Below, one piece after another: positions 1-55,813 of a DNA stretch of 55,813 bases (its first letter is position 1; each line of letters opens with the position of its first letter). This DNA is from Candidatus Altimarinota bacterium. Its GTDB lineage: Bacteria; Patescibacteriota; Gracilibacteria; JAHISY01. The notes below the pieces were generated by a model, which saw only the letters and a list, made by a program, of their open reading frames with translations, made no database searches and had not been told where the DNA came from. The DNA lies in contig JAIPGZ010000006.1 of NCBI GenBank assembly GCA_021735425.1, positions 1 through 55,813 of the forward strand, written 5' to 3'. Position numbers and translations under genes: made by a program.

Positions 1-10
1 GTATTCGTTT

Positions 11-134
11 TCCCCTTATAAATAAATCGTTTTCGGAGCGAAGCGGAGAAAACTCCTTATATTCCCCTCATATAATAAACATTTTTTGCGGAGGTACGGA
101 GTAAAAAATATCCGATTATCCCCTTATAAATAAA
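11..134. repeat. Imperfect tandem repeat array, about 52-56 bp period
   Basis: Three copies of the block TCCCCTTATAAATAAA or a close variant begin at 11, 63 and 119. The first two are each followed by a segment with two CGGAG words (CGGAGCGAAGCGGAG at 35-49 and CGGAGGTACGGAG further on) flanked by a T-run and an A-run that could pair. The period is 52 then 56 bp. The array may continue to the left of the window. It lies about 150 bp upstream of a tyrosine recombinase, so it could be a recombination or attachment site, but that is inference. Confidence 0.55.
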
Positions 135-283
135 GAAAAAGAAATTTGAAATTTTTTTAAAACAATTGGGCGATAGCCCAGAAAAGAAAAGGAATATTTC
201 AGCTAACTGGTTATTATCTAAACTTTACAGTCATATTGTGGCAGCATCTTGTGTATTATGCAAACTTTTGTTACTCTTCAGAC

Positions 284-1096
284 ATGGAAAATGTTTTAGG
301 CAAAACCGATCGAGCATTGCGTTTGTGCAACTACTCATCCAAAACACGTAAAGCGTATTTACTCTACATAAAGGAGTATATCAATTTTTCTAAAGAAAAA
401 GGAATCCAAGACAAACAAAAAGCAGTTGAAGATTTTTTACTCGACAAGCATCGACGAAAGCAAGCGCCACAAACGATTAATCTCGCACTAAATGCGGTAA
501 AGTTTTTGTACGCGGAAGTCCTGAAAGATCCGCAAAAAATTGATTTGAAATTCACAAAAAGGAATAAAAGACTACCCATTGTTCTTTCGCGTTCAGAAAT
601 TCAAGAAATTATTCAAGCTACAGAAAATGCAAAATATAGATTAATGATTTCGCTCGGGTATGCTTGTGGTTTGCGCGTGAGCGAAGTAGTTCAGCTGAAA
701 GTTGGAGATTTGGACATTGCAGAATTAGTCATACATATCAAAGTCGCCAAGGGTAAAAAAGACAGAATCAGTATTTTGTCCGAAAAGTTGCAAAACGATT
801 TGCGTAATTTAATTGCTGGAAAAAACCGAAATGATTTTATTTTTGGTTCCAATCGCGGTGGCAAACTTACCACGACTTCTTTGCAAAAGATGTTTCGTAA
901 AAGTTTAGCAAGGACGAAAATTAAAAAACCTGCCACATTTCATTCTTTGCGACATTCTTTCGCGACGCACTTACTCGAAAACGGAACCGATGTGCGATAT
1001 GTGCAAGAACTTTTGGGACATTCCAATATTCGTACGACTCAAATTTATACCCAAGTGACAAATCCAAGATTAAAAAATATTAAAAGTCCTTTATGA
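284..1096 (+). CDS. Tyrosine recombinase (XerC/XerD-like integrase)
   Basis: A site-specific recombinase of 270 aa that cuts and rejoins DNA through a tyrosine. An N-terminal SAM-like core-binding domain (residues about 10-90) precedes the catalytic domain. The catalytic set is visible: Arg131 in GLRVSEV, Lys156 in AKGKK, His220 and Arg223 in HSLRH, His246 in LLGHS and Tyr255 in TTQIYTQV. I chose the ATG at 284; an in-frame ATG at 236 would add 16 residues that do not look like the family. Its TGA overlaps the ruvC ATG (ATGA at 1093-1096), so the two are co-transcribed. It could be the housekeeping dimer-resolution enzyme or an integrase acting on the upstream repeat array; the sequence alone does not decide. 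Confidence 0.9.
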   Translation: MENVLGKTDRALRLCNYSSKTRKAYLLYIKEYINFSKEKGIQDKQKAVEDFLLDKHRRKQAPQTINLALNAVKFLYAEVLKDPQKIDLKFTKRNKRLPIVLSRSEIQEIIQATENAKYRLMISLGYACGLRVSEVVQLKVGDLDIAELVIHIKVAKGKKDRISILSEKLQNDLRNLIAGKNRNDFIFGSNRGGKLTTTSLQKMFRKSLARTKIKKPATFHSLRHSFATHLLENGTDVRYVQELLGHSNIRTTQIYTQVTNPRLKNIKSPL

Positions 1097-1551
1097 AAAT
1101 CCTCGGAATCGATCCCGGCACCGCGACAACCGGTTTCGCGGTGATTAAAAAAAATGGCTGTGAAGTTGCTGCACTCGACTTCGGTGTAATCTCCACGCAG
1201 CCCAAAGTTTCTCCTGAAGAAAGATTACTCGAAATTTTTGAGAATATCTGTGAACTGATTGAATCTCACAAACCAGATTTGGTGGCGGTGGAGTCGCTTT
1301 TCTTTTTCAAAAATCAAACTACTGCGTTTGCGGTTGCGCAGGCACGAGGAGTGGTTTTGCTTTCAGTTGCGAAGTTTCACATTCCGCTTGTCGAAATAAC
1401 TCCGCTGCAGGTCAAGATGGCGGTGACTGGTTACGGTCGGGCAGACAAAAAACAGATTCAAGCAATGGTAAAGGAAATTTTTGCTCTCAAAAAGATTCCC
1501 AAACCAGATGACGCGGCAGATGCTTTAGCAATCGCTTTTGCGGCTAGCTGA
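1093..1551 (+). CDS. ruvC: Holliday junction endonuclease RuvC
   Basis: Resolves four-way junctions in recombinational repair, normally together with RuvAB (not in this window). The 152-aa length is normal for the family. The RNase H-like acidic residues are present: Asp7 in LGIDPGT, Glu67 in VAVESLFF, and Asp139/Asp140 with Asp143 in the C-terminal PDDAADALA motif. The start overlaps the recombinase stop by 4 bp. The 3' end overlaps the convergent greA gene by 8 bp (1544-1551), so there is no room for a conventional terminator. Confidence 0.96.
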   Translation: MKILGIDPGTATTGFAVIKKNGCEVAALDFGVISTQPKVSPEERLLEIFENICELIESHKPDLVAVESLFFFKNQTTAFAVAQARGVVLLSVAKFHIPLVEITPLQVKMAVTGYGRADKKQIQAMVKEIFALKKIPKPDDAADALAIAFAAS

Positions 1552-2167
1552 CATTCACGATTTTGTATTTCATCGTTCCGGCAGGAGTCTCGACCATCAC
1601 CTCTGCTCCCTGATCTTGATCGACTATCGCGGCGCCGATGGGAGACTCATTCGAAATCTTGGCTGCGATGGGATCGGCTTCGGTCGAGCCGACGATTGTA
1701 TAGGTTTCAGCTTCGTCTTTTTCAGTGAGATTTTGGATTGTTACCGTCGAGCCGATTTTCACTATTTTGCCGCCCGATTTTTTTTCAGTAATTATCTTCG
1801 CAGTTTTGATCATCCTCTTTAGCTCAGCAATTCGACCTTCAGTCAGGGCTTGCTCGTTTTTAGCGTCTTCATATTCACTATTTTCACTCAAATCACCAAA
1901 GCTGATTGCCTCCTTTAGGCGCTGGGCGACCTCCTTGCGTTTTACTCCTTCAAGGTTCTCTAGTTCATCTTTCAGATTCTTCAGACCGTCCCGAGTCACT
2001 AAAGTTTGCTGAGAATCATCGGAACCAACAGTATCGTCATTTTTATCGTCGGTTGTGTCATCCTCGCCCGTATTATCGTCGTCATCGTCATCGTTTCCGA
2101 TTGTGCTTTGACCCGAGAGAGTTAGATCCTCTTCAGTCAGCACTTCTTTTTTGTTGCTATCATTCAT
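1544..2167 (-). CDS. greA: Transcription elongation factor GreA with acidic N-terminal extension
   Basis: Rescues backtracked RNA polymerase by stimulating transcript cleavage. Residues about 55-207 form a complete GreA: an N-terminal coiled coil with the catalytic acidic tip (GDLSENSEYEDAKNEQ) and a C-terminal FKBP-like domain. GreA is usually about 158 aa; this one has 207 because of an extra N-terminal tail of about 54 residues rich in Asp, Thr and Ser, including a run of six Asp. The tail is in frame, has no internal stop and begins at an ATG preceded by TTACCAA. It is probably disordered. It lies 36 bp downstream of porB and may belong to that transcription unit. Confidence 0.93.
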   Translation of the reverse strand: MNDSNKKEVLTEEDLTLSGQSTIGNDDDDDDNTGEDDTTDDKNDDTVGSDDSQQTLVTRDGLKNLKDELENLEGVKRKEVAQRLKEAISFGDLSENSEYEDAKNEQALTEGRIAELKRMIKTAKIITEKKSGGKIVKIGSTVTIQNLTEKDEAETYTIVGSTEADPIAAKISNESPIGAAIVDQDQGAEVMVETPAGTMKYKIVNVS

Positions 2168-2203
2168 TTGGTAAGAATTAAAATTTAAATCGTGGGTGAG
2201 ATT

Positions 2204-3145
2204 CTAGCTGATTTCGGCGAGTTGCAAAAGATTTTGCCATCTTTCGTCTACTTCTATCTGTAAACGCTTTTGTGATTCAGAGCCTTCTTTTTTGAAAAGG
2301 TGCTTAAAGCGCTTTTGTTCTTTGAGAAATTCTGCGATGGGGAGTCTATTTTTCGGTTGGTAATTAATTTTCCATTTTCCATTTTCTATTTCGACGAGTG
2401 GCCAAAAATTCGTCTCAACTGCTCTTTTACAAATTTCCATTCCAACAGACGAAGCAGATTTCCAATTTGTCGGACAGGGTGAAAAAACATTTAAAAAGCT
2501 GGGACCTTTCGTGTCGATTGCTTTTTTTGCCTTTCTCATCAAATCGAGATGATTAGCCGGAGTAGCTTGGGCGGCGTAGGGCAGGTGGTGAGCTGCGACG
2601 ATTGCCAAAATATCTTTGCGCGCCGTTTGCTTGCCTGCCAAAATTTTCCCGGCTGGTGAAGTCGAAGTAGCTGCACCGAGCGGCGAGGCAGAGGAGCGTT
2701 GGTAGCCGGTATTCATGTAGCCCTCGTTGTCGAGGCAGACGAAGGTGAAATCGGTTCCGCGTTCAATCGCTCCGGAGAGAGCTTGTAGACCGATGTCGTA
2801 AGTTCCGCCGTCACCGGCGAAGGCGATAATTTTCATTTTTTTGGCTTTTCCTGCAAGTTTATTTTTTCTCTCGAAAGCTTTTCGGGCGGCATCTATTCCG
2901 CTCGCTACCGCGGCGGTATTTTCAAAAAGTGAATGAATCCAGGGGGTGCGCCAACTTGTTTGCGGAAAGGCCGAAGTGCAGATTTCAAGGCAGCCCGTCG
3001 CATTTACGACGATGACTGGATCGGTCGTGACGCTCAGAATTTGTTTCACGATTACCCCTAGGCCGCAGCCAGGGCAAAGTCGGTGACCGCCGGCGATGAG
3101 TTTGGGATTCAGCGAAGCGGTTTTGAGATTAGGCATAAAATTCAT
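2204..3145 (-). CDS. porB: 2-oxoacid (pyruvate):ferredoxin oxidoreductase, beta subunit
   Basis: This is the thiamine-diphosphate subunit of POR, which converts pyruvate and CoA to acetyl-CoA and CO2 and passes electrons to ferredoxin. The 313-aa protein shows the [4Fe-4S] cysteines (CPGC at 24-27, Cys52 and a later Cys in SPCPTNW) and the TPP/Mg motif GDGGTYDIG followed by DNEGYMNTGYQRS. Its ATG overlaps the upstream EamA-like gene by 4 bp, so it belongs to the porGD-porA-EamA-porB operon. The exact 2-oxoacid cannot be read from the sequence; pyruvate is the usual substrate for this architecture. Confidence 0.93.
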   Translation of the reverse strand: MNFMPNLKTASLNPKLIAGGHRLCPGCGLGVIVKQILSVTTDPVIVVNATGCLEICTSAFPQTSWRTPWIHSLFENTAAVASGIDAARKAFERKNKLAGKAKKMKIIAFAGDGGTYDIGLQALSGAIERGTDFTFVCLDNEGYMNTGYQRSSASPLGAATSTSPAGKILAGKQTARKDILAIVAAHHLPYAAQATPANHLDLMRKAKKAIDTKGPSFLNVFSPCPTNWKSASSVGMEICKRAVETNFWPLVEIENGKWKINYQPKNRLPIAEFLKEQKRFKHLFKKEGSESQKRLQIEVDERWQNLLQLAEIS

Positions 3146-3474
3146 TTGGATAAAATTTGAAAAGGGAAAAGTAAAAAAGTGAGGGCGGTGATTCCGAGGG
3201 CGACTCCGAAATATTGAAAATTAGTCATTCGCTCACCGAAATAAAAATAGCCGAATAGCAGTCCGATGATGGCGACGGCGAGTGGGGCGGTCGCGACGGC
3301 GAGCGAAAGAGAGCTTTTTTTAACCGCGAAAATAAACAGCAAACTGCCTAAAAAATAAACTGCCAGAGCGACGGTGAGCCACAAATTTGCGTTTTTCACG
3401 GACCACATTTTCGCCAAAAAATCGCCGAGGGCGTAAAAAATCACCGCGCCGAGAATGGAAAAATAGAAATTCAT
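3142..3474 (-). CDS. Small EamA/DMT-type membrane protein inside the POR operon
   Basis: A 110-aa hydrophobic protein with about four transmembrane segments and the pattern of a half-size drug/metabolite transporter (a small Lys-bearing loop after TM1, then a GYFYFGERMTNFQYFGV segment typical of EamA domain ends). Full DMT transporters carry two EamA halves; this would have to work as a dimer, like SMR proteins. It overlaps porA by 4 bp and porB by 4 bp, so it is translationally coupled to both subunits. Substrate unknown. A link to pyruvate or a related acid is only suggested by position. Confidence 0.75.
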   Translation of the reverse strand: MNFYFSILGAVIFYALGDFLAKMWSVKNANLWLTVALAVYFLGSLLFIFAVKKSSLSLAVATAPLAVAIIGLLFGYFYFGERMTNFQYFGVALGITALTFLLFPFQILSK

Positions 3475-4622
3475 CCTCGCAAATTTACAAAATTAATTTT
3501 CTCGAATTTCCCTGAAAAAAGTTGTCCAAAAATTTCCTCGGCATGTATCGGATTGAATTGTCGTTGGCCAATTCCGTAAATCCAGTTCGTGGTTTGTGGT
3601 TTGTAATTTGTAGAAGACAAGGCTGAGTTTATTTCGTTAAATAAAACTCCACCATCGCTGCCGAGGGGCACCATCCGGTCGAGGATGCCGATTTTTTTAG
3701 CTTTGCCGACAGTTTGCAGAATTGCCTCACTCGGGAAAGGTCGGAAAGTTCGAATTTTGATGACCCCGATTTTTTTTCCAAGCCGGCGTAAATTTTTTGC
3801 GGTTTCTTTTGCCGCACCGAAGGCCGAACCTATTACTGCCAAAATTATCTCCGCGTCGGCGGTCTCGAATTGTTCGATTGGCTGCGAATATTTTTTGCCG
3901 AACTTTTTACCAACTTCTAAAATTACTTTTTTTGCGCTTTCAAATCCTTCCGCTTGTCCGCGCTTTACTTCGAAAAAATAATCAGGTGTGGTATAGCCAC
4001 CGAAAGTTTTCGGATTCTCAAAATCAAAAAGTGAATCATCCATTTTTTTCTTGCCGATGAATTTTTTCACCGCAGTATCCGACAAAATTTCAATGTTCGT
4101 TGAAAGATGCGAAGTCTCAAAACCGTCGAAACAAACCATTACCGGCAGCCGCACTTTTTCATGCTCGGCGATTGGAAAGGCCTGAATTGTCAGATCGTAG
4201 GCCTCCTGAGGAGAGCTCGCGAAAAATTGAATCCAGCCGGAATCGCGCTCCAACAAGCTGTCTGAGTGGTCGCCGTGGATTGAAAGTGGGGCGGATAAAG
4301 CTCGATTGGCATTCGCCAAAACAATTGGCAGGCGCAGTCCGCTCGCGTTGACCAAAACTTCGTGCATCAAGGCCAAGCCCTGACTCGCCGTCGCGGTCAT
4401 TGCTCGTCCGCCAGCAGCCGCCGCGCCGATGCAGGCCGACATTGCGGAATGCTCTGACTCGACCGGCACGAACTCGGTTTCGACTTCACCGTTCGCCACA
4501 AATTCGGAGAACTTCTCTGGAATTGTCGTCGACGGTGTGATTGGATAAGCCGCGACTACATCGGGGTTAATCTGCTTCATTGCGAACGCAATAGCTTCGT
4601 TGCCGTTGAGGATTTTTTGCAT
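3471..4622 (-). CDS. porA: 2-oxoacid (pyruvate):ferredoxin oxidoreductase, alpha subunit
   Basis: The 383-aa alpha subunit carries the pyrimidine-binding and transketolase C-terminal domains of POR. It shows AAYPITPSTTIPE near residue 20, EFVPVESEHSAMSACIGAAAAGGRAMTATASQGL, and a C-terminal domain around VIGSAFGAAKETAKNL. The ATG at 4622 starts directly after the porGD stop (TAATG arrangement); a longer in-frame extension to 4784 only reads through the porGD gene. Residues about 337-346 (TNYKPQTTNW) are encoded by four degenerate 7-bp repeats (3586-3613), an unusual low-complexity insertion near the C-terminus. Confidence 0.94.
   Translation of the reverse strand: MQKILNGNEAIAFAMKQINPDVVAAYPITPSTTIPEKFSEFVANGEVETEFVPVESEHSAMSACIGAAAAGGRAMTATASQGLALMHEVLVNASGLRLPIVLANANRALSAPLSIHGDHSDSLLERDSGWIQFFASSPQEAYDLTIQAFPIAEHEKVRLPVMVCFDGFETSHLSTNIEILSDTAVKKFIGKKKMDDSLFDFENPKTFGGYTTPDYFFEVKRGQAEGFESAKKVILEVGKKFGKKYSQPIEQFETADAEIILAVIGSAFGAAKETAKNLRRLGKKIGVIKIRTFRPFPSEAILQTVGKAKKIGILDRMVPLGSDGGVLFNEINSALSSTNYKPQTTNWIYGIGQRQFNPIHAEEIFGQLFSGKFEKINFVNLRG
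3586..3613. repeat. Four-unit heptamer array inside porA
   Basis: Reads TTCGTGG, TTTGTGG, TTTGTAA, TTTGTAG on the plus strand: exactly four 7-mers with scattered differences. It lies inside the porA reading frame and encodes part of a TNYKPQTTNW peptide. It has the same unit length and unit number as arrays found between genes elsewhere in the window. Confidence 0.75.
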
Positions 4623-5527
4623 TAGATTTCGGATGATTTTTTGGAAATAATTCTTAAACTCTTTGGCTTGGTCGGGCAGGCGACGACACAAAGTCCGCAG
4701 GCTGTACATTTCTCGGAATCGACTCCGATCATGTTTCCTTTCGAATCGGTTTGAATCGCGTCGTGGGGGCAGACTGGCCAACAAAGATTACAGTTGACGC
4801 AAGTTTTTTTTTGCCATTCGCAAGTTTGTCGGACCCAGTTTCCGGTTTTGTATTTTTCAGAACTACCGCTTTTGTGAATCGTCCCACCTTTCGTGATTTC
4901 TTTCCAATTTGGCAAATTCTGGTAGTTTTTTTTCGGTAAATTTTTACTGCCTTCAATTTCGCCAATCTCCTCAAATCCGCGCTTAAAGGCTTTCAGATTA
5001 CCCTCCACAATTTCAGGCGGAAGATGAGCTGAAAGATATTTTTTCAATTCTGTCGCAAAACTTTCCATTTTTGCGAGCTCCAAAATTCGAACCAAAGCTC
5101 CCAAAATCGGAACATTGGGGATATCTTTGCCGATTTCCACGACTGCAATTTCGCTTGCCGCGATGCCAAAAACTTTCGCCGCACCGACCCCCATTTTTAA
5201 TTTTTTTTGTCCCGAATTAACCAACAAAATCCCTCTATTTTCCAGCCCCTCCAGTAATTTTTCGGTCGTAATTTCGCAGCTTGAAACTAAGCTGGGGTCT
5301 AGTAAAACAGCGATGTCGATTTTCGTCGGATGCGAGACATCTTCAATTATTTGATTCGCGATGCGATTAAAAACGACGACAGGGGCGCCTCTTTTTTCGG
5401 CACCAAAATCAGGGAAGCTTTGTACAAATTTTCCATGATTCCCCAAAATTTCAGCCAACGCGTTAGAAGCGGTAATTGCTCCTTGTCCTGCGCGAGAATG
5501 CCAACGAATTGAGAGATTTTTTTGCAT
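4622..5527 (-). CDS. porG: 2-oxoacid:ferredoxin oxidoreductase, fused gamma-delta subunit
   Basis: A 301-aa fusion. Residues about 1-185 are the gamma domain (IRWHSRAGQGAITASNALAE at the start, then SFPDFGAEKRGAPV). The C-terminal part is the delta ferredoxin with two [4Fe-4S] motifs, CVNCNLCWPVCP and CTACGLCVVACP, which carry electrons out of the complex. I chose the ATG at 5527, where homology begins; the frame stays open upstream to 5671 but that stretch crosses the divergent promoter region. A TAGAAT -10 element lies 13 bp upstream (5541-5546, minus). First gene of the por operon. Confidence 0.93.
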   Translation of the reverse strand: MQKNLSIRWHSRAGQGAITASNALAEILGNHGKFVQSFPDFGAEKRGAPVVVFNRIANQIIEDVSHPTKIDIAVLLDPSLVSSCEITTEKLLEGLENRGILLVNSGQKKLKMGVGAAKVFGIAASEIAVVEIGKDIPNVPILGALVRILELAKMESFATELKKYLSAHLPPEIVEGNLKAFKRGFEEIGEIEGSKNLPKKNYQNLPNWKEITKGGTIHKSGSSEKYKTGNWVRQTCEWQKKTCVNCNLCWPVCPHDAIQTDSKGNMIGVDSEKCTACGLCVVACPTKPKSLRIISKKSSEI

Positions 5528-5540
5528 GAAACTGACCGAA

Positions 5541-5596
5541 ATTCTAACATTTTTCTTAAGATAACGCTTGCAATAAAAGCCAAAATTTGCTAGAAT
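5541..5596. promoter_or_regulatory. Divergent promoters of porG and virB4-like gene
   Basis: On the minus strand TAGAAT (5541-5546) lies 13 bp before the porG start. On the plus strand TTGCAA (5568-5573), a 17-bp gap and TAGAAT with an upstream TG (5591-5596) form a sigma70-like promoter for the virB4-like gene at 5629. Confidence 0.6.
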
Positions 5597-5628
5597 AAGC
5601 GGATAAATTGTAAAAAAACCTATTTCAA

Positions 5629-8319
5629 ATGGCTGAAAATCAAAATACAAACAATTCGCAAGTTTCCGCAAGTTCGGCTGTCGTCGCTGGGGATGTTGTT
5701 GCGCGAAAAACTTCTGCGGAGATTGAAGCGGCTAGCCATAAAGCGGACTCCCAGTCTTTACCAGAAAAAACCGAAACACTTTTTAAACCAATTCCGAAAG
5801 AAGATTCAAAGCCAAGCGAGCAGTCGGCGGTGGCTCCTAAAGTTCAACTTAAAGAAGTCCAACCCAAGCCAGTCGCGAAAATTGCTCCGGTGGTTCCCAA
5901 AATTTCATCGGTTGTGCCGACAATTGCTCCCAAAGTAGCTGCGCCACTTCCGCAAAATTCAGCTCAAATGGCTTCAGCGATTGGTCTGACTTCGGCTCAA
6001 ATTGAAAAGCAATCAGGGAAGACAACGATTCCAAAAGTTGGCGAACAGCTGAAGGTTGCCCCTAAAAACCAATTCAAACCGGTCGTCAAAACTGCGCCGG
6101 TGCCCACTAAAATTACACCGACTTCAAAAGTTACGCCGGCGACAAGCGACACTACCGCTTCAAAATTAGTCTCCAAAATTTCATCTATTTTTAAAGCTAA
6201 GCCAGCGACTGCTGTCGCGTCAGTTATGCCAGCTCAGCCAAAGACAGCCAGAGAGATTGAAAGGCAAGCTGCGATTCAAAAAATTTCTGCCAAAAATCCA
6301 GGAGCTTCTCCAAAGATTTTACCGGTAGTCGGGGCTTCACCAAAACCACCAGTTGTTGCTAAGTCGAAAATTAGCACTCCCAAAACAATCCAAGACAGAA
6401 CTATCGGAGATCAATTCATCAATCACAATCAAATTGCGACCGGTGATTTCATCAACAAACTTTTTGGTCGAAAGAAAAATATGAGTTCAGAAAATTCCGC
6501 GGCGGGCTCTCTGCCTCCCGAAAAAGAAACGTTGCAACAACAGTTGGCCGAAGCTGAGAAAATTTACCAGCAAGGATTAGCCAGCGTGCGAGATTTAATC
6601 TCGCCATCTTCTTTTGAAATCCATTATGACCATCTTTCGCTGTCGGGAGTTTTTGCTCGCAGCTTTTTTGTTTATGCCTATCCGCGTTTTCTCGAAACAA
6701 ACTGGATGAGTCCGATTATCAATTTCGACGCGACGGTTGATGTTTCCCAATTTATTTACCCGATTGCCTCGGATGAAATTATGGGCATTCTCAAAAAGAA
6801 AGTCGCGCAAATTCAGTCTTCGATTACAATGAGTCAGGAGAAGGGCAATGTTCGCGACCCGCAATTAGAAACCGCCTTAGAAGATGCCGAATCTCTTCGC
6901 ACCGACTTACAGCGCGGTCAGGAAAAGTTTTTTCAATTCGGAATGTATTTCACGGTTTATGCCGAAGATTTGAAAAAACTGGAGGCGACCACGAAGATTA
7001 TCGAAAACCAATTGGGTGGAAAATTGATTCTCACCAAGCGCGCCGACATTCAAGGTGAGCACGCTTTTAACTCCACTCTTCCGCTTTGTCTCGACGAGAT
7101 CGAAATTCAGCGCAACATGAATACTTCGCCGCTTTCAACGACTTTTCCTTTTATCTCGTCTTCGCTCGCGACCGATGAGGGTATTCTTTACGGACTCAAT
7201 CGTCACAATAATTCTCTCATTATTTTCGATCGCTTCAAGCTACCGAATGCCAATTCTTGTGTTTTCGCCTCTTCTGGTGCGGGCAAATCTTACGCCGTCA
7301 AGTTGGAGTTACTGCGGCAGGCGATGCTCGGCACAGATGTAATCATTATCGACCCAGAAAACGAATATAAGGCTCTCACTGAAACTGTTGGCGGGACTTA
7401 TATAAATATGAGTCTTAATTCTGAACAACGCATCAATCCTTTTGACCTACCACAGTCTTTCGAAGGAGAAGACTTGAAACCGGGGGATTTACTTCGCGAA
7501 AATATTATCAGTCTGACAGGCTTGATGAGATTACTGCTTGGCGAAATGAGTTCGGCAGAAGAGGCTTTGGTTGATAAAGCTTTAATCGATACCTACGCCG
7601 TGCGTGGCATCACGCTGGGGCTGCAAGATCCGAGTGGCATGCCGATGCCGACTATGGAGGATTTTCATTCGGTGCTGTCCTCGATGAAAGGGGCGGAAGA
7701 TTTGGCGCAGAGATTACAAAAATATACGACTGGTACTTTTGGTGGGATTTTTAATAAAGAAACAAATGTTAATTTGGGCAGTGGTCTGATCGCCTTTTGT
7801 ATTCGAGATTTGGAAGACGAATTGCGTCCGTCGGCGATGTTTATTCTTTTGAATTATATTTGGAATCGGGTTCGCTCGGAATTGAAAAAAAGAATTCTGG
7901 TTGTCGACGAGGCGTGGATTATGATGCAACACGAAGATGCTGCGAAGTTCCTTTTTGGTTTAGTTAAAAGGGCGAGAAAATATTACCTTGGAGTCACGAC
8001 GATTACTCAAGACGTGGAAGACTTTCTCGGCAGCAAATATGGTCGTCCGATTGTGACTAATGCCTCGATGCAATTGTTGCTCAAGCAGGCGCCGAGCTCG
8101 ATGGATGTTTTGCAAAAGACTTTTAACCTGACCGAGGGTGAGAAATATATGTTGTTAAATTCGGGCGTCGGACAGGGTCTTTTCTTCGCCGACAGCAAAC
8201 ATGTGGCGGTGCAGGTGATTGCTTCGTATTCCGAGAATCAGATTGTCACCACGAACCCGGAGGAGGTTTTGAATCAACGTGATGACGCATTCGAAGCAGC
8301 TTCTAAGAAAGATGCGTAA
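5629..8319 (+). CDS. VirB4-family T4SS/conjugation-like ATPase with long disordered N-terminus
   Basis: An 896-aa protein. Residues about 1-280 are low-complexity Ala/Pro/Lys/Ser sequence with repeated K-x-A-P and P-K-x-x-P steps and no predicted fold. Residues about 290-896 are a VirB4/TraC-like secretion ATPase with Walker A ASSGAGKSYAVK near residue 550, Walker B ILVVDEAWIMM near 755 and an ITQDVEDFL segment after it. VirB4 energises pilus assembly or DNA/protein transfer at the inner membrane. No other T4SS gene is adjacent; a VirB2-like protein lies at 44.3 kb. The start follows AACCTATTTCAA; there is no SD. Confidence 0.88.
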   Translation: MAENQNTNNSQVSASSAVVAGDVVARKTSAEIEAASHKADSQSLPEKTETLFKPIPKEDSKPSEQSAVAPKVQLKEVQPKPVAKIAPVVPKISSVVPTIAPKVAAPLPQNSAQMASAIGLTSAQIEKQSGKTTIPKVGEQLKVAPKNQFKPVVKTAPVPTKITPTSKVTPATSDTTASKLVSKISSIFKAKPATAVASVMPAQPKTAREIERQAAIQKISAKNPGASPKILPVVGASPKPPVVAKSKISTPKTIQDRTIGDQFINHNQIATGDFINKLFGRKKNMSSENSAAGSLPPEKETLQQQLAEAEKIYQQGLASVRDLISPSSFEIHYDHLSLSGVFARSFFVYAYPRFLETNWMSPIINFDATVDVSQFIYPIASDEIMGILKKKVAQIQSSITMSQEKGNVRDPQLETALEDAESLRTDLQRGQEKFFQFGMYFTVYAEDLKKLEATTKIIENQLGGKLILTKRADIQGEHAFNSTLPLCLDEIEIQRNMNTSPLSTTFPFISSSLATDEGILYGLNRHNNSLIIFDRFKLPNANSCVFASSGAGKSYAVKLELLRQAMLGTDVIIIDPENEYKALTETVGGTYINMSLNSEQRINPFDLPQSFEGEDLKPGDLLRENIISLTGLMRLLLGEMSSAEEALVDKALIDTYAVRGITLGLQDPSGMPMPTMEDFHSVLSSMKGAEDLAQRLQKYTTGTFGGIFNKETNVNLGSGLIAFCIRDLEDELRPSAMFILLNYIWNRVRSELKKRILVVDEAWIMMQHEDAAKFLFGLVKRARKYYLGVTTITQDVEDFLGSKYGRPIVTNASMQLLLKQAPSSMDVLQKTFNLTEGEKYMLLNSGVGQGLFFADSKHVAVQVIASYSENQIVTTNPEEVLNQRDDAFEAASKKDA

Positions 8320-8446
8320 ACAAAAAACAATCTCGCAACGACTAGAAGAAATTATTTTGGCGCACGAAAAGGAGTTGCGCGAGAATTATAAAAAGATGCT
8401 GGCGCGGTTTGAGCAGTTGCGAAAAGGGATGGTAAATTTTAGTTGA
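8312..8446 (+). CDS. 44-aa charged helical microprotein overlapping the virB4-like gene
   Basis: Begins at an ATG inside the last codons of the virB4-like gene (8-bp overlap) and encodes 44 residues, about half of them charged, starting MRKQKTISQRLEEIILAHEK. The heptad-like spacing of Leu/Ile suggests one amphipathic helix or coiled coil. Tight overlap and the absence of other gene content in 8320-8463 support translation coupled to virB4. Function unknown; a small partner of the ATPase is a guess. Confidence 0.5.
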   Translation: MRKQKTISQRLEEIILAHEKELRENYKKMLARFEQLRKGMVNFS

Positions 8447-8463
8447 TTTTAATTCTGAAAAAT

Positions 8464-9549
8464 ATGCTCAAAAAGATTTTTTGGATCGCGGTGATCCTTG
8501 TCATTTCGATCGGAGGTTGTTTCGTTCAACAAAAATTTTTCCAAATTCTGCCCGAACAGTCGCGGGACGAAACTAAAAGTGATGAAAATATTTTCGCGGA
8601 TGAGAACGAACAAAAAAACGACGAGACTGAAAAAATTTCGCCGAACGAGTCGGAGGAGGAGAGTGCTCGGGTTCGTCGAGCGGCTGTCGAAAATGAAGAA
8701 ATTGTGACAGCGAAACTGAACGAAATTATTTACAACACAAAGACGGACAACTACGAACGCACGATTTTCGAAAATATTAGTGAATACGAAATAGCAGAAA
8801 AAGGCGATTTTGATTTTGTTGAGGTTCCCACTGACGAATATGAATACGACGAGCTCGCGGCTGGTTCCGCGGGTTTGATTTTGCCGACGAAAAGATTCGA
8901 GATTCATCTCCCCGGGGGAGCGATCATCGAAAATGTCGAAATCATCGCCAAAAATCCTGTCGCCCTCGGAGAATTAAATATTCCTCAGGGCAATCCGTGT
9001 CCGGATTTAGTTGGTTCCGACTGCGAAGAATATCTCGTCGCGCCCGACTCGATCGGATTATTTGACGAAATGTACAGCTATTTCACTTACGATGCGCAGG
9101 ACGAAGTCAGCCTAAATATTGATCTTTTTCCGGTCACTTACGATACCGCGACCGACGAGGTGACGCTTTTCAAAAATATTGAATTAAAAATTGAATACAA
9201 AACGGAAATCAAAGGTGCGCTTTTACAAGCGAGTCCGACGGGACAACATTACGCATCGGGCGAAATGGTTGATGTTTTTGTTTCGCTCGAAAATGTTATT
9301 GACCAGCCGGTTGATTTTGATGTGACAGTGGAAATGAGGGGTCAGTTGGAAAAAGTCGTGCAAACAAAAACACAAATTATGACTGTCGATTCCGGCGAGT
9401 TTTCACAGGCAAACATTCAATTCGCGGCGCCCGAAGTGGACACGGAATACGAAAGTTTTTGGATGGTCACGAGCGTGAGCGACGGCGAAAACGAAATCGG
9501 AACTGCGCGCGAGCACATCAATGTCAGTCCTGCGACGATTGTTAATTGA
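8464..9549 (+). CDS. Putative lipoprotein with gingipain-prodomain-like and CARDB-like regions
   Basis: I place the start at the ATG at 8464; an in-frame TTG at 8443 adds only seven residues. The N-terminus is a basic-hydrophobic signal ending in a lipobox-like IGGC (Cys near residue 20), followed by an acidic linker. The middle (FEIHLPGGAIIENVEII ... LFPVTYDTATDEVTLFKNIELKIEYKTE) resembles the propeptide region of C25 gingipain-like peptidases, which carry a similar V-x-Y-D-x-x-T pattern. The last 110 residues look like a beta-sandwich. No peptidase catalytic domain is present. The protein is probably anchored outside the membrane. Function unknown; the domain resemblance is from memory and needs a profile search. 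Confidence 0.65.
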   Translation: MLKKIFWIAVILVISIGGCFVQQKFFQILPEQSRDETKSDENIFADENEQKNDETEKISPNESEEESARVRRAAVENEEIVTAKLNEIIYNTKTDNYERTIFENISEYEIAEKGDFDFVEVPTDEYEYDELAAGSAGLILPTKRFEIHLPGGAIIENVEIIAKNPVALGELNIPQGNPCPDLVGSDCEEYLVAPDSIGLFDEMYSYFTYDAQDEVSLNIDLFPVTYDTATDEVTLFKNIELKIEYKTEIKGALLQASPTGQHYASGEMVDVFVSLENVIDQPVDFDVTVEMRGQLEKVVQTKTQIMTVDSGEFSQANIQFAAPEVDTEYESFWMVTSVSDGENEIGTAREHINVSPATIVN

Positions 9550-9570
9550 TCGGGAATTGTCCGAACCGTG

Positions 9571-9592
9571 ACCTGCCTGCCGGTAGGCAGGT
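9571..9592. repeat. 22-bp near-perfect palindrome
   Basis: ACCTGCCTGC and CGGTAGGCAGGT halves form a palindrome with one mismatched pair. It stands between the convergent lipoprotein gene and mraY. There is no T-tract, so it is a poor terminator. GC-rich palindromes of this type are, to my recollection, repeated in several CPR genomes. Confidence 0.5.
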
Positions 9593-9603
9593 TCATTTGA
9601 TCG

Positions 9604-9650
9604 CAGGATTAACAGGATTTTATTTCATGCTGTATGTCCCATGCTCCGTT
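9604..9650. repeat. Composite period-9 and period-7 repeat
   Basis: Two 9-mers (CAGGATTAA, CAGGATTTT; 9604-9621) are followed by four 7-mers TTTCATG, CTGTATG, TCCCATG, CTCCGTT (9623-9650). The array ends 4 bp before the mraY stop codon. Confidence 0.6.
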
Positions 9651-9653
9651 AAG

Positions 9654-10739
9654 TTAATTTCCCATACCGACAATTCCAAGGACCAAGCCAAGGCCGGCAG
9701 TGATTCCTCCGATTAGCCAAAAACGCATTACAATTTGTGATTCTGGCCAGCCGAGTTTTTCGAAGTGGTGGTGAAGTGGGGCAATGAGAAAAATCTTCCG
9801 TCCCCAAAACTTTTTGCTTACAAGTTGAATAATTACTGAAAGAGTTTCCAAAATGAAAACGGCGCCGATTAAAAGAAAAGGAATGATTGAATCAGTCAGC
9901 ATTGCAATAACTCCCAAAGTTGCGCCGAGGGAATAACTGCCGGTGTCTCCCATAAAAAATTTAGCGGGGGGGACATTCCACCAAAGGAAGGCGACGAGTG
10001 CACCGACGATTGCAGCGCAAAGAGTTGCCAACAAAAACATTCCTTGAAAAAAAGCGATGACGCCAAAACTGCCGAAGGCAATCGCTAGCAAGCCGCCAGC
10101 GAGACCATCGAGACCGTCGGTGATGTTTACCGCGTTTGCGCTTGAAAGAATCACTAAAATGAAAAGCGGAAGGTACCAAAGCCCAATATTAAAATCGCCG
10201 AGACGGGGGAGATGGATTAAGCACTCCTCTGCCACGCCGTCCAAACAGCCGAGTTTCGCGAAAAACCACCACGCGCCGCCGGCCGCAAAGACCGTCAACC
10301 AAATTAACTTCGGCTTCACCCGTAAACCTTTTTGTTTGCCGACGCCTTTTATATTCCACCAGTCATCCAACATTCCGAGTAATCCGGCGGCGACTAAGGT
10401 GAAAAGTGGAATGTAAGTTTCGGCTCGATTCCAAAGGGAATAATTCACCCAACCTAATTGTTGAGGGATTAAAGAAAGTAAAACCATTGTGACAACCGTT
10501 CCCCAAATAATCACCCCGCCCATCGTTGGTGTTCCCGATTTCTTCAAATGCAGCTCGCGAAAAATTGTCGAAACTTTGCCGTCGACAGAGCTGTCTCGGA
10601 TTTGTTGACCCAAACTATTCCGCTCCAAAAATCTGATAAAAATCGGAGTCAAAACCATTGCCACTACGAAACTTAAACTTCCGAAAATTAAAATAAATGT
10701 GAGGTTTTGCAGGAGGACGTCATTTGGGATTGAAAGCAT
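9654..10739 (-). CDS. mraY: Phospho-N-acetylmuramoyl-pentapeptide transferase MraY
   Basis: Makes lipid I by moving phospho-MurNAc-pentapeptide from UDP to undecaprenyl phosphate in the inner membrane. The 361-aa length and about ten TM segments fit. Signature motifs are visible: GTPTMGG, DDWWNIKGVGKQKGLRVKPK, NITDGLDGLAGG, FMGDTGSYSLG and the HHHFEKLGWPE loop. It stands alone on the minus strand, followed upstream by the D,D-carboxypeptidase gene, so peptidoglycan functions cluster here. A TAGAAT element is seen upstream within the intergenic region. Confidence 0.96.
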   Translation of the reverse strand: MLSIPNDVLLQNLTFILIFGSLSFVVAMVLTPIFIRFLERNSLGQQIRDSSVDGKVSTIFRELHLKKSGTPTMGGVIIWGTVVTMVLLSLIPQQLGWVNYSLWNRAETYIPLFTLVAAGLLGMLDDWWNIKGVGKQKGLRVKPKLIWLTVFAAGGAWWFFAKLGCLDGVAEECLIHLPRLGDFNIGLWYLPLFILVILSSANAVNITDGLDGLAGGLLAIAFGSFGVIAFFQGMFLLATLCAAIVGALVAFLWWNVPPAKFFMGDTGSYSLGATLGVIAMLTDSIIPFLLIGAVFILETLSVIIQLVSKKFWGRKIFLIAPLHHHFEKLGWPESQIVMRFWLIGGITAGLGLVLGIVGMGN

Positions 10740-10770
10740 TAAGACTAATTTAAAAGTTTCATTTCGGATT

Positions 10771-10798
10771 CTACCAACTAAGAGCTACCAATTAACAT
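10771..10798. repeat. Four-unit heptamer array between mraY and dacA
   Basis: Reads CTACCAA, CTAAGAG, CTACCAA, TTAACAT: four 7-mers. The array ends exactly at the first base of the dacA stop side (10798). Confidence 0.65.
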
Positions 10799-11637
10799 TA
10801 CCACCGAAAACTTTTGGCAGCCCAGGTGAGAAGCGCTTTGCCCTCTTGAAATCTTTTTGGGGAATTTAAAATGATTGCCAAAATCTCTTTGCCGTTTTCT
10901 ATTCGGGAAATTGCGGCGAGACATTCGCCAGCTTCTTCAGTCAGCCCTGTTTTTAGACCTCGAATTTCCAGATAACTGCCGAATAGATTATTGGTTGAAT
11001 AAAGTTCATGAACGATTCCGCTCGTCGAGGCGATTCCAGTTTTGCCGGTCGCTGCTGTTTCTCGCAAAAAATCATCTCGTAAAAAATATTTCGCTAAAGT
11101 CGCTAAATCAGCAACGGTTGAGAAATTAGTCTCGTCATCGTAACCGACCGGATTCGCAAAGCTCGAATCTCGTAGTCCCAAAACTTGTGCTTTGGAGTTC
11201 ATTCTCTCGACAAATTTTTCCATCCCCATTTTTTCTGCGAGGGCGGTCGCAGCGTCGTTTGCCGATTCGATTAGGACAGCTTTCAATAAATCTTTGACTA
11301 AAAGTTTTTCACCAATTTGTAGCCAAATTTTGGCGGCGGGTTGTTGGCTGGCGTTTTGGCTCACAATGACAAAATCATCGAGTTCGTAATTTTCCCGAGC
11401 GACAACGGCGGTCATCAATTTTGTCAGGCTGGCGATTGGTAGTCGTTTTGCTGAATTTTTTTCAAATAAAACTTTGCCCGAATCAATGTCGATGATGATT
11501 GCCGCTTTTGCTGCAATGACCGGCTCCGAAAATTTCGCGAGCTGTGGTGAGGCATGAATCTCCAGAACCTTGAGCGGTGGTGGTTCGAATGTTGGTTTGC
11601 TGACGAGACCAAGGAGGGTAAAAAAACTTTCTAACAT
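10798..11637 (-). CDS. dacA: D-alanyl-D-alanine carboxypeptidase (peptidase S11)
   Basis: Trims the terminal D-Ala of peptidoglycan stem peptides. The three penicillin-binding motifs are present in order: SxxK in IASLTKLMTA, SxN in ESANDAATAL and KTG in GLKTGLTEEAGECLA. The protein has 279 aa, shorter than classical PBP5 (about 400 aa), because the C-terminal beta domain and membrane anchor helix are missing. The N-terminus is weakly hydrophobic and could be a signal anchor. The start region is preceded by a heptamer repeat rather than an SD. Confidence 0.9.
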   Translation of the reverse strand: MLESFFTLLGLVSKPTFEPPPLKVLEIHASPQLAKFSEPVIAAKAAIIIDIDSGKVLFEKNSAKRLPIASLTKLMTAVVARENYELDDFVIVSQNASQQPAAKIWLQIGEKLLVKDLLKAVLIESANDAATALAEKMGMEKFVERMNSKAQVLGLRDSSFANPVGYDDETNFSTVADLATLAKYFLRDDFLRETAATGKTGIASTSGIVHELYSTNNLFGSYLEIRGLKTGLTEEAGECLAAISRIENGKEILAIILNSPKRFQEGKALLTWAAKSFRW

Positions 11638-11645
11638 CCGTGAAA

Positions 11646-11673
11646 GAATACAGAATAAAGAATAAAGAATACA
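11646..11673. repeat. Four-unit GAATAMA heptamer array
   Basis: Reads GAATACA, GAATAAA, GAATAAA, GAATACA. It lies between dacA and the pseudouridine synthase gene. It is the same family as the array found inside hisF (42193-42220). Confidence 0.8.
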
Positions 11674-11677
11674 GTTT

Positions 11678-12376
11678 TTATTTTCTCAAATCTTCAGCCT
11701 CCTTTTTAGTCAACTCACGAAATTTTCCGACTGCTAGATTTTCAAGTTCAAGATTTTTTACGCGCACTCGTTTTAAGCTCACCACTTCACAGCCGACTTT
11801 ACCAAAAATCTTCCTGACTTGTCGGTTCTTGCCCTCCCGTAAAATAATTCGTGCTTTGCGTGCGTTCAAAACTTTCACGCTTGTTGGTTGTGTCGCCTGT
11901 CTTTCGAGTTTCACGCCTGCTTCAATTTTTCTAATCCGTTCCGCCGTCAAATCTTCCGCTAGTTCTACTTCGTATTCTTTTTCACATTCGAAGCTCGGAT
12001 GAGTTAGTCGAAAGCTCAAATTGCCATCGTTGGTCAAAATCAAAAGTCCAGTCGTCATTTTGTCGAGTCGTCCGATTGGGAAAATTCTTGGATTAGTCGG
12101 TAGTAAATCAATCACAATTTGTTTTTCGTTAGCCGTGGGCGAATTGGAACAAACGAAGCCGAGCGGCTTATTTAAAACAAAATAAACAAGCTCTGGCTTC
12201 TCAGCCAAAAACTTCTCATCGACTTCGATTTCATCTTTTTCGGAGTCAATTTTTATTCCCAACTCTTTGATCACTTCGCCGTTTACTTTAATTTTTCCAG
12301 TCGCGATTAAATCATCGGATTTTCTTCGAGAGGCGATTCCTTTTTCTGCGAGAAATTTATTTAACCGGATTTTCAT
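11678..12376 (-). CDS. rluB: Ribosomal large-subunit pseudouridine synthase (RluB/RsuA family)
   Basis: Isomerises uridine to pseudouridine in rRNA. An N-terminal S4 RNA-binding domain (MKIRLNKFLAEKGIASRRKSDDL...) precedes the catalytic domain with the Asp nucleophile in PIGRLDKMTTGLLILTNDG and a KKEYEVEL-type strand. The 232 aa match RsuA/RluB/RluE proteins. RluB (23S) is the likeliest member, but RsuA (16S) cannot be excluded. The ATG overlaps the upstream DsbA-like gene by 4 bp, so the two are coupled. Confidence 0.85.
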   Translation of the reverse strand: MKIRLNKFLAEKGIASRRKSDDLIATGKIKVNGEVIKELGIKIDSEKDEIEVDEKFLAEKPELVYFVLNKPLGFVCSNSPTANEKQIVIDLLPTNPRIFPIGRLDKMTTGLLILTNDGNLSFRLTHPSFECEKEYEVELAEDLTAERIRKIEAGVKLERQATQPTSVKVLNARKARIILREGKNRQVRKIFGKVGCEVVSLKRVRVKNLELENLAVGKFRELTKKEAEDLRK

Positions 12377-12948
12377 TTCAGTTTTTCAAACTCCGCTGCG
12401 ATTACCTCTAACAAGTTTCCACGAGGTGTTTGCACTCCGTTGACGAAAAAAGTTGGTGTTGAGTTCAGGTTTTTCCCGCGTGCGAAGCTCAAATCTTTTC
12501 CGACCAAATCTCCGAATTCGTTTTTCACGACGCATCTCTCAAATTTCACAAAATCGAATTTCTCCCCAAAATTATAAATTTTTGGAATTTGCAAAAAAAG
12601 CTCCTCGCTTAAATTGCCTTGATTTTCAAAAAGTGCGTTTTCCATTTTGTCTCCGAAATTTTGCGAGCGAGCGCACTCAAAAGCGTTCGCTGCTATATTC
12701 GAATTGTCGTGACCTTTTAAAGGGAGAGGTAGGTGGCGAAATTCTAGGTAAAGATTGGGGATACTTTTGACTTTCGTCGCGAGCTCGGAGGCAGAGCGGC
12801 AGGCTGGGCAATTGAAATCTGAAAATTCGACAACAACTACTTTTGTCCCGACTGGCGGAGTCTCACGATTCAAAAATTGGTTTCCACTGCAACCGCTAAA
12901 AACTAAAAGCGCGAAAATTAGCAATCCGTTAAAAATTTTATTCAACAT
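12373..12948 (-). CDS. DsbA/DsbG-like thioredoxin-fold lipoprotein
   Basis: A 191-aa exported thiol-disulfide oxidoreductase. The signal sequence ends in a lipobox (VFSGC, Cys near residue 20), then VVEFSDFNCPACRSASELA carries the CxxC active site, and STPTFFVNG gives the cis-Pro loop typical of the DsbA/Thioredoxin_4 fold. It probably makes or isomerises disulfides outside the membrane. A -10-like TAAAAT lies upstream on the minus strand (12970-12975). It shares a divergent promoter region with dnaX. Confidence 0.87.
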   Translation of the reverse strand: MLNKIFNGLLIFALLVFSGCSGNQFLNRETPPVGTKVVVVEFSDFNCPACRSASELATKVKSIPNLYLEFRHLPLPLKGHDNSNIAANAFECARSQNFGDKMENALFENQGNLSEELFLQIPKIYNFGEKFDFVKFERCVVKNEFGDLVGKDLSFARGKNLNSTPTFFVNGVQTPRGNLLEVIAAEFEKLK

Positions 12949-12969
12949 TTTTTTAAGGCTAACCGTTTT

Positions 12970-13000
12970 ATTTTACTCGAATGTGAGAGAAGGATAAAAT
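12970..13000. promoter_or_regulatory. Divergent -10 elements for dsbA-like gene and dnaX
   Basis: Plus-strand ATTTTA at 12970-12975 is TAAAAT for the minus-strand dsbA-like gene. TAAAAT at 12995-13000 serves dnaX, whose ATG is 21 bp further on after CTCGAACCTAAAA. Confidence 0.5.
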
Positions 13001-13020
13001 CGCAATCCTCGAACCTAAAA

Positions 13021-14514
13021 ATGAGTTTTTACCGTAAATATCGACCGCAAAAATTATCTGAGATTGTAGGGCAAAATCATGTTCGTCAGACTTTTCTCAA
13101 TGCTCTGAAAAATTCCGCTCTGACCCACGCTTATCTTTTCGCTGGGTCGCGCGGGACGGGTAAGACTTCAGTTGCTCGGATTATTGCGCGCGCCTTGAAT
13201 TGTCTCAGCCCAGCGGCTGACGGTGAGCCCTGCAATTCTTGTCAAATTTGTCGGGCAGCTCTCGACGGCAAATTAGTCGACTTGATTGAAATCGATGCCG
13301 CTTCTAATCGCGGGATTGACGAGATTCGCGACTTGAAGGAAAAAATCCAATTCACGCCGAGTCACGCCAAAAACAAAATTTACATCATCGACGAGGTCCA
13401 CATGCTAACGAAGGAAGCTTTCAACGCTTTGCTCAAAACTTTGGAAGAGCCGCCGAGTCACGCTTACTTTATTCTCGCGACGACCGAGGCCCACAAAATT
13501 CCGGAAACCATAATTTCGCGGACGCAAAGATTCGATTTTCATCGGATTGCCGAAGACGAAATTTCTGCTCATCTCGCGACAATTTCCGAGAAGGAAAGAA
13601 TTAAATTTGATCCTGCCGCCCTCGGTTTAATCGCGAAACAATCGGCGGGTGGGATGCGCGATGCACTCGGGATGCTTGAGCAGCTCGGTTCGTCGGGTGA
13701 AATCTCTGTTGAAAATGTCGCCCAAAATCTCGGTCTTACTCGTCCTAAAGCGGTTGAGGATTTTGTGTCGGCACTTTTGTCGCACCAACTTACCGAGGCG
13801 TTCGAAATTATTAATGGCTTGGTGGGGGAAGGCGCGAATCTGATTCAATTCAATAAAACTATTCTGATCAAACTACGCGAAGTGATGCTGCAAAAAGTTT
13901 CCGAAAACAAGTTAAATGAAGCGAAAGGTGTTTTGACGATTATTGAAGAGTTCACTCGAGCAAACGAGGAATTGAAAAATGCGGTGATTCCACAATTACC
14001 ACTCGAAGCGGCTGTGGTTATAGTTTGCGTTGGTTCTCAGAATCAAGATTCGTCAACAAAAAACATTCCACAAAATTTACCCAAAAAAGCAGTTCCTCCA
14101 AAAAAAGATGAACTGGAAAAAAAATTAGACGCGGTTGCGACCGAAGCCTCCGCTCAAAAAATCTCAAGTGCCGGTGAGATTTCAATTCCGATGGTGGAGG
14201 CGGTGTTGCCTCAGGTTTTGGGCAAGATTCAAAATCCGACAGTAAAGATGGCTTTGAAGTCGGCGAAAATTCTCAAAGTTGCTTCAAACGAAATCGAACT
14301 GGGGGTGGGGAGTGATTTTCTGGTCGAGAAATTGGACCTGTCGGCTCGGAATTTACTTGCGGAAAAATTTTCTGAAATCCTCGGAAAGCAGTTTCAAATC
14401 AAAGTTTCTCGCGCTGAAATCGAAATTCAGTCCGCTGCACCTGAAATTCCGAAAATTCCAAAAAAGAAAACTGTCGCCGAGGCGGCGGAGGGAATGTTCG
14501 ACGAGGGATGGTAA
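13021..14514 (+). CDS. dnaX: DNA polymerase III subunit gamma/tau
   Basis: The clamp-loader ATPase of the replicative polymerase, 497 aa. Visible: MSFYRKYRPQKLSEIVGQ at the start, Walker A FAGSRGTGKTS near residue 45, the zinc-binding cysteines around CNSCQIC, Walker B IYIIDEVHML, sensor 1 LATTEAHKIPETIISR. Domain III follows and then a Lys/Ala-rich linker with a tau-like C-terminal domain (residues about 385-480). No obvious poly-A slippage site was needed to read the full tau length. No SD. Confidence 0.95.
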   Translation: MSFYRKYRPQKLSEIVGQNHVRQTFLNALKNSALTHAYLFAGSRGTGKTSVARIIARALNCLSPAADGEPCNSCQICRAALDGKLVDLIEIDAASNRGIDEIRDLKEKIQFTPSHAKNKIYIIDEVHMLTKEAFNALLKTLEEPPSHAYFILATTEAHKIPETIISRTQRFDFHRIAEDEISAHLATISEKERIKFDPAALGLIAKQSAGGMRDALGMLEQLGSSGEISVENVAQNLGLTRPKAVEDFVSALLSHQLTEAFEIINGLVGEGANLIQFNKTILIKLREVMLQKVSENKLNEAKGVLTIIEEFTRANEELKNAVIPQLPLEAAVVIVCVGSQNQDSSTKNIPQNLPKKAVPPKKDELEKKLDAVATEASAQKISSAGEISIPMVEAVLPQVLGKIQNPTVKMALKSAKILKVASNEIELGVGSDFLVEKLDLSARNLLAEKFSEILGKQFQIKVSRAEIEIQSAAPEIPKIPKKKTVAEAAEGMFDEGW

Positions 14515-14545
14515 AATTAGAAATTGAACATTTAAAATTTTTAAA

Positions 14546-15808
14546 ATGCAGAAAAAACTTTTAGCAATTATTGCCGGAATTATTCTTTTTGCTGGTGGAT
14601 TTACAGCGGGTCATTTTATCGATTTGCCAGATGACGATGACGACGATTTGATTTTTCTCGAAGCTGAAGAAGTTGAAGACGAGTCATTACTTGGAGACTC
14701 CGCTGCCGTTATTGATTTGGACATCGGCACTTTCGATCAGGTTTGGCGGACGGCGATGGCTAAATTCGTTGATGTGGAAAAATTAGACCCCAAAAAGATG
14801 CTTTATGGTGCGATGAAAGGGGTGATTGAGTCGCTCGGTGATCCGCATTCCGAATTTCTCACGCCGACCGAAAGCGAACAATTCTTAGCTTCACTAGAAG
14901 GAGAGCTGATTGGGGTTGGTGCCGAGGTGGGGATTCGTGATGAAATTATTACAATTATTTCGCCGCTTCGCGGTTCACCAGCCGAAAGAGCAGGCTTGTT
15001 GCCGGGTGACAAAGTTTTCAAAATTGACGACGAAATTTCTTCAGACCTTACTCTTTTTGAGGCGGTTAAAAAAATTCGAGGCGAGATTGGTTCGCAGGTG
15101 AAGCTCACGATTTTTCGTGGAGAGGAAATGCAATCGCGGGAAATTACTATTACTCGTGAATTGATTGACATCAAAAGCGTGAACTCCGAAATGCGGGAAG
15201 ATGGGATTGCTATGGTGACGGTAAATACTTTTGCCGAAGACACCGCCGAGGAATTTACCAAAATTCTGGCTGATTTGGCTCTGCAAAATCCGAAAGGCAT
15301 GGTTCTCGATTTGCGTTTCAATGGCGGAGGTTTTCTCGATGTCGCGATTGAGATTGCTTCCAAATTACTGCCGAGCGGAAATGTGGTGGTGATTCACGAA
15401 AGAGGCAAGGCGGATCAGGTAATTCCAGTTTCGGGTGCACCACTGCTACCGCAAACACCGCTGGTTGTTTTGATTAACGAAGGCTCGGCGTCATCTTCCG
15501 AAATTGTTGCTGGTGCACTGCAAGACAATGCTCGCGCGACACTAGTTGGTACAAAAAGTTTCGGCAAAGGGACAGTGCAAGAGTTAATCTCGAATTTTAG
15601 CGACGGTAGTACTCTCCGGATTTCTATCGCGAAATGGTTTACGCCGAATGGTAGAGATATCGACAAAATTGGTATCGAGCCAGATTTCGAAGTCGGAATG
15701 GCATTGGAAGATTATTTCTCGAAAAAGGATCCGCAGTTGGACGCCGCGGTGGAATTTCTCCAAACAGGAACAATTGTAAAAGTTGAAAATTCTGTCGAGG
15801 AAAATTAA
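14546..15808 (+). CDS. ctpA: S41 C-terminal processing peptidase with PDZ domain
   Basis: A secreted or membrane-anchored serine protease of the CtpA/Prc family, 420 aa. A signal anchor (residues about 5-25) is followed by an acidic stretch with six Asp. The PDZ domain (about 110-190) contains IGVGAEVGIRDEIITIISPLRGSPAERAGL. The S41 core contains the Ser in NEGSASSSEIVAGALQ and the Lys in VGTKSFGKGTVQ. It probably trims envelope proteins. It lies 31 bp downstream of dnaX and 12 bp upstream of the tRNA-Leu gene, so one transcript may carry all three. Confidence 0.92.
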   Translation: MQKKLLAIIAGIILFAGGFTAGHFIDLPDDDDDDLIFLEAEEVEDESLLGDSAAVIDLDIGTFDQVWRTAMAKFVDVEKLDPKKMLYGAMKGVIESLGDPHSEFLTPTESEQFLASLEGELIGVGAEVGIRDEIITIISPLRGSPAERAGLLPGDKVFKIDDEISSDLTLFEAVKKIRGEIGSQVKLTIFRGEEMQSREITITRELIDIKSVNSEMREDGIAMVTVNTFAEDTAEEFTKILADLALQNPKGMVLDLRFNGGGFLDVAIEIASKLLPSGNVVVIHERGKADQVIPVSGAPLLPQTPLVVLINEGSASSSEIVAGALQDNARATLVGTKSFGKGTVQELISNFSDGSTLRISIAKWFTPNGRDIDKIGIEPDFEVGMALEDYFSKKDPQLDAAVEFLQTGTIVKVENSVEEN

Positions 15809-15820
15809 ACTCTCAAAACT

Positions 15821-15907
15821 GCTCGGGTGGTGAAATTGGTAGACACGTACGCTTGAGGTGCGTATGGGCGCAAGCCCTTGGAGGTTCAAGTCCTCTCCCG
15901 AGCACCA
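15821..15907 (+). tRNA. tRNA-Leu (anticodon GAG)
   Basis: An 87-nt class II tRNA. The acceptor stem GCTCGGG pairs with CCCGAGC (15897-15903), followed by discriminator A and an encoded CCA. The D loop has TTGGTAGACAC. The anticodon stem TACGC/GCGTA flanks loop TTGAGGT with GAG at 15855-15857 (reads CUC/CUU). The long variable arm is GGGC-GCAA-GCCC, and the T arm carries GGTTCAAGTCC. All are typical of leucine tRNA. Confidence 0.97.
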
Positions 15908-15916
15908 AAAAAGGTT

Positions 15917-15945
15917 CTTCCTGCGAAGCGGAGAGGTTCTTTTTT
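15917..15945 (+). terminator. Possible intrinsic terminator after tRNA-Leu
   Basis: CTTCCTGC and GCGGAGAG can form an imperfect 8-bp stem with a GAA loop (one mismatch), followed by GTTCTTTTTT. Its loop side shares the word GCGAAGCGGAGA with the repeat array at position 38-49. Confidence 0.4.
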
Positions 15946-15966
15946 GGAGGGCAAAAATGAGTGGAT

Positions 15967-17298
15967 TTATTTTTGTGGACTTTTTGTTGCGGCTGTTCCT
16001 CCGATTGTAAAAAGTAATAGTGCGATTGGTGCGAAGAAAAGCGAGTTCACAAAAATCGAATGAACTAAAAGCCCAGCTAGGGCAGCGAGGAAACCCCATT
16101 CTTTTTTCCGCCAACTAATTAAGGCTAAATTCCACAAAAAAATTCCAAACACCCCAAGTCCAAGAATTCCAGTTGTTGCGGCGACATTCAAGAGCGAAGC
16201 GTCGCTGCCGTTCGCCGCGTGGGAATCTTCCCCTGAAAAGTTTTGATGAAATTTATAAGCGCCGAACCCGATGCCGAGAATCGGTTTTTCTGCAAAAATT
16301 TGCCAACTTTCGCGCCAGCTGTCGACGCGCAGTTGCGCTGTATCGTCCAAGACTTGTTGCGATTCGTCGCTGATTGACCCGACACTTTTTGTGAATTCGC
16401 CAAGTCTTTCTTGCAATCTCCCCGAAGTCGTAACTCCTAAAATCCCGAGCACTAAAATTCCAATGAAAATTCTTCGATCTCCGAAAATTCCCAAAACGAG
16501 TCCTGCGATTCCGACGGCAAGGAGAGCCGATCTGGAAAAAGTTAAAAAAAGTGCGATTCCTAAAATTCCGGCGAGTCCTGAAAATAAGATTTGACGGTTC
16601 AATTTTCTTTCTTGCAAGAATCGTCCGCCCAAAATTGCGAGCAAAAATGCGAAGACGCCACCAGCAAAATTGGGATCCAAAAAAGTTGAGGTGAGTCGGC
16701 CGATGTGAGGGTCCCAGCCTAGCTCGGTCAGCCCAGCTTCCGTGAAGTCGGGTAGTAGGTGCAGCAAGGCAAATCCTGCTAGCGCCAGAATCACTCCGCT
16801 CAAAATCGTGACATTCAAAACTAAATGAGCTTCTTTTTTCCCCAAGTCGCGGGCGACTAGCAACATTCCCGAAATACCTACAAACCTTAAAAAGTGTAGC
16901 AAGGCAAATTTAAATTCGGCGGTCGAAAGCTCGGTGAACCCAAAAAGTAGACTCAAAATTCCAACTGCCCAAAAGGCGAATAAACTGCCGCTTAGCCAGT
17001 CCAAAGGAATTTTTTCTTTATCTGCTAATTTACGGAAAAACCAAATTGCTAAAACTATCGGAGCGACTAAATCTAAAATTAAAAATGAAATTTCTCCGAA
17101 TTCGATTCTTCCGAATTCACCGAAAGTCGCGGCGAGTAGTGCGGTAGTGATTCCTACTGTGGGTGACCGAAGAGCAAAAATTACTAAAATTATGGCACCG
17201 ATGGTGATGAAAATTAAAGCAGGGTACCAAACCGACAAGGTCGCGAGAGCTAAAATTGCCAAGCTTAGAACGAATTTATTTTTCTCGAAAGTAAACAC
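15967..17298 (-). CDS. O-antigen ligase/polymerase-like polytopic membrane protein
   Basis: About 443 aa with some ten to twelve TM segments and the Wzy/WaaL-type layout. A large external loop between late TMs contains RVDSWRESWQIFAEKPILGIGFGAYKFHQNF, close to the W-x-x-a-x-x-i-x-x-x-P-l-x-G-x-G pattern of O-antigen ligase (Wzy_C) domains. It would link or polymerise surface glycans on lipid carriers. The frame is open far upstream, but that part overlaps lysC. I place the start at the GTG at 17298 because TAAAAT lies 7 bp before it (17306-17311), matching other genes here. No glycan operon is adjacent. Confidence 0.78.
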   Translation of the reverse strand: MFTFEKNKFVLSLAILALATLSVWYPALIFITIGAIILVIFALRSPTVGITTALLAATFGEFGRIEFGEISFLILDLVAPIVLAIWFFRKLADKEKIPLDWLSGSLFAFWAVGILSLLFGFTELSTAEFKFALLHFLRFVGISGMLLVARDLGKKEAHLVLNVTILSGVILALAGFALLHLLPDFTEAGLTELGWDPHIGRLTSTFLDPNFAGGVFAFLLAILGGRFLQERKLNRQILFSGLAGILGIALFLTFSRSALLAVGIAGLVLGIFGDRRIFIGILVLGILGVTTSGRLQERLGEFTKSVGSISDESQQVLDDTAQLRVDSWRESWQIFAEKPILGIGFGAYKFHQNFSGEDSHAANGSDASLLNVAATTGILGLGVFGIFLWNLALISWRKKEWGFLAALAGLLVHSIFVNSLFFAPIALLLFTIGGTAATKSPQK

Positions 17299-17305
17299 GA
17301 GCTTG

Positions 17306-17311
17306 ATTTTA
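17306..17311 (-). promoter_or_regulatory. -10 element for the O-antigen-ligase-like gene
   Basis: Minus-strand GTTAAAAT ends 7 bp before the proposed GTG start, giving a leaderless or nearly leaderless transcript and deciding the start choice. Confidence 0.5.
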
Positions 17312-17359
17312 ACCTTTTGAAAGGGTAATTTGGAGCGGAACTTTTTAATTTTATCTACG

Positions 17360-18724
17360 ATGCTTGTAAGAAAATTTGGAGGTAGCTCGATGGGTTCGAT
17401 TGAGTCTTTGCGAGACGTTATCAAAATCGTAAAAGCTTTTCGTAGTGACCAGGTAGTGGTTGTTTCGGCGATGAGTGGAATCACAAATACCTTGCTTGAA
17501 GCCACAGATGCGGCGATTGCAGGAAAGCGCAGAAAAGTAAAAGAGATTATCTTGAATTTGTTGAATTGCCACATCGAAATTGTCGAAAAAATGATGAAAA
17601 GCGAAAAGGTTAAAAAGGAAACGATTAATTATTTCGAAAAGGTTTTGAATACGCTGTCGGGTTTTCTCAAGGCGATTGAAGAGTTGGGTGAGCTGTCGAT
17701 TAAGTCGCGCAATACAATTATGGCGGTTGGTGAGAGACTATCGGCACGAATGCTTGCTGGCCTTCTAGAGGACTGTGGTCATCCAGCGGAGCAGCTCGAT
17801 CTTGAAAAAGCAGTGAATCCGAAATTCAAAAAGGCCGATCATGATTTTTATATTGCTACTGAAAAAATATTTGCTCAAAAAGTTAAAAAAGTTCTCGCCA
17901 AAAAGAAAACCCCAGTTGTCACCGGCTATTTTGGTTGGGTTCCTGGTGGGATGCTCGATTCGGTCGGGAGAGGGTATTCGGATTATTGTGCAGCTTTGAT
18001 TGCTGCGGGAGCCAAGGCAGAGAGTCTAGAAATTTGGACGGATGTTTCCGGCATTTTGACTGCCGATCCACGCAAAATTCCCAACACTCAGATTCTCGAC
18101 GAAATCTCTTCCGAAGCGGCTGCGGAGCTGGCGCATTTTGGCGCGAAGGTGATTCATCCGCAATCTATTCACCCGGCGATTCGAGCTGGGGTTCCGGTTT
18201 GGATTAAAAATACTTTTCGCCCACAGGATCGTGGTACGGCTATTCTCCACGAAATTAAAAACCCAAAACATGTTATCGCCTCGATTACGAGTAAAAAAAG
18301 CGTGACTTCGGTGAGCATCGCGAGTTTTCGGATGTTGCTTCAATACGGTTTTCTCGCCAAGATTTTTAATGTTTTCGCGAAATATGAAATTTCGATTGAT
18401 GTTGTTTCGACCTCTGAGGTTTCGGTTTCAGTAACCATCGAAGATGATTCCAAACTCAAAGAAATTATTAAAGAGCTAAAGCCAGTGGCAAAAATTACTG
18501 TTCACCCCAAGAAAGCGATTGTTTGTCTTGTTGGTTCAGGAATTTACAAACGCAAAGGAGTCGCGGGAGAAATTTTCACTGCATTAGGTAAAGCTGATAT
18601 CAGTATTGATCAGATTTCTCAGGGCGCGAGCGAAATCAACATTACTTTGATTGTCGACGAAAAAGACGCCGACAAGGCTGTCGCTGTGTTGCACAAAAAG
18701 TTTTTTGAAAAAGGAAAAAAATGA
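17360..18724 (+). CDS. lysC: Aspartate kinase
   Basis: Phosphorylates aspartate, the first step to diaminopimelate, lysine, threonine and methionine. It has 454 aa, with the kinase domain start VRKFGGSSMGS, substrate region MAVGERLSARMLAGLL, the ATP-site motif GRGYSDYCAALIAAGA and WTDVSGILTADPR. Two C-terminal ACT domains (about residues 315-450, ending GASEINITLIV) point to feedback control by an amino acid. I chose the ATG at 17360, the conserved family start; the frame is open 30 bp upstream. The TGA overlaps the next ATG. It is in an operon with a TauE-like gene and asd. Confidence 0.95.
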   Translation: MLVRKFGGSSMGSIESLRDVIKIVKAFRSDQVVVVSAMSGITNTLLEATDAAIAGKRRKVKEIILNLLNCHIEIVEKMMKSEKVKKETINYFEKVLNTLSGFLKAIEELGELSIKSRNTIMAVGERLSARMLAGLLEDCGHPAEQLDLEKAVNPKFKKADHDFYIATEKIFAQKVKKVLAKKKTPVVTGYFGWVPGGMLDSVGRGYSDYCAALIAAGAKAESLEIWTDVSGILTADPRKIPNTQILDEISSEAAAELAHFGAKVIHPQSIHPAIRAGVPVWIKNTFRPQDRGTAILHEIKNPKHVIASITSKKSVTSVSIASFRMLLQYGFLAKIFNVFAKYEISIDVVSTSEVSVSVTIEDDSKLKEIIKELKPVAKITVHPKKAIVCLVGSGIYKRKGVAGEIFTALGKADISIDQISQGASEINITLIVDEKDADKAVAVLHKKFFEKGKK

Positions 18725-19077
18725 ATTATTTTCTCTTGCCCATCGCTGGTTTACTCGTAGGTGCGCTAGGTGGCACGGCTGGGGTTGGTGGCGCAGTTTT
18801 ATTGGTACCGATTCTGCTTTGGTTGGGTTTCACCAAAAATCTTGCGGTGGGTACGAGTTTTGTAAATGTTTTGGTGGTGGCTTTGACGGCACTGGCGCTT
18901 TACGGTGGCAAGGGTGAGATTGATTGGAGGGCAGGAGCTTTCTTGGCGGCGGGGACTGTCATTGGAGTTTGGCTTGCGACGACTTTCATCCAGCCCCATC
19001 TTGATGAAAAAATGTTTCGCTATTTCTTCGCTACGGTTTTGATTGTGATGGCGATTTTTGTTTTACTCAAAAAATAA
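18721..19077 (+). CDS. Half-size TauE/SafE-family membrane protein
   Basis: A 118-aa protein with four TM segments and the TauE/SafE repeat signature (GALGGTAGVGGAVLLVPILLWLGF, then NLAVGTSFVNVLVVAL). Full TauE/SafE exporters are about 250 aa with two such repeats; this is one repeat, probably working as a dimer. Substrate unknown (the family moves sulfite, sulfoacetate and other small anions). It overlaps lysC by 4 bp and is followed 16 bp later by asd. Confidence 0.8.
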   Translation: MNYFLLPIAGLLVGALGGTAGVGGAVLLVPILLWLGFTKNLAVGTSFVNVLVVALTALALYGGKGEIDWRAGAFLAAGTVIGVWLATTFIQPHLDEKMFRYFFATVLIVMAIFVLLKK

Positions 19078-19093
19078 TTTAACCCTTTTTCAA

Positions 19094-20089
19094 ATGTCTA
19101 AAAAAATCGGAATTATCGGCGCGACTGGCGCGGTTGGGATTGAAATGATTCAGGTCCTCAAAAATCGGAATTTTCCGGTCGGAGAGCTCCATCTTTTCGC
19201 TTCCGAGCGATCTGTGGGTAAAAAGTTGGAAACGCCCTTCGGCGAGATTGAGGTTGAGTTATTTTCTGTCGATGCAGCGAAAAAAATGGATTTTGTGTTT
19301 ATGGCGGTTTCGGGTGAATTCGCGAAAGAATTTGCTCCGCAAATTGCGACTGACGATGGAGCAATTGTGATCGACAATTCTTCCGCCTTCCGTTATGACG
19401 ATGCCTATCCACTTGTGATTCCTGAGATCAATCCGGAGGATGCGAAGAAAGGAAAATTAATTGCGAATCCGAATTGTACTACGGCGATTCTCGCAGTCGC
19501 GCTCTATCCGCTTTACAAAGAATTTGGCATCAAGCGTGCCATTGTTTCGACTTATCAGGCGACTTCAGGTGCGGGGGCGGAGGGAATGGAGGAGTTGCGT
19601 GAGCAAACCAAAAATTATCTCGCTGGCGAGTCGGTCGAAAATAAAATTTTTGCCCATCCGATTCCTTTCAATCTCATTCCTCACATCGACAAATTCCAAG
19701 ATAACGGTTTTACAAAAGAGGAGATGAAGGTAACTTGGGAGACGCGCAAGATTTTCGGTAATCAGGATCTTAAACTTTCCTGTACGGCTGTCCGTATTCC
19801 GACTTTCCGAGCGCATGCAGAGGCTTGTACGATTGAGACCGAAAAACCAATTACTCCGGAGGCGGCGCGAGAGATTCTCGCAAAATCTCCTGGCGTGAAA
19901 GTTGTCGACGATGTTGCCAATAATTCTTACCCGATGCCGCTCAACGCGACGAAGCAGTACGATGTCGAAGTCGGTCGCATTCGCTTAAGTTTGGTTTTCG
20001 AAAACGGCCTTGACTTCTTCGTTTGTGGAGACCAATTACTCAAAGGTGCAGCGCTCAATGCGGTGCAGATTGCGGAGGTGTTGGTTTGA
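19094..20089 (+). CDS. asd: Aspartate-semialdehyde dehydrogenase
   Basis: Reduces aspartyl phosphate from LysC to aspartate semialdehyde with NADPH. It has 331 aa with the Rossmann start KKIGIIGATGAVGIEMIQVL, active-site Cys in NPNCTTAILAVAL, substrate-binding Arg region SCTAVRIPTFRAHAEA, and the GGDQLLKGAA-like end VCGDQLLKGAALNAVQIAE. The ATG at 19094 follows AACCCTTTTTCAA; a longer frame from 19058 overlaps the TauE-like gene and lacks homology. It completes the LysC-Asd pair; later lysine or threonine genes are not in the window. Confidence 0.96.
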   Translation: MSKKIGIIGATGAVGIEMIQVLKNRNFPVGELHLFASERSVGKKLETPFGEIEVELFSVDAAKKMDFVFMAVSGEFAKEFAPQIATDDGAIVIDNSSAFRYDDAYPLVIPEINPEDAKKGKLIANPNCTTAILAVALYPLYKEFGIKRAIVSTYQATSGAGAEGMEELREQTKNYLAGESVENKIFAHPIPFNLIPHIDKFQDNGFTKEEMKVTWETRKIFGNQDLKLSCTAVRIPTFRAHAEACTIETEKPITPEAAREILAKSPGVKVVDDVANNSYPMPLNATKQYDVEVGRIRLSLVFENGLDFFVCGDQLLKGAALNAVQIAEVLV

Positions 20090-20090
20090 T

Positions 20091-23000
20091 TTATTTTGTG
20101 GGCTGAGCGTAGTCAGGGAGGAGTTCTTTGAGAATCTTTTTTTTGCCCGCGAAAATTTCGCTGAATTTTCCCATATTTGTGTAAATATCAAGCTTCTCGA
20201 TTAGTTTCTTTTTTGTCGCGACATAAAAATTAAAAACATCAATTTTTTTAGAGCTCATTTTTTTGAGTGTCGTGCTGACTCGCTCTTGTCCGAGTGGATC
20301 GAGATGATTGGCGAGAGCGATGTCGGTCTCGACGAGTATTTTTTTCAAATCAGTCATCTCCAAACTTTGGCGCGCAAGTTTTATTTTAACGATGTCGCCG
20401 AATGTCTCACCGCGTTGTAATTTAGTCCATTTTTCGTCAATAATTTCTCTTTCGAGTAGAACAGCTTTGGTTTTTGCTTGTTTGATTTGAGTCTCTAGCA
20501 CGCGAATTGTGGAATCGAACATTTCGAGATCTCTTTTAAAAGCACCTTTAAAATTTTTATATTTCACTTTTGTTTCTTCGAGATATTTAATCTTGCCTTC
20601 CCATTTCGTGGTGTCGTTTTTTGAGCTTTGAATTTCTTTTTCGAGATATTGATTCCAGCTCGCGACATCTTGCCTGTCGTGCTGAAAATATTGTTCTGTG
20701 CTTCCTGCGATACTATATTTTGCGCGATGAGCTGTTTCCCCAAAATAGGTGAGTGCGTTGTGCCCTTTGGCGAGTTTATCTAGTCCAGGAATTTTTTCAG
20801 CCAAAGGGTCGATAACATTATTGAAAGGATCAATCACCGAGAGTGCATCGCCCAAAGCGTGCCGAGCGGTGTTCGATTTTGCATTTCCAATGGCTCGGAT
20901 ATCGGTTTCAAAATAAAATTTGGAAGCATCGTTTAATTTGTCGAACGTCCATTCGCTTGCCGCGTCGAATCCTTCTTTTCCGAGAATTATTGTGCCGATG
21001 CCGGCGCCCATTCCTAATAAAAGTTTGACATAAGGCGGAACGGGAGTTTTGCTGGCGACATTAAATGCTGCCGAAAACGCGGTGAGATAAATAGATTGTT
21101 GGATGATTGTTTTTTCAGGATTAGGAGAGTTGGCGATGTCCTCCAAGATGGATAAAGCGACTACTGCACCGACGGCTTTTTTTAAGACACTTCTCAGAAC
21201 TTGAATTTTACTTCGAGGAACTTTTAATTTTTCTGTGAGAATTGTTTCGGTTTTTGGATCGATTTCCAATTTTGGTTTTTTTACAACTTCGAGATGAGGT
21301 TTTTTTATTGGTTCAGGTTGTGGTTCAACTTTTATTTGCTGAGTTGGACGGAGCTGGGTTTGAGTTTTTGGCGCCCTTCGTGCTTTTTCTTCCGCCAAGT
21401 CGATTACTTTTGGGTTTTTGGGTTTTGGTGGAGTTTCTGTTTTGATGGGGGAAGGTGTTGTTTTGGAGTTTTTCGTAGGTTTACTATTTTTTGTGGTGAA
21501 ATCTTTCGCTTCTGCTAATTCTTTACTCAAACGCGCTTTAATTTTTTCGTCACTAATTTGGCTTATTTTGGCGGCGGCTTGTTTATGGGTGCTTTCGTGT
21601 TTCGTCAAAATTTCTTCGATTTTTTTTGTGTCCATCCAGCCGATTGATTCTTGGTAGATTGTTTTCAATAATTCAGTGCGTCGAATCGCGATCTTAATTT
21701 CCTCGATGTATTTTGTTTGTTTTCTGAGTCCGCCGGCAGTTTTGATCCATCTCGCCGGTTTTCCGTAAATAGATTCGGAAATATTGAGTGCGCGGAGCTG
21801 CGTGCGCGCACGAAAAGCGCGGACGATTTCGCCACCGTGATTTGCGATACTCAGTCCCTTTAAGGTATTTTTTGGTAGTTCGTAAAATGGTGCGACTGCG
21901 CCGCGTGCACCGCCGACGAGTGCGTCGAGAGGTGTGGCGGTGATGCGCAGTGCGCCCTTTCCGATTCTTTTTAGGGAAAATTTGTGCACGGTTTTTGTCA
22001 TCGCCGCTCCACCAGCTTCTCCGGGAACGACAATTTTAGTTTCTGTGAGACCGGTGCCTTGTATCATCATCCAGCTACCCTTAATTCCGCCTTTCGCTGC
22101 TCCAGCCGCTGCTCCAGCCGCCACGAGATATTTGCCGCCGTGATCGAGATAAATATCCGAATACAATTTAGTCAATTCCAAAAGTTTCGAAGTTTCGACA
22201 GTTTCTCCGTTTGTGATTCGTTTTTCGAGATCATCCCATTTTTTGTTTAATGCGGCTTGCATTCCTTCGACGATAGCCAAGGATTTTGGTAGTACCACTC
22301 GTACGGCTTGCACTCCGGCACCGACAATTGGAATGTAAAAATAGGCCATACCCTCGGCACCATCGATTACGACTTCACCGATACTTTTAAAAGAATCAAC
22401 AAAATTCTCCGGGTTGGGATGATCAGCTATTGCAGTAAGAACGGTGATAGCCTGTTCGATTTTAATTTTTAAATCTTCTTGTTGCTCGGGAGTCAGCTCG
22501 GCTTGTCGCTCATCAAATGATTTTTTCTCATCAATAGTCAGTCCATCCAACTTGAGATTTTTATCTTTAATGGTTTTTAAAACATCATTTAGTGTCGTTG
22601 TTGGATCAATTTGGATTGCTTTTTCAATAGTTGCTTTATTTCTGTCTAACAAAATTCGCAATCGTTCCATTTTCATGTAGCCCTCAGTGTTGATATTGAG
22701 CAGACTGGCTGGTCCCGAAAAAACATTTGCAGTAGCTCCGGACATTGCACCTTTCCACGATCCATCGATAATCGTTTGGTATTTCCATGTGCCGACTTGG
22801 GCTAGTTCTTCAGCTGTAAAAAAATCTAAGGCAGAACCTTGCTCAGTCGGTCCTTTATGGATTGGTTTTGGCACTTCGCCAAAATTCAAAGGATTATATT
22901 TTTGTAAGCTTTCAGGTAGCCATTTTTTAGGTATATTTAGGCTAGTCAGCTTTTTGATAAATTCTCGGACATTCTCGTTACTCATGCCTGCTGCCAAGAC

Positions 23001-23606
23001 CATTATTCCTAAGGCACCCTTAACAGTTCCGCCGATTCGTTCGCTCCAAGTTTTTTCTTTCCCGAAAATATTTTTAAGTTGATGGTAAATAAAGAGAGTC
23101 GCACCAGCAGCGACTGCTATTCCAATTGTCCACGCTGCCACGGGGTGTTCTTTAGCAAAACGACTGAGCGTAGTTTTTGATTTTTCTTTGTTTGATGCGC
23201 TATCGTATTCTCTTGCTGTGGCTGTGGCTTCTCTCGCTAATTTCCAAATTGCTGGCCAGTCTTTTTCAATTTCAGCCTGATTTTGTGGATTTAAAGTTTT
23301 CCAAAAATCTGGGAAAATGTCTTTCAAATTTTCTAATTTCAACTCATTGATTTTAGGGTCGCTGTGGAGTTTTTCAGCAATTAGAACGACAAGCTCCATT
23401 TCTTTCATAACGGGCTGCTGCAGACTCTCGATAATTTCTTGCAGGTGTTGGATTTCAGCATTTTGGACATTCTGTCTTAGCCTTATTTTTTCTTCAATTT
23501 TCTTAAGGGCAGAATCGATTTTCTTTTCTTGCTCAGGAGTGAGATTGTTTCTCAAAAGCTCAACTTCTTGTTTTTTTCGATTTAGTATTTCTACCGTTGA
23601 AGCCAT
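20091..23606 (-). CDS. 1171-aa protein of unknown function with membrane segments and coiled coils
   Basis: I do not recognise this protein. The N-terminal 100 residues are coiled coil. Hydrophobic segments lie at about 156-176 (AAWTIGIAVAAGATLFIYHQL) and 192-207, with several weaker Gly/Ala-rich ones later (for example GGKYLVAAGAAAGAAKGG and LLLGMGAGIGTIILG). A Pro/Lys-rich linker spans about 705-790. The C-terminal 250 residues are again strongly helical and charged. There is no signal peptide at the N-terminus. It ends 1 bp from the asd stop (convergent). Length, Ala/Gly stretches and coiled coils recall scaffold or large secreted proteins, but nothing assigns a role. Confidence 0.8.
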   Translation of the reverse strand: MASTVEILNRKKQEVELLRNNLTPEQEKKIDSALKKIEEKIRLRQNVQNAEIQHLQEIIESLQQPVMKEMELVVLIAEKLHSDPKINELKLENLKDIFPDFWKTLNPQNQAEIEKDWPAIWKLAREATATAREYDSASNKEKSKTTLSRFAKEHPVAAWTIGIAVAAGATLFIYHQLKNIFGKEKTWSERIGGTVKGALGIMVLAAGMSNENVREFIKKLTSLNIPKKWLPESLQKYNPLNFGEVPKPIHKGPTEQGSALDFFTAEELAQVGTWKYQTIIDGSWKGAMSGATANVFSGPASLLNINTEGYMKMERLRILLDRNKATIEKAIQIDPTTTLNDVLKTIKDKNLKLDGLTIDEKKSFDERQAELTPEQQEDLKIKIEQAITVLTAIADHPNPENFVDSFKSIGEVVIDGAEGMAYFYIPIVGAGVQAVRVVLPKSLAIVEGMQAALNKKWDDLEKRITNGETVETSKLLELTKLYSDIYLDHGGKYLVAAGAAAGAAKGGIKGSWMMIQGTGLTETKIVVPGEAGGAAMTKTVHKFSLKRIGKGALRITATPLDALVGGARGAVAPFYELPKNTLKGLSIANHGGEIVRAFRARTQLRALNISESIYGKPARWIKTAGGLRKQTKYIEEIKIAIRRTELLKTIYQESIGWMDTKKIEEILTKHESTHKQAAAKISQISDEKIKARLSKELAEAKDFTTKNSKPTKNSKTTPSPIKTETPPKPKNPKVIDLAEEKARRAPKTQTQLRPTQQIKVEPQPEPIKKPHLEVVKKPKLEIDPKTETILTEKLKVPRSKIQVLRSVLKKAVGAVVALSILEDIANSPNPEKTIIQQSIYLTAFSAAFNVASKTPVPPYVKLLLGMGAGIGTIILGKEGFDAASEWTFDKLNDASKFYFETDIRAIGNAKSNTARHALGDALSVIDPFNNVIDPLAEKIPGLDKLAKGHNALTYFGETAHRAKYSIAGSTEQYFQHDRQDVASWNQYLEKEIQSSKNDTTKWEGKIKYLEETKVKYKNFKGAFKRDLEMFDSTIRVLETQIKQAKTKAVLLEREIIDEKWTKLQRGETFGDIVKIKLARQSLEMTDLKKILVETDIALANHLDPLGQERVSTTLKKMSSKKIDVFNFYVATKKKLIEKLDIYTNMGKFSEIFAGKKKILKELLPDYAQPTK

Positions 23607-23921
23607 AATTTTGTTTTAGTTACTTTTCCGAATATTTTGTTTCACAGCATCCATTTTTTTGCGGAATTCCACTGAAACGAGGAGATTCGCCAATTTATTT
23701 TTTTCGCTTTGCTTGGTGCGCAAACTTTTTCATTTTTTTTAGCTCTTTTGCGAGGATTTCTCTTCGCAAACGCTTTTTCTTGAGAATTTCGAACGCGCCT
23801 GGGAGGGAAGAATTTTGCATTTTTATTTCCTCACATTTTACCATAAAAACTGATTCTAATCAAACTGCTTTCCAAAAAAGAATATTTCCACTAAAATCCG
23901 AATCCGTTAATTCAACTCAAA
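23607..23921. other. 315-bp intergenic region
   Basis: AT-rich region between the divergent 1171-aa gene and rpmG. On the minus strand it contains one short ORF with an SD (23739-23822, listed separately) and further weak coding-like sequence without a good start. On the plus strand a TAAAAT at 23892-23897 is a likely -10 for rpmG. I see no structured RNA. Confidence 0.5.
23739..23822 (-). CDS. Possible 27-aa basic peptide
   Basis: An ATG at 23822 is preceded by GTGAGGAAATAAA, one of the few SD-like sites in the window. It opens a 27-codon frame rich in Lys and Arg (MQNSSLPGAFEILKKKRLRR...). It could be a tiny basic protein or a chance ORF; a two-base change would extend it by 14 similar Lys-rich residues. 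Confidence 0.3.
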   Translation of the reverse strand, partial: KCKILPSQARSKFSRKSVCEEKSSQKS

Positions 23922-24128
23922 ATGTCTAGAGGTGGCAACAAAGTGCAGGCTTCGCAGTGGATTTGCTCGGTGTGCAAAAAGCAGGTCGAAAGTGCGACGA
24001 GCATCAACAAAGCCACAACGCCGAAAATTGAAAACCGCAATCGTTATTGTAAGTGGTGTCGAAAGCACACTCCGCAAAACACGAAAGCGGAGAAGTCCGG
24101 TTCGCTTGGCTTGGCACGCAACAAATAA
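23922..24128 (+). CDS. rpmG: 50S ribosomal protein bL33 (zinc-ribbon form)
   Basis: A 68-aa basic protein with two CxxC pairs, CSVC near residue 15 and CKWC in YCKWCRKHT. The second matches the bL33 signature YCP(W/R)CRKHT, and the spacing fits zinc-binding bL33. The family is usually 49-55 aa; this one has an N-terminal MSRGGNKVQASQ extension and a longer tail. TAAAAT lies 24 bp upstream and the start follows ACTCAAA. Confidence 0.78.
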   Translation: MSRGGNKVQASQWICSVCKKQVESATSINKATTPKIENRNRYCKWCRKHTPQNTKAEKSGSLGLARNK

Positions 24129-24149
24129 CTCAATTTTCAATGTGCAATG
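24129..24149. repeat. Three-unit heptamer array after rpmG
   Basis: CTCAATT, TTCAATG, TGCAATG begin at the base after the rpmG stop. Same family as the array at 39783-39817. Confidence 0.6.
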
Positions 24150-24235
24150 GCTCTTTCGTCCTTGTTTTTTAGGCTTTTTTCTGTTAAACTTAAATAAGTT
24201 TATCTAAAATAGAAATAATAAAATATTAAATTATT

Positions 24236-24685
24236 TTGCCTGCTTGGATACTTTTCGGACTGGGGGCGGCGCTGATGCTTGGCGCGGCGAATATTCCCCA
24301 AAAGCTCGCGATTGGCGGACTCGGCGAATTTACGCTTTCACCCTTCGCTTACGGCATTCTTTCGGGCATCGTGATTATCGTGATTAATGTTTCGTTGCTG
24401 CTTTATTTCAAAGATGATCTCCAGTTTTTCGCCAAAAAAGAGTGGGGCTTTGCGCTGCTTGCTGCGATTCTTTTCTCGCTCGGTTCGGTTTGCATCGCGC
24501 TCGGTTACCGCAGTGGCGCAAACGCTTCGACTTTCGCCGCGCTTTTCAATGTTAATACTTTGGTTGCGACAATTCTCGGACTGGTTATTCTCAAAGAATT
24601 TGTCGGACTTTCCGGTTTCGCGATTGCCAAGATTATCATTGGAGCGCTGCTCGTCATCGGTGGTGGGATTCTCGTGACAACCTAA
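24236..24685 (+). CDS. EamA-like half-size membrane transporter
   Basis: 149 aa with about five TM segments (starting PAWILFGLGAALMLGAANIPQKLAI and ending IIIGALLVIGGGILV), the layout of a single EamA/DMT domain. It includes the conserved end pattern NVNTLVATILGLVILKEFVGLSGF. A TTG at 24236 is the likely start, because no ATG occurs near the beginning of the hydrophobic frame. It would function as a dimer; substrate unknown. It is the second half-size DMT protein in the window (the other is at 3142-3474). Confidence 0.75.
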   Translation: MPAWILFGLGAALMLGAANIPQKLAIGGLGEFTLSPFAYGILSGIVIIVINVSLLLYFKDDLQFFAKKEWGFALLAAILFSLGSVCIALGYRSGANASTFAALFNVNTLVATILGLVILKEFVGLSGFAIAKIIIGALLVIGGGILVTT

Positions 24686-24711
24686 AAATCAAAATTTTAC
24701 CCAAAATAAAA

Positions 24712-25431
24712 ATGCCTAAACCAACAAAATTAAAATTCAACCAAAAATCGGCAACCGCAGTTGGCGGAGAGTTTTCTAAACTGCCGACAGAAAATCCGAC
24801 TAGTGGCTCGCGGATAGTTGTGATCACGGGAGGATCGGGTTGCGGCAAAACTTTGCTTGCGAATTTCATCGCGGAGAAAATTTACGGTGGTGACTGTGAG
24901 GTGATTTCCCACGACATGTATTATATCGATAAGGATGATTTTGATCCGGATTTTCGGGTCGATTATGATGCACCGGAAAGCCTGGACAACGAACTTTTGG
25001 CTGAACATTTGGTCGCGCTCAAAAATGGCAAGACAATTGCTGCTCCGATTTATGACTTCAAGACGAAAGATCGTTTGGAAAAAACTTTACAAATTCAACC
25101 CAAGAAAGTTGTGATTGTAGAGGGGATTCTGACTTTGGCTGTTTCGGAAATTCGTCGACTGGCTGATCTCTCGATTTTCATTCAAGTCGATGATGATATT
25201 CGTTTGTCGCGTCGGATTATTCGCGACTTTGTTCACGGTGGTCGGGGTTCGGTTGGGGAGAACGGTCTGGAGGGTGAGTTCAAATATTATTTTGAATATG
25301 TGAAGCCAAATTATAAAAAATTTATTGCACCACTGAATGATGTCGCTGACATCGTGTTTCACAATAATGCTAAAACTCCTGAGCCGATGCTTACTCGGGC
25401 GGAAAGTATTTTCAAAAAGTTTCGAATCTAA
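24712..25431 (+). CDS. udk: Uridine kinase / P-loop nucleoside kinase family
   Basis: 239 aa. A P-loop VVITGGSGCGKTLLANFIAE near residue 38 and the family region SHDMYYIDKDDFDPDFRVDYDAPESLD match uridine kinase/phosphoribulokinase proteins. So do APIYDFKTKDRLE, VIVEGILTL and SRRIIRDFVHGGR. It most likely phosphorylates uridine/cytidine for pyrimidine salvage. The first 30 residues are an extra charged tail. Its stop abuts the stop of the convergent permease gene (25431/25432). Confidence 0.88.
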   Translation: MPKPTKLKFNQKSATAVGGEFSKLPTENPTSGSRIVVITGGSGCGKTLLANFIAEKIYGGDCEVISHDMYYIDKDDFDPDFRVDYDAPESLDNELLAEHLVALKNGKTIAAPIYDFKTKDRLEKTLQIQPKKVVIVEGILTLAVSEIRRLADLSIFIQVDDDIRLSRRIIRDFVHGGRGSVGENGLEGEFKYYFEYVKPNYKKFIAPLNDVADIVFHNNAKTPEPMLTRAESIFKKFRI

Positions 25432-26640
25432 TTATTTTTCTTTAGTCGCGTAATCGCGAACAAAAACCGAAATTGCTGTCGCGATTGGGACGGAAATGAT
25501 AATCCCAACAATCGGATTAATCGTGGCAGGAAAACTTGCTCCGACAAACATTGCGAACATAATTATAACTGGAGACAGTCCAACGGCCTTTTTCATAATT
25601 AGCGGAATCAAAACATTTCCTTCGAGCTGTTGGATCCCAACGTAAATCAGCGTGACGACGAAGGCTAGGAACCAGCCGCCCTGACTCAATGCCAAAATTG
25701 CGGCAGGAATAAAGGCAATGATTGGTCCGACATATGGTACTAATTCAGTCAGTGCAGCCAAAGTTCCGAGGGTTGCGGCGTATTGGATCCCGGCAATCTT
25801 TAAAGCAATGAAAATTAAAAATCCCATCACGACCATCAAAATTGCCTGACCGCGCACCCATGCTCCAAATTTATTTTCGACTGCTGCGCCTTTCTCCAAA
25901 ATATAACGGTGAAAACGGCGGGGGAAAAGGGCTATTAAAAAACTTTTGATGCCGTCCTCATCGATAATCATGAAAAAGGCGATTACGAAAACAAGTACAA
26001 AATTAACTACTCCGCCGGCGATTGATTTCACGACCGCGAAAGCGTTTTGACCGATTGTGCCCAAAACATTTAGTCCAGCTTTGATATTTTCTTGATTTAA
26101 GTTTTGTTGAATATTCGAAAGATAATGTTGGAAACTGGTGATTTGATTTTGAATCGCAGTCGTCTCAATCCCGAAACCATTCACCCAATCCAAAACAGCG
26201 GTCGCGAGTTTTGGGATTTCACCAGCCAAGATTGGTACAAAAGACGAGATTACGATTCCCGTTACTCCCACAAAAATTATATAAATTAAAAGAGCGCCGA
26301 CGCCTCGTGGGATTTTCCATTTTTGCATTTTGTCGACGAAAGGGTCGAGTGCGAGTGCGAGGAAGGTCGCCACAAAAAAGAGTGCAATTACGTTTTTAAT
26401 TTCCAAAACGAACCATCCGAGAGCTAAAATTCCCAAAATTGTTAGCGCGGACTTAGCGACCGAAGTTGTGGAAACATCGACTGTGGTGTGGTGGGTTTCT
26501 TTCGCACCTTCTTTTGTCGCTAGTTTTTTTTCTAAAGCTAAAAGCCGGCTGCCCTCTTCGCGATTGCGATCCGCCTCTTCGCGAAGAGATTTCAAGACCC
26601 TTTTGGCTTTCCCGAAAAGGTCGGAGAAATTGTCAATCAT
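25432..26640 (-). CDS. AI-2E-family (PerM/TerC-like) permease
   Basis: A 402-aa membrane protein. After a soluble charged N-terminal segment of about 60 residues come seven to eight TM segments with the AI-2E hallmarks: LFFVATFLALALDPFVDKMQKWKIPRGVGALLIY, the long amphipathic middle part, and EGNVLIPLIMKKAVGLSPVIIMFAMFVGASFPATINPIVGIIISVPIATAISVF. Members include Na+/H+ antiporters and exporters of unknown cargo; the autoinducer role applies to few of them. Substrate unknown. Confidence 0.88.
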   Translation of the reverse strand: MIDNFSDLFGKAKRVLKSLREEADRNREEGSRLLALEKKLATKEGAKETHHTTVDVSTTSVAKSALTILGILALGWFVLEIKNVIALFFVATFLALALDPFVDKMQKWKIPRGVGALLIYIIFVGVTGIVISSFVPILAGEIPKLATAVLDWVNGFGIETTAIQNQITSFQHYLSNIQQNLNQENIKAGLNVLGTIGQNAFAVVKSIAGGVVNFVLVFVIAFFMIIDEDGIKSFLIALFPRRFHRYILEKGAAVENKFGAWVRGQAILMVVMGFLIFIALKIAGIQYAATLGTLAALTELVPYVGPIIAFIPAAILALSQGGWFLAFVVTLIYVGIQQLEGNVLIPLIMKKAVGLSPVIIMFAMFVGASFPATINPIVGIIISVPIATAISVFVRDYATKEK

Positions 26641-26676
26641 TCAAAAAAATTAAACTGTGACAAGCTTAACGAATTC

Positions 26677-27765
26677 TTAATTCGCCATCAAATCTTTAAT
26701 TCCGACTCGCTCGTGAGAATCCAAAATTTCGATGAAGGTCTGACCTGGTTGGAGTTTCACTGCATTTCCTAAGCCGTCGAGAAACTGTGTCTTCCCGCCG
26801 ATCTTTTTCCAAACGCCTTGCCACATTTTTCCGCCTGAAAAATACCAAGCAATGTCTTCACCTTTTGTTTTTAACTCCAACCGTCCTTCTTCATCGATGG
26901 GAAAATATTCCGTGAATTGAATAACAATATTGGTTGGTCGGATTGCGTCTCCGTTGGCGGTATGGATTTCACCGCCGAGCAAACGTTTGTAATTGCCATT
27001 TACAGAGTCGTAAACATAATCGACGAAATAACTCGGCAGACTGAAATCAATCGAAAATTGTTTTGCCGAAATGGCGTCGGATGGAATTTCATTAGAGAAG
27101 TTAAACCAACCTTCTCTTAAGAACCATTCTGGCTCTTCTGTCCTGACCGCCTGCAAGTTTACGAAAAGATTGTGGGGTTTCAAATATTGAAAGTCGCGAT
27201 AGACGATGTCTCCATCTTCATCAAAATTTTGTAAATTTGATTTCTCTAGCATCCCTAAAGCCTCTTCACTGCCGCCGGCGTGGACAAAAGCTCCGCCGAA
27301 TTCTTCTGCCCACTCGACAAAATATTTCCGCGCGCTTCGTACGGGACCAACTTTCTTTCTTTCGCTCGAATCGAAGATTACCAGAAAACGGGTGATACCG
27401 CCCTCTGTGAGGGCCTCGATGACGATTCCTGCTTCATTCAGCCCGCGCATCTGGGAGCGGCTGGCGGGATGATTTTCAATCATGACAGCTACCGGCTTTA
27501 GCATTATATCCGCCGCGACCTTCAAACCAGTCAGCGGTGAAACTTTATCGGGAGTGGGTAAAATAGCATTCTCTCCAGTCTTCGGACTATCCAGATTTTC
27601 CAAAAAATCTACTACTAAGTCTGGATTTTTATTAGGAATATTTTGTTTTTCCGCTAACTTTTCAAAAAATAATCTGCCCCCCACTAACAGCAGCAAGAAA
27701 ATTAACACGCCTGCGATTGGAAGCAGAATATTTTTTTTCTCCCGTAAAAAAGCAAAATCCACCAT
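26677..27765 (-). CDS. DUF3048 (YerB-like) envelope protein
   Basis: 362 aa. An N-terminal signal anchor (ILLPIAGVLIFLLLLVGG, residues about 14-31) is followed by the DUF3048 fold: VSPLTGLK, KPVAVMIENHPASRSQMRGLNEAGIVIEALTEGGITRFLVIF and GPVRSARKYFVEWAEEF. The C-terminal DUF3048 domain includes YVYDSVNGNYKRLLGG and ends in FIEILDSHERVGI. The family is common in Firmicutes lipoproteins; its biochemical role is not established. It lies 9 bp downstream of rplY. Confidence 0.87.
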   Translation of the reverse strand: MVDFAFLREKKNILLPIAGVLIFLLLLVGGRLFFEKLAEKQNIPNKNPDLVVDFLENLDSPKTGENAILPTPDKVSPLTGLKVAADIMLKPVAVMIENHPASRSQMRGLNEAGIVIEALTEGGITRFLVIFDSSERKKVGPVRSARKYFVEWAEEFGGAFVHAGGSEEALGMLEKSNLQNFDEDGDIVYRDFQYLKPHNLFVNLQAVRTEEPEWFLREGWFNFSNEIPSDAISAKQFSIDFSLPSYFVDYVYDSVNGNYKRLLGGEIHTANGDAIRPTNIVIQFTEYFPIDEEGRLELKTKGEDIAWYFSGGKMWQGVWKKIGGKTQFLDGLGNAVKLQPGQTFIEILDSHERVGIKDLMAN

Positions 27766-27774
27766 CTTGAAAGA

Positions 27775-28479
27775 TTATTTTTCGCCACCCTTCTTTTCGG
27801 TGTCGCTTTCTTTGCTGGCCTGGGCGGCGGCTTTTTCTTCCTCAGCCTCTTTGGCGACATCGTCGCTGACAGCTTTATCCGAATCTTCAGCATCTTCAGC
27901 TTCGACCTCTTCAGTAGTTTTTGGGGCAATGATTGCGACGACCATGGTTTCGGCTTCTTCCAAAATTTCATGTTTTATTTCATCGATATGTAAATCTTTG
28001 ACTCTTATGTTGGCACCGATTTCCACAAGCGAAGAGATGTCGATTTTAATTTCTTTGATTAAGTCAGCCGGTAAACATTTAATTTCAATTTCGTTTTTCC
28101 CATGGGTCAGAACTCCGCCTAGGTTTTTCACCGCTGGTGATTCACCGACCAAAATGACTGGGACCTTTGTGGTAATTTTTTTGCCTCGTTCAATTTGTTT
28201 CAAATCGATATGTGAAAATGCATCTGTCAAAGGATCATAATCGATTTTATGGATTAAAACCTCGCGCGGTTCAGTCTCTCCTTCGACCACTAGATTGACA
28301 ATTGAGCTCGTTCCAGCTTCTTTGAAAAGTTTACGAAAAGTTTGGTAATCAAAAGCGAGGTGGAGATTTTCTTTAGACTTACCGTAATATTCCGCTGGGA
28401 TTTTGCGCGCGGTACGTAAATCGCGAGCTTTAGATTTCAGATCGCGGATCGAGGCGGGAAGAGTAGCTGCGTCAGTCAT
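27775..28479 (-). CDS. rplY: 50S ribosomal protein bL25 (CTC/TL5 form)
   Basis: Binds 5S rRNA in the large subunit. 234 aa: an N-terminal L25 domain (RKIPAEYYGKSKENLHLAFDYQTFRKL, then VLIHKIDYDPLTDAFSHIDL) plus the C-terminal TL5 beta domain (KVPVILVGESPAVKNLGGVLTHG). A 45-residue Glu/Ala/Lys/Asp-rich tail follows from about 190. The tail is common in CTC-type proteins. It is the first gene of a small operon with the DUF3048 gene. Confidence 0.93.
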   Translation of the reverse strand: MTDAATLPASIRDLKSKARDLRTARKIPAEYYGKSKENLHLAFDYQTFRKLFKEAGTSSIVNLVVEGETEPREVLIHKIDYDPLTDAFSHIDLKQIERGKKITTKVPVILVGESPAVKNLGGVLTHGKNEIEIKCLPADLIKEIKIDISSLVEIGANIRVKDLHIDEIKHEILEEAETMVVAIIAPKTTEEVEAEDAEDSDKAVSDDVAKEAEEEKAAAQASKESDTEKKGGEK

Positions 28480-28528
28480 TGAAAAAAATTAGCCGAGAGA
28501 TTTTAAGAGAAAGTTAGCAGGAAAGCAA

Positions 28529-28711
28529 TTAATTTCGACCGAAATCGACTTTGATTTTGTGGCGAAATTTTTCTCGTAAGAAATAGACTGCTTTTTCTAA
28601 ATCGAAAAATATTTCGAAAGGGTGGGTTATTTTTTCGAAAACTCGACCTATTTTTTTGGAAAACGATTTATGCGGTCGCGGTTGACGTAAATAAATTTCG
28701 CATTTTTTCAT
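28529..28711 (-). CDS. 60-aa basic hypothetical protein downstream of dnaA
   Basis: The ATG at 28711 lies 7 bp after the dnaA stop codon on the same strand and opens a 60-codon frame: MKKCEIYLRQPRPHKSFSKK, then IFFDLEKAVYFLREKFRHKIKVDFGRN. It is basic, with alternating hydrophobic residues in the second half. I do not recognise a family. Position downstream of dnaA and lack of any competing frame support it moderately. Confidence 0.45.
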   Translation of the reverse strand: MKKCEIYLRQPRPHKSFSKKIGRVFEKITHPFEIFFDLEKAVYFLREKFRHKIKVDFGRN

Positions 28712-28718
28712 TGCAATT

Positions 28719-30137
28719 TTACAGTCCCATCTCTTTTTTGACGGAATTGATTTTGCGGACGAGAGTGGCGTCTTTTTGGAGGTCGGCGGTGATTTTGCGG
28801 ACGGAATGGAGGACGGTCGAATGATCTTTTTGGAAATTTTGGGCAATCTCGGTGAGGCTACAGCCGAGGATCTCGCGGGCGAGATACATCGTGATTTGGC
28901 GCGCGACCTGAAATTCTTTTTTGCGGGAAGTGCCGCAAATTTCTGCGATGGGAAGATCGAAATGTTTCGAGACTAGCTCGATTAATTCGGCGGGAGTTTG
29001 GACGGAGATTTCAGGAGAATTTTCAGGGAGGCCTAAGACGCGCTCTTTTTTATTGACCTTTTCAAGCATCTTGCCGAGCTCGCGGACAGTTGGTTGAATC
29101 TTAAGAAGCTCAGTTTGAGCGATTGACCAAGCGAGCGCTGATTCAAGCGAGCGGACCGAGTCGGAAACATTCATCGCGATAAATTCGAGGATGTCGGGAT
29201 CGAGAATTGCACGTCGTTCTTGAGTCTTGGATTTGAGAATCTCGAGCCGTGATTGGAAACTGGGCTGTTCGATTTCGCAGACTAGGCCCCAAGTCAGTCG
29301 GCTGCGGAGGCGATCCATTACTTCGGTTAGTTCGCTCGGCGGACGATCGGAAGTGAAGACAAGCTGCTTACCTTTTTCGTGAAGGTCGTTAAATATATTA
29401 AAAAGTTCGATTTGGGTTTTGTCGCGATTTTCGAGGAATTGGACATCGTCAAAAAGCAGGACATCGATATCGCGAAATTTCTTTTTGAATTCATCAGCCT
29501 GAAATTTTTTGGAGGCGGCGACAAATTCGCGGGTGAATATTTCGGATGTTGTGAAAGCAACGATTTTGTTGGGGTCGTTGGTGAGAACTTCATGACCAAT
29601 CGCAGAGAGGAGGTGAGTTTTGCCGAGTCCGACTCCGCCGTAAATCACGAGAGGGTTGTATGTCTGTCCAGGTAGGCGCGCGACGGAAAGTGCGGCGGCG
29701 TGGGCAAGACGATTTTCATCGCCTGGCACAAAATTCGCGAGAGTGTAACGCGGATTAAGCTTGGCGGAGAGGATGCCCGACCTAGTCAAAATGACTTCCT
29801 CGTGACCGCGTGCTTTGTAAACCTTTTTGTCTCCTGGTTTAGCGAAGACGGCACGAAGGTCAATTGTTCGAGGATCGATTCCGTCGCCCAGTGCTGCGTC
29901 GACCTCAATCTCGACTTCTTTAATTTTAGAATTTTCTTCTTCCGCGGCTTGGAGAATCTTGAGGGCGTATTTTTGGACAATCCAATCACGCGCAAAATTG
30001 GTGGGGACACCGACCACTAGAGTTTCGTTTTCAATAGTGAGGGCGGCGGTGTTTTGGAACCAGGTTAGAAATTGAGATTTTGAAATCGTCGGTTCAAGGC
30101 GGCGGAGAATCGAAAGCCAGAAATTTTTGTAGTCCAC
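28719..30137 (-). CDS. dnaA: Chromosomal replication initiator DnaA
   Basis: Opens the replication origin. 472 aa with all four domains: N-terminal domain I (FWLSILRRLEPTISKSQFLTWF), linker, AAA+ domain III with Walker A YGGVGLGKTHLLSA and Walker B DVLLFDDVQFL. Domain IV has the DNA-binding signature CGTSRKKEFQVARQITMYLAREI followed by FQKDHSTVLHSVRKI. It begins a minus-strand block and faces away from the plus-strand block starting at 30339. Confidence 0.97.
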   Translation of the reverse strand: MDYKNFWLSILRRLEPTISKSQFLTWFQNTAALTIENETLVVGVPTNFARDWIVQKYALKILQAAEEENSKIKEVEIEVDAALGDGIDPRTIDLRAVFAKPGDKKVYKARGHEEVILTRSGILSAKLNPRYTLANFVPGDENRLAHAAALSVARLPGQTYNPLVIYGGVGLGKTHLLSAIGHEVLTNDPNKIVAFTTSEIFTREFVAASKKFQADEFKKKFRDIDVLLFDDVQFLENRDKTQIELFNIFNDLHEKGKQLVFTSDRPPSELTEVMDRLRSRLTWGLVCEIEQPSFQSRLEILKSKTQERRAILDPDILEFIAMNVSDSVRSLESALAWSIAQTELLKIQPTVRELGKMLEKVNKKERVLGLPENSPEISVQTPAELIELVSKHFDLPIAEICGTSRKKEFQVARQITMYLAREILGCSLTEIAQNFQKDHSTVLHSVRKITADLQKDATLVRKINSVKKEMGL

Positions 30138-30338
30138 GAGAGGTTGTTAAAAATGTTCGAGTTGTTGGGAGTGTTCAAATGGATCGATGGAACATTTGGA
30201 ACATCCCGATGGAGGAAACTCACTCTACAAAATTTTTATTCAGATTGCGATTGACCCCCTCCTCTTGAAGTCGCAGAATAACCAAAAACCTCTCGCCAAA
30301 TTTTCTAAAAAAATTTTTAATCAGTTAACAAAATTTTT
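30138..30338. other. dnaA-upstream intergenic region; weak candidate origin
   Basis: 201 bp between divergent dnaA and the exonuclease gene. 30154-30207 is a period-9 array: TGTTCGAGT, TGTTGGGAG, TGTTCAAAT, GGATCGATG, GAACATTTG, GAACATCCC. The TGTTC units are answered by inverted GAACA units. The last 50 bp (about 30290-30335) are almost pure A+T and could unwind easily. I find no TTATCCACA DnaA boxes, so the origin assignment rests only on position and composition. Confidence 0.35.
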
Positions 30339-32429
30339 ATGCAAGAAATTGAGTTTGTGGCTTTAGATTGCGAAACAACCGGTCTTGATTGCGAGAGAGA
30401 TAACATCATCGAGCTAGGGGCTGTCAATTTTTCACTCTCAGAAAATCTGACGAGTTTTGATTCACTTTTCCATTCTCCGACGAGAATTCCGCAATTTGTC
30501 GAGCGCCTGACTGGTATCCAAAACTCTGATTTGGAGAGTGCGCCGCAATTCGCTGAGAAGTGCGAAGAAGTTCGAAAATTCTGCGAGGGTAAAGTTTTGC
30601 TCGGGCACAATCTTCCTTTTGATCTCGATTTTATCTCTGCCGCTGGTTTAGATTTACACCAAAATTCTGGGCTCGATACTTTCAAAATTGCCGGCTTGGT
30701 GCTCCCGCGGGGCGAGTCACTTTCGCTCGAAAATCTTTCGCAAAAATTTCAAATTCACCACGCAGAAGCGCATCGTGCTTTGGCTGATGCCGAGGCGACG
30801 CGAGATTTATTGCGAGTTTTGATTGCACTCGCCAAAAGTTTTTCCCCCGAAAAATGGGAGCGAATCGCGAATTTGAATTCCAAAAAAAGTTGGGTGCAAG
30901 ATTTCGCTAAATTAGTTTTGGACAGTGATATTCAGGTCAAAAAATACGAGGCTGAAATTTCAGAAAATCTAGAAGTGAAGAATGATGTTGTCGAAAAGCT
31001 TTCCGTCGAATTTTCCGGTGCTCCAAAAATTATCGAAATTGCTGCTAGTCCGGCTGAGGTTTTCGCGGCAGCAGAAAGATTGAACCAGCCGACGGCACTT
31101 TTTTTCGGCAGTGAATTTGAAGTTCGGCAGCTTGGTGTGCCGAAAATTATTCCAGCTAAAAATTTCGTCGATTCTGCTAAGTTGGAAAATTTTTTGACTA
31201 AAAATTTGTCGAATTCGGAAATCTCGCTCGCGGCAAAATTAATCCTCCACTCTGATAAAACTCTGCCAGAGCTGAATCTCACGCGGGCAGAAGATTTTCT
31301 TTCAGACTTTGTCACTGCGGAAAAAATTCCACAGAATCTAGATTTTAAAGTAATTGTCTCGACGCACGTCGCGCTACCAGAGTTCCAAGATTCAAATCGC
31401 CTCAAAATTATTGTTGACGCTGTTGCTCTACCAGCAAACTTGTCTTGCCAGAATTCTCTCACTTTGGATTTTCCGACGCTGGAAGAATTGCTGCCGCAAT
31501 ATTCTGATAAAATTCAGATTTGGTGGGGGCTACTGGGACTACTTTTTCGCGAAGCTGCTCCGAAGTTTGGACGGCTGAATTTGGCGGAGGCGGGTGGGTT
31601 GCCGAGTTTTTCGAAAGTTATCGAGGCGGGTCGGAATTTGCTCGCCGAAATTTCCGAGTTGCTTCCGTCAAAAGTTTTCGTTGGTCTCCAAAATTTGCTC
31701 TCTGACTCGCCTGATTTTTTGCGAAGTATTCGTTCGAATTTCGCGAACGAAATCATACTCGCGATTGAGCCACTCAATTTCGCGCTACCCGACTTGTCCG
31801 ACTCAATTTTGCTCGATGCGGCAGCGGATGCTGGGGACGATTTCCATTTTGCCAAAAGGCTGCTCCAATTGCCTGAAATTGTCGCGACTACATCGATTAC
31901 TACCAAAGATGAATTACCTCGTTTGCTAGTCGCTGACGATGCTCCCGATCCGGCGACCCCGCAATTTTTTCCCGTGGTGGAAAAATTTCTCCTCAAAAGT
32001 CTTCCCCAATTTTCAGGAGTGACGGCGGTCGTTTTTCCCAATCGAATGGAGGCGGGCAATTTCACCGACCGGGCGACGGCGGAGTTAGATTTCCCAATTT
32101 TCTTTCGCAAAATCCCCTCATCGCAAAAATTAGCTGTTTTCGAAAAGGCGATGGTGATTCTCACGACTGGCAGTCGATTTTTTCCGTCGAATTTAAAAAA
32201 TTTCATCAGCGTGAAGCTGCCTTTTATTGTTCGCGATGGTGCGGATTGGGAATCGGAGACTTTGCCGGCGACAGTGCTGCGTTTCAAAAAAATGTGGGCG
32301 AATTTTGCGAAATCTCCGCTGGCTGAAAAATTTGTCGTTCTAGACCCTCGTCTGCTTGGTAAACCTTACGGTGGGAATTTTCTGAAAGCGATTCCGCAAA
32401 AATTTGAGGGTGTTAAAATTTCGGGGTGA
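30339..32429 (+). CDS. DnaQ-like 3'-5' exonuclease fused to a degenerate DinG-like helicase region
   Basis: 696 aa. Residues 1-180 are an intact DEDDh exonuclease: Asp10 and Glu12 in ALDCETTGLD, Asp in LGHNLPFDLDFI, His and Asp in EAHRALADAEAT. The remaining 500 residues follow the layout of DinG helicases but lack their motifs. There is no P-loop, the DEAH position reads IIVDAVALPANL (about 355-367), and the strand before the motif V region reads FFPSNLKNFISVKLPFIV. The C-terminus keeps LPATVLRFKKMWANF and YGGNFLKAIP without the GRxIR arginines. So it is probably a nuclease with an inactive structural helicase fold. The downstream ftsQ GTG overlaps its stop. Confidence 0.75.
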   Translation: MQEIEFVALDCETTGLDCERDNIIELGAVNFSLSENLTSFDSLFHSPTRIPQFVERLTGIQNSDLESAPQFAEKCEEVRKFCEGKVLLGHNLPFDLDFISAAGLDLHQNSGLDTFKIAGLVLPRGESLSLENLSQKFQIHHAEAHRALADAEATRDLLRVLIALAKSFSPEKWERIANLNSKKSWVQDFAKLVLDSDIQVKKYEAEISENLEVKNDVVEKLSVEFSGAPKIIEIAASPAEVFAAAERLNQPTALFFGSEFEVRQLGVPKIIPAKNFVDSAKLENFLTKNLSNSEISLAAKLILHSDKTLPELNLTRAEDFLSDFVTAEKIPQNLDFKVIVSTHVALPEFQDSNRLKIIVDAVALPANLSCQNSLTLDFPTLEELLPQYSDKIQIWWGLLGLLFREAAPKFGRLNLAEAGGLPSFSKVIEAGRNLLAEISELLPSKVFVGLQNLLSDSPDFLRSIRSNFANEIILAIEPLNFALPDLSDSILLDAAADAGDDFHFAKRLLQLPEIVATTSITTKDELPRLLVADDAPDPATPQFFPVVEKFLLKSLPQFSGVTAVVFPNRMEAGNFTDRATAELDFPIFFRKIPSSQKLAVFEKAMVILTTGSRFFPSNLKNFISVKLPFIVRDGADWESETLPATVLRFKKMWANFAKSPLAEKFVVLDPRLLGKPYGGNFLKAIPQKFEGVKISG

Positions 32430-33292
32430 GTCCTCGGATTTCTTTTCGGCAGCGCAAAGTAAATCGCATCTTTTGTCGCATTTTTCGTCGGCGGCGGAAT
32501 CAGCATCTCGAATCACGAGTTTTTCAAGCCAAGCGTAGATTTCGAAATTTGTTTACTATTCGCCAAAAAATAATTCTTGTTGTTGGAGTTTTCGCGACTG
32601 GTAGTCTGATTGGTTTTACGAATTTTTCTGGATTTTTCAATGTTGCAAAAGTCTCAGTTGCCCGTAGCTCGCTCGATCTCCCACTCTCGGAGATTGAACT
32701 TTCGATTCGTGATTTAGCTTTGGGTAAAAATATTTTCAGTGTTGATAAAGCTTTGCTCCAAAAAGCGGTTCTCGCAATGCGCGGTGATATTTCGCGCGTC
32801 AAGATTGTCAAAAAGCTGCCGCGGGAAATTCAAGTTGAAGTTTTCAAGTTTCCTATCGTGGCGGAGGTCGGTGTCGGTAACGAAAAAATTTATCTTAACG
32901 AAAAGGGCTTCGAAGTGAAGGGGGATTTTCCCGATCGAGATACTTTGCAGTTGGTTTTAGGTGAGGAAGTCCCATTAAGCGAACAAGAGAAAGATTTTCA
33001 AAGTTCCAAGCAAATTATTTCCGAAGACTATCTCAATTTTATTCGCGAGGCGGTTTTTTATTTTGAGTCTCTGACTGATCTTAAAATTCTCAACACTAAA
33101 TATTTTCCAATCTCGCGTGAAGCGCATCTCAAAACCGAGAAGAATTTCAATATTTGGTTGGATTTGAATTACGATTTTCGCGAACAGCTTAATAAACTTG
33201 TCGTTGCGGCGGATGAATTGAAAATTGACACAAAAAAGTATGAGTACATCGATTTGCGAATTCCGGGAAAGATTTTTTATAAACCCAAATAG
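32426..33292 (+). CDS. ftsQ: Cell division protein FtsQ/DivIB
   Basis: A bitopic membrane protein of the division machinery that holds FtsB/FtsL in the septum. 288 aa: a very basic cytoplasmic tail (first 45 residues), one TM (IILVVGVFATGSLIGF, about 49-64), then a POTRA domain (FFNVAKVSVARSSLDLPLSEIE ... DISRVKIVKKLPREIQVEVFKFPIVAEV) and the FtsQ beta domain ending YEYIDLRIPGKIFYKPK. The GTG start overlaps the upstream stop (GTGA). No ftsW or mur genes are adjacent. Confidence 0.86.
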   Translation: MSPRISFRQRKVNRIFCRIFRRRRNQHLESRVFQAKRRFRNLFTIRQKIILVVGVFATGSLIGFTNFSGFFNVAKVSVARSSLDLPLSEIELSIRDLALGKNIFSVDKALLQKAVLAMRGDISRVKIVKKLPREIQVEVFKFPIVAEVGVGNEKIYLNEKGFEVKGDFPDRDTLQLVLGEEVPLSEQEKDFQSSKQIISEDYLNFIREAVFYFESLTDLKILNTKYFPISREAHLKTEKNFNIWLDLNYDFREQLNKLVVAADELKIDTKKYEYIDLRIPGKIFYKPK

Positions 33293-33315
33293 TTGAACCG
33301 ATGTTCCCAACGCGG

Positions 33316-33321
33316 TAAAAT
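33316..33321 (+). promoter_or_regulatory. -10 element for trxA
   Basis: GGTAAAAT ends 23 bp before the trxA ATG, leaving a leader of about 16 nt without an SD. Confidence 0.45.
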
Positions 33322-33344
33322 CAGAATCTATTAACTTTCTTACG

Positions 33345-33662
33345 ATGGCTGAAATTACTCTTACTGCTACGAATTTCGATTCCGAAATCTCGGACGGTGT
33401 TTTCCTTGTCGATTTTTGGGCACCGTGGTGTGGACCTTGTCAGGCGATGTTGCCAGTCGTCGCGGAGCTCGCGGATGAGCTGGAAGGTCGCGTCAAAGTC
33501 GGCAAAATTAATATCGACGAAGAGGGTGAGTTGGCACAAAAATTTGGTGTAATGTCGATTCCAACTTTCAAAATTTTTAAAAATGGCGCGGAAGTGGCGA
33601 CGATCGTCGGTGGTATGTCGAAAGAAAATTTAATCGCGGAAATCGAAAAAGCTTTAGTCTAA
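33345..33662 (+). CDS. trxA: Thioredoxin
   Basis: A 105-aa cytoplasmic disulfide reductase with the active site FWAPWCGPCQAM (Cys-Gly-Pro-Cys near residue 32), the buried Asp in VDFWAP, cis-Pro in VMSIPTFKIF and the GGMSKENL loop. All standard. It is followed 4 bp later by the SPFH protein gene. Confidence 0.97.
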   Translation: MAEITLTATNFDSEISDGVFLVDFWAPWCGPCQAMLPVVAELADELEGRVKVGKINIDEEGELAQKFGVMSIPTFKIFKNGAEVATIVGGMSKENLIAEIEKALV

Positions 33663-33666
33663 AAAT

Positions 33667-34602
33667 TTGCCGAGCAATCAACCTCCTGAAATCGACCCAG
33701 AAGAAATCTTTCGTAAGCTGAAGGAGGAGAATCCTGATTTGGGCAAAAAGGCCAAAGGTTTCGTGCGGTGGGTGATTATTCTTATCGTTCTCGGAAACAT
33801 TCTTCCACTTTTCAAAGACTTTATTAACCCCTCTAATATGCAAGGAATCTCCCCACTTTTCTCCGGTCTCGGACTGATTCCGATTGTGATTGTTTTGCTC
33901 GTGATTTTTATCCGGCAGGTCAATCAGTTTGAGCGCGGGATTCTTTTCACATTCGGTAAATATTCCAAAACGGTTGATCCGGGGTGGCGGATAGTGATTC
34001 CGGTTTTTCAATCTTTAACCAAGGTTGATATTCGCGTGAAGGCGGTCGATGTGCCGGACCAAGAGGCGATGACAAAAGACAATGTTTCGGTTCGGATTAA
34101 TGCGGTGATTTATTACAAAGTGAAGGACGCGGCGAAAGTGATTATCGAAGTTGAAAATTTTCGCAACGCGACCGCACAGCTCGCACAGACGACGATGCGC
34201 AATGTAGTCGGTGAGGTGCCGCTCGACGATGTGCTCGGGAAACGCGACGAGATTTCCAAAAAAATTCGGACGATTGTTGATGTTGCGACTGATCCATGGG
34301 GGATTGATGTCATCAATGTTGAGCTCAAAGATATTGGTCTCAATGACGAGATGAAACGCGTGATGGGCAAGGAAGCAGAAGCGGAGCGAGAAAAACGGGC
34401 AGTGATTATCAAAGCTGAAGGAGAAGTCGCAGCAGCAGAGAACATGGCGAAAGCTGCAAAGACTCTTTCTGGCGCGCCAGGCGCGCTGCATTTGCGGACT
34501 TTGCAATCGGTCAACGATCTTTCTTCCGACCAATCAAACACGACGGTTTGGATGTTACCAGTTGAGGCATTGCGGGCTTTGGAGGCTATTGCGAAAAAAT
34601 AA
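33667..34602 (+). CDS. SPFH/band 7 (stomatin-like) membrane protein
   Basis: 311 aa. Two N-terminal hydrophobic segments (WVIILIVLGNILPLF and SGLGLIPIVIVLLVIFI) precede the band 7 domain: QFERGILFTFGKYSKTVDPGWRIVIPVFQSLTKVDIRVKAVDVPDQEAMTKDNV. A helical AEAEREKRAVIIKAEGEVAAAENM segment ends in a coiled coil. Such proteins scaffold membrane microdomains and often control FtsH-type proteases. The start is a TTG at 33667. There is no NfeD partner gene next to it. Confidence 0.88.
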   Translation: MPSNQPPEIDPEEIFRKLKEENPDLGKKAKGFVRWVIILIVLGNILPLFKDFINPSNMQGISPLFSGLGLIPIVIVLLVIFIRQVNQFERGILFTFGKYSKTVDPGWRIVIPVFQSLTKVDIRVKAVDVPDQEAMTKDNVSVRINAVIYYKVKDAAKVIIEVENFRNATAQLAQTTMRNVVGEVPLDDVLGKRDEISKKIRTIVDVATDPWGIDVINVELKDIGLNDEMKRVMGKEAEAEREKRAVIIKAEGEVAAAENMAKAAKTLSGAPGALHLRTLQSVNDLSSDQSNTTVWMLPVEALRALEAIAKK

Positions 34603-34611
34603 AACCCCAAA

Positions 34612-35016
34612 ATGTTTAAAAAGTTTCGTTTGCGTTTTGCGCGAAAGCGTGACGCGAAAGAGGTTGCAAAACTTTTTCGCGAGATTGATTCCAAATTTGA
34701 TTGGCGTGATTTGATTCATCTGATTGGTGAAAAAAAAGTGGTAGTTTTGCGTGACAAGCAAAAAACTTTGGGAGCATTTTCTTTCATTAAGATTGGTTTG
34801 GGTTTGTTTTCGCTACTTTATATTCGCAAATTAGTGGTAGACAAAAATTTTCGGGGGAAAGGGTTGGGAGGGAAAATTTTGCGCAAGTTACGAGTTTTTA
34901 CAAGGAAGAGAAAGGCGGGTGGATTTTTACTGTGGGCGCTGCCTCCCGCCAAAAATTTTTACCGCAAAAACAGACTTAAAAGTTGGTGGAGATTTTTTTG
35001 GTGGAGAAAAGATTAG
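34612..35016 (+). CDS. GNAT-family N-acetyltransferase
   Basis: A 134-aa, strongly basic protein with the acetyl-CoA-binding GNAT motif A: IRKLVVDKNFRGKGLGGKILRKLRVF (R/Q-x-x-G-x-G/A pattern in RGKGLG). The C-terminus (KNFYRKNRLKSWWRFFWW) contains motif B-like residues. Acceptor unknown; RimI-type or small-molecule targets are possible. The ATG follows AAAACCCCAAA. It overlaps the convergent CsaB-like gene by 4 bp. Confidence 0.82.
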   Translation: MFKKFRLRFARKRDAKEVAKLFREIDSKFDWRDLIHLIGEKKVVVLRDKQKTLGAFSFIKIGLGLFSLLYIRKLVVDKNFRGKGLGGKILRKLRVFTRKRKAGGFLLWALPPAKNFYRKNRLKSWWRFFWWRKD

Positions 35017-36029
35017 CTGAAATATTTCACCAGCTTTTCGGCTTTGAAGTTTTCCACATCTAAACTGTTTTCTGCGAACTCTTTCACTTTGCGCGAGTAA
35101 GCGAAACCGACTGCGGGCACGCCGGCTAGTTTCGCTGAGATAAGAGAATGCAGACGCATTCCCACGATGACGTCGAATTTTTTCACTGCTCGGATTACGC
35201 CCTCCGCCGATTCAGGCAATTCTAAAACTTTCCACAGTTTTGCATTTCTCGAATTCCGACAAATTTTTCTCCAGACTTCGAAGTCACCTTTTCCAAAACT
35301 CGCAAAGGAGATTCTGGCGTGAGTTTTTTCCGAAATTTCGTTCAAGGCTTTGGCGATTTCTTCAAAAAATTCTTCCTCGATTTTAGGGAAACTTCTTAAC
35401 GAGACCAATATTTTTATTACTCCATTTTTCTTCCACGCTTTCGATTTTGGGAATCGATTTATCAACCAAAAACTAGAATCCTTGTCTTGTTTGATTTTAT
35501 TGTCAGCGATGCCCAATCTCTTTAGTTCTGCTGCGCTGGCTGTATCGCGTACCCCAATCCACTCCGCTTTGCACAAAACTTTGCGGGCAAAATCTTTGGC
35601 GTATTCACCTTCGATTTTACCCACGCTTTGTCCAATTAAAAAAACTGGTTTCCAAAAATAACGGGCCAGCAGAATGTGGATGCCCCAAATCCAAATTGCT
35701 CGGAAACCCTCCTCGTCGCTGAATAAACCCCCTCCCGGAAAAACTACTACGTCACATTTTTTCACTGCTTGCAGGCTGCGCCACCACCCTCTATGCCAAA
35801 AGCTTCGCCAACCGGTTGGCAAGTGAAGAAGCGCGTCCACGCCATGAAAGCGTCGTACCAAATTAGGATTGCCACCCAAAACCACTACTTTCGCTTTGGG
35901 TAATTCTTGGCCTAGCTTTTTCAAAAAACCTGCGAGGATTAGCTCATCACCCATATTTTCTGCCCCAAAGTTACCAACGAGCACAATTCGCGGCGCGGCT
36001 TTTTTTCCGCGAAGTTTATGGAAAGGCAA
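35013..36029 (-). CDS. csaB: Polysaccharide pyruvyl transferase (CsaB-like)
   Basis: 338 aa. Visible motifs: VLVGNFGAENMGDELILAGFL at the start, DVVVFPGGGLF, PVFLIGQSVGKIEGE and the C-terminal VGMRLHSLISAKLAGVPAVGFAYSRKV, all typical of PS_pyruv_trans/CsaB. CsaB puts pyruvate on cell-wall polysaccharide so that S-layer (SLH) proteins can bind. The start is a TTG at 36029. It fits a surface-layer role, but no SLH protein is in the window. Confidence 0.85.
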   Translation of the reverse strand: MPFHKLRGKKAAPRIVLVGNFGAENMGDELILAGFLKKLGQELPKAKVVVLGGNPNLVRRFHGVDALLHLPTGWRSFWHRGWWRSLQAVKKCDVVVFPGGGLFSDEEGFRAIWIWGIHILLARYFWKPVFLIGQSVGKIEGEYAKDFARKVLCKAEWIGVRDTASAAELKRLGIADNKIKQDKDSSFWLINRFPKSKAWKKNGVIKILVSLRSFPKIEEEFFEEIAKALNEISEKTHARISFASFGKGDFEVWRKICRNSRNAKLWKVLELPESAEGVIRAVKKFDVIVGMRLHSLISAKLAGVPAVGFAYSRKVKEFAENSLDVENFKAEKLVKYFS

Positions 36030-36120
36030 GGACAGTAATTTTTAAATTTTGTAATTTTAAATTCTAATTTTTAAAAATTAAGATTTGGGTTTTTATTTAA
36101 AAGTTGTAAAAATTTAAAAA

Positions 36121-37836
36121 CTAAAAATTTTTAATAAAGTCTGCAATTGAAATAGTTTCTTGTTTTTCTTTCCCTCGTTCCCGCACGGTCAGTTTCCCCG
36201 ACTTCGCTTCTTTCTCGCCCACGACAAGGAGGTAGGGGATTTTCATCAATTCCCCGTTACGCACTTTTTTCGAAAGCGAATCATTCGACAAGTCAATGCC
36301 AGTCCGCACTCCTTTTGATTTCAATTCCTTCATAATTTTTTCACCCTCTTTCGCAAATTCGCTCGCAACTGGAATTATTCGCGCCACTTCCGACTGTAAA
36401 AATAGGGGCAAGTCTCCTGCGGTGTGTTCGAGTAAAACCGCGAGAAATCTTTCGAACGAGCCGATGATTGCGCGATGAATCATCACGGGTCGGTGTTTCT
36501 CACCGTCCTCCCCGATGTAATTTAGGTCGAATCTTTCCGGCAAATTGAAATCAATCTGACAGGTGCCGAGCTGCCAGTTTCTGCCAATGGCATCTTTTAC
36601 ATTGAACTCAATCTTCGGTCCGTAAAAAGCACCTTCACCTTCTTTCACTCCCCAGTCGAGTTTCAATTTTCGCATCGCGTTTTCGAGGGCGTTGGTCGCT
36701 TTCTGCCAAGTCGTATCATCACCGATGGCTTTTTTCTCTGGCTTCGTCGCGATGAAAAGCTCAAAATTTTCAAAACCAAAAGATTTATAAACATCGGTCG
36801 TGTATTCGATTATTTTCACAATCTCGTCTTCGAGCTGCTCTGGCGTGCAGTAAATGTGAGCGTCGTCTTGGGTGAATTGTCGGACGCGCAACAAGCCGTG
36901 CAGTACGCCGCTTAACTCCAGTCGGTGGACGATCCCAAACTCGGCGTGGCGAATCGGCAGCTCGCGGTAGCTGGGGAGCTTCTCAGCGAAAAGTTGGCAG
37001 CCACCAGGGCAATTCATCGGCTTCACCGCAAATTCGCGTTCCTCAAAATCGGTGAAGTACATATTTTCCTTGAAATTCTCGTAATGTCCCGACTGCTTCC
37101 AAAGCTCACTGCTCAAAACAATTGGAGTAGCAATTTCCTCGTAGCCGCGTTTTTCATTTTCCGCTTTCATGAAATTAACCATTTGATCGTAAACAAACTT
37201 GCCACGCGGGTGCCAAAAGGCTGCGCCGGGAGCTTCGTGATGGAAAGAAAACAAATCTAACTTTTTGCCCAGCTCGCGGTGGTCGCGTTTGGCGGATTCT
37301 CGCATGCGCTCCTCCCACTCTTTGAGCTCTTCTTTGGAATTGAACGCGACGCCGTAGATTCTCTGCAGCTGAGGTCGTTCATTGTCTCCTCGCCAGTAAC
37401 TACCAGAGATATGGGTGAGCTTCACGGCTTTGAGCTTGTTTGTGCTATCGATATGGGGACCTTTACACAAATCCACGAAATTGCCTGTTTTGTAAAAACT
37501 GACTTTTGTCTCGCCGTCTTCCTTCAAGCCCGCTACTAATTCGACTTTCAAGTCTTGCTTTGTTTTGTGCAAAAACTTTTCCGCCTCCTCGATTGGTTCC
37601 TCGTATTTTTCAAACTTGAGATTCTGTTTGATGAGGTGCTGCATCTTTTTTTCAATCAGCGGGAGGTCTTCTGGTATCAGCGTCCTCGGCAGCAGGAAGT
37701 CGTAATAAAAACCATCTTCGATTGCGGGACCGATCCCCAATTTCGCATCAGGGAACATTTCCAGTACCGCAGTCGCCAGGATGTGGCTGGCAGAGTGGCG
37801 GAGGGTTTCGTTGTCGATTTTGGAATCTTTATTCAT
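36121..37836 (-). CDS. thrS: Threonyl-tRNA synthetase lacking the TGS domain
   Basis: Charges tRNA-Thr. The 571-aa protein starts directly with the editing (N2/SAD) domain (RHSASHILATAVLEMF) and lacks the 60-70-residue TGS domain of the 640-aa E. coli enzyme. Zn-site and class II motifs are intact: FAVKPMNCPGGCQLF, motif 2 RVRQFTQDDAHIYC and motif 3 HRAIIGSFERFLAVLLEH. The anticodon-binding domain follows (DLSNDSLSKKVRNGE). An ATG at 37836 with TAAAAT 9 bp upstream gives a very short leader and supports this start. Confidence 0.95.
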   Translation of the reverse strand: MNKDSKIDNETLRHSASHILATAVLEMFPDAKLGIGPAIEDGFYYDFLLPRTLIPEDLPLIEKKMQHLIKQNLKFEKYEEPIEEAEKFLHKTKQDLKVELVAGLKEDGETKVSFYKTGNFVDLCKGPHIDSTNKLKAVKLTHISGSYWRGDNERPQLQRIYGVAFNSKEELKEWEERMRESAKRDHRELGKKLDLFSFHHEAPGAAFWHPRGKFVYDQMVNFMKAENEKRGYEEIATPIVLSSELWKQSGHYENFKENMYFTDFEEREFAVKPMNCPGGCQLFAEKLPSYRELPIRHAEFGIVHRLELSGVLHGLLRVRQFTQDDAHIYCTPEQLEDEIVKIIEYTTDVYKSFGFENFELFIATKPEKKAIGDDTTWQKATNALENAMRKLKLDWGVKEGEGAFYGPKIEFNVKDAIGRNWQLGTCQIDFNLPERFDLNYIGEDGEKHRPVMIHRAIIGSFERFLAVLLEHTAGDLPLFLQSEVARIIPVASEFAKEGEKIMKELKSKGVRTGIDLSNDSLSKKVRNGELMKIPYLLVVGEKEAKSGKLTVRERGKEKQETISIADFIKNF

Positions 37837-37845
37837 AGTGAGGTG

Positions 37846-37897
37846 ATTTTAGGATGAAGGGAGGGAATTGTCATGCTTTTTAGATTAAAGCTAAAAT
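37846..37897. promoter_or_regulatory. Divergent promoters of thrS and the 105-aa membrane gene
   Basis: Minus-strand TAAAAT (37846-37851) lies 9 bp before the thrS ATG. On the plus strand TTGTCA (37868-37873), an 18-bp gap and TAAAAT (37892-37897) end 6 bp before the ATG at 37904, so that mRNA should start at or next to its start codon. Confidence 0.65.
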
Positions 37898-37903
37898 TCT
37901 GAC

Positions 37904-38221
37904 ATGAGTTCAGACAAAATCGCTAAGAAACGTTTGAAAGCAAAAATCAAACTCGCGAAAGCGAAACGGGGTAGCTCCTCACAATTACAGGACAAAGCTT
38001 CCCCGGCGCTGCGTTTCGCAGAGATTGTGCGGGGGCTGCTTTACATCATCGGGGCGAGCTCGCTCGCGTTGGCGGTCATTCTTCAAGAAAAGGGGACTTG
38101 GATTACGCTCGACGACATCGTGGAAAATTTACTCTTAATTCGCGTGGGGCAAATAGTGCTGATGGTGATTGCGCTGGCACTTTTCATTTACGGGCTAAAA
38201 CACATTCGATTAGTTCGTTAG
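37904..38221 (+). CDS. Small two-TM membrane protein, unknown function
   Basis: 105 aa. A basic helical N-terminus (first 40 residues, many Lys) precedes two TM segments: IVRGLLYIIGASSLALAVIL (about 45-64) and IRVGQIVLMVIALALFIYGL (about 81-100). Family not recognised. A good promoter 6 bp before the ATG supports expression. Its 3' end runs into a repeat of TTAG/TTGG words. Confidence 0.65.
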   Translation: MSSDKIAKKRLKAKIKLAKAKRGSSSQLQDKASPALRFAEIVRGLLYIIGASSLALAVILQEKGTWITLDDIVENLLLIRVGQIVLMVIALALFIYGLKHIRLVR

Positions 38222-38256
38222 TTCAGTTGGTCATTGGTGAATTAGTCAGTTGGTCT
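38210..38256. repeat. Degenerate TTAGTTC/TTGGTCA array, period 7-9
   Basis: TTAG or TTGG words start at 38210, 38218, 38227, 38234, 38242 and 38250. It covers the stop codon of the small membrane gene. Confidence 0.5.
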
Positions 38257-38284
38257 TTTGCTTTGTTTAAATTTTTGTAAAGGA

Positions 38285-38319
38285 AACAGGCGGCTGATGA
38301 TTAAGTCAAACCGCCTGTT
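38285..38319 (-). terminator. Stem-loop, likely terminator of the aminotransferase gene
   Basis: AACAGGCGG and CCGCCTGTT form a 9-bp stem with a 17-nt loop. On the minus strand it is followed by TCCTTT. Two further stems (GATGC/GCATC at 38320-38342 and CCCTC/GAGGG inside ACACG/CGTGT at 38344-38392) lie between it and the aminotransferase stop, giving an unusually structured 3' region. Confidence 0.45.
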
Positions 38320-38399
38320 GATGCTCTTGTACTGAAAGCATCCACACGGTTCCCTCCCAAAAGAAAAAAAGAGGGGTTAAAGTCCGCGTGTCCTAAAAA

Positions 38400-39620
38400 T
38401 TAAACGATTTCGATGACTTCATTGGTAAAGACGTATCTCAGTCTTTGAACGAAACTGCGGACATCTTCTTCGTTTTCGAGTGGTGGAGCGGCGATTCGGA
38501 ACGTCCGATGCCGTCCCTCCGCCTCGGAGTCGGCATAGAAGCCTCGTCCTGCCTGGAGCTTTAAGTTGGCGTTTTTGGCTGCCAGTTCAATCATTTTGTC
38601 GGATGACCATTCGGGGGCGACAACCTGCCCCCAGAAAAAGTAGCCGCCCTGTGGTTCGGCATGTAGTTGGATAAAATCCCCAAGATATTTTGGGAACAGC
38701 TGTGCGATTTCTCGCACGATTGGTCCAACCCTTTTCCTTAGAAATTCAGAATGGGACTCGATGAGTCCGTCCTGGACAAGAGGTTCGAGAATCGTTGAAG
38801 CTAGGACTGGTTGTGAGATAAACAACTGCGCCGGGGAGTTTTTGCTATTCAACAGGAACTCCATCACCCATGCTGGAGCGATGGAGTAGCAACTCCGAAC
38901 GCCGGCCAAGTTGATGATTTTTGTGAGGCTGTTCATTGAAATGACAACCTCGGGATTCTTGTCCGCGAGATTAAACAGTCGTGGCGGTGGCTCATTGCCA
39001 TACCACAGCTGTTCGTAGGGGCTATCCTCAATAATGACGAAGCTAAATTGTTTCGCCAAAGTGAGGACTTTATGACGAGCCTCCGATGACCAGACAGCTC
39101 CGAGAGGGTTGCTGAAAGTTGGAATTACATAATAATAATCTAACCGGTGGGCAACTCCCTGGAGTACCCGATGATCCGGTCCGTCTGGTCCTTCGGGAAT
39201 GCAAACGACATCAATTTTGTTTGGTACATTTAACCGCTCGTAAAAGCGGTTTATTTGAGCAATGGTTTTTATTGCTCGATCGTAGGTTACGACCGGTACC
39301 CCGATAACCACTTTGGCTAACGGGTCAAAAACCCCACTGGTTTGATAAGTGTCGTAGTTTTTGCGCCGCAGAGCTGCTTCCAAGGTCCAACGGAATGCGA
39401 GCATACCGCCGGGTGAGATGAATACATTGTCTACGGAGACGCCTTCGCGTTTTGCGAAGACTTCGCGCAGGCCGGGATGGCCAAGGGCTCCACCGTAATA
39501 TCCGGCCAACTTTCCCGCGTCTGCCATGATGGCTGGGCCGGCTGCTTCTGCCAATTGTTTTATTGGTGCGAGTGAGGCGGGTGGTGATCCTCTCGTCACA
39601 TCTAGATGTTTTTCAAACAT
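38400..39620 (-). CDS. PLP-dependent class I/II aminotransferase
   Basis: 406 aa. Fold type I motifs: SPGGMLAFRWTLEAAL near residue 75, IPTFSNPLGAVWSSEARHKVL, the Asp in VIIEDSPYEQLWYG, the PLP-lysine in MNSLTKIINLAGVR and a C-terminal Arg in HRTFRIAAPP. It resembles 2-aminoadipate/MocR-type aminotransferases without the GntR domain. Substrate unknown; aromatic amino acids or histidinol phosphate are possible given the trpE and his neighbours. The start at 39620 has a strong SD (GGAGG, 9 bp upstream). Wording of codons is visibly richer in G+C than the neighbours, suggesting transfer. Confidence 0.85.
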   Translation of the reverse strand: MFEKHLDVTRGSPPASLAPIKQLAEAAGPAIMADAGKLAGYYGGALGHPGLREVFAKREGVSVDNVFISPGGMLAFRWTLEAALRRKNYDTYQTSGVFDPLAKVVIGVPVVTYDRAIKTIAQINRFYERLNVPNKIDVVCIPEGPDGPDHRVLQGVAHRLDYYYVIPTFSNPLGAVWSSEARHKVLTLAKQFSFVIIEDSPYEQLWYGNEPPPRLFNLADKNPEVVISMNSLTKIINLAGVRSCYSIAPAWVMEFLLNSKNSPAQLFISQPVLASTILEPLVQDGLIESHSEFLRKRVGPIVREIAQLFPKYLGDFIQLHAEPQGGYFFWGQVVAPEWSSDKMIELAAKNANLKLQAGRGFYADSEAEGRHRTFRIAAPPLENEEDVRSFVQRLRYVFTNEVIEIV

Positions 39621-39629
39621 GATTTTTAT

Positions 39630-39662
39630 CCTCCATAAAATGTTTTGCCCACCGTCGTGGGC
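39630..39662 (-). promoter_or_regulatory. SD and hairpin in the aminotransferase 5' leader
   Basis: A 6-bp perfect stem with a 4-nt loop (39647-39662, GCCCAC/GTGGGC) ends about 13 nt before GGAGG, which sits 9 nt from the ATG. This is the strongest SD in the window. Confidence 0.6.
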
Positions 39663-39782
39663 TTTTGATTTAAAAATTCTTTCCGGAAAAAACTTTTTTA
39701 GCATCGATTTGCGGTTTGATTATTTTTTTAACCTCCTTTCGTTTTTAGTTATTTTTCCTTCGCAAATCTCCGCCAACCTAGA

Positions 39783-39817
39783 TTCAATTTTCAATTTACA
39801 GTGTGCAATGTACAATG
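39783..39817. repeat. Five-unit NNCAATG heptamer array
   Basis: TTCAATT, TTCAATT, TACAGTG, TGCAATG, TACAATG: five 7-mers in a row. Confidence 0.75.
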
Positions 39818-39852
39818 ATTTTTTTGAATACAGATTGGCAGAGACTGCGATA

Positions 39853-39887
39853 TTTCATGAAACATAAAGCATGGAACATGAAACATT
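39853..39887. repeat. Five-unit NNNCATG heptamer array
   Basis: TTTCATG, AAACATA, AAGCATG, GAACATG, AAACATT: five 7-mers, a different family only 35 bp from the previous array. Confidence 0.75.
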
Positions 39888-40122
39888 TTTTATACTTTTT
39901 TAATTACACGAACTTTATTTAAATGCGTGGATGTCAAGGAGCGTTTTCCGCCGCGGTATTCGCAAAAGCAAATCCGGCGCGGAATTCCGAACTATCACCA
40001 ACTTGTGGTCAGAGTATTTGCCTAGCAAATCTCTGAAAGTCCGGTTAGTAAAATTAACCTTTTTTAAAAGTTAAGTCAAACAAGTTTTTCAGGTTCAGTC
40101 TAGGTAATAAGGGTTTTTAGTC

Positions 40123-41748
40123 TTAGGACGAGGCTTCCTCCAACGCCGTGATTACACCTCGTACTTTCTTCGCCACTTCTTTAAATTCATTCCGTGGCAC
40201 GCTGTCGGCGACGACTCCGGCTCCCGCTTGCACAGTTGCTTTTCCGTTCGCTGCGAAGAGGCTGCGTAGATTCACTGCCAAAACACAATCACCAGTTAAC
40301 GAGAAAAATCCGACGGCGCCAGCGTAGGGTCCGCGGGGATCAGGCTCCAGCCGGCGAATAATCTTCATCGTTTCAATCTTCGGTGCGCCGGAGACCGTGC
40401 CCATCGGCATCTGGGCGGCGAGGGCATCGAAGGCGGTTTGGTCTTTCCTCAACTTTCCGACAACTTCGCTCGCGATGTGCTGGACGTGCGAAAACTTTTT
40501 AATCACCATCATTTTGCTCACCTTCACGCTGCCGAATTCACAAACTTTGCCGACATCATTGCGGGCGAGATCGACGAGCATCATATGCTCAGCTTTTTCT
40601 TTTTTGTCATTCAATAATTCTTTTGCGAGAGCCGCGTCGATTTTCGCATCGCCGGTCACTTTTCTCGTGCCGGCGAGTGGATAATTTTCCACTCTTCCGT
40701 TTTCCACCCTGACAATCAGTTCTGGCGAGCTGCCAATCAGTTCGCGTTTCCCGAACTGTAGATAAAACATGTGGGGGGAGGGATTCACTTCGCGGAGTTT
40801 CTCGTAAAACTGCAGTCGGTCGCCTGCCAAATCAAAAAAGTATTTTCGTCCGATTACGAATTGGAAAGTGTTACCAGCGAAGATTTCCTTTTTGCCAGTT
40901 GTCACTGCTGCTTCAAAATCTTTTTGGCTGCGGTTTTCTCCTTTTGCCGTTGCTTTGAATTTTCGCTCGGCTCGCAACGGCTTCCGTAAAATTTTCTCGA
41001 GCAACTTGCTGCGGTCTTTCGATAAATAAAAATATTTCAACTCTTTTTTGCGTTTATCAAAAATCAGACCGTCAAAATAAAGTCCGAATTCAAAATCGGG
41101 GAAATCGGGGTGCTTTCCAAAATCAACTGCTGGTTCGAAATAACGGGTTGCTTCGTAAGTCAGGTAACCGAAAAGCCCACCACGGAATCCGGGACCTTTT
41201 GGCAGTTTTGGCAGAAAAAGTTTCAAGGCTTCGTAAGGATTCGGAGTAGGGAATGCTTTACCATCCACAATTAACCGTCCTTCCTCGGACTGAATAATTG
41301 CGTGAGGTGAAAAACCGAGATAGCTTTTGCGCGAAAAATCGTCGTACTCGCCCAAGGATTCCAACAAAAAAGTGGTGTCAAAGTTTTGTTTCAACCGCGC
41401 AAAAATACCCAACAAGTCGAGACCTGTTTTAATTTTCTTTTCGCGGTACTTTAGTTTTTTGGGCGAGAGTTTTTCCGCGAGCAAAAAAAAACTCTTTTGA
41501 TTCCCGCGCGAAATTCCCATCAAGACTTTCCAAATTTTATCCACATCTTTCTTCTCAATCCCCAATTTCTCGCCTTCTTTTTGTAATTTCGCGATTAACT
41601 CCTTTTCGCGTTTCGCATCTCGGATGGGTTTTCCTACGCGAATCTTCATCGCGGCGACTTCGGTCGCGAGTTCGCTCCGACTGGCGAGCAACTTCAAAAT
41701 ATTCGAATCGAGCGAATTAATCTTTTCGCGAACTTCTTTCAAACCCAT
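40123..41748 (-). CDS. trpE: Chorismate mutase-anthranilate synthase component I fusion
   Basis: 541 aa. Residues 1-85 are an AroQ-type chorismate mutase (MGLKEVREKINSLDSNILKLL, with Arg7, Arg24, and the KPIRDAKREKE segment carrying the Lys, Asp, Arg and Glu of the active site). Residues about 95-540 are TrpE. They contain the LLES motif near 130 that forms the tryptophan-inhibition site, PLAGTRKVTGD, MLVDLARNDVGKV, FSHVQHIASEV and MPMGTVSGAPKIETM. Both activities use chorismate, one toward prephenate, one toward anthranilate. PabB is less likely because of LLES. No TrpG is in the window, so ammonia or a distant glutaminase is needed. TAAAAT lies 6 bp before the ATG. Confidence 0.9.
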   Translation of the reverse strand: MGLKEVREKINSLDSNILKLLASRSELATEVAAMKIRVGKPIRDAKREKELIAKLQKEGEKLGIEKKDVDKIWKVLMGISRGNQKSFFLLAEKLSPKKLKYREKKIKTGLDLLGIFARLKQNFDTTFLLESLGEYDDFSRKSYLGFSPHAIIQSEEGRLIVDGKAFPTPNPYEALKLFLPKLPKGPGFRGGLFGYLTYEATRYFEPAVDFGKHPDFPDFEFGLYFDGLIFDKRKKELKYFYLSKDRSKLLEKILRKPLRAERKFKATAKGENRSQKDFEAAVTTGKKEIFAGNTFQFVIGRKYFFDLAGDRLQFYEKLREVNPSPHMFYLQFGKRELIGSSPELIVRVENGRVENYPLAGTRKVTGDAKIDAALAKELLNDKKEKAEHMMLVDLARNDVGKVCEFGSVKVSKMMVIKKFSHVQHIASEVVGKLRKDQTAFDALAAQMPMGTVSGAPKIETMKIIRRLEPDPRGPYAGAVGFFSLTGDCVLAVNLRSLFAANGKATVQAGAGVVADSVPRNEFKEVAKKVRGVITALEEASS

Positions 41749-41754
41749 GCCGCC

Positions 41755-41779
41755 ATTTTAACATTTTGGATGTTAAAAT
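41755..41779. promoter_or_regulatory. Perfect inverted repeat carrying both divergent trpE and hisF -10 elements
   Basis: ATTTTAACAT (41755-41764) and ATGTTAAAAT (41770-41779) are 10-bp inverted arms around a 5-bp TTTGG spacer. The minus-strand TAAAAT is 6 bp before the trpE ATG; the plus-strand one is 9 bp before the hisF ATG. The symmetry exceeds what two -10 hexamers alone require and could be an operator. Confidence 0.6.
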
Positions 41780-41788
41780 TATTTTCCG

Positions 41789-42577
41789 ATGCTTACGAAA
41801 CGTATCATCCCGTGTCTCGATGTCGATCAAGGGCGAGTCGTGAAGGGCAAAAATTTTATCAATCTGCGCGATGCGGGCGAGCCGACTGAGCTTGCTAAGT
41901 TTTACGATTACGAAGGGGCGGACGAACTCTGCTTCCTCGATATCACCGCTTCTTCCGATTCACGCGAGACAGTTATTGAAATGGTTGCAGCAGTGGCGAA
42001 TCAAGTTTTTATTCCATTTGCGGTCGGCGGTGGAATTCGTTCGGCAGTCGATGCGCAGAAAATTCTCGCGGCAGGAGCGGATAAAATTTCCATCAATTCG
42101 GCGGCTGTCGAAAATCCAAAATTGATTCGAGAGATTGCTGAGGCAATCGGGAGTCAAAATCTAGTTTTAGCGATTGATGCACGTAAAAAGAAGAATACAG
42201 AATGCAGAATGCAGAATGCAGTTGTGTGGGAGGTGGTTACTCACGGTGGGAGAAAAGATTCAGGATTGGATGTTGTCGAGTGGGCGAAGCAGGGTGCGAA
42301 ATTAGGCGCAGGTGAAATTCTACTTACCTCGATGGATGCCGATGGGACGAAAAAAGGTTTTGATATTCCGCTTACCCGTGCTGTTTCGGAAGCCGTAAAA
42401 ATTCCGATCATCGCTAGTGGAGGGGCGGGTTCAGCTGAGGACTTCCTCGAAGTCTTTCAAAAAACTTCGGCAGAGGCGGCTTTGGCGGCTTCGATTTTTC
42501 ACTTTAAGGAGACCTCAATTTTGGCAATCAAAAAATTTCTCGCGGAAAATAAAATTCCAGTTAGAATTAAGCTATGA
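41789..42577 (+). CDS. hisF: Imidazole glycerol phosphate synthase cyclase subunit HisF
   Basis: Closes the imidazole ring in histidine biosynthesis using ammonia from HisH. 262-aa TIM barrel with the catalytic Asp residues ([15 protein letters not shown], Asp11; [16 protein letters not shown], second Asp), FAVGGGIRS and IIASGGAGS. Residues about 135-144 ([10 protein letters not shown]) come from four heptamers (42193-42220) in the loop after strand 5 where other HisF proteins are shorter and variable. The barrel motifs on both sides are intact, so it is probably active. It overlaps hisI by 4 bp. HisH is not in the window. Confidence 0.95.
42193..42220. repeat. Four-unit GAATRCA heptamer array inside hisF
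   Basis: GAATACA followed by three GAATGCA units, in frame with hisF. The same heptamer family forms the intergenic array at 11646-11673. Confidence 0.85.
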
Positions 42578-42900
42578 ATAAAATCGAAATCGATTTCGAA
42601 AAAATGGGTGGGTTGATTCCGGCGGTTGTTCAGGATTCGGAAACCGGTGAGATTCTTATGCTGGCCTTTCAAGATCAAGAAGCTTACGAAAAAACTTTGG
42701 CAAGTAATGAAGTTTATTTTTTCTCTCGCAGTCGGAATGAATTATGGAGAAAAGGGGCAACGAGTGGAAATGTTTTGAAAGTCGTTGAGGTACTGGCCGA
42801 TTGTGATGATGATTCAGTTTTGATTAAAGTTCAGCACGATGAAAATCTGAAGGCTTGCCACACTGGCGAGCGAAGTTGTTTTTTCAAAAAAATAAAATGA
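42574..42900 (+). CDS. hisI: Phosphoribosyl-AMP cyclohydrolase HisI
   Basis: Third step of histidine biosynthesis: opens the adenine ring of PR-AMP. 108 aa with the Zn/Mg ligands in [22 protein letters not shown] (three Cys in all) and the conserved [18 protein letters not shown]. It is a monofunctional cyclohydrolase, with hisE as a separate overlapping gene (4 bp, ATGA), unlike the fused HisIE of many bacteria. Confidence 0.95.
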
Positions 42901-43301
42901 ATGAGACGGAACGAATTTTGGCGGAAAAACTTTTCGGTGTTTTTGGAAAATTGCGGGACGGTGATTTTCCAAATTCTGGAACGACCAAAATTTTGAAAGA
43001 AAAAGATTCTGAATTTTTTCAAAAAAGAGCGGAAGAGGAATTTACCGAGTTGGCCGGTGTAGTCGATGGCAGTCATCGTCACTCCGATGATTTCGAAAAA
43101 GATCTTTTGCTCGAATCATCGCAAGTTTTTTATTGGTTAGCTTTGGCGGCGATTGTGGAGCATAAAAGTTTCGAAGAATTTGAAAAGATTTTCGCCTCTG
43201 AAATTTTCCGTCTTGAAAAAATTCACGCTGATAAAAAAATTCCGCTCATCAAAACCTTTGAAAAAGATTTGAAGGAATGTGAGGAGAAAGGTTATTTGTG
43301 A
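42897..43301 (+). CDS. hisE: Phosphoribosyl-ATP pyrophosphatase HisE-like (MazG fold)
   Basis: 134 aa, all-alpha NTP pyrophosphohydrolase fold. The MazG/HisE acidic helices are visible in KRAEEEFTELAGVVDG and EKDLLLESSQVFYWLALAAI (E-x-x-E...D pattern). Position after hisI supports HisE, which removes pyrophosphate from PR-ATP, although the sequence is longer and more MazG-like than a classical HisE (about 90-110 aa). The ATG at 42897 overlaps the hisI stop. The 3' end overlaps the convergent prs by 10 bp. Confidence 0.8.
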   Translation: MNETERILAEKLFGVFGKLRDGDFPNSGTTKILKEKDSEFFQKRAEEEFTELAGVVDGSHRHSDDFEKDLLLESSQVFYWLALAAIVEHKSFEEFEKIFASEIFRLEKIHADKKIPLIKTFEKDLKECEEKGYL

Positions 43302-44245
43302 GCCTCCCAAAATTTTGAGACTGACCGACTCTCATGAACGCCGCGAATTGTTTTCGCGAGGAGATCAGCAATCGAGAGGATTTTTATATTTTTTAATTTG
43401 CCGAAGTTCTGTGGAATCGAATCGGTGAAAATAATTTCCTCGAATTTAGCCATCGCCAATTTTGTGAGCGCATCACTCGACAAAACCGCGTGAGTGGCAG
43501 CGAGGAAAACTTTTTTAGCCCCATTTTTACGTAAAGCTTCTGCAGCCGCTGCGACCGAACCAGCGGTGTCGACGAGATCGTCGAAAATAATCGCTGTTTT
43601 GCCATTCACATCACCGACGACTTTTTGAATCTCGGCTTTGTTGTGAGCGGGTCGTGACTTGTGCAGGATCGCCAAGGAAGCTCCCAAAAGTTTCGCCAGT
43701 TTGTCGGCATTCTTCGCACCTCCTGAGTCGGGTGCGACTACTACCAAATCTTTGAGGTGTTTTTTCTCGAAATAATCGAGGAAAAGTTTTTTGGCGGTGA
43801 GGTTGTCGACTGGCTTCTCGAAGAAAGCTTGTGTCTGGTCGGAGTGGAGATCGAGGGTGATGATGTGTTTGGCGCCGGCACACTCGATCAGGTTCGCGAC
43901 GAGTTTCGCCGAAATCGGTTCTCGTGAATCGGTAATTTTGTCCTGACGAGCGTAGCCGAAATGCGGGATGACGACATGAATGTATTTAGCGAGACTGCGT
44001 TTCAGCGCATCGATGATTAAAAATAACTCCATTAAGTCCTCATCTACATTTTGGGTTGCGCTCGAAATCACAAAACAATTGCAACCCCGGACGCTTTCTC
44101 CGATTTGTACATATTTCTCACCACAAGCGAATTTTTTCGTGAAGAGCTTACCTTCTGGGACTCCAGCTTTTTGACAAATCTTTTTCCTTAAATTTCGCGA
44201 AGAGGTGGTGGAAAAGATTTTGAGAAATTTGAGGTCAGACTTCAT
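43292..44245 (-). CDS. prs: Ribose-phosphate pyrophosphokinase (PRPP synthetase)
   Basis: Makes PRPP from ribose 5-phosphate and ATP for nucleotide, histidine and tryptophan synthesis. 317 aa with VVIPHFGYARQDKITDSREPISAKLVANLI, the flexible-loop region near HKSRPAHNKAEIQ and the PRPP motif TAIIFDDLVDTAGSVAAAAEAL. TAAAAT on the minus strand lies 9 bp before the ATG (44255-44260). It fits the his/trp neighbourhood. Confidence 0.95.
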   Translation of the reverse strand: MKSDLKFLKIFSTTSSRNLRKKICQKAGVPEGKLFTKKFACGEKYVQIGESVRGCNCFVISSATQNVDEDLMELFLIIDALKRSLAKYIHVVIPHFGYARQDKITDSREPISAKLVANLIECAGAKHIITLDLHSDQTQAFFEKPVDNLTAKKLFLDYFEKKHLKDLVVVAPDSGGAKNADKLAKLLGASLAILHKSRPAHNKAEIQKVVGDVNGKTAIIFDDLVDTAGSVAAAAEALRKNGAKKVFLAATHAVLSSDALTKLAMAKFEEIIFTDSIPQNFGKLKNIKILSIADLLAKTIRGVHESRSVSKFWEAHK

Positions 44246-44254
44246 AGTAAAGAC

Positions 44255-44260
44255 ATTTTA
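44255..44260 (-). promoter_or_regulatory. -10 element for prs
   Basis: Minus-strand GTTAAAAT ends 9 bp before the prs ATG, immediately downstream of the terminator of the preceding gene. Confidence 0.5.
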
Positions 44261-44266
44261 ACAAAA

Positions 44267-44293
44267 AAAAGCCTCGTGAGAAACGAGGCTTTT
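44267..44293 (-). terminator. Rho-independent terminator after the VirB2-like gene
   Basis: AAAAGCCTCGT and ACGAGGCTTTT form an 11-bp stem with a 5-nt GAGAA loop. On the minus strand it is followed by a T-run (44263-44270 region). Because it is symmetric it would also stop plus-strand transcripts. Confidence 0.88.
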
Positions 44294-44327
44294 AGTTTTA
44301 GAAAACGTAAAAATTATCATCATTCCG

Positions 44328-44729
44328 TCAAGTGGTTAGATTGGCCTCGCCAGTTGACGCGACCATATCTACGAGAGCATTTACTAAGATAGAGGCAACC
44401 AAAATTATAACGATGCCGATTGCCGCATACATAATGAGTTTCTTGGCTTTGTTGATGTTTTCATCGTTGCCAGCTGAAGTGATGTAAAGGAAGCCACCAT
44501 AAATCAAAAAGCCAGTAGCGATGAGTCCGAGGAAAAGAAGCACCCAATTAATCATTTTGAGAATCAAAGCTCTCAGACCAGATTCGCAGAGACCTTGATC
44601 AATTTGCCACTGAGTACAGGTAGCAGTGATTTCATCAGCGTAAACAGGCTGAGCAGTCGTCAGAGCCATTGAAGAAACACCACAGAGGGTGATTAGACCG
44701 AGAACGAGAGCTTTAATTTTGGTGGACAT
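44328..44729 (-). CDS. TrbC/VirB2-like pilin or small exported membrane protein
   Basis: 133 aa. A signal peptide (KALVLGLITLCGVSSMALTTAQPVYA, cleavage after YADE-type A-x-A) is followed by a short Cys-containing segment (CTQWQIDQGLC). Two TM segments follow (MINWVLLFLGLIATGFLIYGGFLYI and LIMYAAIGIVIILVASILVNALV) separated by a basic loop. This is the layout of VirB2/TrbC T4SS pilins, common in CPR genomes. The start at 44729 follows AACCCCTCCCAAA; the in-frame start at 44771 is poorer. It has its own terminator and may supply the pilus subunit energised by the VirB4-like ATPase. Confidence 0.75.
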   Translation of the reverse strand: MSTKIKALVLGLITLCGVSSMALTTAQPVYADEITATCTQWQIDQGLCESGLRALILKMINWVLLFLGLIATGFLIYGGFLYITSAGNDENINKAKKLIMYAAIGIVIILVASILVNALVDMVASTGEANLTT

Positions 44730-45324
44730 TTTGGGAGGGGTTAAAGTTAATTCGCAAAGAATTTTAACCAAAAGGAAGATGAAAGCAAAATTTTTATTTT
44801 TGATATTAGTCCATGGTTGTTATCAAAATTAAATACTATTAAAAGTCAAGACAAAATTGGTAAAATACAACATTAAGGCTTAAATATAGTAAATAATTCT
44901 CATGGGAATCTTGAATTTTAGAAAGTCTCACACCGCGAATCTTATAAAGATTAGAATACTAAAATTAAAAAAAATCAACTCAATTCCACAGATTTAAACC
45001 AAAATTCCAATTTAATTTGCTGTGAAAACAATTCGATTAATAGGGGTTATCTTGAGTAAATTCGTTAGCGTAAACCTGCTGACCTAATCCAGGTGTTGAT
45101 GTTAAAATGATGAAATTCCTTTTTTGCTTATGTCGAAATGGTAAATCGGTCGTTTGATTGTTGCTAGCGAAAAATTTTGATATCAAGGAGGTCATCGCTC
45201 GGTTGATTTTTTTGTGAACACAAAAATTCTCCAAGACCTCGCAGCTGAACACAAAAATTCCTCACTAGAATTTGCGCTTAGATTTCTCAAAATCTAAACT
45301 TGCACCAACTTAAAAACACACCCC
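44730..45324. other. 595-bp AT-rich intergenic region upstream of ftsA
   Basis: Holds the promoter of the minus-strand VirB2-like gene and the long leader of ftsA. Visible: a TTTTTGTG-AA-CACAAAAA palindrome (45209-45226), a 15-bp direct repeat TGAACACAAAAATTC at 45215 and 45246, an AAGGAGG near 45185 with no proper start codon and a 31-codon frame at about 44900 that looks accidental. No known RNA family is recognised. Confidence 0.5.
45209..45260 (+). promoter_or_regulatory. Operator-like palindrome plus 15-bp direct repeats upstream of ftsA
   Basis: The palindrome TTTTTGTGAACACAAAAA lies at 45209-45226. The direct repeat TGAACACAAAAATTC occurs at 45215-45229 and 45246-45260 (31-bp offset, about three helical turns). 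The spacing suits cooperative protein binding. Confidence 0.45.
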
Positions 45325-46557
45325 TTGCCAAGAGATAGCGTGGTCGTCGGTCTCGATATCGGGAGTAACAAGATTCGCACTGTAATTGCGAATGTTGACG
45401 AGCGTGATGTTTTACCGAATGTGGTTGGGGCGGGAGTTTCGCCGTCGGCGGGATTACGCAAAGGCGCGATTGTCGACGTCAACGAAACTATTTCAGCAAT
45501 TACTGCTTCCCTCGAGGATGCGGAAAGAATGAGCGGTGATCCGATTCACCACGCCGTTGTCGCGGTCAGTGGTGCGCATCTTGCGTCATTAAATTCTCGC
45601 GGCGTAATCGCGGTTCCGCATGGCGGTGAGATTTCTCAGGCCGATGTTGAGCGAGTTCTTGAGGCGGCACAAGCGGTCAATATCCAAGCCAACCGACAGA
45701 TTCTCCGAGTCATTCCACAAAATTACACCGTCGACGATCAGACTGGGATTCGCAACCCGCTTGGGATGAAAGGTGTCCGGCTCGAGGTTGAGGCGCACAT
45801 TATTACTGGGTTGACTCCAGCCTTGAAGAATTTGGAAAATGCAGTTCATCAATCAGGCGTTGACGTTGACGACTTCATTCCGGCATCGCTTGCCGCCGCT
45901 GAGGCGGTTCTTTCTAAACGCCAAAAAGAACTCGGCGTTGTTGCGGTTGACATCGGAGCGAGCTCGACCGGTGTTTCAATTTACGAAGAAGGCGTCGTGA
46001 TTGGGACTTTCGTTTTGCCAGTCGGCGGCGACTCCGTCACCAACGATGTCGCGATTGGGTTGCGCACCAGCATTGATGCGGCGGAAAAATTAAAAATTGA
46101 ATACGGCACTTGCAAGCCAGCGGACGTTTCCGAAAGAGAGACGGTCGATCTTGCCGCTATTTCTAAAGCCGATTCGCAAATTATTGACCGAAGGCAACTT
46201 GCTGAGATTATTTACGCCCGTTACCACGAGATTCTTTCCATGGTAAATGAAAAATTAGCCGAGCTGGATCGAGATGGGCAATTGCCAGCTGGGGCGGTGA
46301 TTACCGGCGGCGGTGCTAAAATTCCCGAGCTAATTGAGCTTGCGCGCGAGACTCTTTCTCTGCCAGTTCAAATTGGCTTCCCGGCCGAAGTGGACGGAGT
46401 CGTCGACAAGATTGACGACCCGAGCTACGCGACTGCGATTGGCTTAATTCTTTTTGCTGCCAAAGGTGGTCCATCGCGGAGTTATTCTGTTGCGAATGTT
46501 GACTTCGGGAGGATTTTTGAGGGAATAAAAAATTTCTTCAAGAAACTTCTGCCGTAG
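45325..46557 (+). CDS. ftsA: Cell division protein FtsA
   Basis: An actin-like ATPase that tethers FtsZ to the membrane. 410 aa: VVVGLDIGSNKIRTVIANV (phosphate 1), 1C domain (GGEISQADVERVLEAAQAV), VVAVDIGASSTGVSIY (phosphate 2), GAVITGGGAKIPELIELA (adenosine). The C-terminus has the amphipathic membrane-targeting helix FEGIKNFFKKLLP. The only start at the family N-terminus is a TTG at 45325. ftsZ follows after 72 bp. Confidence 0.95.
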   Translation: MPRDSVVVGLDIGSNKIRTVIANVDERDVLPNVVGAGVSPSAGLRKGAIVDVNETISAITASLEDAERMSGDPIHHAVVAVSGAHLASLNSRGVIAVPHGGEISQADVERVLEAAQAVNIQANRQILRVIPQNYTVDDQTGIRNPLGMKGVRLEVEAHIITGLTPALKNLENAVHQSGVDVDDFIPASLAAAEAVLSKRQKELGVVAVDIGASSTGVSIYEEGVVIGTFVLPVGGDSVTNDVAIGLRTSIDAAEKLKIEYGTCKPADVSERETVDLAAISKADSQIIDRRQLAEIIYARYHEILSMVNEKLAELDRDGQLPAGAVITGGGAKIPELIELARETLSLPVQIGFPAEVDGVVDKIDDPSYATAIGLILFAAKGGPSRSYSVANVDFGRIFEGIKNFFKKLLP

Positions 46558-46602
46558 CCAAAATTTGTTCACGAAAAACTTCCGTCTATAAAAAATTTAA
46601 TT

Positions 46603-46608
46603 TATAAT
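46603..46608 (+). promoter_or_regulatory. -10 element for ftsZ
   Basis: A consensus TATAAT lies 21 bp before the ftsZ ATG. The leader would be about 14 nt and reads ACCTAACCCCCTCAAA, with no SD. Confidence 0.55.
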
Positions 46609-46629
46609 TCTCAACCTAACCCCCTCAAA

Positions 46630-47763
46630 ATGTCTGACAGTCTCAAAAATCTTTTCGGTGCGAAGCCTCGCAGTGACGATTCTGCGACCGAGGTGAGCCC
46701 CGGTATTTCTCCGGTCGCCAAAATTAAAGTGATTGGCATCGGTGGTTCTGGTTGCAATGCGCTTAACCGAATGATTAAGGCACAAGTTTCCGGTGTTGAT
46801 TTCGTGGCCGTTAATACAGACGCTCAGGCGCTTTATCACAACAACGCACCGACCAAGATTAACATCGGTAAAGGGACGACACGCGGACTTGGTGCTGGTT
46901 CTGATCAAAATGTTGGTAAAAAGGCGGCAGAAGAATCTTCCGAAGAAATTCGCTCCCACTTCGAAAATACCGACATGGTTTTCATTACCTGCGGAATGGG
47001 AGGCGGTACGGGTACTGGGGCGGCTCCTGTCATCGCTGAAATGGCGAAAGAGGCAGGTGCGCTGACGGTCGCTGTCGTGACGAAGCCCTTTGCTTTCGAG
47101 GGAGAGAGACGGGGTGAAAGAGCAGTCACTGGTATTACTGAGTTAAAAGAAAAAGTAGACACTTTGATTACGATTCCTAACGACAAAATTCTTTCCATCA
47201 TCGATAAAAAAACTCCAATTCATGACGCTTTCACGGTTGTTGACGATGTTCTCCGACAAGGTGTCCAGGGTATCTCGGATTTGATTACCATTCACGGTAT
47301 GATCAATGTCGATTTCGCGGATGTTAAAAATATTATGCAAAATGCTGGTTCAGCGTTGATGGGTATCGGTTACGGCACTGGCGAAAATCGTGCGGTTGAG
47401 GCGGCGCGGGCAGCGATTGATTCACCGCTGCTTGAACAACAAATTGATGGAGCAAAGGGCTTGCTATTCAATGTTACCGGTGGCAACGATCTCTCGATGT
47501 TTGAAGTTGATGAGGCAGCGAAAGTTATTACCGCTGCGGCTGATCCGGGAGCCAACATCATTTTCGGTGCGGTCATCGACGACAGCTACACTGGTGAAAT
47601 CAAAATCACCGTTATTGCGACTGGCTTCAGCGAAAAATCGGCAGCTTCAGTCGCGGCGAAACGTAATGTGGCATCACGCTCTTTTGGCGCGCCGATGCAG
47701 GCAGCTTCGCAAGAAGAAGATCTCGAAGTGCCAGCCTTCATTCGCAAAAAAATGAAGAAATAG
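46630..47763 (+). CDS. ftsZ: Cell division protein FtsZ
   Basis: The tubulin-like GTPase of the Z ring. 377 aa with IKVIGIGGSGCNALNRM, the G-box GMGGGTGTGAAPVIAEMA, the T7 synergy loop region NVDFADVKNIM, and the conserved C-terminal peptide EEDLEVPAFIRKKMKK that binds FtsA. The linker is short (about 35 residues). It is followed by a good terminator. Confidence 0.97.
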   Translation: MSDSLKNLFGAKPRSDDSATEVSPGISPVAKIKVIGIGGSGCNALNRMIKAQVSGVDFVAVNTDAQALYHNNAPTKINIGKGTTRGLGAGSDQNVGKKAAEESSEEIRSHFENTDMVFITCGMGGGTGTGAAPVIAEMAKEAGALTVAVVTKPFAFEGERRGERAVTGITELKEKVDTLITIPNDKILSIIDKKTPIHDAFTVVDDVLRQGVQGISDLITIHGMINVDFADVKNIMQNAGSALMGIGYGTGENRAVEAARAAIDSPLLEQQIDGAKGLLFNVTGGNDLSMFEVDEAAKVITAAADPGANIIFGAVIDDSYTGEIKITVIATGFSEKSAASVAAKRNVASRSFGAPMQAASQEEDLEVPAFIRKKMKK

Positions 47764-47795
47764 TAATGGTTTAGATGGTCATTAGTCAATTAGCG

Positions 47796-47827
47796 AAGGC
47801 GGGGCGAGAGCTCCGCTTTTGTTTTTG
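47796..47827 (+). terminator. Rho-independent terminator after ftsZ
   Basis: GCGGGGC and GCTCCGC form a 7-bp stem (one G-T pair) with a GAGA tetraloop, extended by AAG/TTT-side pairs, followed by TTTTGTTTTTG. The trmD -10 begins 2 bp after this tail. Confidence 0.88.
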
Positions 47828-47828
47828 T

Positions 47829-47834
47829 TAGAAT
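47829..47834 (+). promoter_or_regulatory. -10 element for trmD
   Basis: GTTAGAAT ends 7 bp before the trmD ATG, so the mRNA should begin at or within a base or two of the start codon. Confidence 0.55.
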
Positions 47835-47841
47835 CTCCGCA

Positions 47842-48498
47842 ATGCTAAGGATTGATATCATCACGATTTTCCCCGAGAGTTTCGAATCAACTTTGAAATC
47901 GAGTATTCTCGCTCGGGCGATTCGGCTCAAAAAAATTCAAATCAAGTTGCACCAGTTACGTGATTTCGCTAAAAATAAATGGCGGAAAGTTGACGACCGA
48001 CCCTTCGGTGGTGGGGCCGGAATGGTGCTGACTTGTCAGCCGCTTTTCGATGCTGTCAAAAAAATTCGTGGGCGTTCCAGTAAAAAAATTCCGGTAATTT
48101 ATTTCACTCCACGCGGCAAGAAATTTGACCAGCCAATTGCTGAAAAATTCGCTGAAAAGTTTGAAAGAATAATTTTGGTTTGCGGTCATTACGAGGGTGT
48201 TGATCAGCGCTTCATTGATTCACTCGTCGATTTCGAAATCTCGCTCGGTGATTTTGTTCTCACTGGCGGTGAATTACCCGCTTTAGTTTTCGTCGATGCA
48301 GTGGCTCGGTTGATTCCTGGTGTGGTCGGCAAAATAGCTTCTGTCGAGGAGGAAAGTTTTTCCGAAAAGCTAAATCGCAAAAAGGAATATCCCCACTATA
48401 CTCGACCGGAAAATTTTCGTGGTTTGAAGATTCCTAAAGTTTTACTTGGCGGGAATCATGCCCAAATTCGCACTTGGAGAATACGCAAAACAGAATAG
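47842..48498 (+). CDS. trmD: tRNA (guanine-N1)-methyltransferase TrmD
   Basis: Methylates G37 of tRNAs reading CNN codons, preventing frameshifts. 218 aa; a little short (usually 230-260) at the C-terminus. SPOUT-knot motifs: RIDIITIFPESFESTLKSSI, DDRPFGGGAGMVL, LVCGHYEGVDQRFID, FVLTGGELPALVFVDAVARLIPGVVG and YTRPENFRGLKIPKVLLGGNHAQI. Confidence 0.96.
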   Translation: MLRIDIITIFPESFESTLKSSILARAIRLKKIQIKLHQLRDFAKNKWRKVDDRPFGGGAGMVLTCQPLFDAVKKIRGRSSKKIPVIYFTPRGKKFDQPIAEKFAEKFERIILVCGHYEGVDQRFIDSLVDFEISLGDFVLTGGELPALVFVDAVARLIPGVVGKIASVEEESFSEKLNRKKEYPHYTRPENFRGLKIPKVLLGGNHAQIRTWRIRKTE

Positions 48499-48554
48499 TT
48501 TTTCAGGTTGAAATCTTGTAAAAAGTGGGTAGAATACTGCTCTCGAATTTCAAA

Positions 48555-48827
48555 ATGAAAACACTCAACCAGCTTTTCGAAGAATTCGTCAAAGTCGGAC
48601 GCATCACATTTCGTGTAAAAGTTATTCCAAAATCAGCAACCAATGCGATCGTGGGATTTCTTGACGAAGAGACTCTCAAAATTCGCGTCGCTGCGACTCC
48701 TGAAAAAGGAAAAGCCAATTTGGAGTTGAAAAAATTTTTGGCTGAGGAGTTTGAAATTCCAAAAGAGAATATCGAAATTCTTTCTGGCGCTAGTGATCCG
48801 CTCAAATTGATTCGTCTCGAAAAATGA
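48555..48827 (+). CDS. DUF167 (YggU-like) protein
   Basis: 90 aa. The DUF167 signature is clear: RVKVIPKSATNAIVGF, LKIRVAATPEKGKANLELKKFLAEEF and KENIEILSGASDPLKLIRL. The family is widespread with no settled function. TAGAAT lies upstream and the ATG follows GAATTTCAAA. The stop overlaps the rsmA ATG by 4 bp, which suggests coupled expression with rRNA methylation. Confidence 0.9.
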   Translation: MKTLNQLFEEFVKVGRITFRVKVIPKSATNAIVGFLDEETLKIRVAATPEKGKANLELKKFLAEEFEIPKENIEILSGASDPLKLIRLEK

Positions 48828-49654
48828 GTTTGACCGACTCGTTCGAGCTCGCAGAATTCCTTCGCCAAAATTCCTTACGACCGGATTATGCTCTCGGTCA
48901 AAATTTTCTCGTGGATGAGAAAATTCTCACCAAAATTCTCGAGGCAGGAGAGTTGAAAAAATCGGACGAACTGGTCGAAGTCGGGGCAGGACTTGGTGTT
49001 TTGACTAAACAATTATCCGCAAAGGTTCGCAAAGTTACTGCGCTTGAAATCGATCGGAAAATTTTTCCGACACTTCAAAAAAACCTAGCTGATTGTAAAA
49101 ATGTCGAGCTGCACAATCTCGATATTCGTCATTTCTATCAATCGAAAAAGAATTTCAAACTCGTTGCGAATATTCCTTATTATCTGACTTCGCCGATTCT
49201 TCGAAAATTTTTTATTGAGAATTATCCACCTGAGCTGACTGTTCTCCTCGTCCAAAAAGAAGTCGCCGAGAAAATTTGCGCCACCAAAAAATTGTCGGTG
49301 CTCGCACTCGAAGTTCGGATTTTCGGCGAGCCGAAGATTGTTGCGATTGTTCCGCCGTCGAGTTTTTTGCCGCCTCCGAAAGTCGAGTCGGCGATTCTCA
49401 AAATTTCTCTCAAAAAAAATCCGCTAGTTCCGCATGCCGATATCGTAGATTTTTTTAAGATTGTTCACGCCGGATTTCGTGCGCCTCGCAAAAAAATTTG
49501 GGGGAGTTTTGCGGCGGGTTTCGCTGGCAAAAAAGAAGTTGCTCAAAAAATTCTCGAGCTTGCAAAAATCGATCTCAATCTCCGACCAGAAGATTTACAA
49601 ATTGCTGATTGGCAAAAAGTTCTCGCTGCTTCTCGAGAAGTTGTTTCCGGATAA
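48824..49654 (+). CDS. rsmA: 16S rRNA dimethyladenosine transferase RsmA (KsgA)
   Basis: Dimethylates two adjacent adenines near the 3' end of 16S rRNA, late in 30S assembly. 276 aa with ALGQNFLVDEKILTKIL, the SAM motif VEVGAGLGVLTKQL, ALEIDRKIFPTL and the adenine-site NIPYYLTSPIL, followed by the C-terminal domain (GFRAPRKKIWGSF). Convergent with, and directly adjacent to, the small membrane gene. Confidence 0.95.
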   Translation: MSLTDSFELAEFLRQNSLRPDYALGQNFLVDEKILTKILEAGELKKSDELVEVGAGLGVLTKQLSAKVRKVTALEIDRKIFPTLQKNLADCKNVELHNLDIRHFYQSKKNFKLVANIPYYLTSPILRKFFIENYPPELTVLLVQKEVAEKICATKKLSVLALEVRIFGEPKIVAIVPPSSFLPPPKVESAILKISLKKNPLVPHADIVDFFKIVHAGFRAPRKKIWGSFAAGFAGKKEVAQKILELAKIDLNLRPEDLQIADWQKVLAASREVVSG

Positions 49655-49921
49655 TTATTTTTTGCGATTTTTTTTAGCAATGTTTTTCTCGACGATTTCA
49701 GAGATGGTTTTGGCTTTTGAAAAAAGAAAGGCGAGCATTTTAGTCGGCTGAATCAAGATATTGTTGGCTTGTTTAGCTACTCGCTTCATAGCTTTGGTCG
49801 TCTCGCCGATGTCACGCAAAACGAAAATCGCGTAAAAAAGAGCAATTGATAGGAAAATTGCAATCATCCCAAATCCGACCGCGAGGGAAAAATTCAAAAT
49901 GTCTTTAGAAGTTTCAAACAT
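49655..49921 (-). CDS. Small membrane protein, unknown function
   Basis: 88 aa. One TM (LAVGFGMIAIFLSIALFYAIFVL, about 12-34) is followed by a basic amphipathic tail (residues 40-88, many Lys). It resembles one-TM proteins with a DUF948-like start (IFLSIALFYAIFVLRDIGETTKAM), but it is shorter. I chose the ATG at 49921; a GTG at 49930 is possible. Confidence 0.65.
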   Translation of the reverse strand: MFETSKDILNFSLAVGFGMIAIFLSIALFYAIFVLRDIGETTKAMKRVAKQANNILIQPTKMLAFLFSKAKTISEIVEKNIAKKNRKK

Positions 49922-49960
49922 CGTACACAAATTTAGCTCAAAGATTTTACAAGCGCAAAT

Positions 49961-51391
49961 TTATTCCGCCAACTTTTTTTTCAACAGCTCATTTACTTTT
50001 GCGGGATTGGCTTGTCCTTTCGATAACTTCATTACTTCGCCGACGATGGCGCCCAGCGCTCGTTCTTTCCCATTCTGAAAATCCGCAATTGCATCTGGGT
50101 TCTTGGTAATCGCCTCGTCCAAAAGCTTTTCAATCTCACCGCCGTCAGAAATTTGCTTCAAACCTTTTGACTCGATAATTTTCTCGACTGCTTGACCGGT
50201 CGCCCACATTTCCGGAAAAATCTCTTTTCCGATTTTCCCTGAAATTTCTCCAGTCGAGATTTTTTTTACGAGCTGTCCTAAATTCTCTGCCGTGATTTTT
50301 TGTTCTTCGATCGTAATCTCCGCTTCATGTAGTCGTGCCAAAAGTTCACTCAAAATCCACGCCGCAGATTTTTTAGCGTTTCCCGAAATTTTCGCTACTT
50401 CCTCAAAATAATTTGCCAGATTTTTTGACTCGGTGAGATTTCGCGCGTCGTCATCGGTGATTCCCAATTCTGCTACGAATCGTTCTCGGCGGGCGAGTGG
50501 AAGTTCGGGCAGTTCGCTTCGCAAGCTCTCGACGAATTCTTTTTCTAAAACGAGTGCTGGAATATCAGGTTCAGGGAAATAGTGGTAATCCGCTGCAGAC
50601 TCTTTCGCTCGCATCAAAAAAGTCTCACCCTTTTCTTCATCCCAGCCGACAGTAGAATCACTATCCGGAATTTTATTGGCTGACCACAATTTTTTTTGTC
50701 GTCCAATTTCAAAATCAATTGCTGACTCGAGGGCGCGAAAAGAATTTAAGTTTTTGATTTCTGCTCGTGGATTCAATTTATCCGTACCGACTTCACGCAA
50801 ACTCACTGATGCGTCGAAACGCATTTCGCCTTTGAAAAGATCGGCATTCGAACTTCCCACAAATTGTAGAATTTTTTGAATCTCTTCGGCATAAATTTTC
50901 GCCTCGGCCGCACTCCGTAAATCTGGTTCGCTCACAATCTCCATTAGTGGTGTGCCGGCGCGGTTGTAATCGCAAAGTGAAAAATTTCCGACGTGGCTGA
51001 GCTTTCCGGCGTCGTTTTCGAGGTGGAGGCGAGTGATTCCAATTTCTTTTTTTTCACCATTCAAACTAATCTCAACTTTCCCGTTCACCGAAATTGGCTC
51101 ATCAAACTGAGAAATTTGGTAGCCATATGGTAAATCAGGATAAAAATAATTCTTTCGATCGAACTTCGAGTTTCGTGGAATTTCACAATTTAGCGCCAAC
51201 GCAGCTTTCACTCCTAGTTCGAGCGCCTTTTTATTTGGTACTGGCAGGACTCCTGGTTGACCAGTGCAGACTGGGCAAATCCGAGAATTCGGTGGTGCGC
51301 CAAAAGCGTTGTTGTCGCAACTACAAAACATTTTCGTCTTAGTGGCGATTTGTGCGTGAATTTCGAGACCGATAATTGCTTCCAGCTTCAC
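49961..51391 (-). CDS. gatB: Asp-tRNA(Asn)/Glu-tRNA(Gln) amidotransferase subunit B
   Basis: The kinase/tRNA-binding subunit of GatCAB, which makes Gln-tRNA(Gln) and/or Asn-tRNA(Asn). 476 aa: EAIIGLEIHAQIATKTKMFCSC, the Zn cysteines (CSC and CPVCTGQPG), LEIVSEPDLRS, YHYFPEPDIPAL, then the helical and YqeY-like tail domains ending GQANPAKVNELLKKKL. The start is a GTG, with TAAAAT 6 bp upstream (51398-51403). gatA and gatC are not in the window. Confidence 0.96.
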   Translation of the reverse strand: MKLEAIIGLEIHAQIATKTKMFCSCDNNAFGAPPNSRICPVCTGQPGVLPVPNKKALELGVKAALALNCEIPRNSKFDRKNYFYPDLPYGYQISQFDEPISVNGKVEISLNGEKKEIGITRLHLENDAGKLSHVGNFSLCDYNRAGTPLMEIVSEPDLRSAAEAKIYAEEIQKILQFVGSSNADLFKGEMRFDASVSLREVGTDKLNPRAEIKNLNSFRALESAIDFEIGRQKKLWSANKIPDSDSTVGWDEEKGETFLMRAKESAADYHYFPEPDIPALVLEKEFVESLRSELPELPLARRERFVAELGITDDDARNLTESKNLANYFEEVAKISGNAKKSAAWILSELLARLHEAEITIEEQKITAENLGQLVKKISTGEISGKIGKEIFPEMWATGQAVEKIIESKGLKQISDGGEIEKLLDEAITKNPDAIADFQNGKERALGAIVGEVMKLSKGQANPAKVNELLKKKLAE

Positions 51392-51397
51392 CGCGAG

Positions 51398-51403
51398 ATT
51401 TTA
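51398..51403 (-). promoter_or_regulatory. -10 element for gatB
   Basis: Minus-strand GCTAAAAT ends 6 bp before the gatB GTG. It sits in the 14-bp gap after the upstream gene, so its -35 region would be inside that gene. Confidence 0.4.
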
Positions 51404-51405
51404 GC

Positions 51406-52263
51406 TCAAGCTGCGACTTTTTTGCAGAATTCGATCACTTTTTTCGGAATATCGACCGCACTTGCTTCAAGCAGACCGTGAAATTCAACTCCTGAATTTA
51501 TCTCCACAACTTTTAACCCTTCTCTCGTTTCGACCAAATCGACTCCGAGTAGTGCAGGTTCTGCGCTGACTGCTCGTGCAGCTTGTTGCACCAGTTTTGC
51601 GAAAGGTTTGGTGATTTTGAAATTCTCGACATTCGCACCTCGTGCGGTATTGGTAATCCAGTGACGCGATTTTCGCCGCATCGCTGCGATGACTTCATCA
51701 CCGATGACAATTGCTCGCAAATCGCTGCTGTCTTTTTTCTCAATGAATTCCTGAATATAAAAAATCTGGGAATGGTTAATCCCACCGAGAATTTTTTTGT
51801 GCTCTAAAATTGTTTCCGCCGCGTCGCGATCATTGATTTTACTCAACAATCTTCCCCAGCTCCCGACGACTGGTTTCATAACGATAGGATAGCCCCACTT
51901 TTCAATTGTCGCTAGTGCGGAATCTTCGTCGAAACAAACCTTGGTTCGTGGTGTCGAAATTTTATTTTTTGCCAGTTCTATCGAGGTCAAAAACTTGTCA
52001 CCACAAATTTGAATTGTCTCAAAATTATTCAAAACTTTTTTCCCTCGACCTTCCAAAAATTTAGCGAGGTAAAAGTTTTTGGTGTGGCTGACGCTTCGCA
52101 ATAAAACTAAATCGCAACCCAAAACAGTCGAATTTTCGTGCAAATCAAGTTCGATTTCGTTGTCTCGAATTTTCACCAGCTCAATCGAAGGATCTTTTTC
52201 TGCCTCAGCAAAAAGCGCCTTTTCCTCCATTCGCGGGTGCGAGTAAAAAATTCCTAATTTCAT
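51406..52263 (-). CDS. LysX-like ATP-grasp ligase (RimK/LysX family)
   Basis: 285 aa. The sequence follows LysX/ArgX closely: LLRSVSHTKNFYLAKFLEGRG, QICGDKFLTSIELAK, KPVVGSWGRLLSKINDRDAAE, ILEHKKILGG, IFYIQEFIEK, HWITNTARGANVEN, GVDLVE and VVEINSGVEF (metal ligands Glu/Asn). LysX joins alpha-aminoadipate or glutamate to the C-terminal Glu of the carrier LysW. RimK (adding Glu to ribosomal S6) is the alternative. No LysW or LysYZJK gene is in the window, so substrate and pathway are unknown. TAAAAT lies 6 bp before the ATG. Confidence 0.82.
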   Translation of the reverse strand: MKLGIFYSHPRMEEKALFAEAEKDPSIELVKIRDNEIELDLHENSTVLGCDLVLLRSVSHTKNFYLAKFLEGRGKKVLNNFETIQICGDKFLTSIELAKNKISTPRTKVCFDEDSALATIEKWGYPIVMKPVVGSWGRLLSKINDRDAAETILEHKKILGGINHSQIFYIQEFIEKKDSSDLRAIVIGDEVIAAMRRKSRHWITNTARGANVENFKITKPFAKLVQQAARAVSAEPALLGVDLVETREGLKVVEINSGVEFHGLLEASAVDIPKKVIEFCKKVAA

Positions 52264-52269
52264 AAAAGT

Positions 52270-52275
52270 ATTTTA
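52270..52275 (-). promoter_or_regulatory. -10 element for the LysX-like gene
   Basis: Minus-strand TAAAAT ends 6 bp before the ATG at 52263, consistent with a leaderless mRNA. Confidence 0.5.
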
Positions 52276-52293
52276 AAACAAAAAATTTATTTT

Positions 52294-53247
52294 TCAAGCG
52301 AAGCTGATGATAAATTTTTCGAGAGCCAATGCGAATTCTCCTGGGTTAGCTGAGGAGTAATTCAGTTTCCCAGTTTTGATTCCGACATCGATTTCCAATA
52401 ACTTTGAGTGTGCCGCCAAAAGTTCAGCTTCTGAAAAATTTCGCAATTGTCTCATCGAGGTTTGTACCACAAAGGGATGCAGTTTCAAATCGTGCGCGAT
52501 TTCAAATGGAGATAGTTTGCGACTAGCAAGTGCTTGGAGGCTCAACAAAATTCTAAATTGTCGAACAACCATAAAAAAAATTTGAATCAAATTCTCACCG
52601 CGACTGACGATGTCATGGAGATCTGCGAGTGCATTCCCAATCTTCCGTTCGCCAATTGCATCAGTGAGATTAAAGACGGAAGTGTGCAGGTTGGGATGAG
52701 TAAGCAGCTTTATGTCGTTAACAGTAATTTTTTCTCCATCCGCAAAAGTTTTTAATTTGAGAATCTCATTCTCAGCAGCTTCACAATCTCCGAGTGTAAA
52801 AGTAGATAATAGTTCTACTGCAGCTGGGTCAAATTGTAGTTTCTGTTGGGCAACTTGGCTATATAGCCATTTTTTGAATTCGGCTGGTTTCGGCAGTGGA
52901 AATTTTTTCACCGTACCATTTTTTTTAAAATTTTTGAAAAGTTTCTTTCGTGCATCCACACTTTTGGCAGTCAAAATTAGCTCACAAGTTTCTGGGGGCT
53001 GTTCTAAAAAATTTGCGAGTTGGTCGGCGCTTTTTTTGAAATCGAAATCTTTTACGATTGTTAGGCGACTGTTGCCTAAAAAAGGGGGAGTCTCACAAGC
53101 TGAAATTATTTCCGATTCGCTTGTCTCTTTGGCATCGAAAATGGCGAGATTCAAATCTCCCTCATTTTTTTTAAAATTATCGACGAGCTGATTTAATTCT
53201 TGACGAAGCAAGTAGGAATTTTCGCCAAAAAAGAGGGTGGCAGTCAT
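52294..53247 (-). CDS. holA: DNA polymerase III delta subunit HolA
   Basis: The clamp-loader wrench subunit. 317 aa with the HolA pattern: FFGENSYLLRQELNQL, CETPPFLGNSRLTIVKDFDF, LEQPPETCELILTAKSVDARKKLFKNF, then the AAA+-like lid and C-terminal collar (ENLIQIFFMVVRQFRILLSLQAL, HPFVVQTSMRQLRNFSEAEL, LEIDVGIKTG). Divergent from the usual family but convincing. Its ATG overlaps the stop side of the upstream signalling gene at 53247. It pairs with dnaX elsewhere in the window. Confidence 0.88.
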   Translation of the reverse strand: MTATLFFGENSYLLRQELNQLVDNFKKNEGDLNLAIFDAKETSESEIISACETPPFLGNSRLTIVKDFDFKKSADQLANFLEQPPETCELILTAKSVDARKKLFKNFKKNGTVKKFPLPKPAEFKKWLYSQVAQQKLQFDPAAVELLSTFTLGDCEAAENEILKLKTFADGEKITVNDIKLLTHPNLHTSVFNLTDAIGERKIGNALADLHDIVSRGENLIQIFFMVVRQFRILLSLQALASRKLSPFEIAHDLKLHPFVVQTSMRQLRNFSEAELLAAHSKLLEIDVGIKTGKLNYSSANPGEFALALEKFIISFA

Positions 53248-55625
53248 CAGTTTTTTTGAATAAATTTAGAGCTAGGAGTTCGAATATTTCCTTTTTTTAG
53301 AAGCTCTACAAAAATTTTTGTGAGTTTTGGATCGAACTGTTTTCGGCTGCCAGACTCTAATTCTCGAATTGCTTCGACTCTGCTCATTTTGTGACCGTAG
53401 CTCCTCCGTGTCACCATCGCGTCGTAGGAATCCGCGATTGTGAGGATACGAGATTCGAGTGGGATAACTTTTCCTTTCAGGCGGCTTGGATAGCCGCTAC
53501 CATCCCATCTTTCATGATGATGTTGGATAATATGAGCAGTGGACTTTAAAAATCTCACTCCAGAAACGATTTTTTGACCGATGACTGGGTGTTTCTCTAG
53601 CTCCCTTGTTTCGTTTTCTGTAAGGACAGTGCGTTTTTGGAGAATGCCTTGATCGATGACTACTTTGCCGACATCGTGTAGTAGTCCGGCGTAGCGTAAA
53701 TTGGTAATTTTTTGTTCGTCCATGCCGAGTTTCCTGCCAAGTTTCACTGCGTAGCTAGAAACTCGTAATGAGTGTCCGCGTGTGTAAATGTCCTTTTCTT
53801 CGAGACTAGTGACGAGCGCAGAGATTAATTCGAAATGGATGAGCTGTTCTTTTTTGCGTAGCTCGCGATTATCCTTGATTTTTTCTTCGAGGGAGGCGGC
53901 GTAATTACGCGACTTTTTCACAGCTAAACGAACTTCACTTTTGAGTTTTTGGTTGAAGTTTTGAGTTTTTTGTAGCGCGCGTAATTTAGTGATTCCACTT
54001 TCGATTCGATCTCCGACAGTGAAGTAAAAATCAAGATCGTTTTTGCGAATAATCTTTGTGGGACTATATTCTGCGACAATCACTCCTAGTGCAACTGTTT
54101 GACCAAGCATAGGAATTATTAGCAACCGTCGAACTCCAAAAATTTTTGTGAACGCAGGAGGGATTTCTTTTTCATCAAGGTTGGCGATTCGTTTACTGCT
54201 TATGACTTTTTTGATCCAAAAATCAAGTTTTGGTATTTTGCTAGCTGGTGTGATTTTACTCACGAGTAGGTTGCTTGCATTGGAGTGAGCTACCAGAATG
54301 GTTTCTTTGCCGTCTGGGTCAACGAGATAAATTCCCACCCTTTTGAATTCGAGATCCTCGCGAAAGACTTTTATCACTTTTTGGGTGATGATTTTTTCGG
54401 AAGTATTTTTGCGGAGCTGCTCGGAGATTTTATTGATGGCTCTTAGTTGTCGAATATAATCAATTGCGAAAGTCCCTTGTCCTTCAATTTTTTGTAAATC
54501 ATGTCTTCTTTGGACCAATGAGAGGATTGCTTCATTGTTTTTTTCGCCGGTATAAACGAATCTGTTGCGACCAGTGTGTTTCGCATGATAGAGCGCATCA
54601 TCTGCAATACGAATAAGATCAATCGGTTTTTTTACTCTGTGGTCGGGGCAGCTGATGCAGCCAATACTCACGGTTTGCTTAGTTGTTCGTTTGATTTTGG
54701 TGATAATCCCTCCAAGGATTTTTTTATTATTTTCATGAGTTTTACGCTCAGTCAAAAAAATGAATTCGTCTCCTGCAAAGCGAGCGGCAAGGCTAATATC
54801 TGGATTTGTGCCCAAAATCACACCAATTTTTTTGATTAAGTTGTCACCAGATCTATGACCATTTGTGTCGTTGACGTGTTTGAGAAAGTCGATATCAAGC
54901 ATGCAAAGCGTAAATGGATTTTTTGCACTGACTTTTTCAAATTTCTGCTTGAGCATTTTTTCGAAATGGCGGCGGTTGGGGAGACCGCTGAGATCATCAT
55001 GGTGGGCGAGATAGCTAAGCTCAACATTTCTTTTTTTCAGTTCCAACGTGGCACGATCAACTTCTTTTTTGAGATTTTGATTAGCTTTAAGGATTTTTTC
55101 TTCGGCGATGACGCGGTAAAGTACGAGGGCAATGTGATTGACGAATGGCATTATTTTGGACTCTATTTCTTTGAGATTGATAGTCCTGCCAGATATTTCA
55201 TTGTCTACACCAATAGATCCTAGAGTGCGTTGTCCTGCTATGATCGGGAACTCAACGGTTTCTTTTGTGGTTTGATCACCCAAAAACCCTTTCAAGAGAA
55301 AATTGCTTCGATTGATGAAGGGTCTTTTTTTAGAAAGTGCGTGAGTTTGATAAGGGGAGGATTTTTTTATACTCAAGTCACCTCTAATTTTTTGAAATTT
55401 GGCATCTGGCACATAGCTGCACTTGGCACCGAAAAATTCGTTTTTATCTTCATCCATCAACCAAATTCTGATTCTTTCAAATCCCAGTTTGCTAAAAACA
55501 CGGATTGTGAAATCAAATACTTCGTTTTTGTTATTGGCTGCCCTAAGGACTTGTCCTGCCAACCTCAATTCCTTTAGGATTTGATTTTGCGAATTTTCGT
55601 CGCTAAAAATAGGATTATTTTTCAT
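53247..55625 (-). CDS. GAF-GGDEF-GAF-HD-GYP cyclic-di-GMP signalling protein
   Basis: 792 aa with a full cyclic-di-GMP toolbox. GAF-like sensor about 20-170, a short coiled coil, diguanylate cyclase about 205-360 with DDLSGLPNRRHFEK, MLDIDFLKHVNDTNGHRSGD and the active loop AGDEF (284-288, a variant of GGDEF). A second GAF lies about 390-550, a coiled coil about 555-605, and an HD-GYP phosphodiesterase about 605-780 (YAGLLHDVGKVVI, HHHERWDGSGYPSRLKG, ILTIADSYDAM). So one protein could both make and break c-di-GMP. No TM or signal peptide. TAAAAT lies 10 bp before the ATG. Confidence 0.92.
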   Translation of the reverse strand: MKNNPIFSDENSQNQILKELRLAGQVLRAANNKNEVFDFTIRVFSKLGFERIRIWLMDEDKNEFFGAKCSYVPDAKFQKIRGDLSIKKSSPYQTHALSKKRPFINRSNFLLKGFLGDQTTKETVEFPIIAGQRTLGSIGVDNEISGRTINLKEIESKIMPFVNHIALVLYRVIAEEKILKANQNLKKEVDRATLELKKRNVELSYLAHHDDLSGLPNRRHFEKMLKQKFEKVSAKNPFTLCMLDIDFLKHVNDTNGHRSGDNLIKKIGVILGTNPDISLAARFAGDEFIFLTERKTHENNKKILGGIITKIKRTTKQTVSIGCISCPDHRVKKPIDLIRIADDALYHAKHTGRNRFVYTGEKNNEAILSLVQRRHDLQKIEGQGTFAIDYIRQLRAINKISEQLRKNTSEKIITQKVIKVFREDLEFKRVGIYLVDPDGKETILVAHSNASNLLVSKITPASKIPKLDFWIKKVISSKRIANLDEKEIPPAFTKIFGVRRLLIIPMLGQTVALGVIVAEYSPTKIIRKNDLDFYFTVGDRIESGITKLRALQKTQNFNQKLKSEVRLAVKKSRNYAASLEEKIKDNRELRKKEQLIHFELISALVTSLEEKDIYTRGHSLRVSSYAVKLGRKLGMDEQKITNLRYAGLLHDVGKVVIDQGILQKRTVLTENETRELEKHPVIGQKIVSGVRFLKSTAHIIQHHHERWDGSGYPSRLKGKVIPLESRILTIADSYDAMVTRRSYGHKMSRVEAIRELESGSRKQFDPKLTKIFVELLKKGNIRTPSSKFIQKN

Positions 55626-55635
55626 CTTTGAGGCG

Positions 55636-55641
55636 ATTTTA
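55636..55641 (-). promoter_or_regulatory. -10 element for the c-di-GMP signalling gene
   Basis: Minus-strand CGTAAAAT ends 10 bp before the ATG at 55625. Confidence 0.45.
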
Positions 55642-55747
55642 CGCTTGTTTTAAAAGGATTAACAACCTAAATGGTGGGACTAGTAACATTAAGTGTTGGT
55701 AAAACTGAAGAATCGGGCTAATTTAAGCCCCTAACCCTTCAAAAAGT

Positions 55748-55813
55748 ATGCCAGCACAAAAAACATGCCCTCACTGCGGCGTAATCGGTGGAATAATTCG
55801 TTGGGGTAAAACA
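55748..55813 (+). CDS. Zinc-ribbon protein, N-terminus only (cut by window end)
   Basis: Twenty-two codons are visible, starting MPAQKTCPHCGVIGGIIRWG. A CPHC knuckle followed by a hydrophobic turn and RWGKT resembles the N-terminal zinc ribbon of IS1/IS1595-type transposases, but the rest is outside the window. The ATG follows CTAACCCTTCAAAAAGT, the leader type seen at ftsZ and asd. A GGGCT/AGCCC stem lies just upstream (55715-55730). Confidence 0.5.
   Translation, partial: MPAQKTCPHCGVIGGIIRWGKT

Follow-up and report, generated by a model that had tools for sequence, protein, structure and literature searches.

The closest described relatives of the protein analysed here, which is encoded in a window of 55,813 nucleotides (the whole stretch of DNA under study) from a Gracilibacteria genome, are the ExoDinG enzymes of Bacillota (DinG of Staphylococcus aureus, Bacillus subtilis and Listeria monocytogenes), which likewise join an N-terminal DEDDh exonuclease to a DinG/XPD body. 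In these enzymes the exonuclease is independent of the ATPase, since Walker-motif mutants stay active: B. subtilis DinG K290A still degrades single-stranded DNA 3'-5' (PMC12525004) and L. monocytogenes DinG E465A retains exonuclease activity (PMC12774634). Wild-type B. subtilis DinG with ATP dissociates ahead of the duplex junction (PMC12525004), and the nuclease of S. aureus DinG is inhibited by elevated ATP (PMC12345164). A 2025 review of DinG-like proteins, based on representative strains per bacterial order in KEGG, distinguished ten subgroups and called the motor domains universal; a pseudo-helicase subgroup is not among the ten (PMC11981726). They include pExoDinG, which resembles the window protein in that one half of the enzyme is dead yet kept as a domain, but its dead half is the exonuclease and its helicase is retained, the reverse of the present case (PMC11981726). 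In the open-access literature we found no description of an ATPase-less ExoDinG in Patescibacteria. In RecBCD and AddAB, the subunits RecC and AddB resemble helicases of superfamily 1 but are inactive. Here too an inactive helicase fold is kept next to a nuclease, and strand handling would be common to both cases, but the fold is that of superfamily 1 (UvrD-like), the subunits are separate and the partner motors are still there. Escherichia coli exonuclease I is likewise a DEDDh nuclease, and its C-terminal domains, SH3-like and helical and not helicase-derived, hold single-stranded DNA.

The window gene (Table 1) runs from an ATG at 30339 to a TGA at 32427-32429, at the coordinates and on the strand given in the preliminary description. 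Its exonuclease had been called intact, and all five active-site residues (D10, E12, D95, H145 and D150) are indeed present and invariant across 40 aligned relatives, in addition to the PF00929 match. It is the sole PF00929 gene in each of the six genomes of its family, and Pfam profile searches of the window genome detected neither a Pol I exonuclease (PF01612) nor an RNB gene. The single DnaE found in the genome (G000:C2:33622-35349) has a strong PHP domain match. This PHP domain is a candidate built-in proofreader; since DnaE might thus proofread itself, proofreading was rejected as a necessary role of the exonuclease and is not claimed for the window protein.

Table 1. Features of the exonuclease-DinG locus, with positions in the window
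Feature	Position	Strand	Detail
dnaA, divergent neighbour	28719..30137	-	context kept in the window gene's family only
CDS, DEDDh 3'-5' exonuclease + ATPase-less DinG (pseudo-helicase ExoDinG)	30339..32429	+	696 aa
DEDDh exonuclease domain (PF00929)	30357..30806	+	residues 7-156, E 3.7e-25
Catalytic D10, E12	30366-30383	+	motif reading
Catalytic D95	30618-30632	+	motif reading
Catalytic H145, D150	30768-30788	+	motif reading
Pseudo-helicase region, predicted DinG/XPD fold	30906..32426	+	residues 190-696
Collapsed Walker A (motif I), KIIEIAASPAEVF vs EAPTGxGKT of intact relatives	31026..31064	+	alignment
Motif II site, DAVAL vs DEAH	31416..31430	+	residues 360-364
Motif III site, SILLDAAAD vs (L)TSATL	31803..31829	+	alignment
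VKLPF strand, second helicase domain, DinG landmark retained	32211..32225	+	KLPF = residues 626-629
Motif VI site, KKMWANFA vs QGFGRLIR, arginine finger gone	32286..32309	+	residues 650-657
YGGNFLKAIP, DinG C-terminal signature retained	32367..32396	+	residues 677-686
FtsQ-type POTRA protein	32426..33292	+	PF08478 E 6.6e-4, just under curated cut-off

The remaining C-terminal part had been described as a DinG outline stripped of its P-loop, DEAH and GRxIR motifs, and closer inspection agreed on each count. In an alignment of 110 sequences, APTGVGKS, DEAH, LTSATL and QGFGRLIR correspond to IA----AS, VDAV, LLDAAA and KMWANFAK in the window protein. At the Walker A site stands KIIEIAASPAEVF, from which the GxGKT loop is deleted; DAVAL aligns to motif II and KKMWANFA occupies the position of QGFGRLIR. 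The motif II site is variable even inside the window gene's family (VDAV, ADAV, TDAI, VGAA, ADAA and TEAL). By these motifs, the window protein cannot be an ATP-driven helicase of known kind, and it differs from the ExoDinG of Bacillota in lacking Walker A, DEAH, motif III and motif VI as well as in having smaller Arch and pFeS regions. The landmarks KLPF and YGxxFLxxIP are in place and conserved, and KLPF and LDxR persist across the ATPase-less members. The motifs had also been said to be lost without truncation, which is true of the reading frame and both ends but not of the length, as the protein is ~170-250 aa shorter than intact homologues of its class. This shrinkage is internal and concerns the linker, the N-terminal part of HD1, the pFeS region and the Arch. 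The FeS/pFeS and Arch region is present but reduced, with ~109 residues in the Arch segment vs 190 in intact homologues, and a four-Cys FeS site is ruled out in the C-terminal part because it has a single Cys (C370).

No Pfam model covers the C-terminal 500 residues of the window protein, and the best match of the NCBIfam DinG models spans only about residues 5-216. Helicase_C_2 (PF13307) matches 25 of 40 ATPase-less proteins, the window protein not being one of them. Compared with PDB sequences, a profile of the ATPase-less C-termini detects S. aureus DinG (E 1e-30), E. coli DinG (2e-20) and XPD (4e-9), and a profile of the window gene's family alone finds DinG (E. coli) at E 0.68 only. Using hhalign, the ATPase-less C-termini match the intact ones with an E-value of 4e-64, while the window gene's family alone matches intact C-termini at 3e-6 and other ATPase-less ones at 3e-27. 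Since the family-only profile is weak, the fold assignment for this family depends on the structure model and on profile-profile comparison. The AlphaFold2 model of the window protein, for which the input alignment consisted of ATPase-less sequences only, has a pLDDT of 87.7 and a pTM of 0.82. The top Foldseek matches in PDB are two structures of S. aureus DinG (8zef/9ii8) over the full length (E 1.4e-31), followed by E. coli DinG, CasDinG and XPD, at TM-scores of 0.61-0.66 over the query and with model and motif alignments at ~20% identity; E. coli exonuclease I (1fxx) is also among the matches. A member from Doudnabacteria gave the same outcome, with S. aureus ExoDinG as the top PDB match. 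In the model of the window protein, the Walker A site consists of a strand (230-233), a short loop and a helix (238-246), and the phosphate-binding loop is missing. The C-terminal ~500 residues are accordingly modelled as a DinG/XPD fold with two RecA-like domains, in line with the preliminary description, and the structure search ruled out another fold for residues 190-696.

The full-length architecture without the motifs was found in six of the six sampled genomes of the family, the relatives being 47-63% identical, and none of the six contains internal stops. The motifs are absent from the whole family, and intact homologues are confined to other families. For the C-terminal part, dN/dS is 0.14-0.23 within the family and 0.04-0.14 in near pairs, with 0.04-0.12 for the near pairs taken from another family, which is well below 1 and indicates purifying selection. 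A recent pseudogene was therefore rejected, as the gene is full length and free of stops, lacks the motifs family-wide and is under purifying selection at its C-terminus. Neither of the two refuting conditions set out in the preliminary description, a different C-terminal fold or a recent pseudogene, was borne out. A complementing helicase paralogue was likewise rejected, as we detected no PF13307 match in the window genome or its family.

The loss extends well beyond this family. Within the class, the long DEDDh-DinG gene is devoid, or almost devoid, of ATPase motifs in f1, f2, f4, f5, f6, f7, f8, f11, f15-f20, f23 and one genome of f22 (666-852 aa), and the protein is intact in f9, f14, f21 and the other f22 genomes (868-946 aa). 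The ATPase-less form occurs in most sampled class families and in other classes of Patescibacteria, including Doudnabacteria. In the wider phylum we found it in ten or more additional families (f33, f36, f38, f46, f52, f54, f56, f65, f78, f80 and f96), with intact forms present in f32 and f41, proportions that are biased because the search profile was built from ATPase-less proteins. The f22 exception (L100, genome G065) is a very divergent ATPase-less version in a family that is otherwise intact and reads TGA as Gly, and may represent an independent loss or a transfer. Many DinG-like proteins of Patescibacteria thus cannot be helicases, which corrects their annotation, and in some of these genomes the DinG helicase profile has no further match.

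The ATPase-less genes of f4, f16, f18, f20 and f23 and the intact gene of f21 lie downstream of one carA-like gene (named by its sequence, without Pfam). This shared site argues that the ATPase-less genes are orthologues and not side copies. On a wider tree, built after the motif columns had been taken out, four or more changes between intact and ATPase-less forms are required, which we read as losses because the superfamily generally has a functional ATPase; the 58-sequence class tree is compatible with one ancient loss. Both trees were made quickly and contain long branches. A single ancient loss was rejected on the basis of the wider tree, though the class tree permits it.

Different stages of decay were seen in the Chloroflexota proteins L250, L246, L244, L212 and L227. 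The first two are part-decayed (AMPGTGRS, DEAH and QGFDRLIR in L250; AGIGRT, DEVN and QGFDKLIR in L246), and no motif is left in the Ktedonobacteria proteins L212 and L227. Seemingly, the decay in Chloroflexota is independent of the losses in Patescibacteria. Family f65 is also intermediate, with AGPGVGRY, DEAQ and QVFQQLIK. Decay intermediates thus remain visible, in f65 and, with GxGRS, DEAH and QGFDRLIR, in one Chloroflexota protein. Several times, it appears, a superfamily 2 helicase of XPD type followed the path of RecC and AddB. Whether ExoDinG needs its helicase half as a motor, which is debated, becomes testable by comparison and mutagenesis.

From the intact nuclease residues, the predicted DinG fold, the family-wide motif loss, the purifying selection, the orthology and the repeated loss, we consider it reasonably probable that the window protein is an ATP-independent 3'-5' exonuclease, in which a pseudo-helicase derived from ExoDinG grips and positions the single strand; what we infer are the catalysis, the grip on the strand, the substrate and the pathway. 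The ancestor would be an ExoDinG, with a DEDDh exonuclease joined to a helicase of XPD type, and the two RecA-like domains of this helicase would persist as a pseudo-helicase incapable of the usual binding and hydrolysis of ATP. This pseudo-helicase would most likely hold and orient single strands and junctions so that the 3' end reaches the nuclease, much as RecC, AddB or the C-terminal domains of exonuclease I do for their own nucleases, and the substrate would be single-stranded nucleic acid ends, degraded 3'-5'. Without the ATPase, ATP would no longer inhibit the nuclease or drive its dissociation. Most simply, the motor would have been abandoned and the body retained as a passive strand guide; the reuse as a binding scaffold proposed in the preliminary description is likewise the interpretation that we favour. 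The C-terminal part is mildly acidic in the window gene's family (mean pI 5.4) and thus shows no clear sign of a strongly basic groove, which counts against strand holding.

In family f5, the C-terminus ends exactly, or within one residue, on Q[LM]x[LM][FL] in 12 of 12 genera (L057, L062, L065, L066, L117, L119, L132, L134-L136, L139 and L142), with variants such as QLSLF, QLKLF, QLSMF and QMALL, where chance would give 0.27% per sequence within the final 20 residues. B. subtilis PolC binds the clamp through a C-terminal QLSLF (PMC12309361), and the f5 enzyme, whose tail matches this motif, probably works at the sliding clamp. The tail is missing from the window gene's family and from every other sequence examined. 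More broadly, we tentatively suggest, as a possibility short of an even chance, that ExoDinG was repeatedly converted, in Patescibacteria and separately in Chloroflexota, to an ATP-free exonuclease with a strand guide, in some lineages clamp-tethered and replication-linked and in others the sole PF00929 enzyme.

The f5 tails, together with conserved blocks such as KIQIWWGLLGLLFREAAP in the window gene's family, would also fit a dead helicase that is mainly a protein-binding platform, docking the exonuclease onto the replisome or some other machine, with strand contact being secondary. However, the f5 motif is on a tail and not on the pseudo-helicase, the window gene's family has no such tail, and the persistence of KLPF and LDxR suggests that the old core is maintained, so that we regard this explanation as unlikely. 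A main role as an RNA 3' exonuclease, in trimming of precursor rRNA or RNA quality control with the pseudo-helicase reading RNA stems, has some appeal in view of L. monocytogenes DinG, which removes unprocessed rRNA with an exonuclease independent of its ATPase motif (PMC12774634), and in view of the lack of an RNB exoribonuclease and of a second PF00929 gene in the window genome. It is quite improbable, as the f5 clamp motif points to DNA and B. subtilis DinG cuts linear ssRNA only when complexed with Mn2+ (PMC12525004).

The reduced length, and a C-terminal part whose evolution in the window gene's family is somewhat faster than that of the exonuclease, might instead indicate a leftover on its way out, whose only function is folding support. 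In ATPase-less proteins the helicase half is the less conserved one; in two pairs of intact proteins it is as conserved as the exonuclease or more so. With dN/dS far under 1, full length throughout the family and an ATPase-less state that persists over several classes, we consider such a leftover very unlikely. Nucleotide binding or hydrolysis through a new non-canonical site is scarcely credible, given that none of motifs I, II, III and VI survives and that their replacements differ between lineages.

With regard to gene context, the divergent dnaA pointed out in the preliminary description is real and was found beside the gene in four of four same-family relatives with flanking sequence, but in none of the other families compared, and it therefore does not define the system. 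A neighbourhood common across families was rejected, as dnaA is not shared and a carA-like and uvrB-like context occurs in some families only. Matches to the DnaA box TTATNCACA in the window (30 vs 33 expected) are not above chance and the GC skew has no clear inflection at dnaA, hence we make no claim of a replication origin. The FtsQ-type gene has a proposed GTG start that shares bases with the TGA ending the exonuclease gene (GTGA), which suggests that the two form a single operon in the window gene's family. Elsewhere, the window contains a 1171-aa ORF without Pfam matches (20094-23606, - strand) and an 896-aa TraG/VirB4-type P-loop ATPase (5629-8316, + strand), likely a component of a type IV secretion system or pilus.
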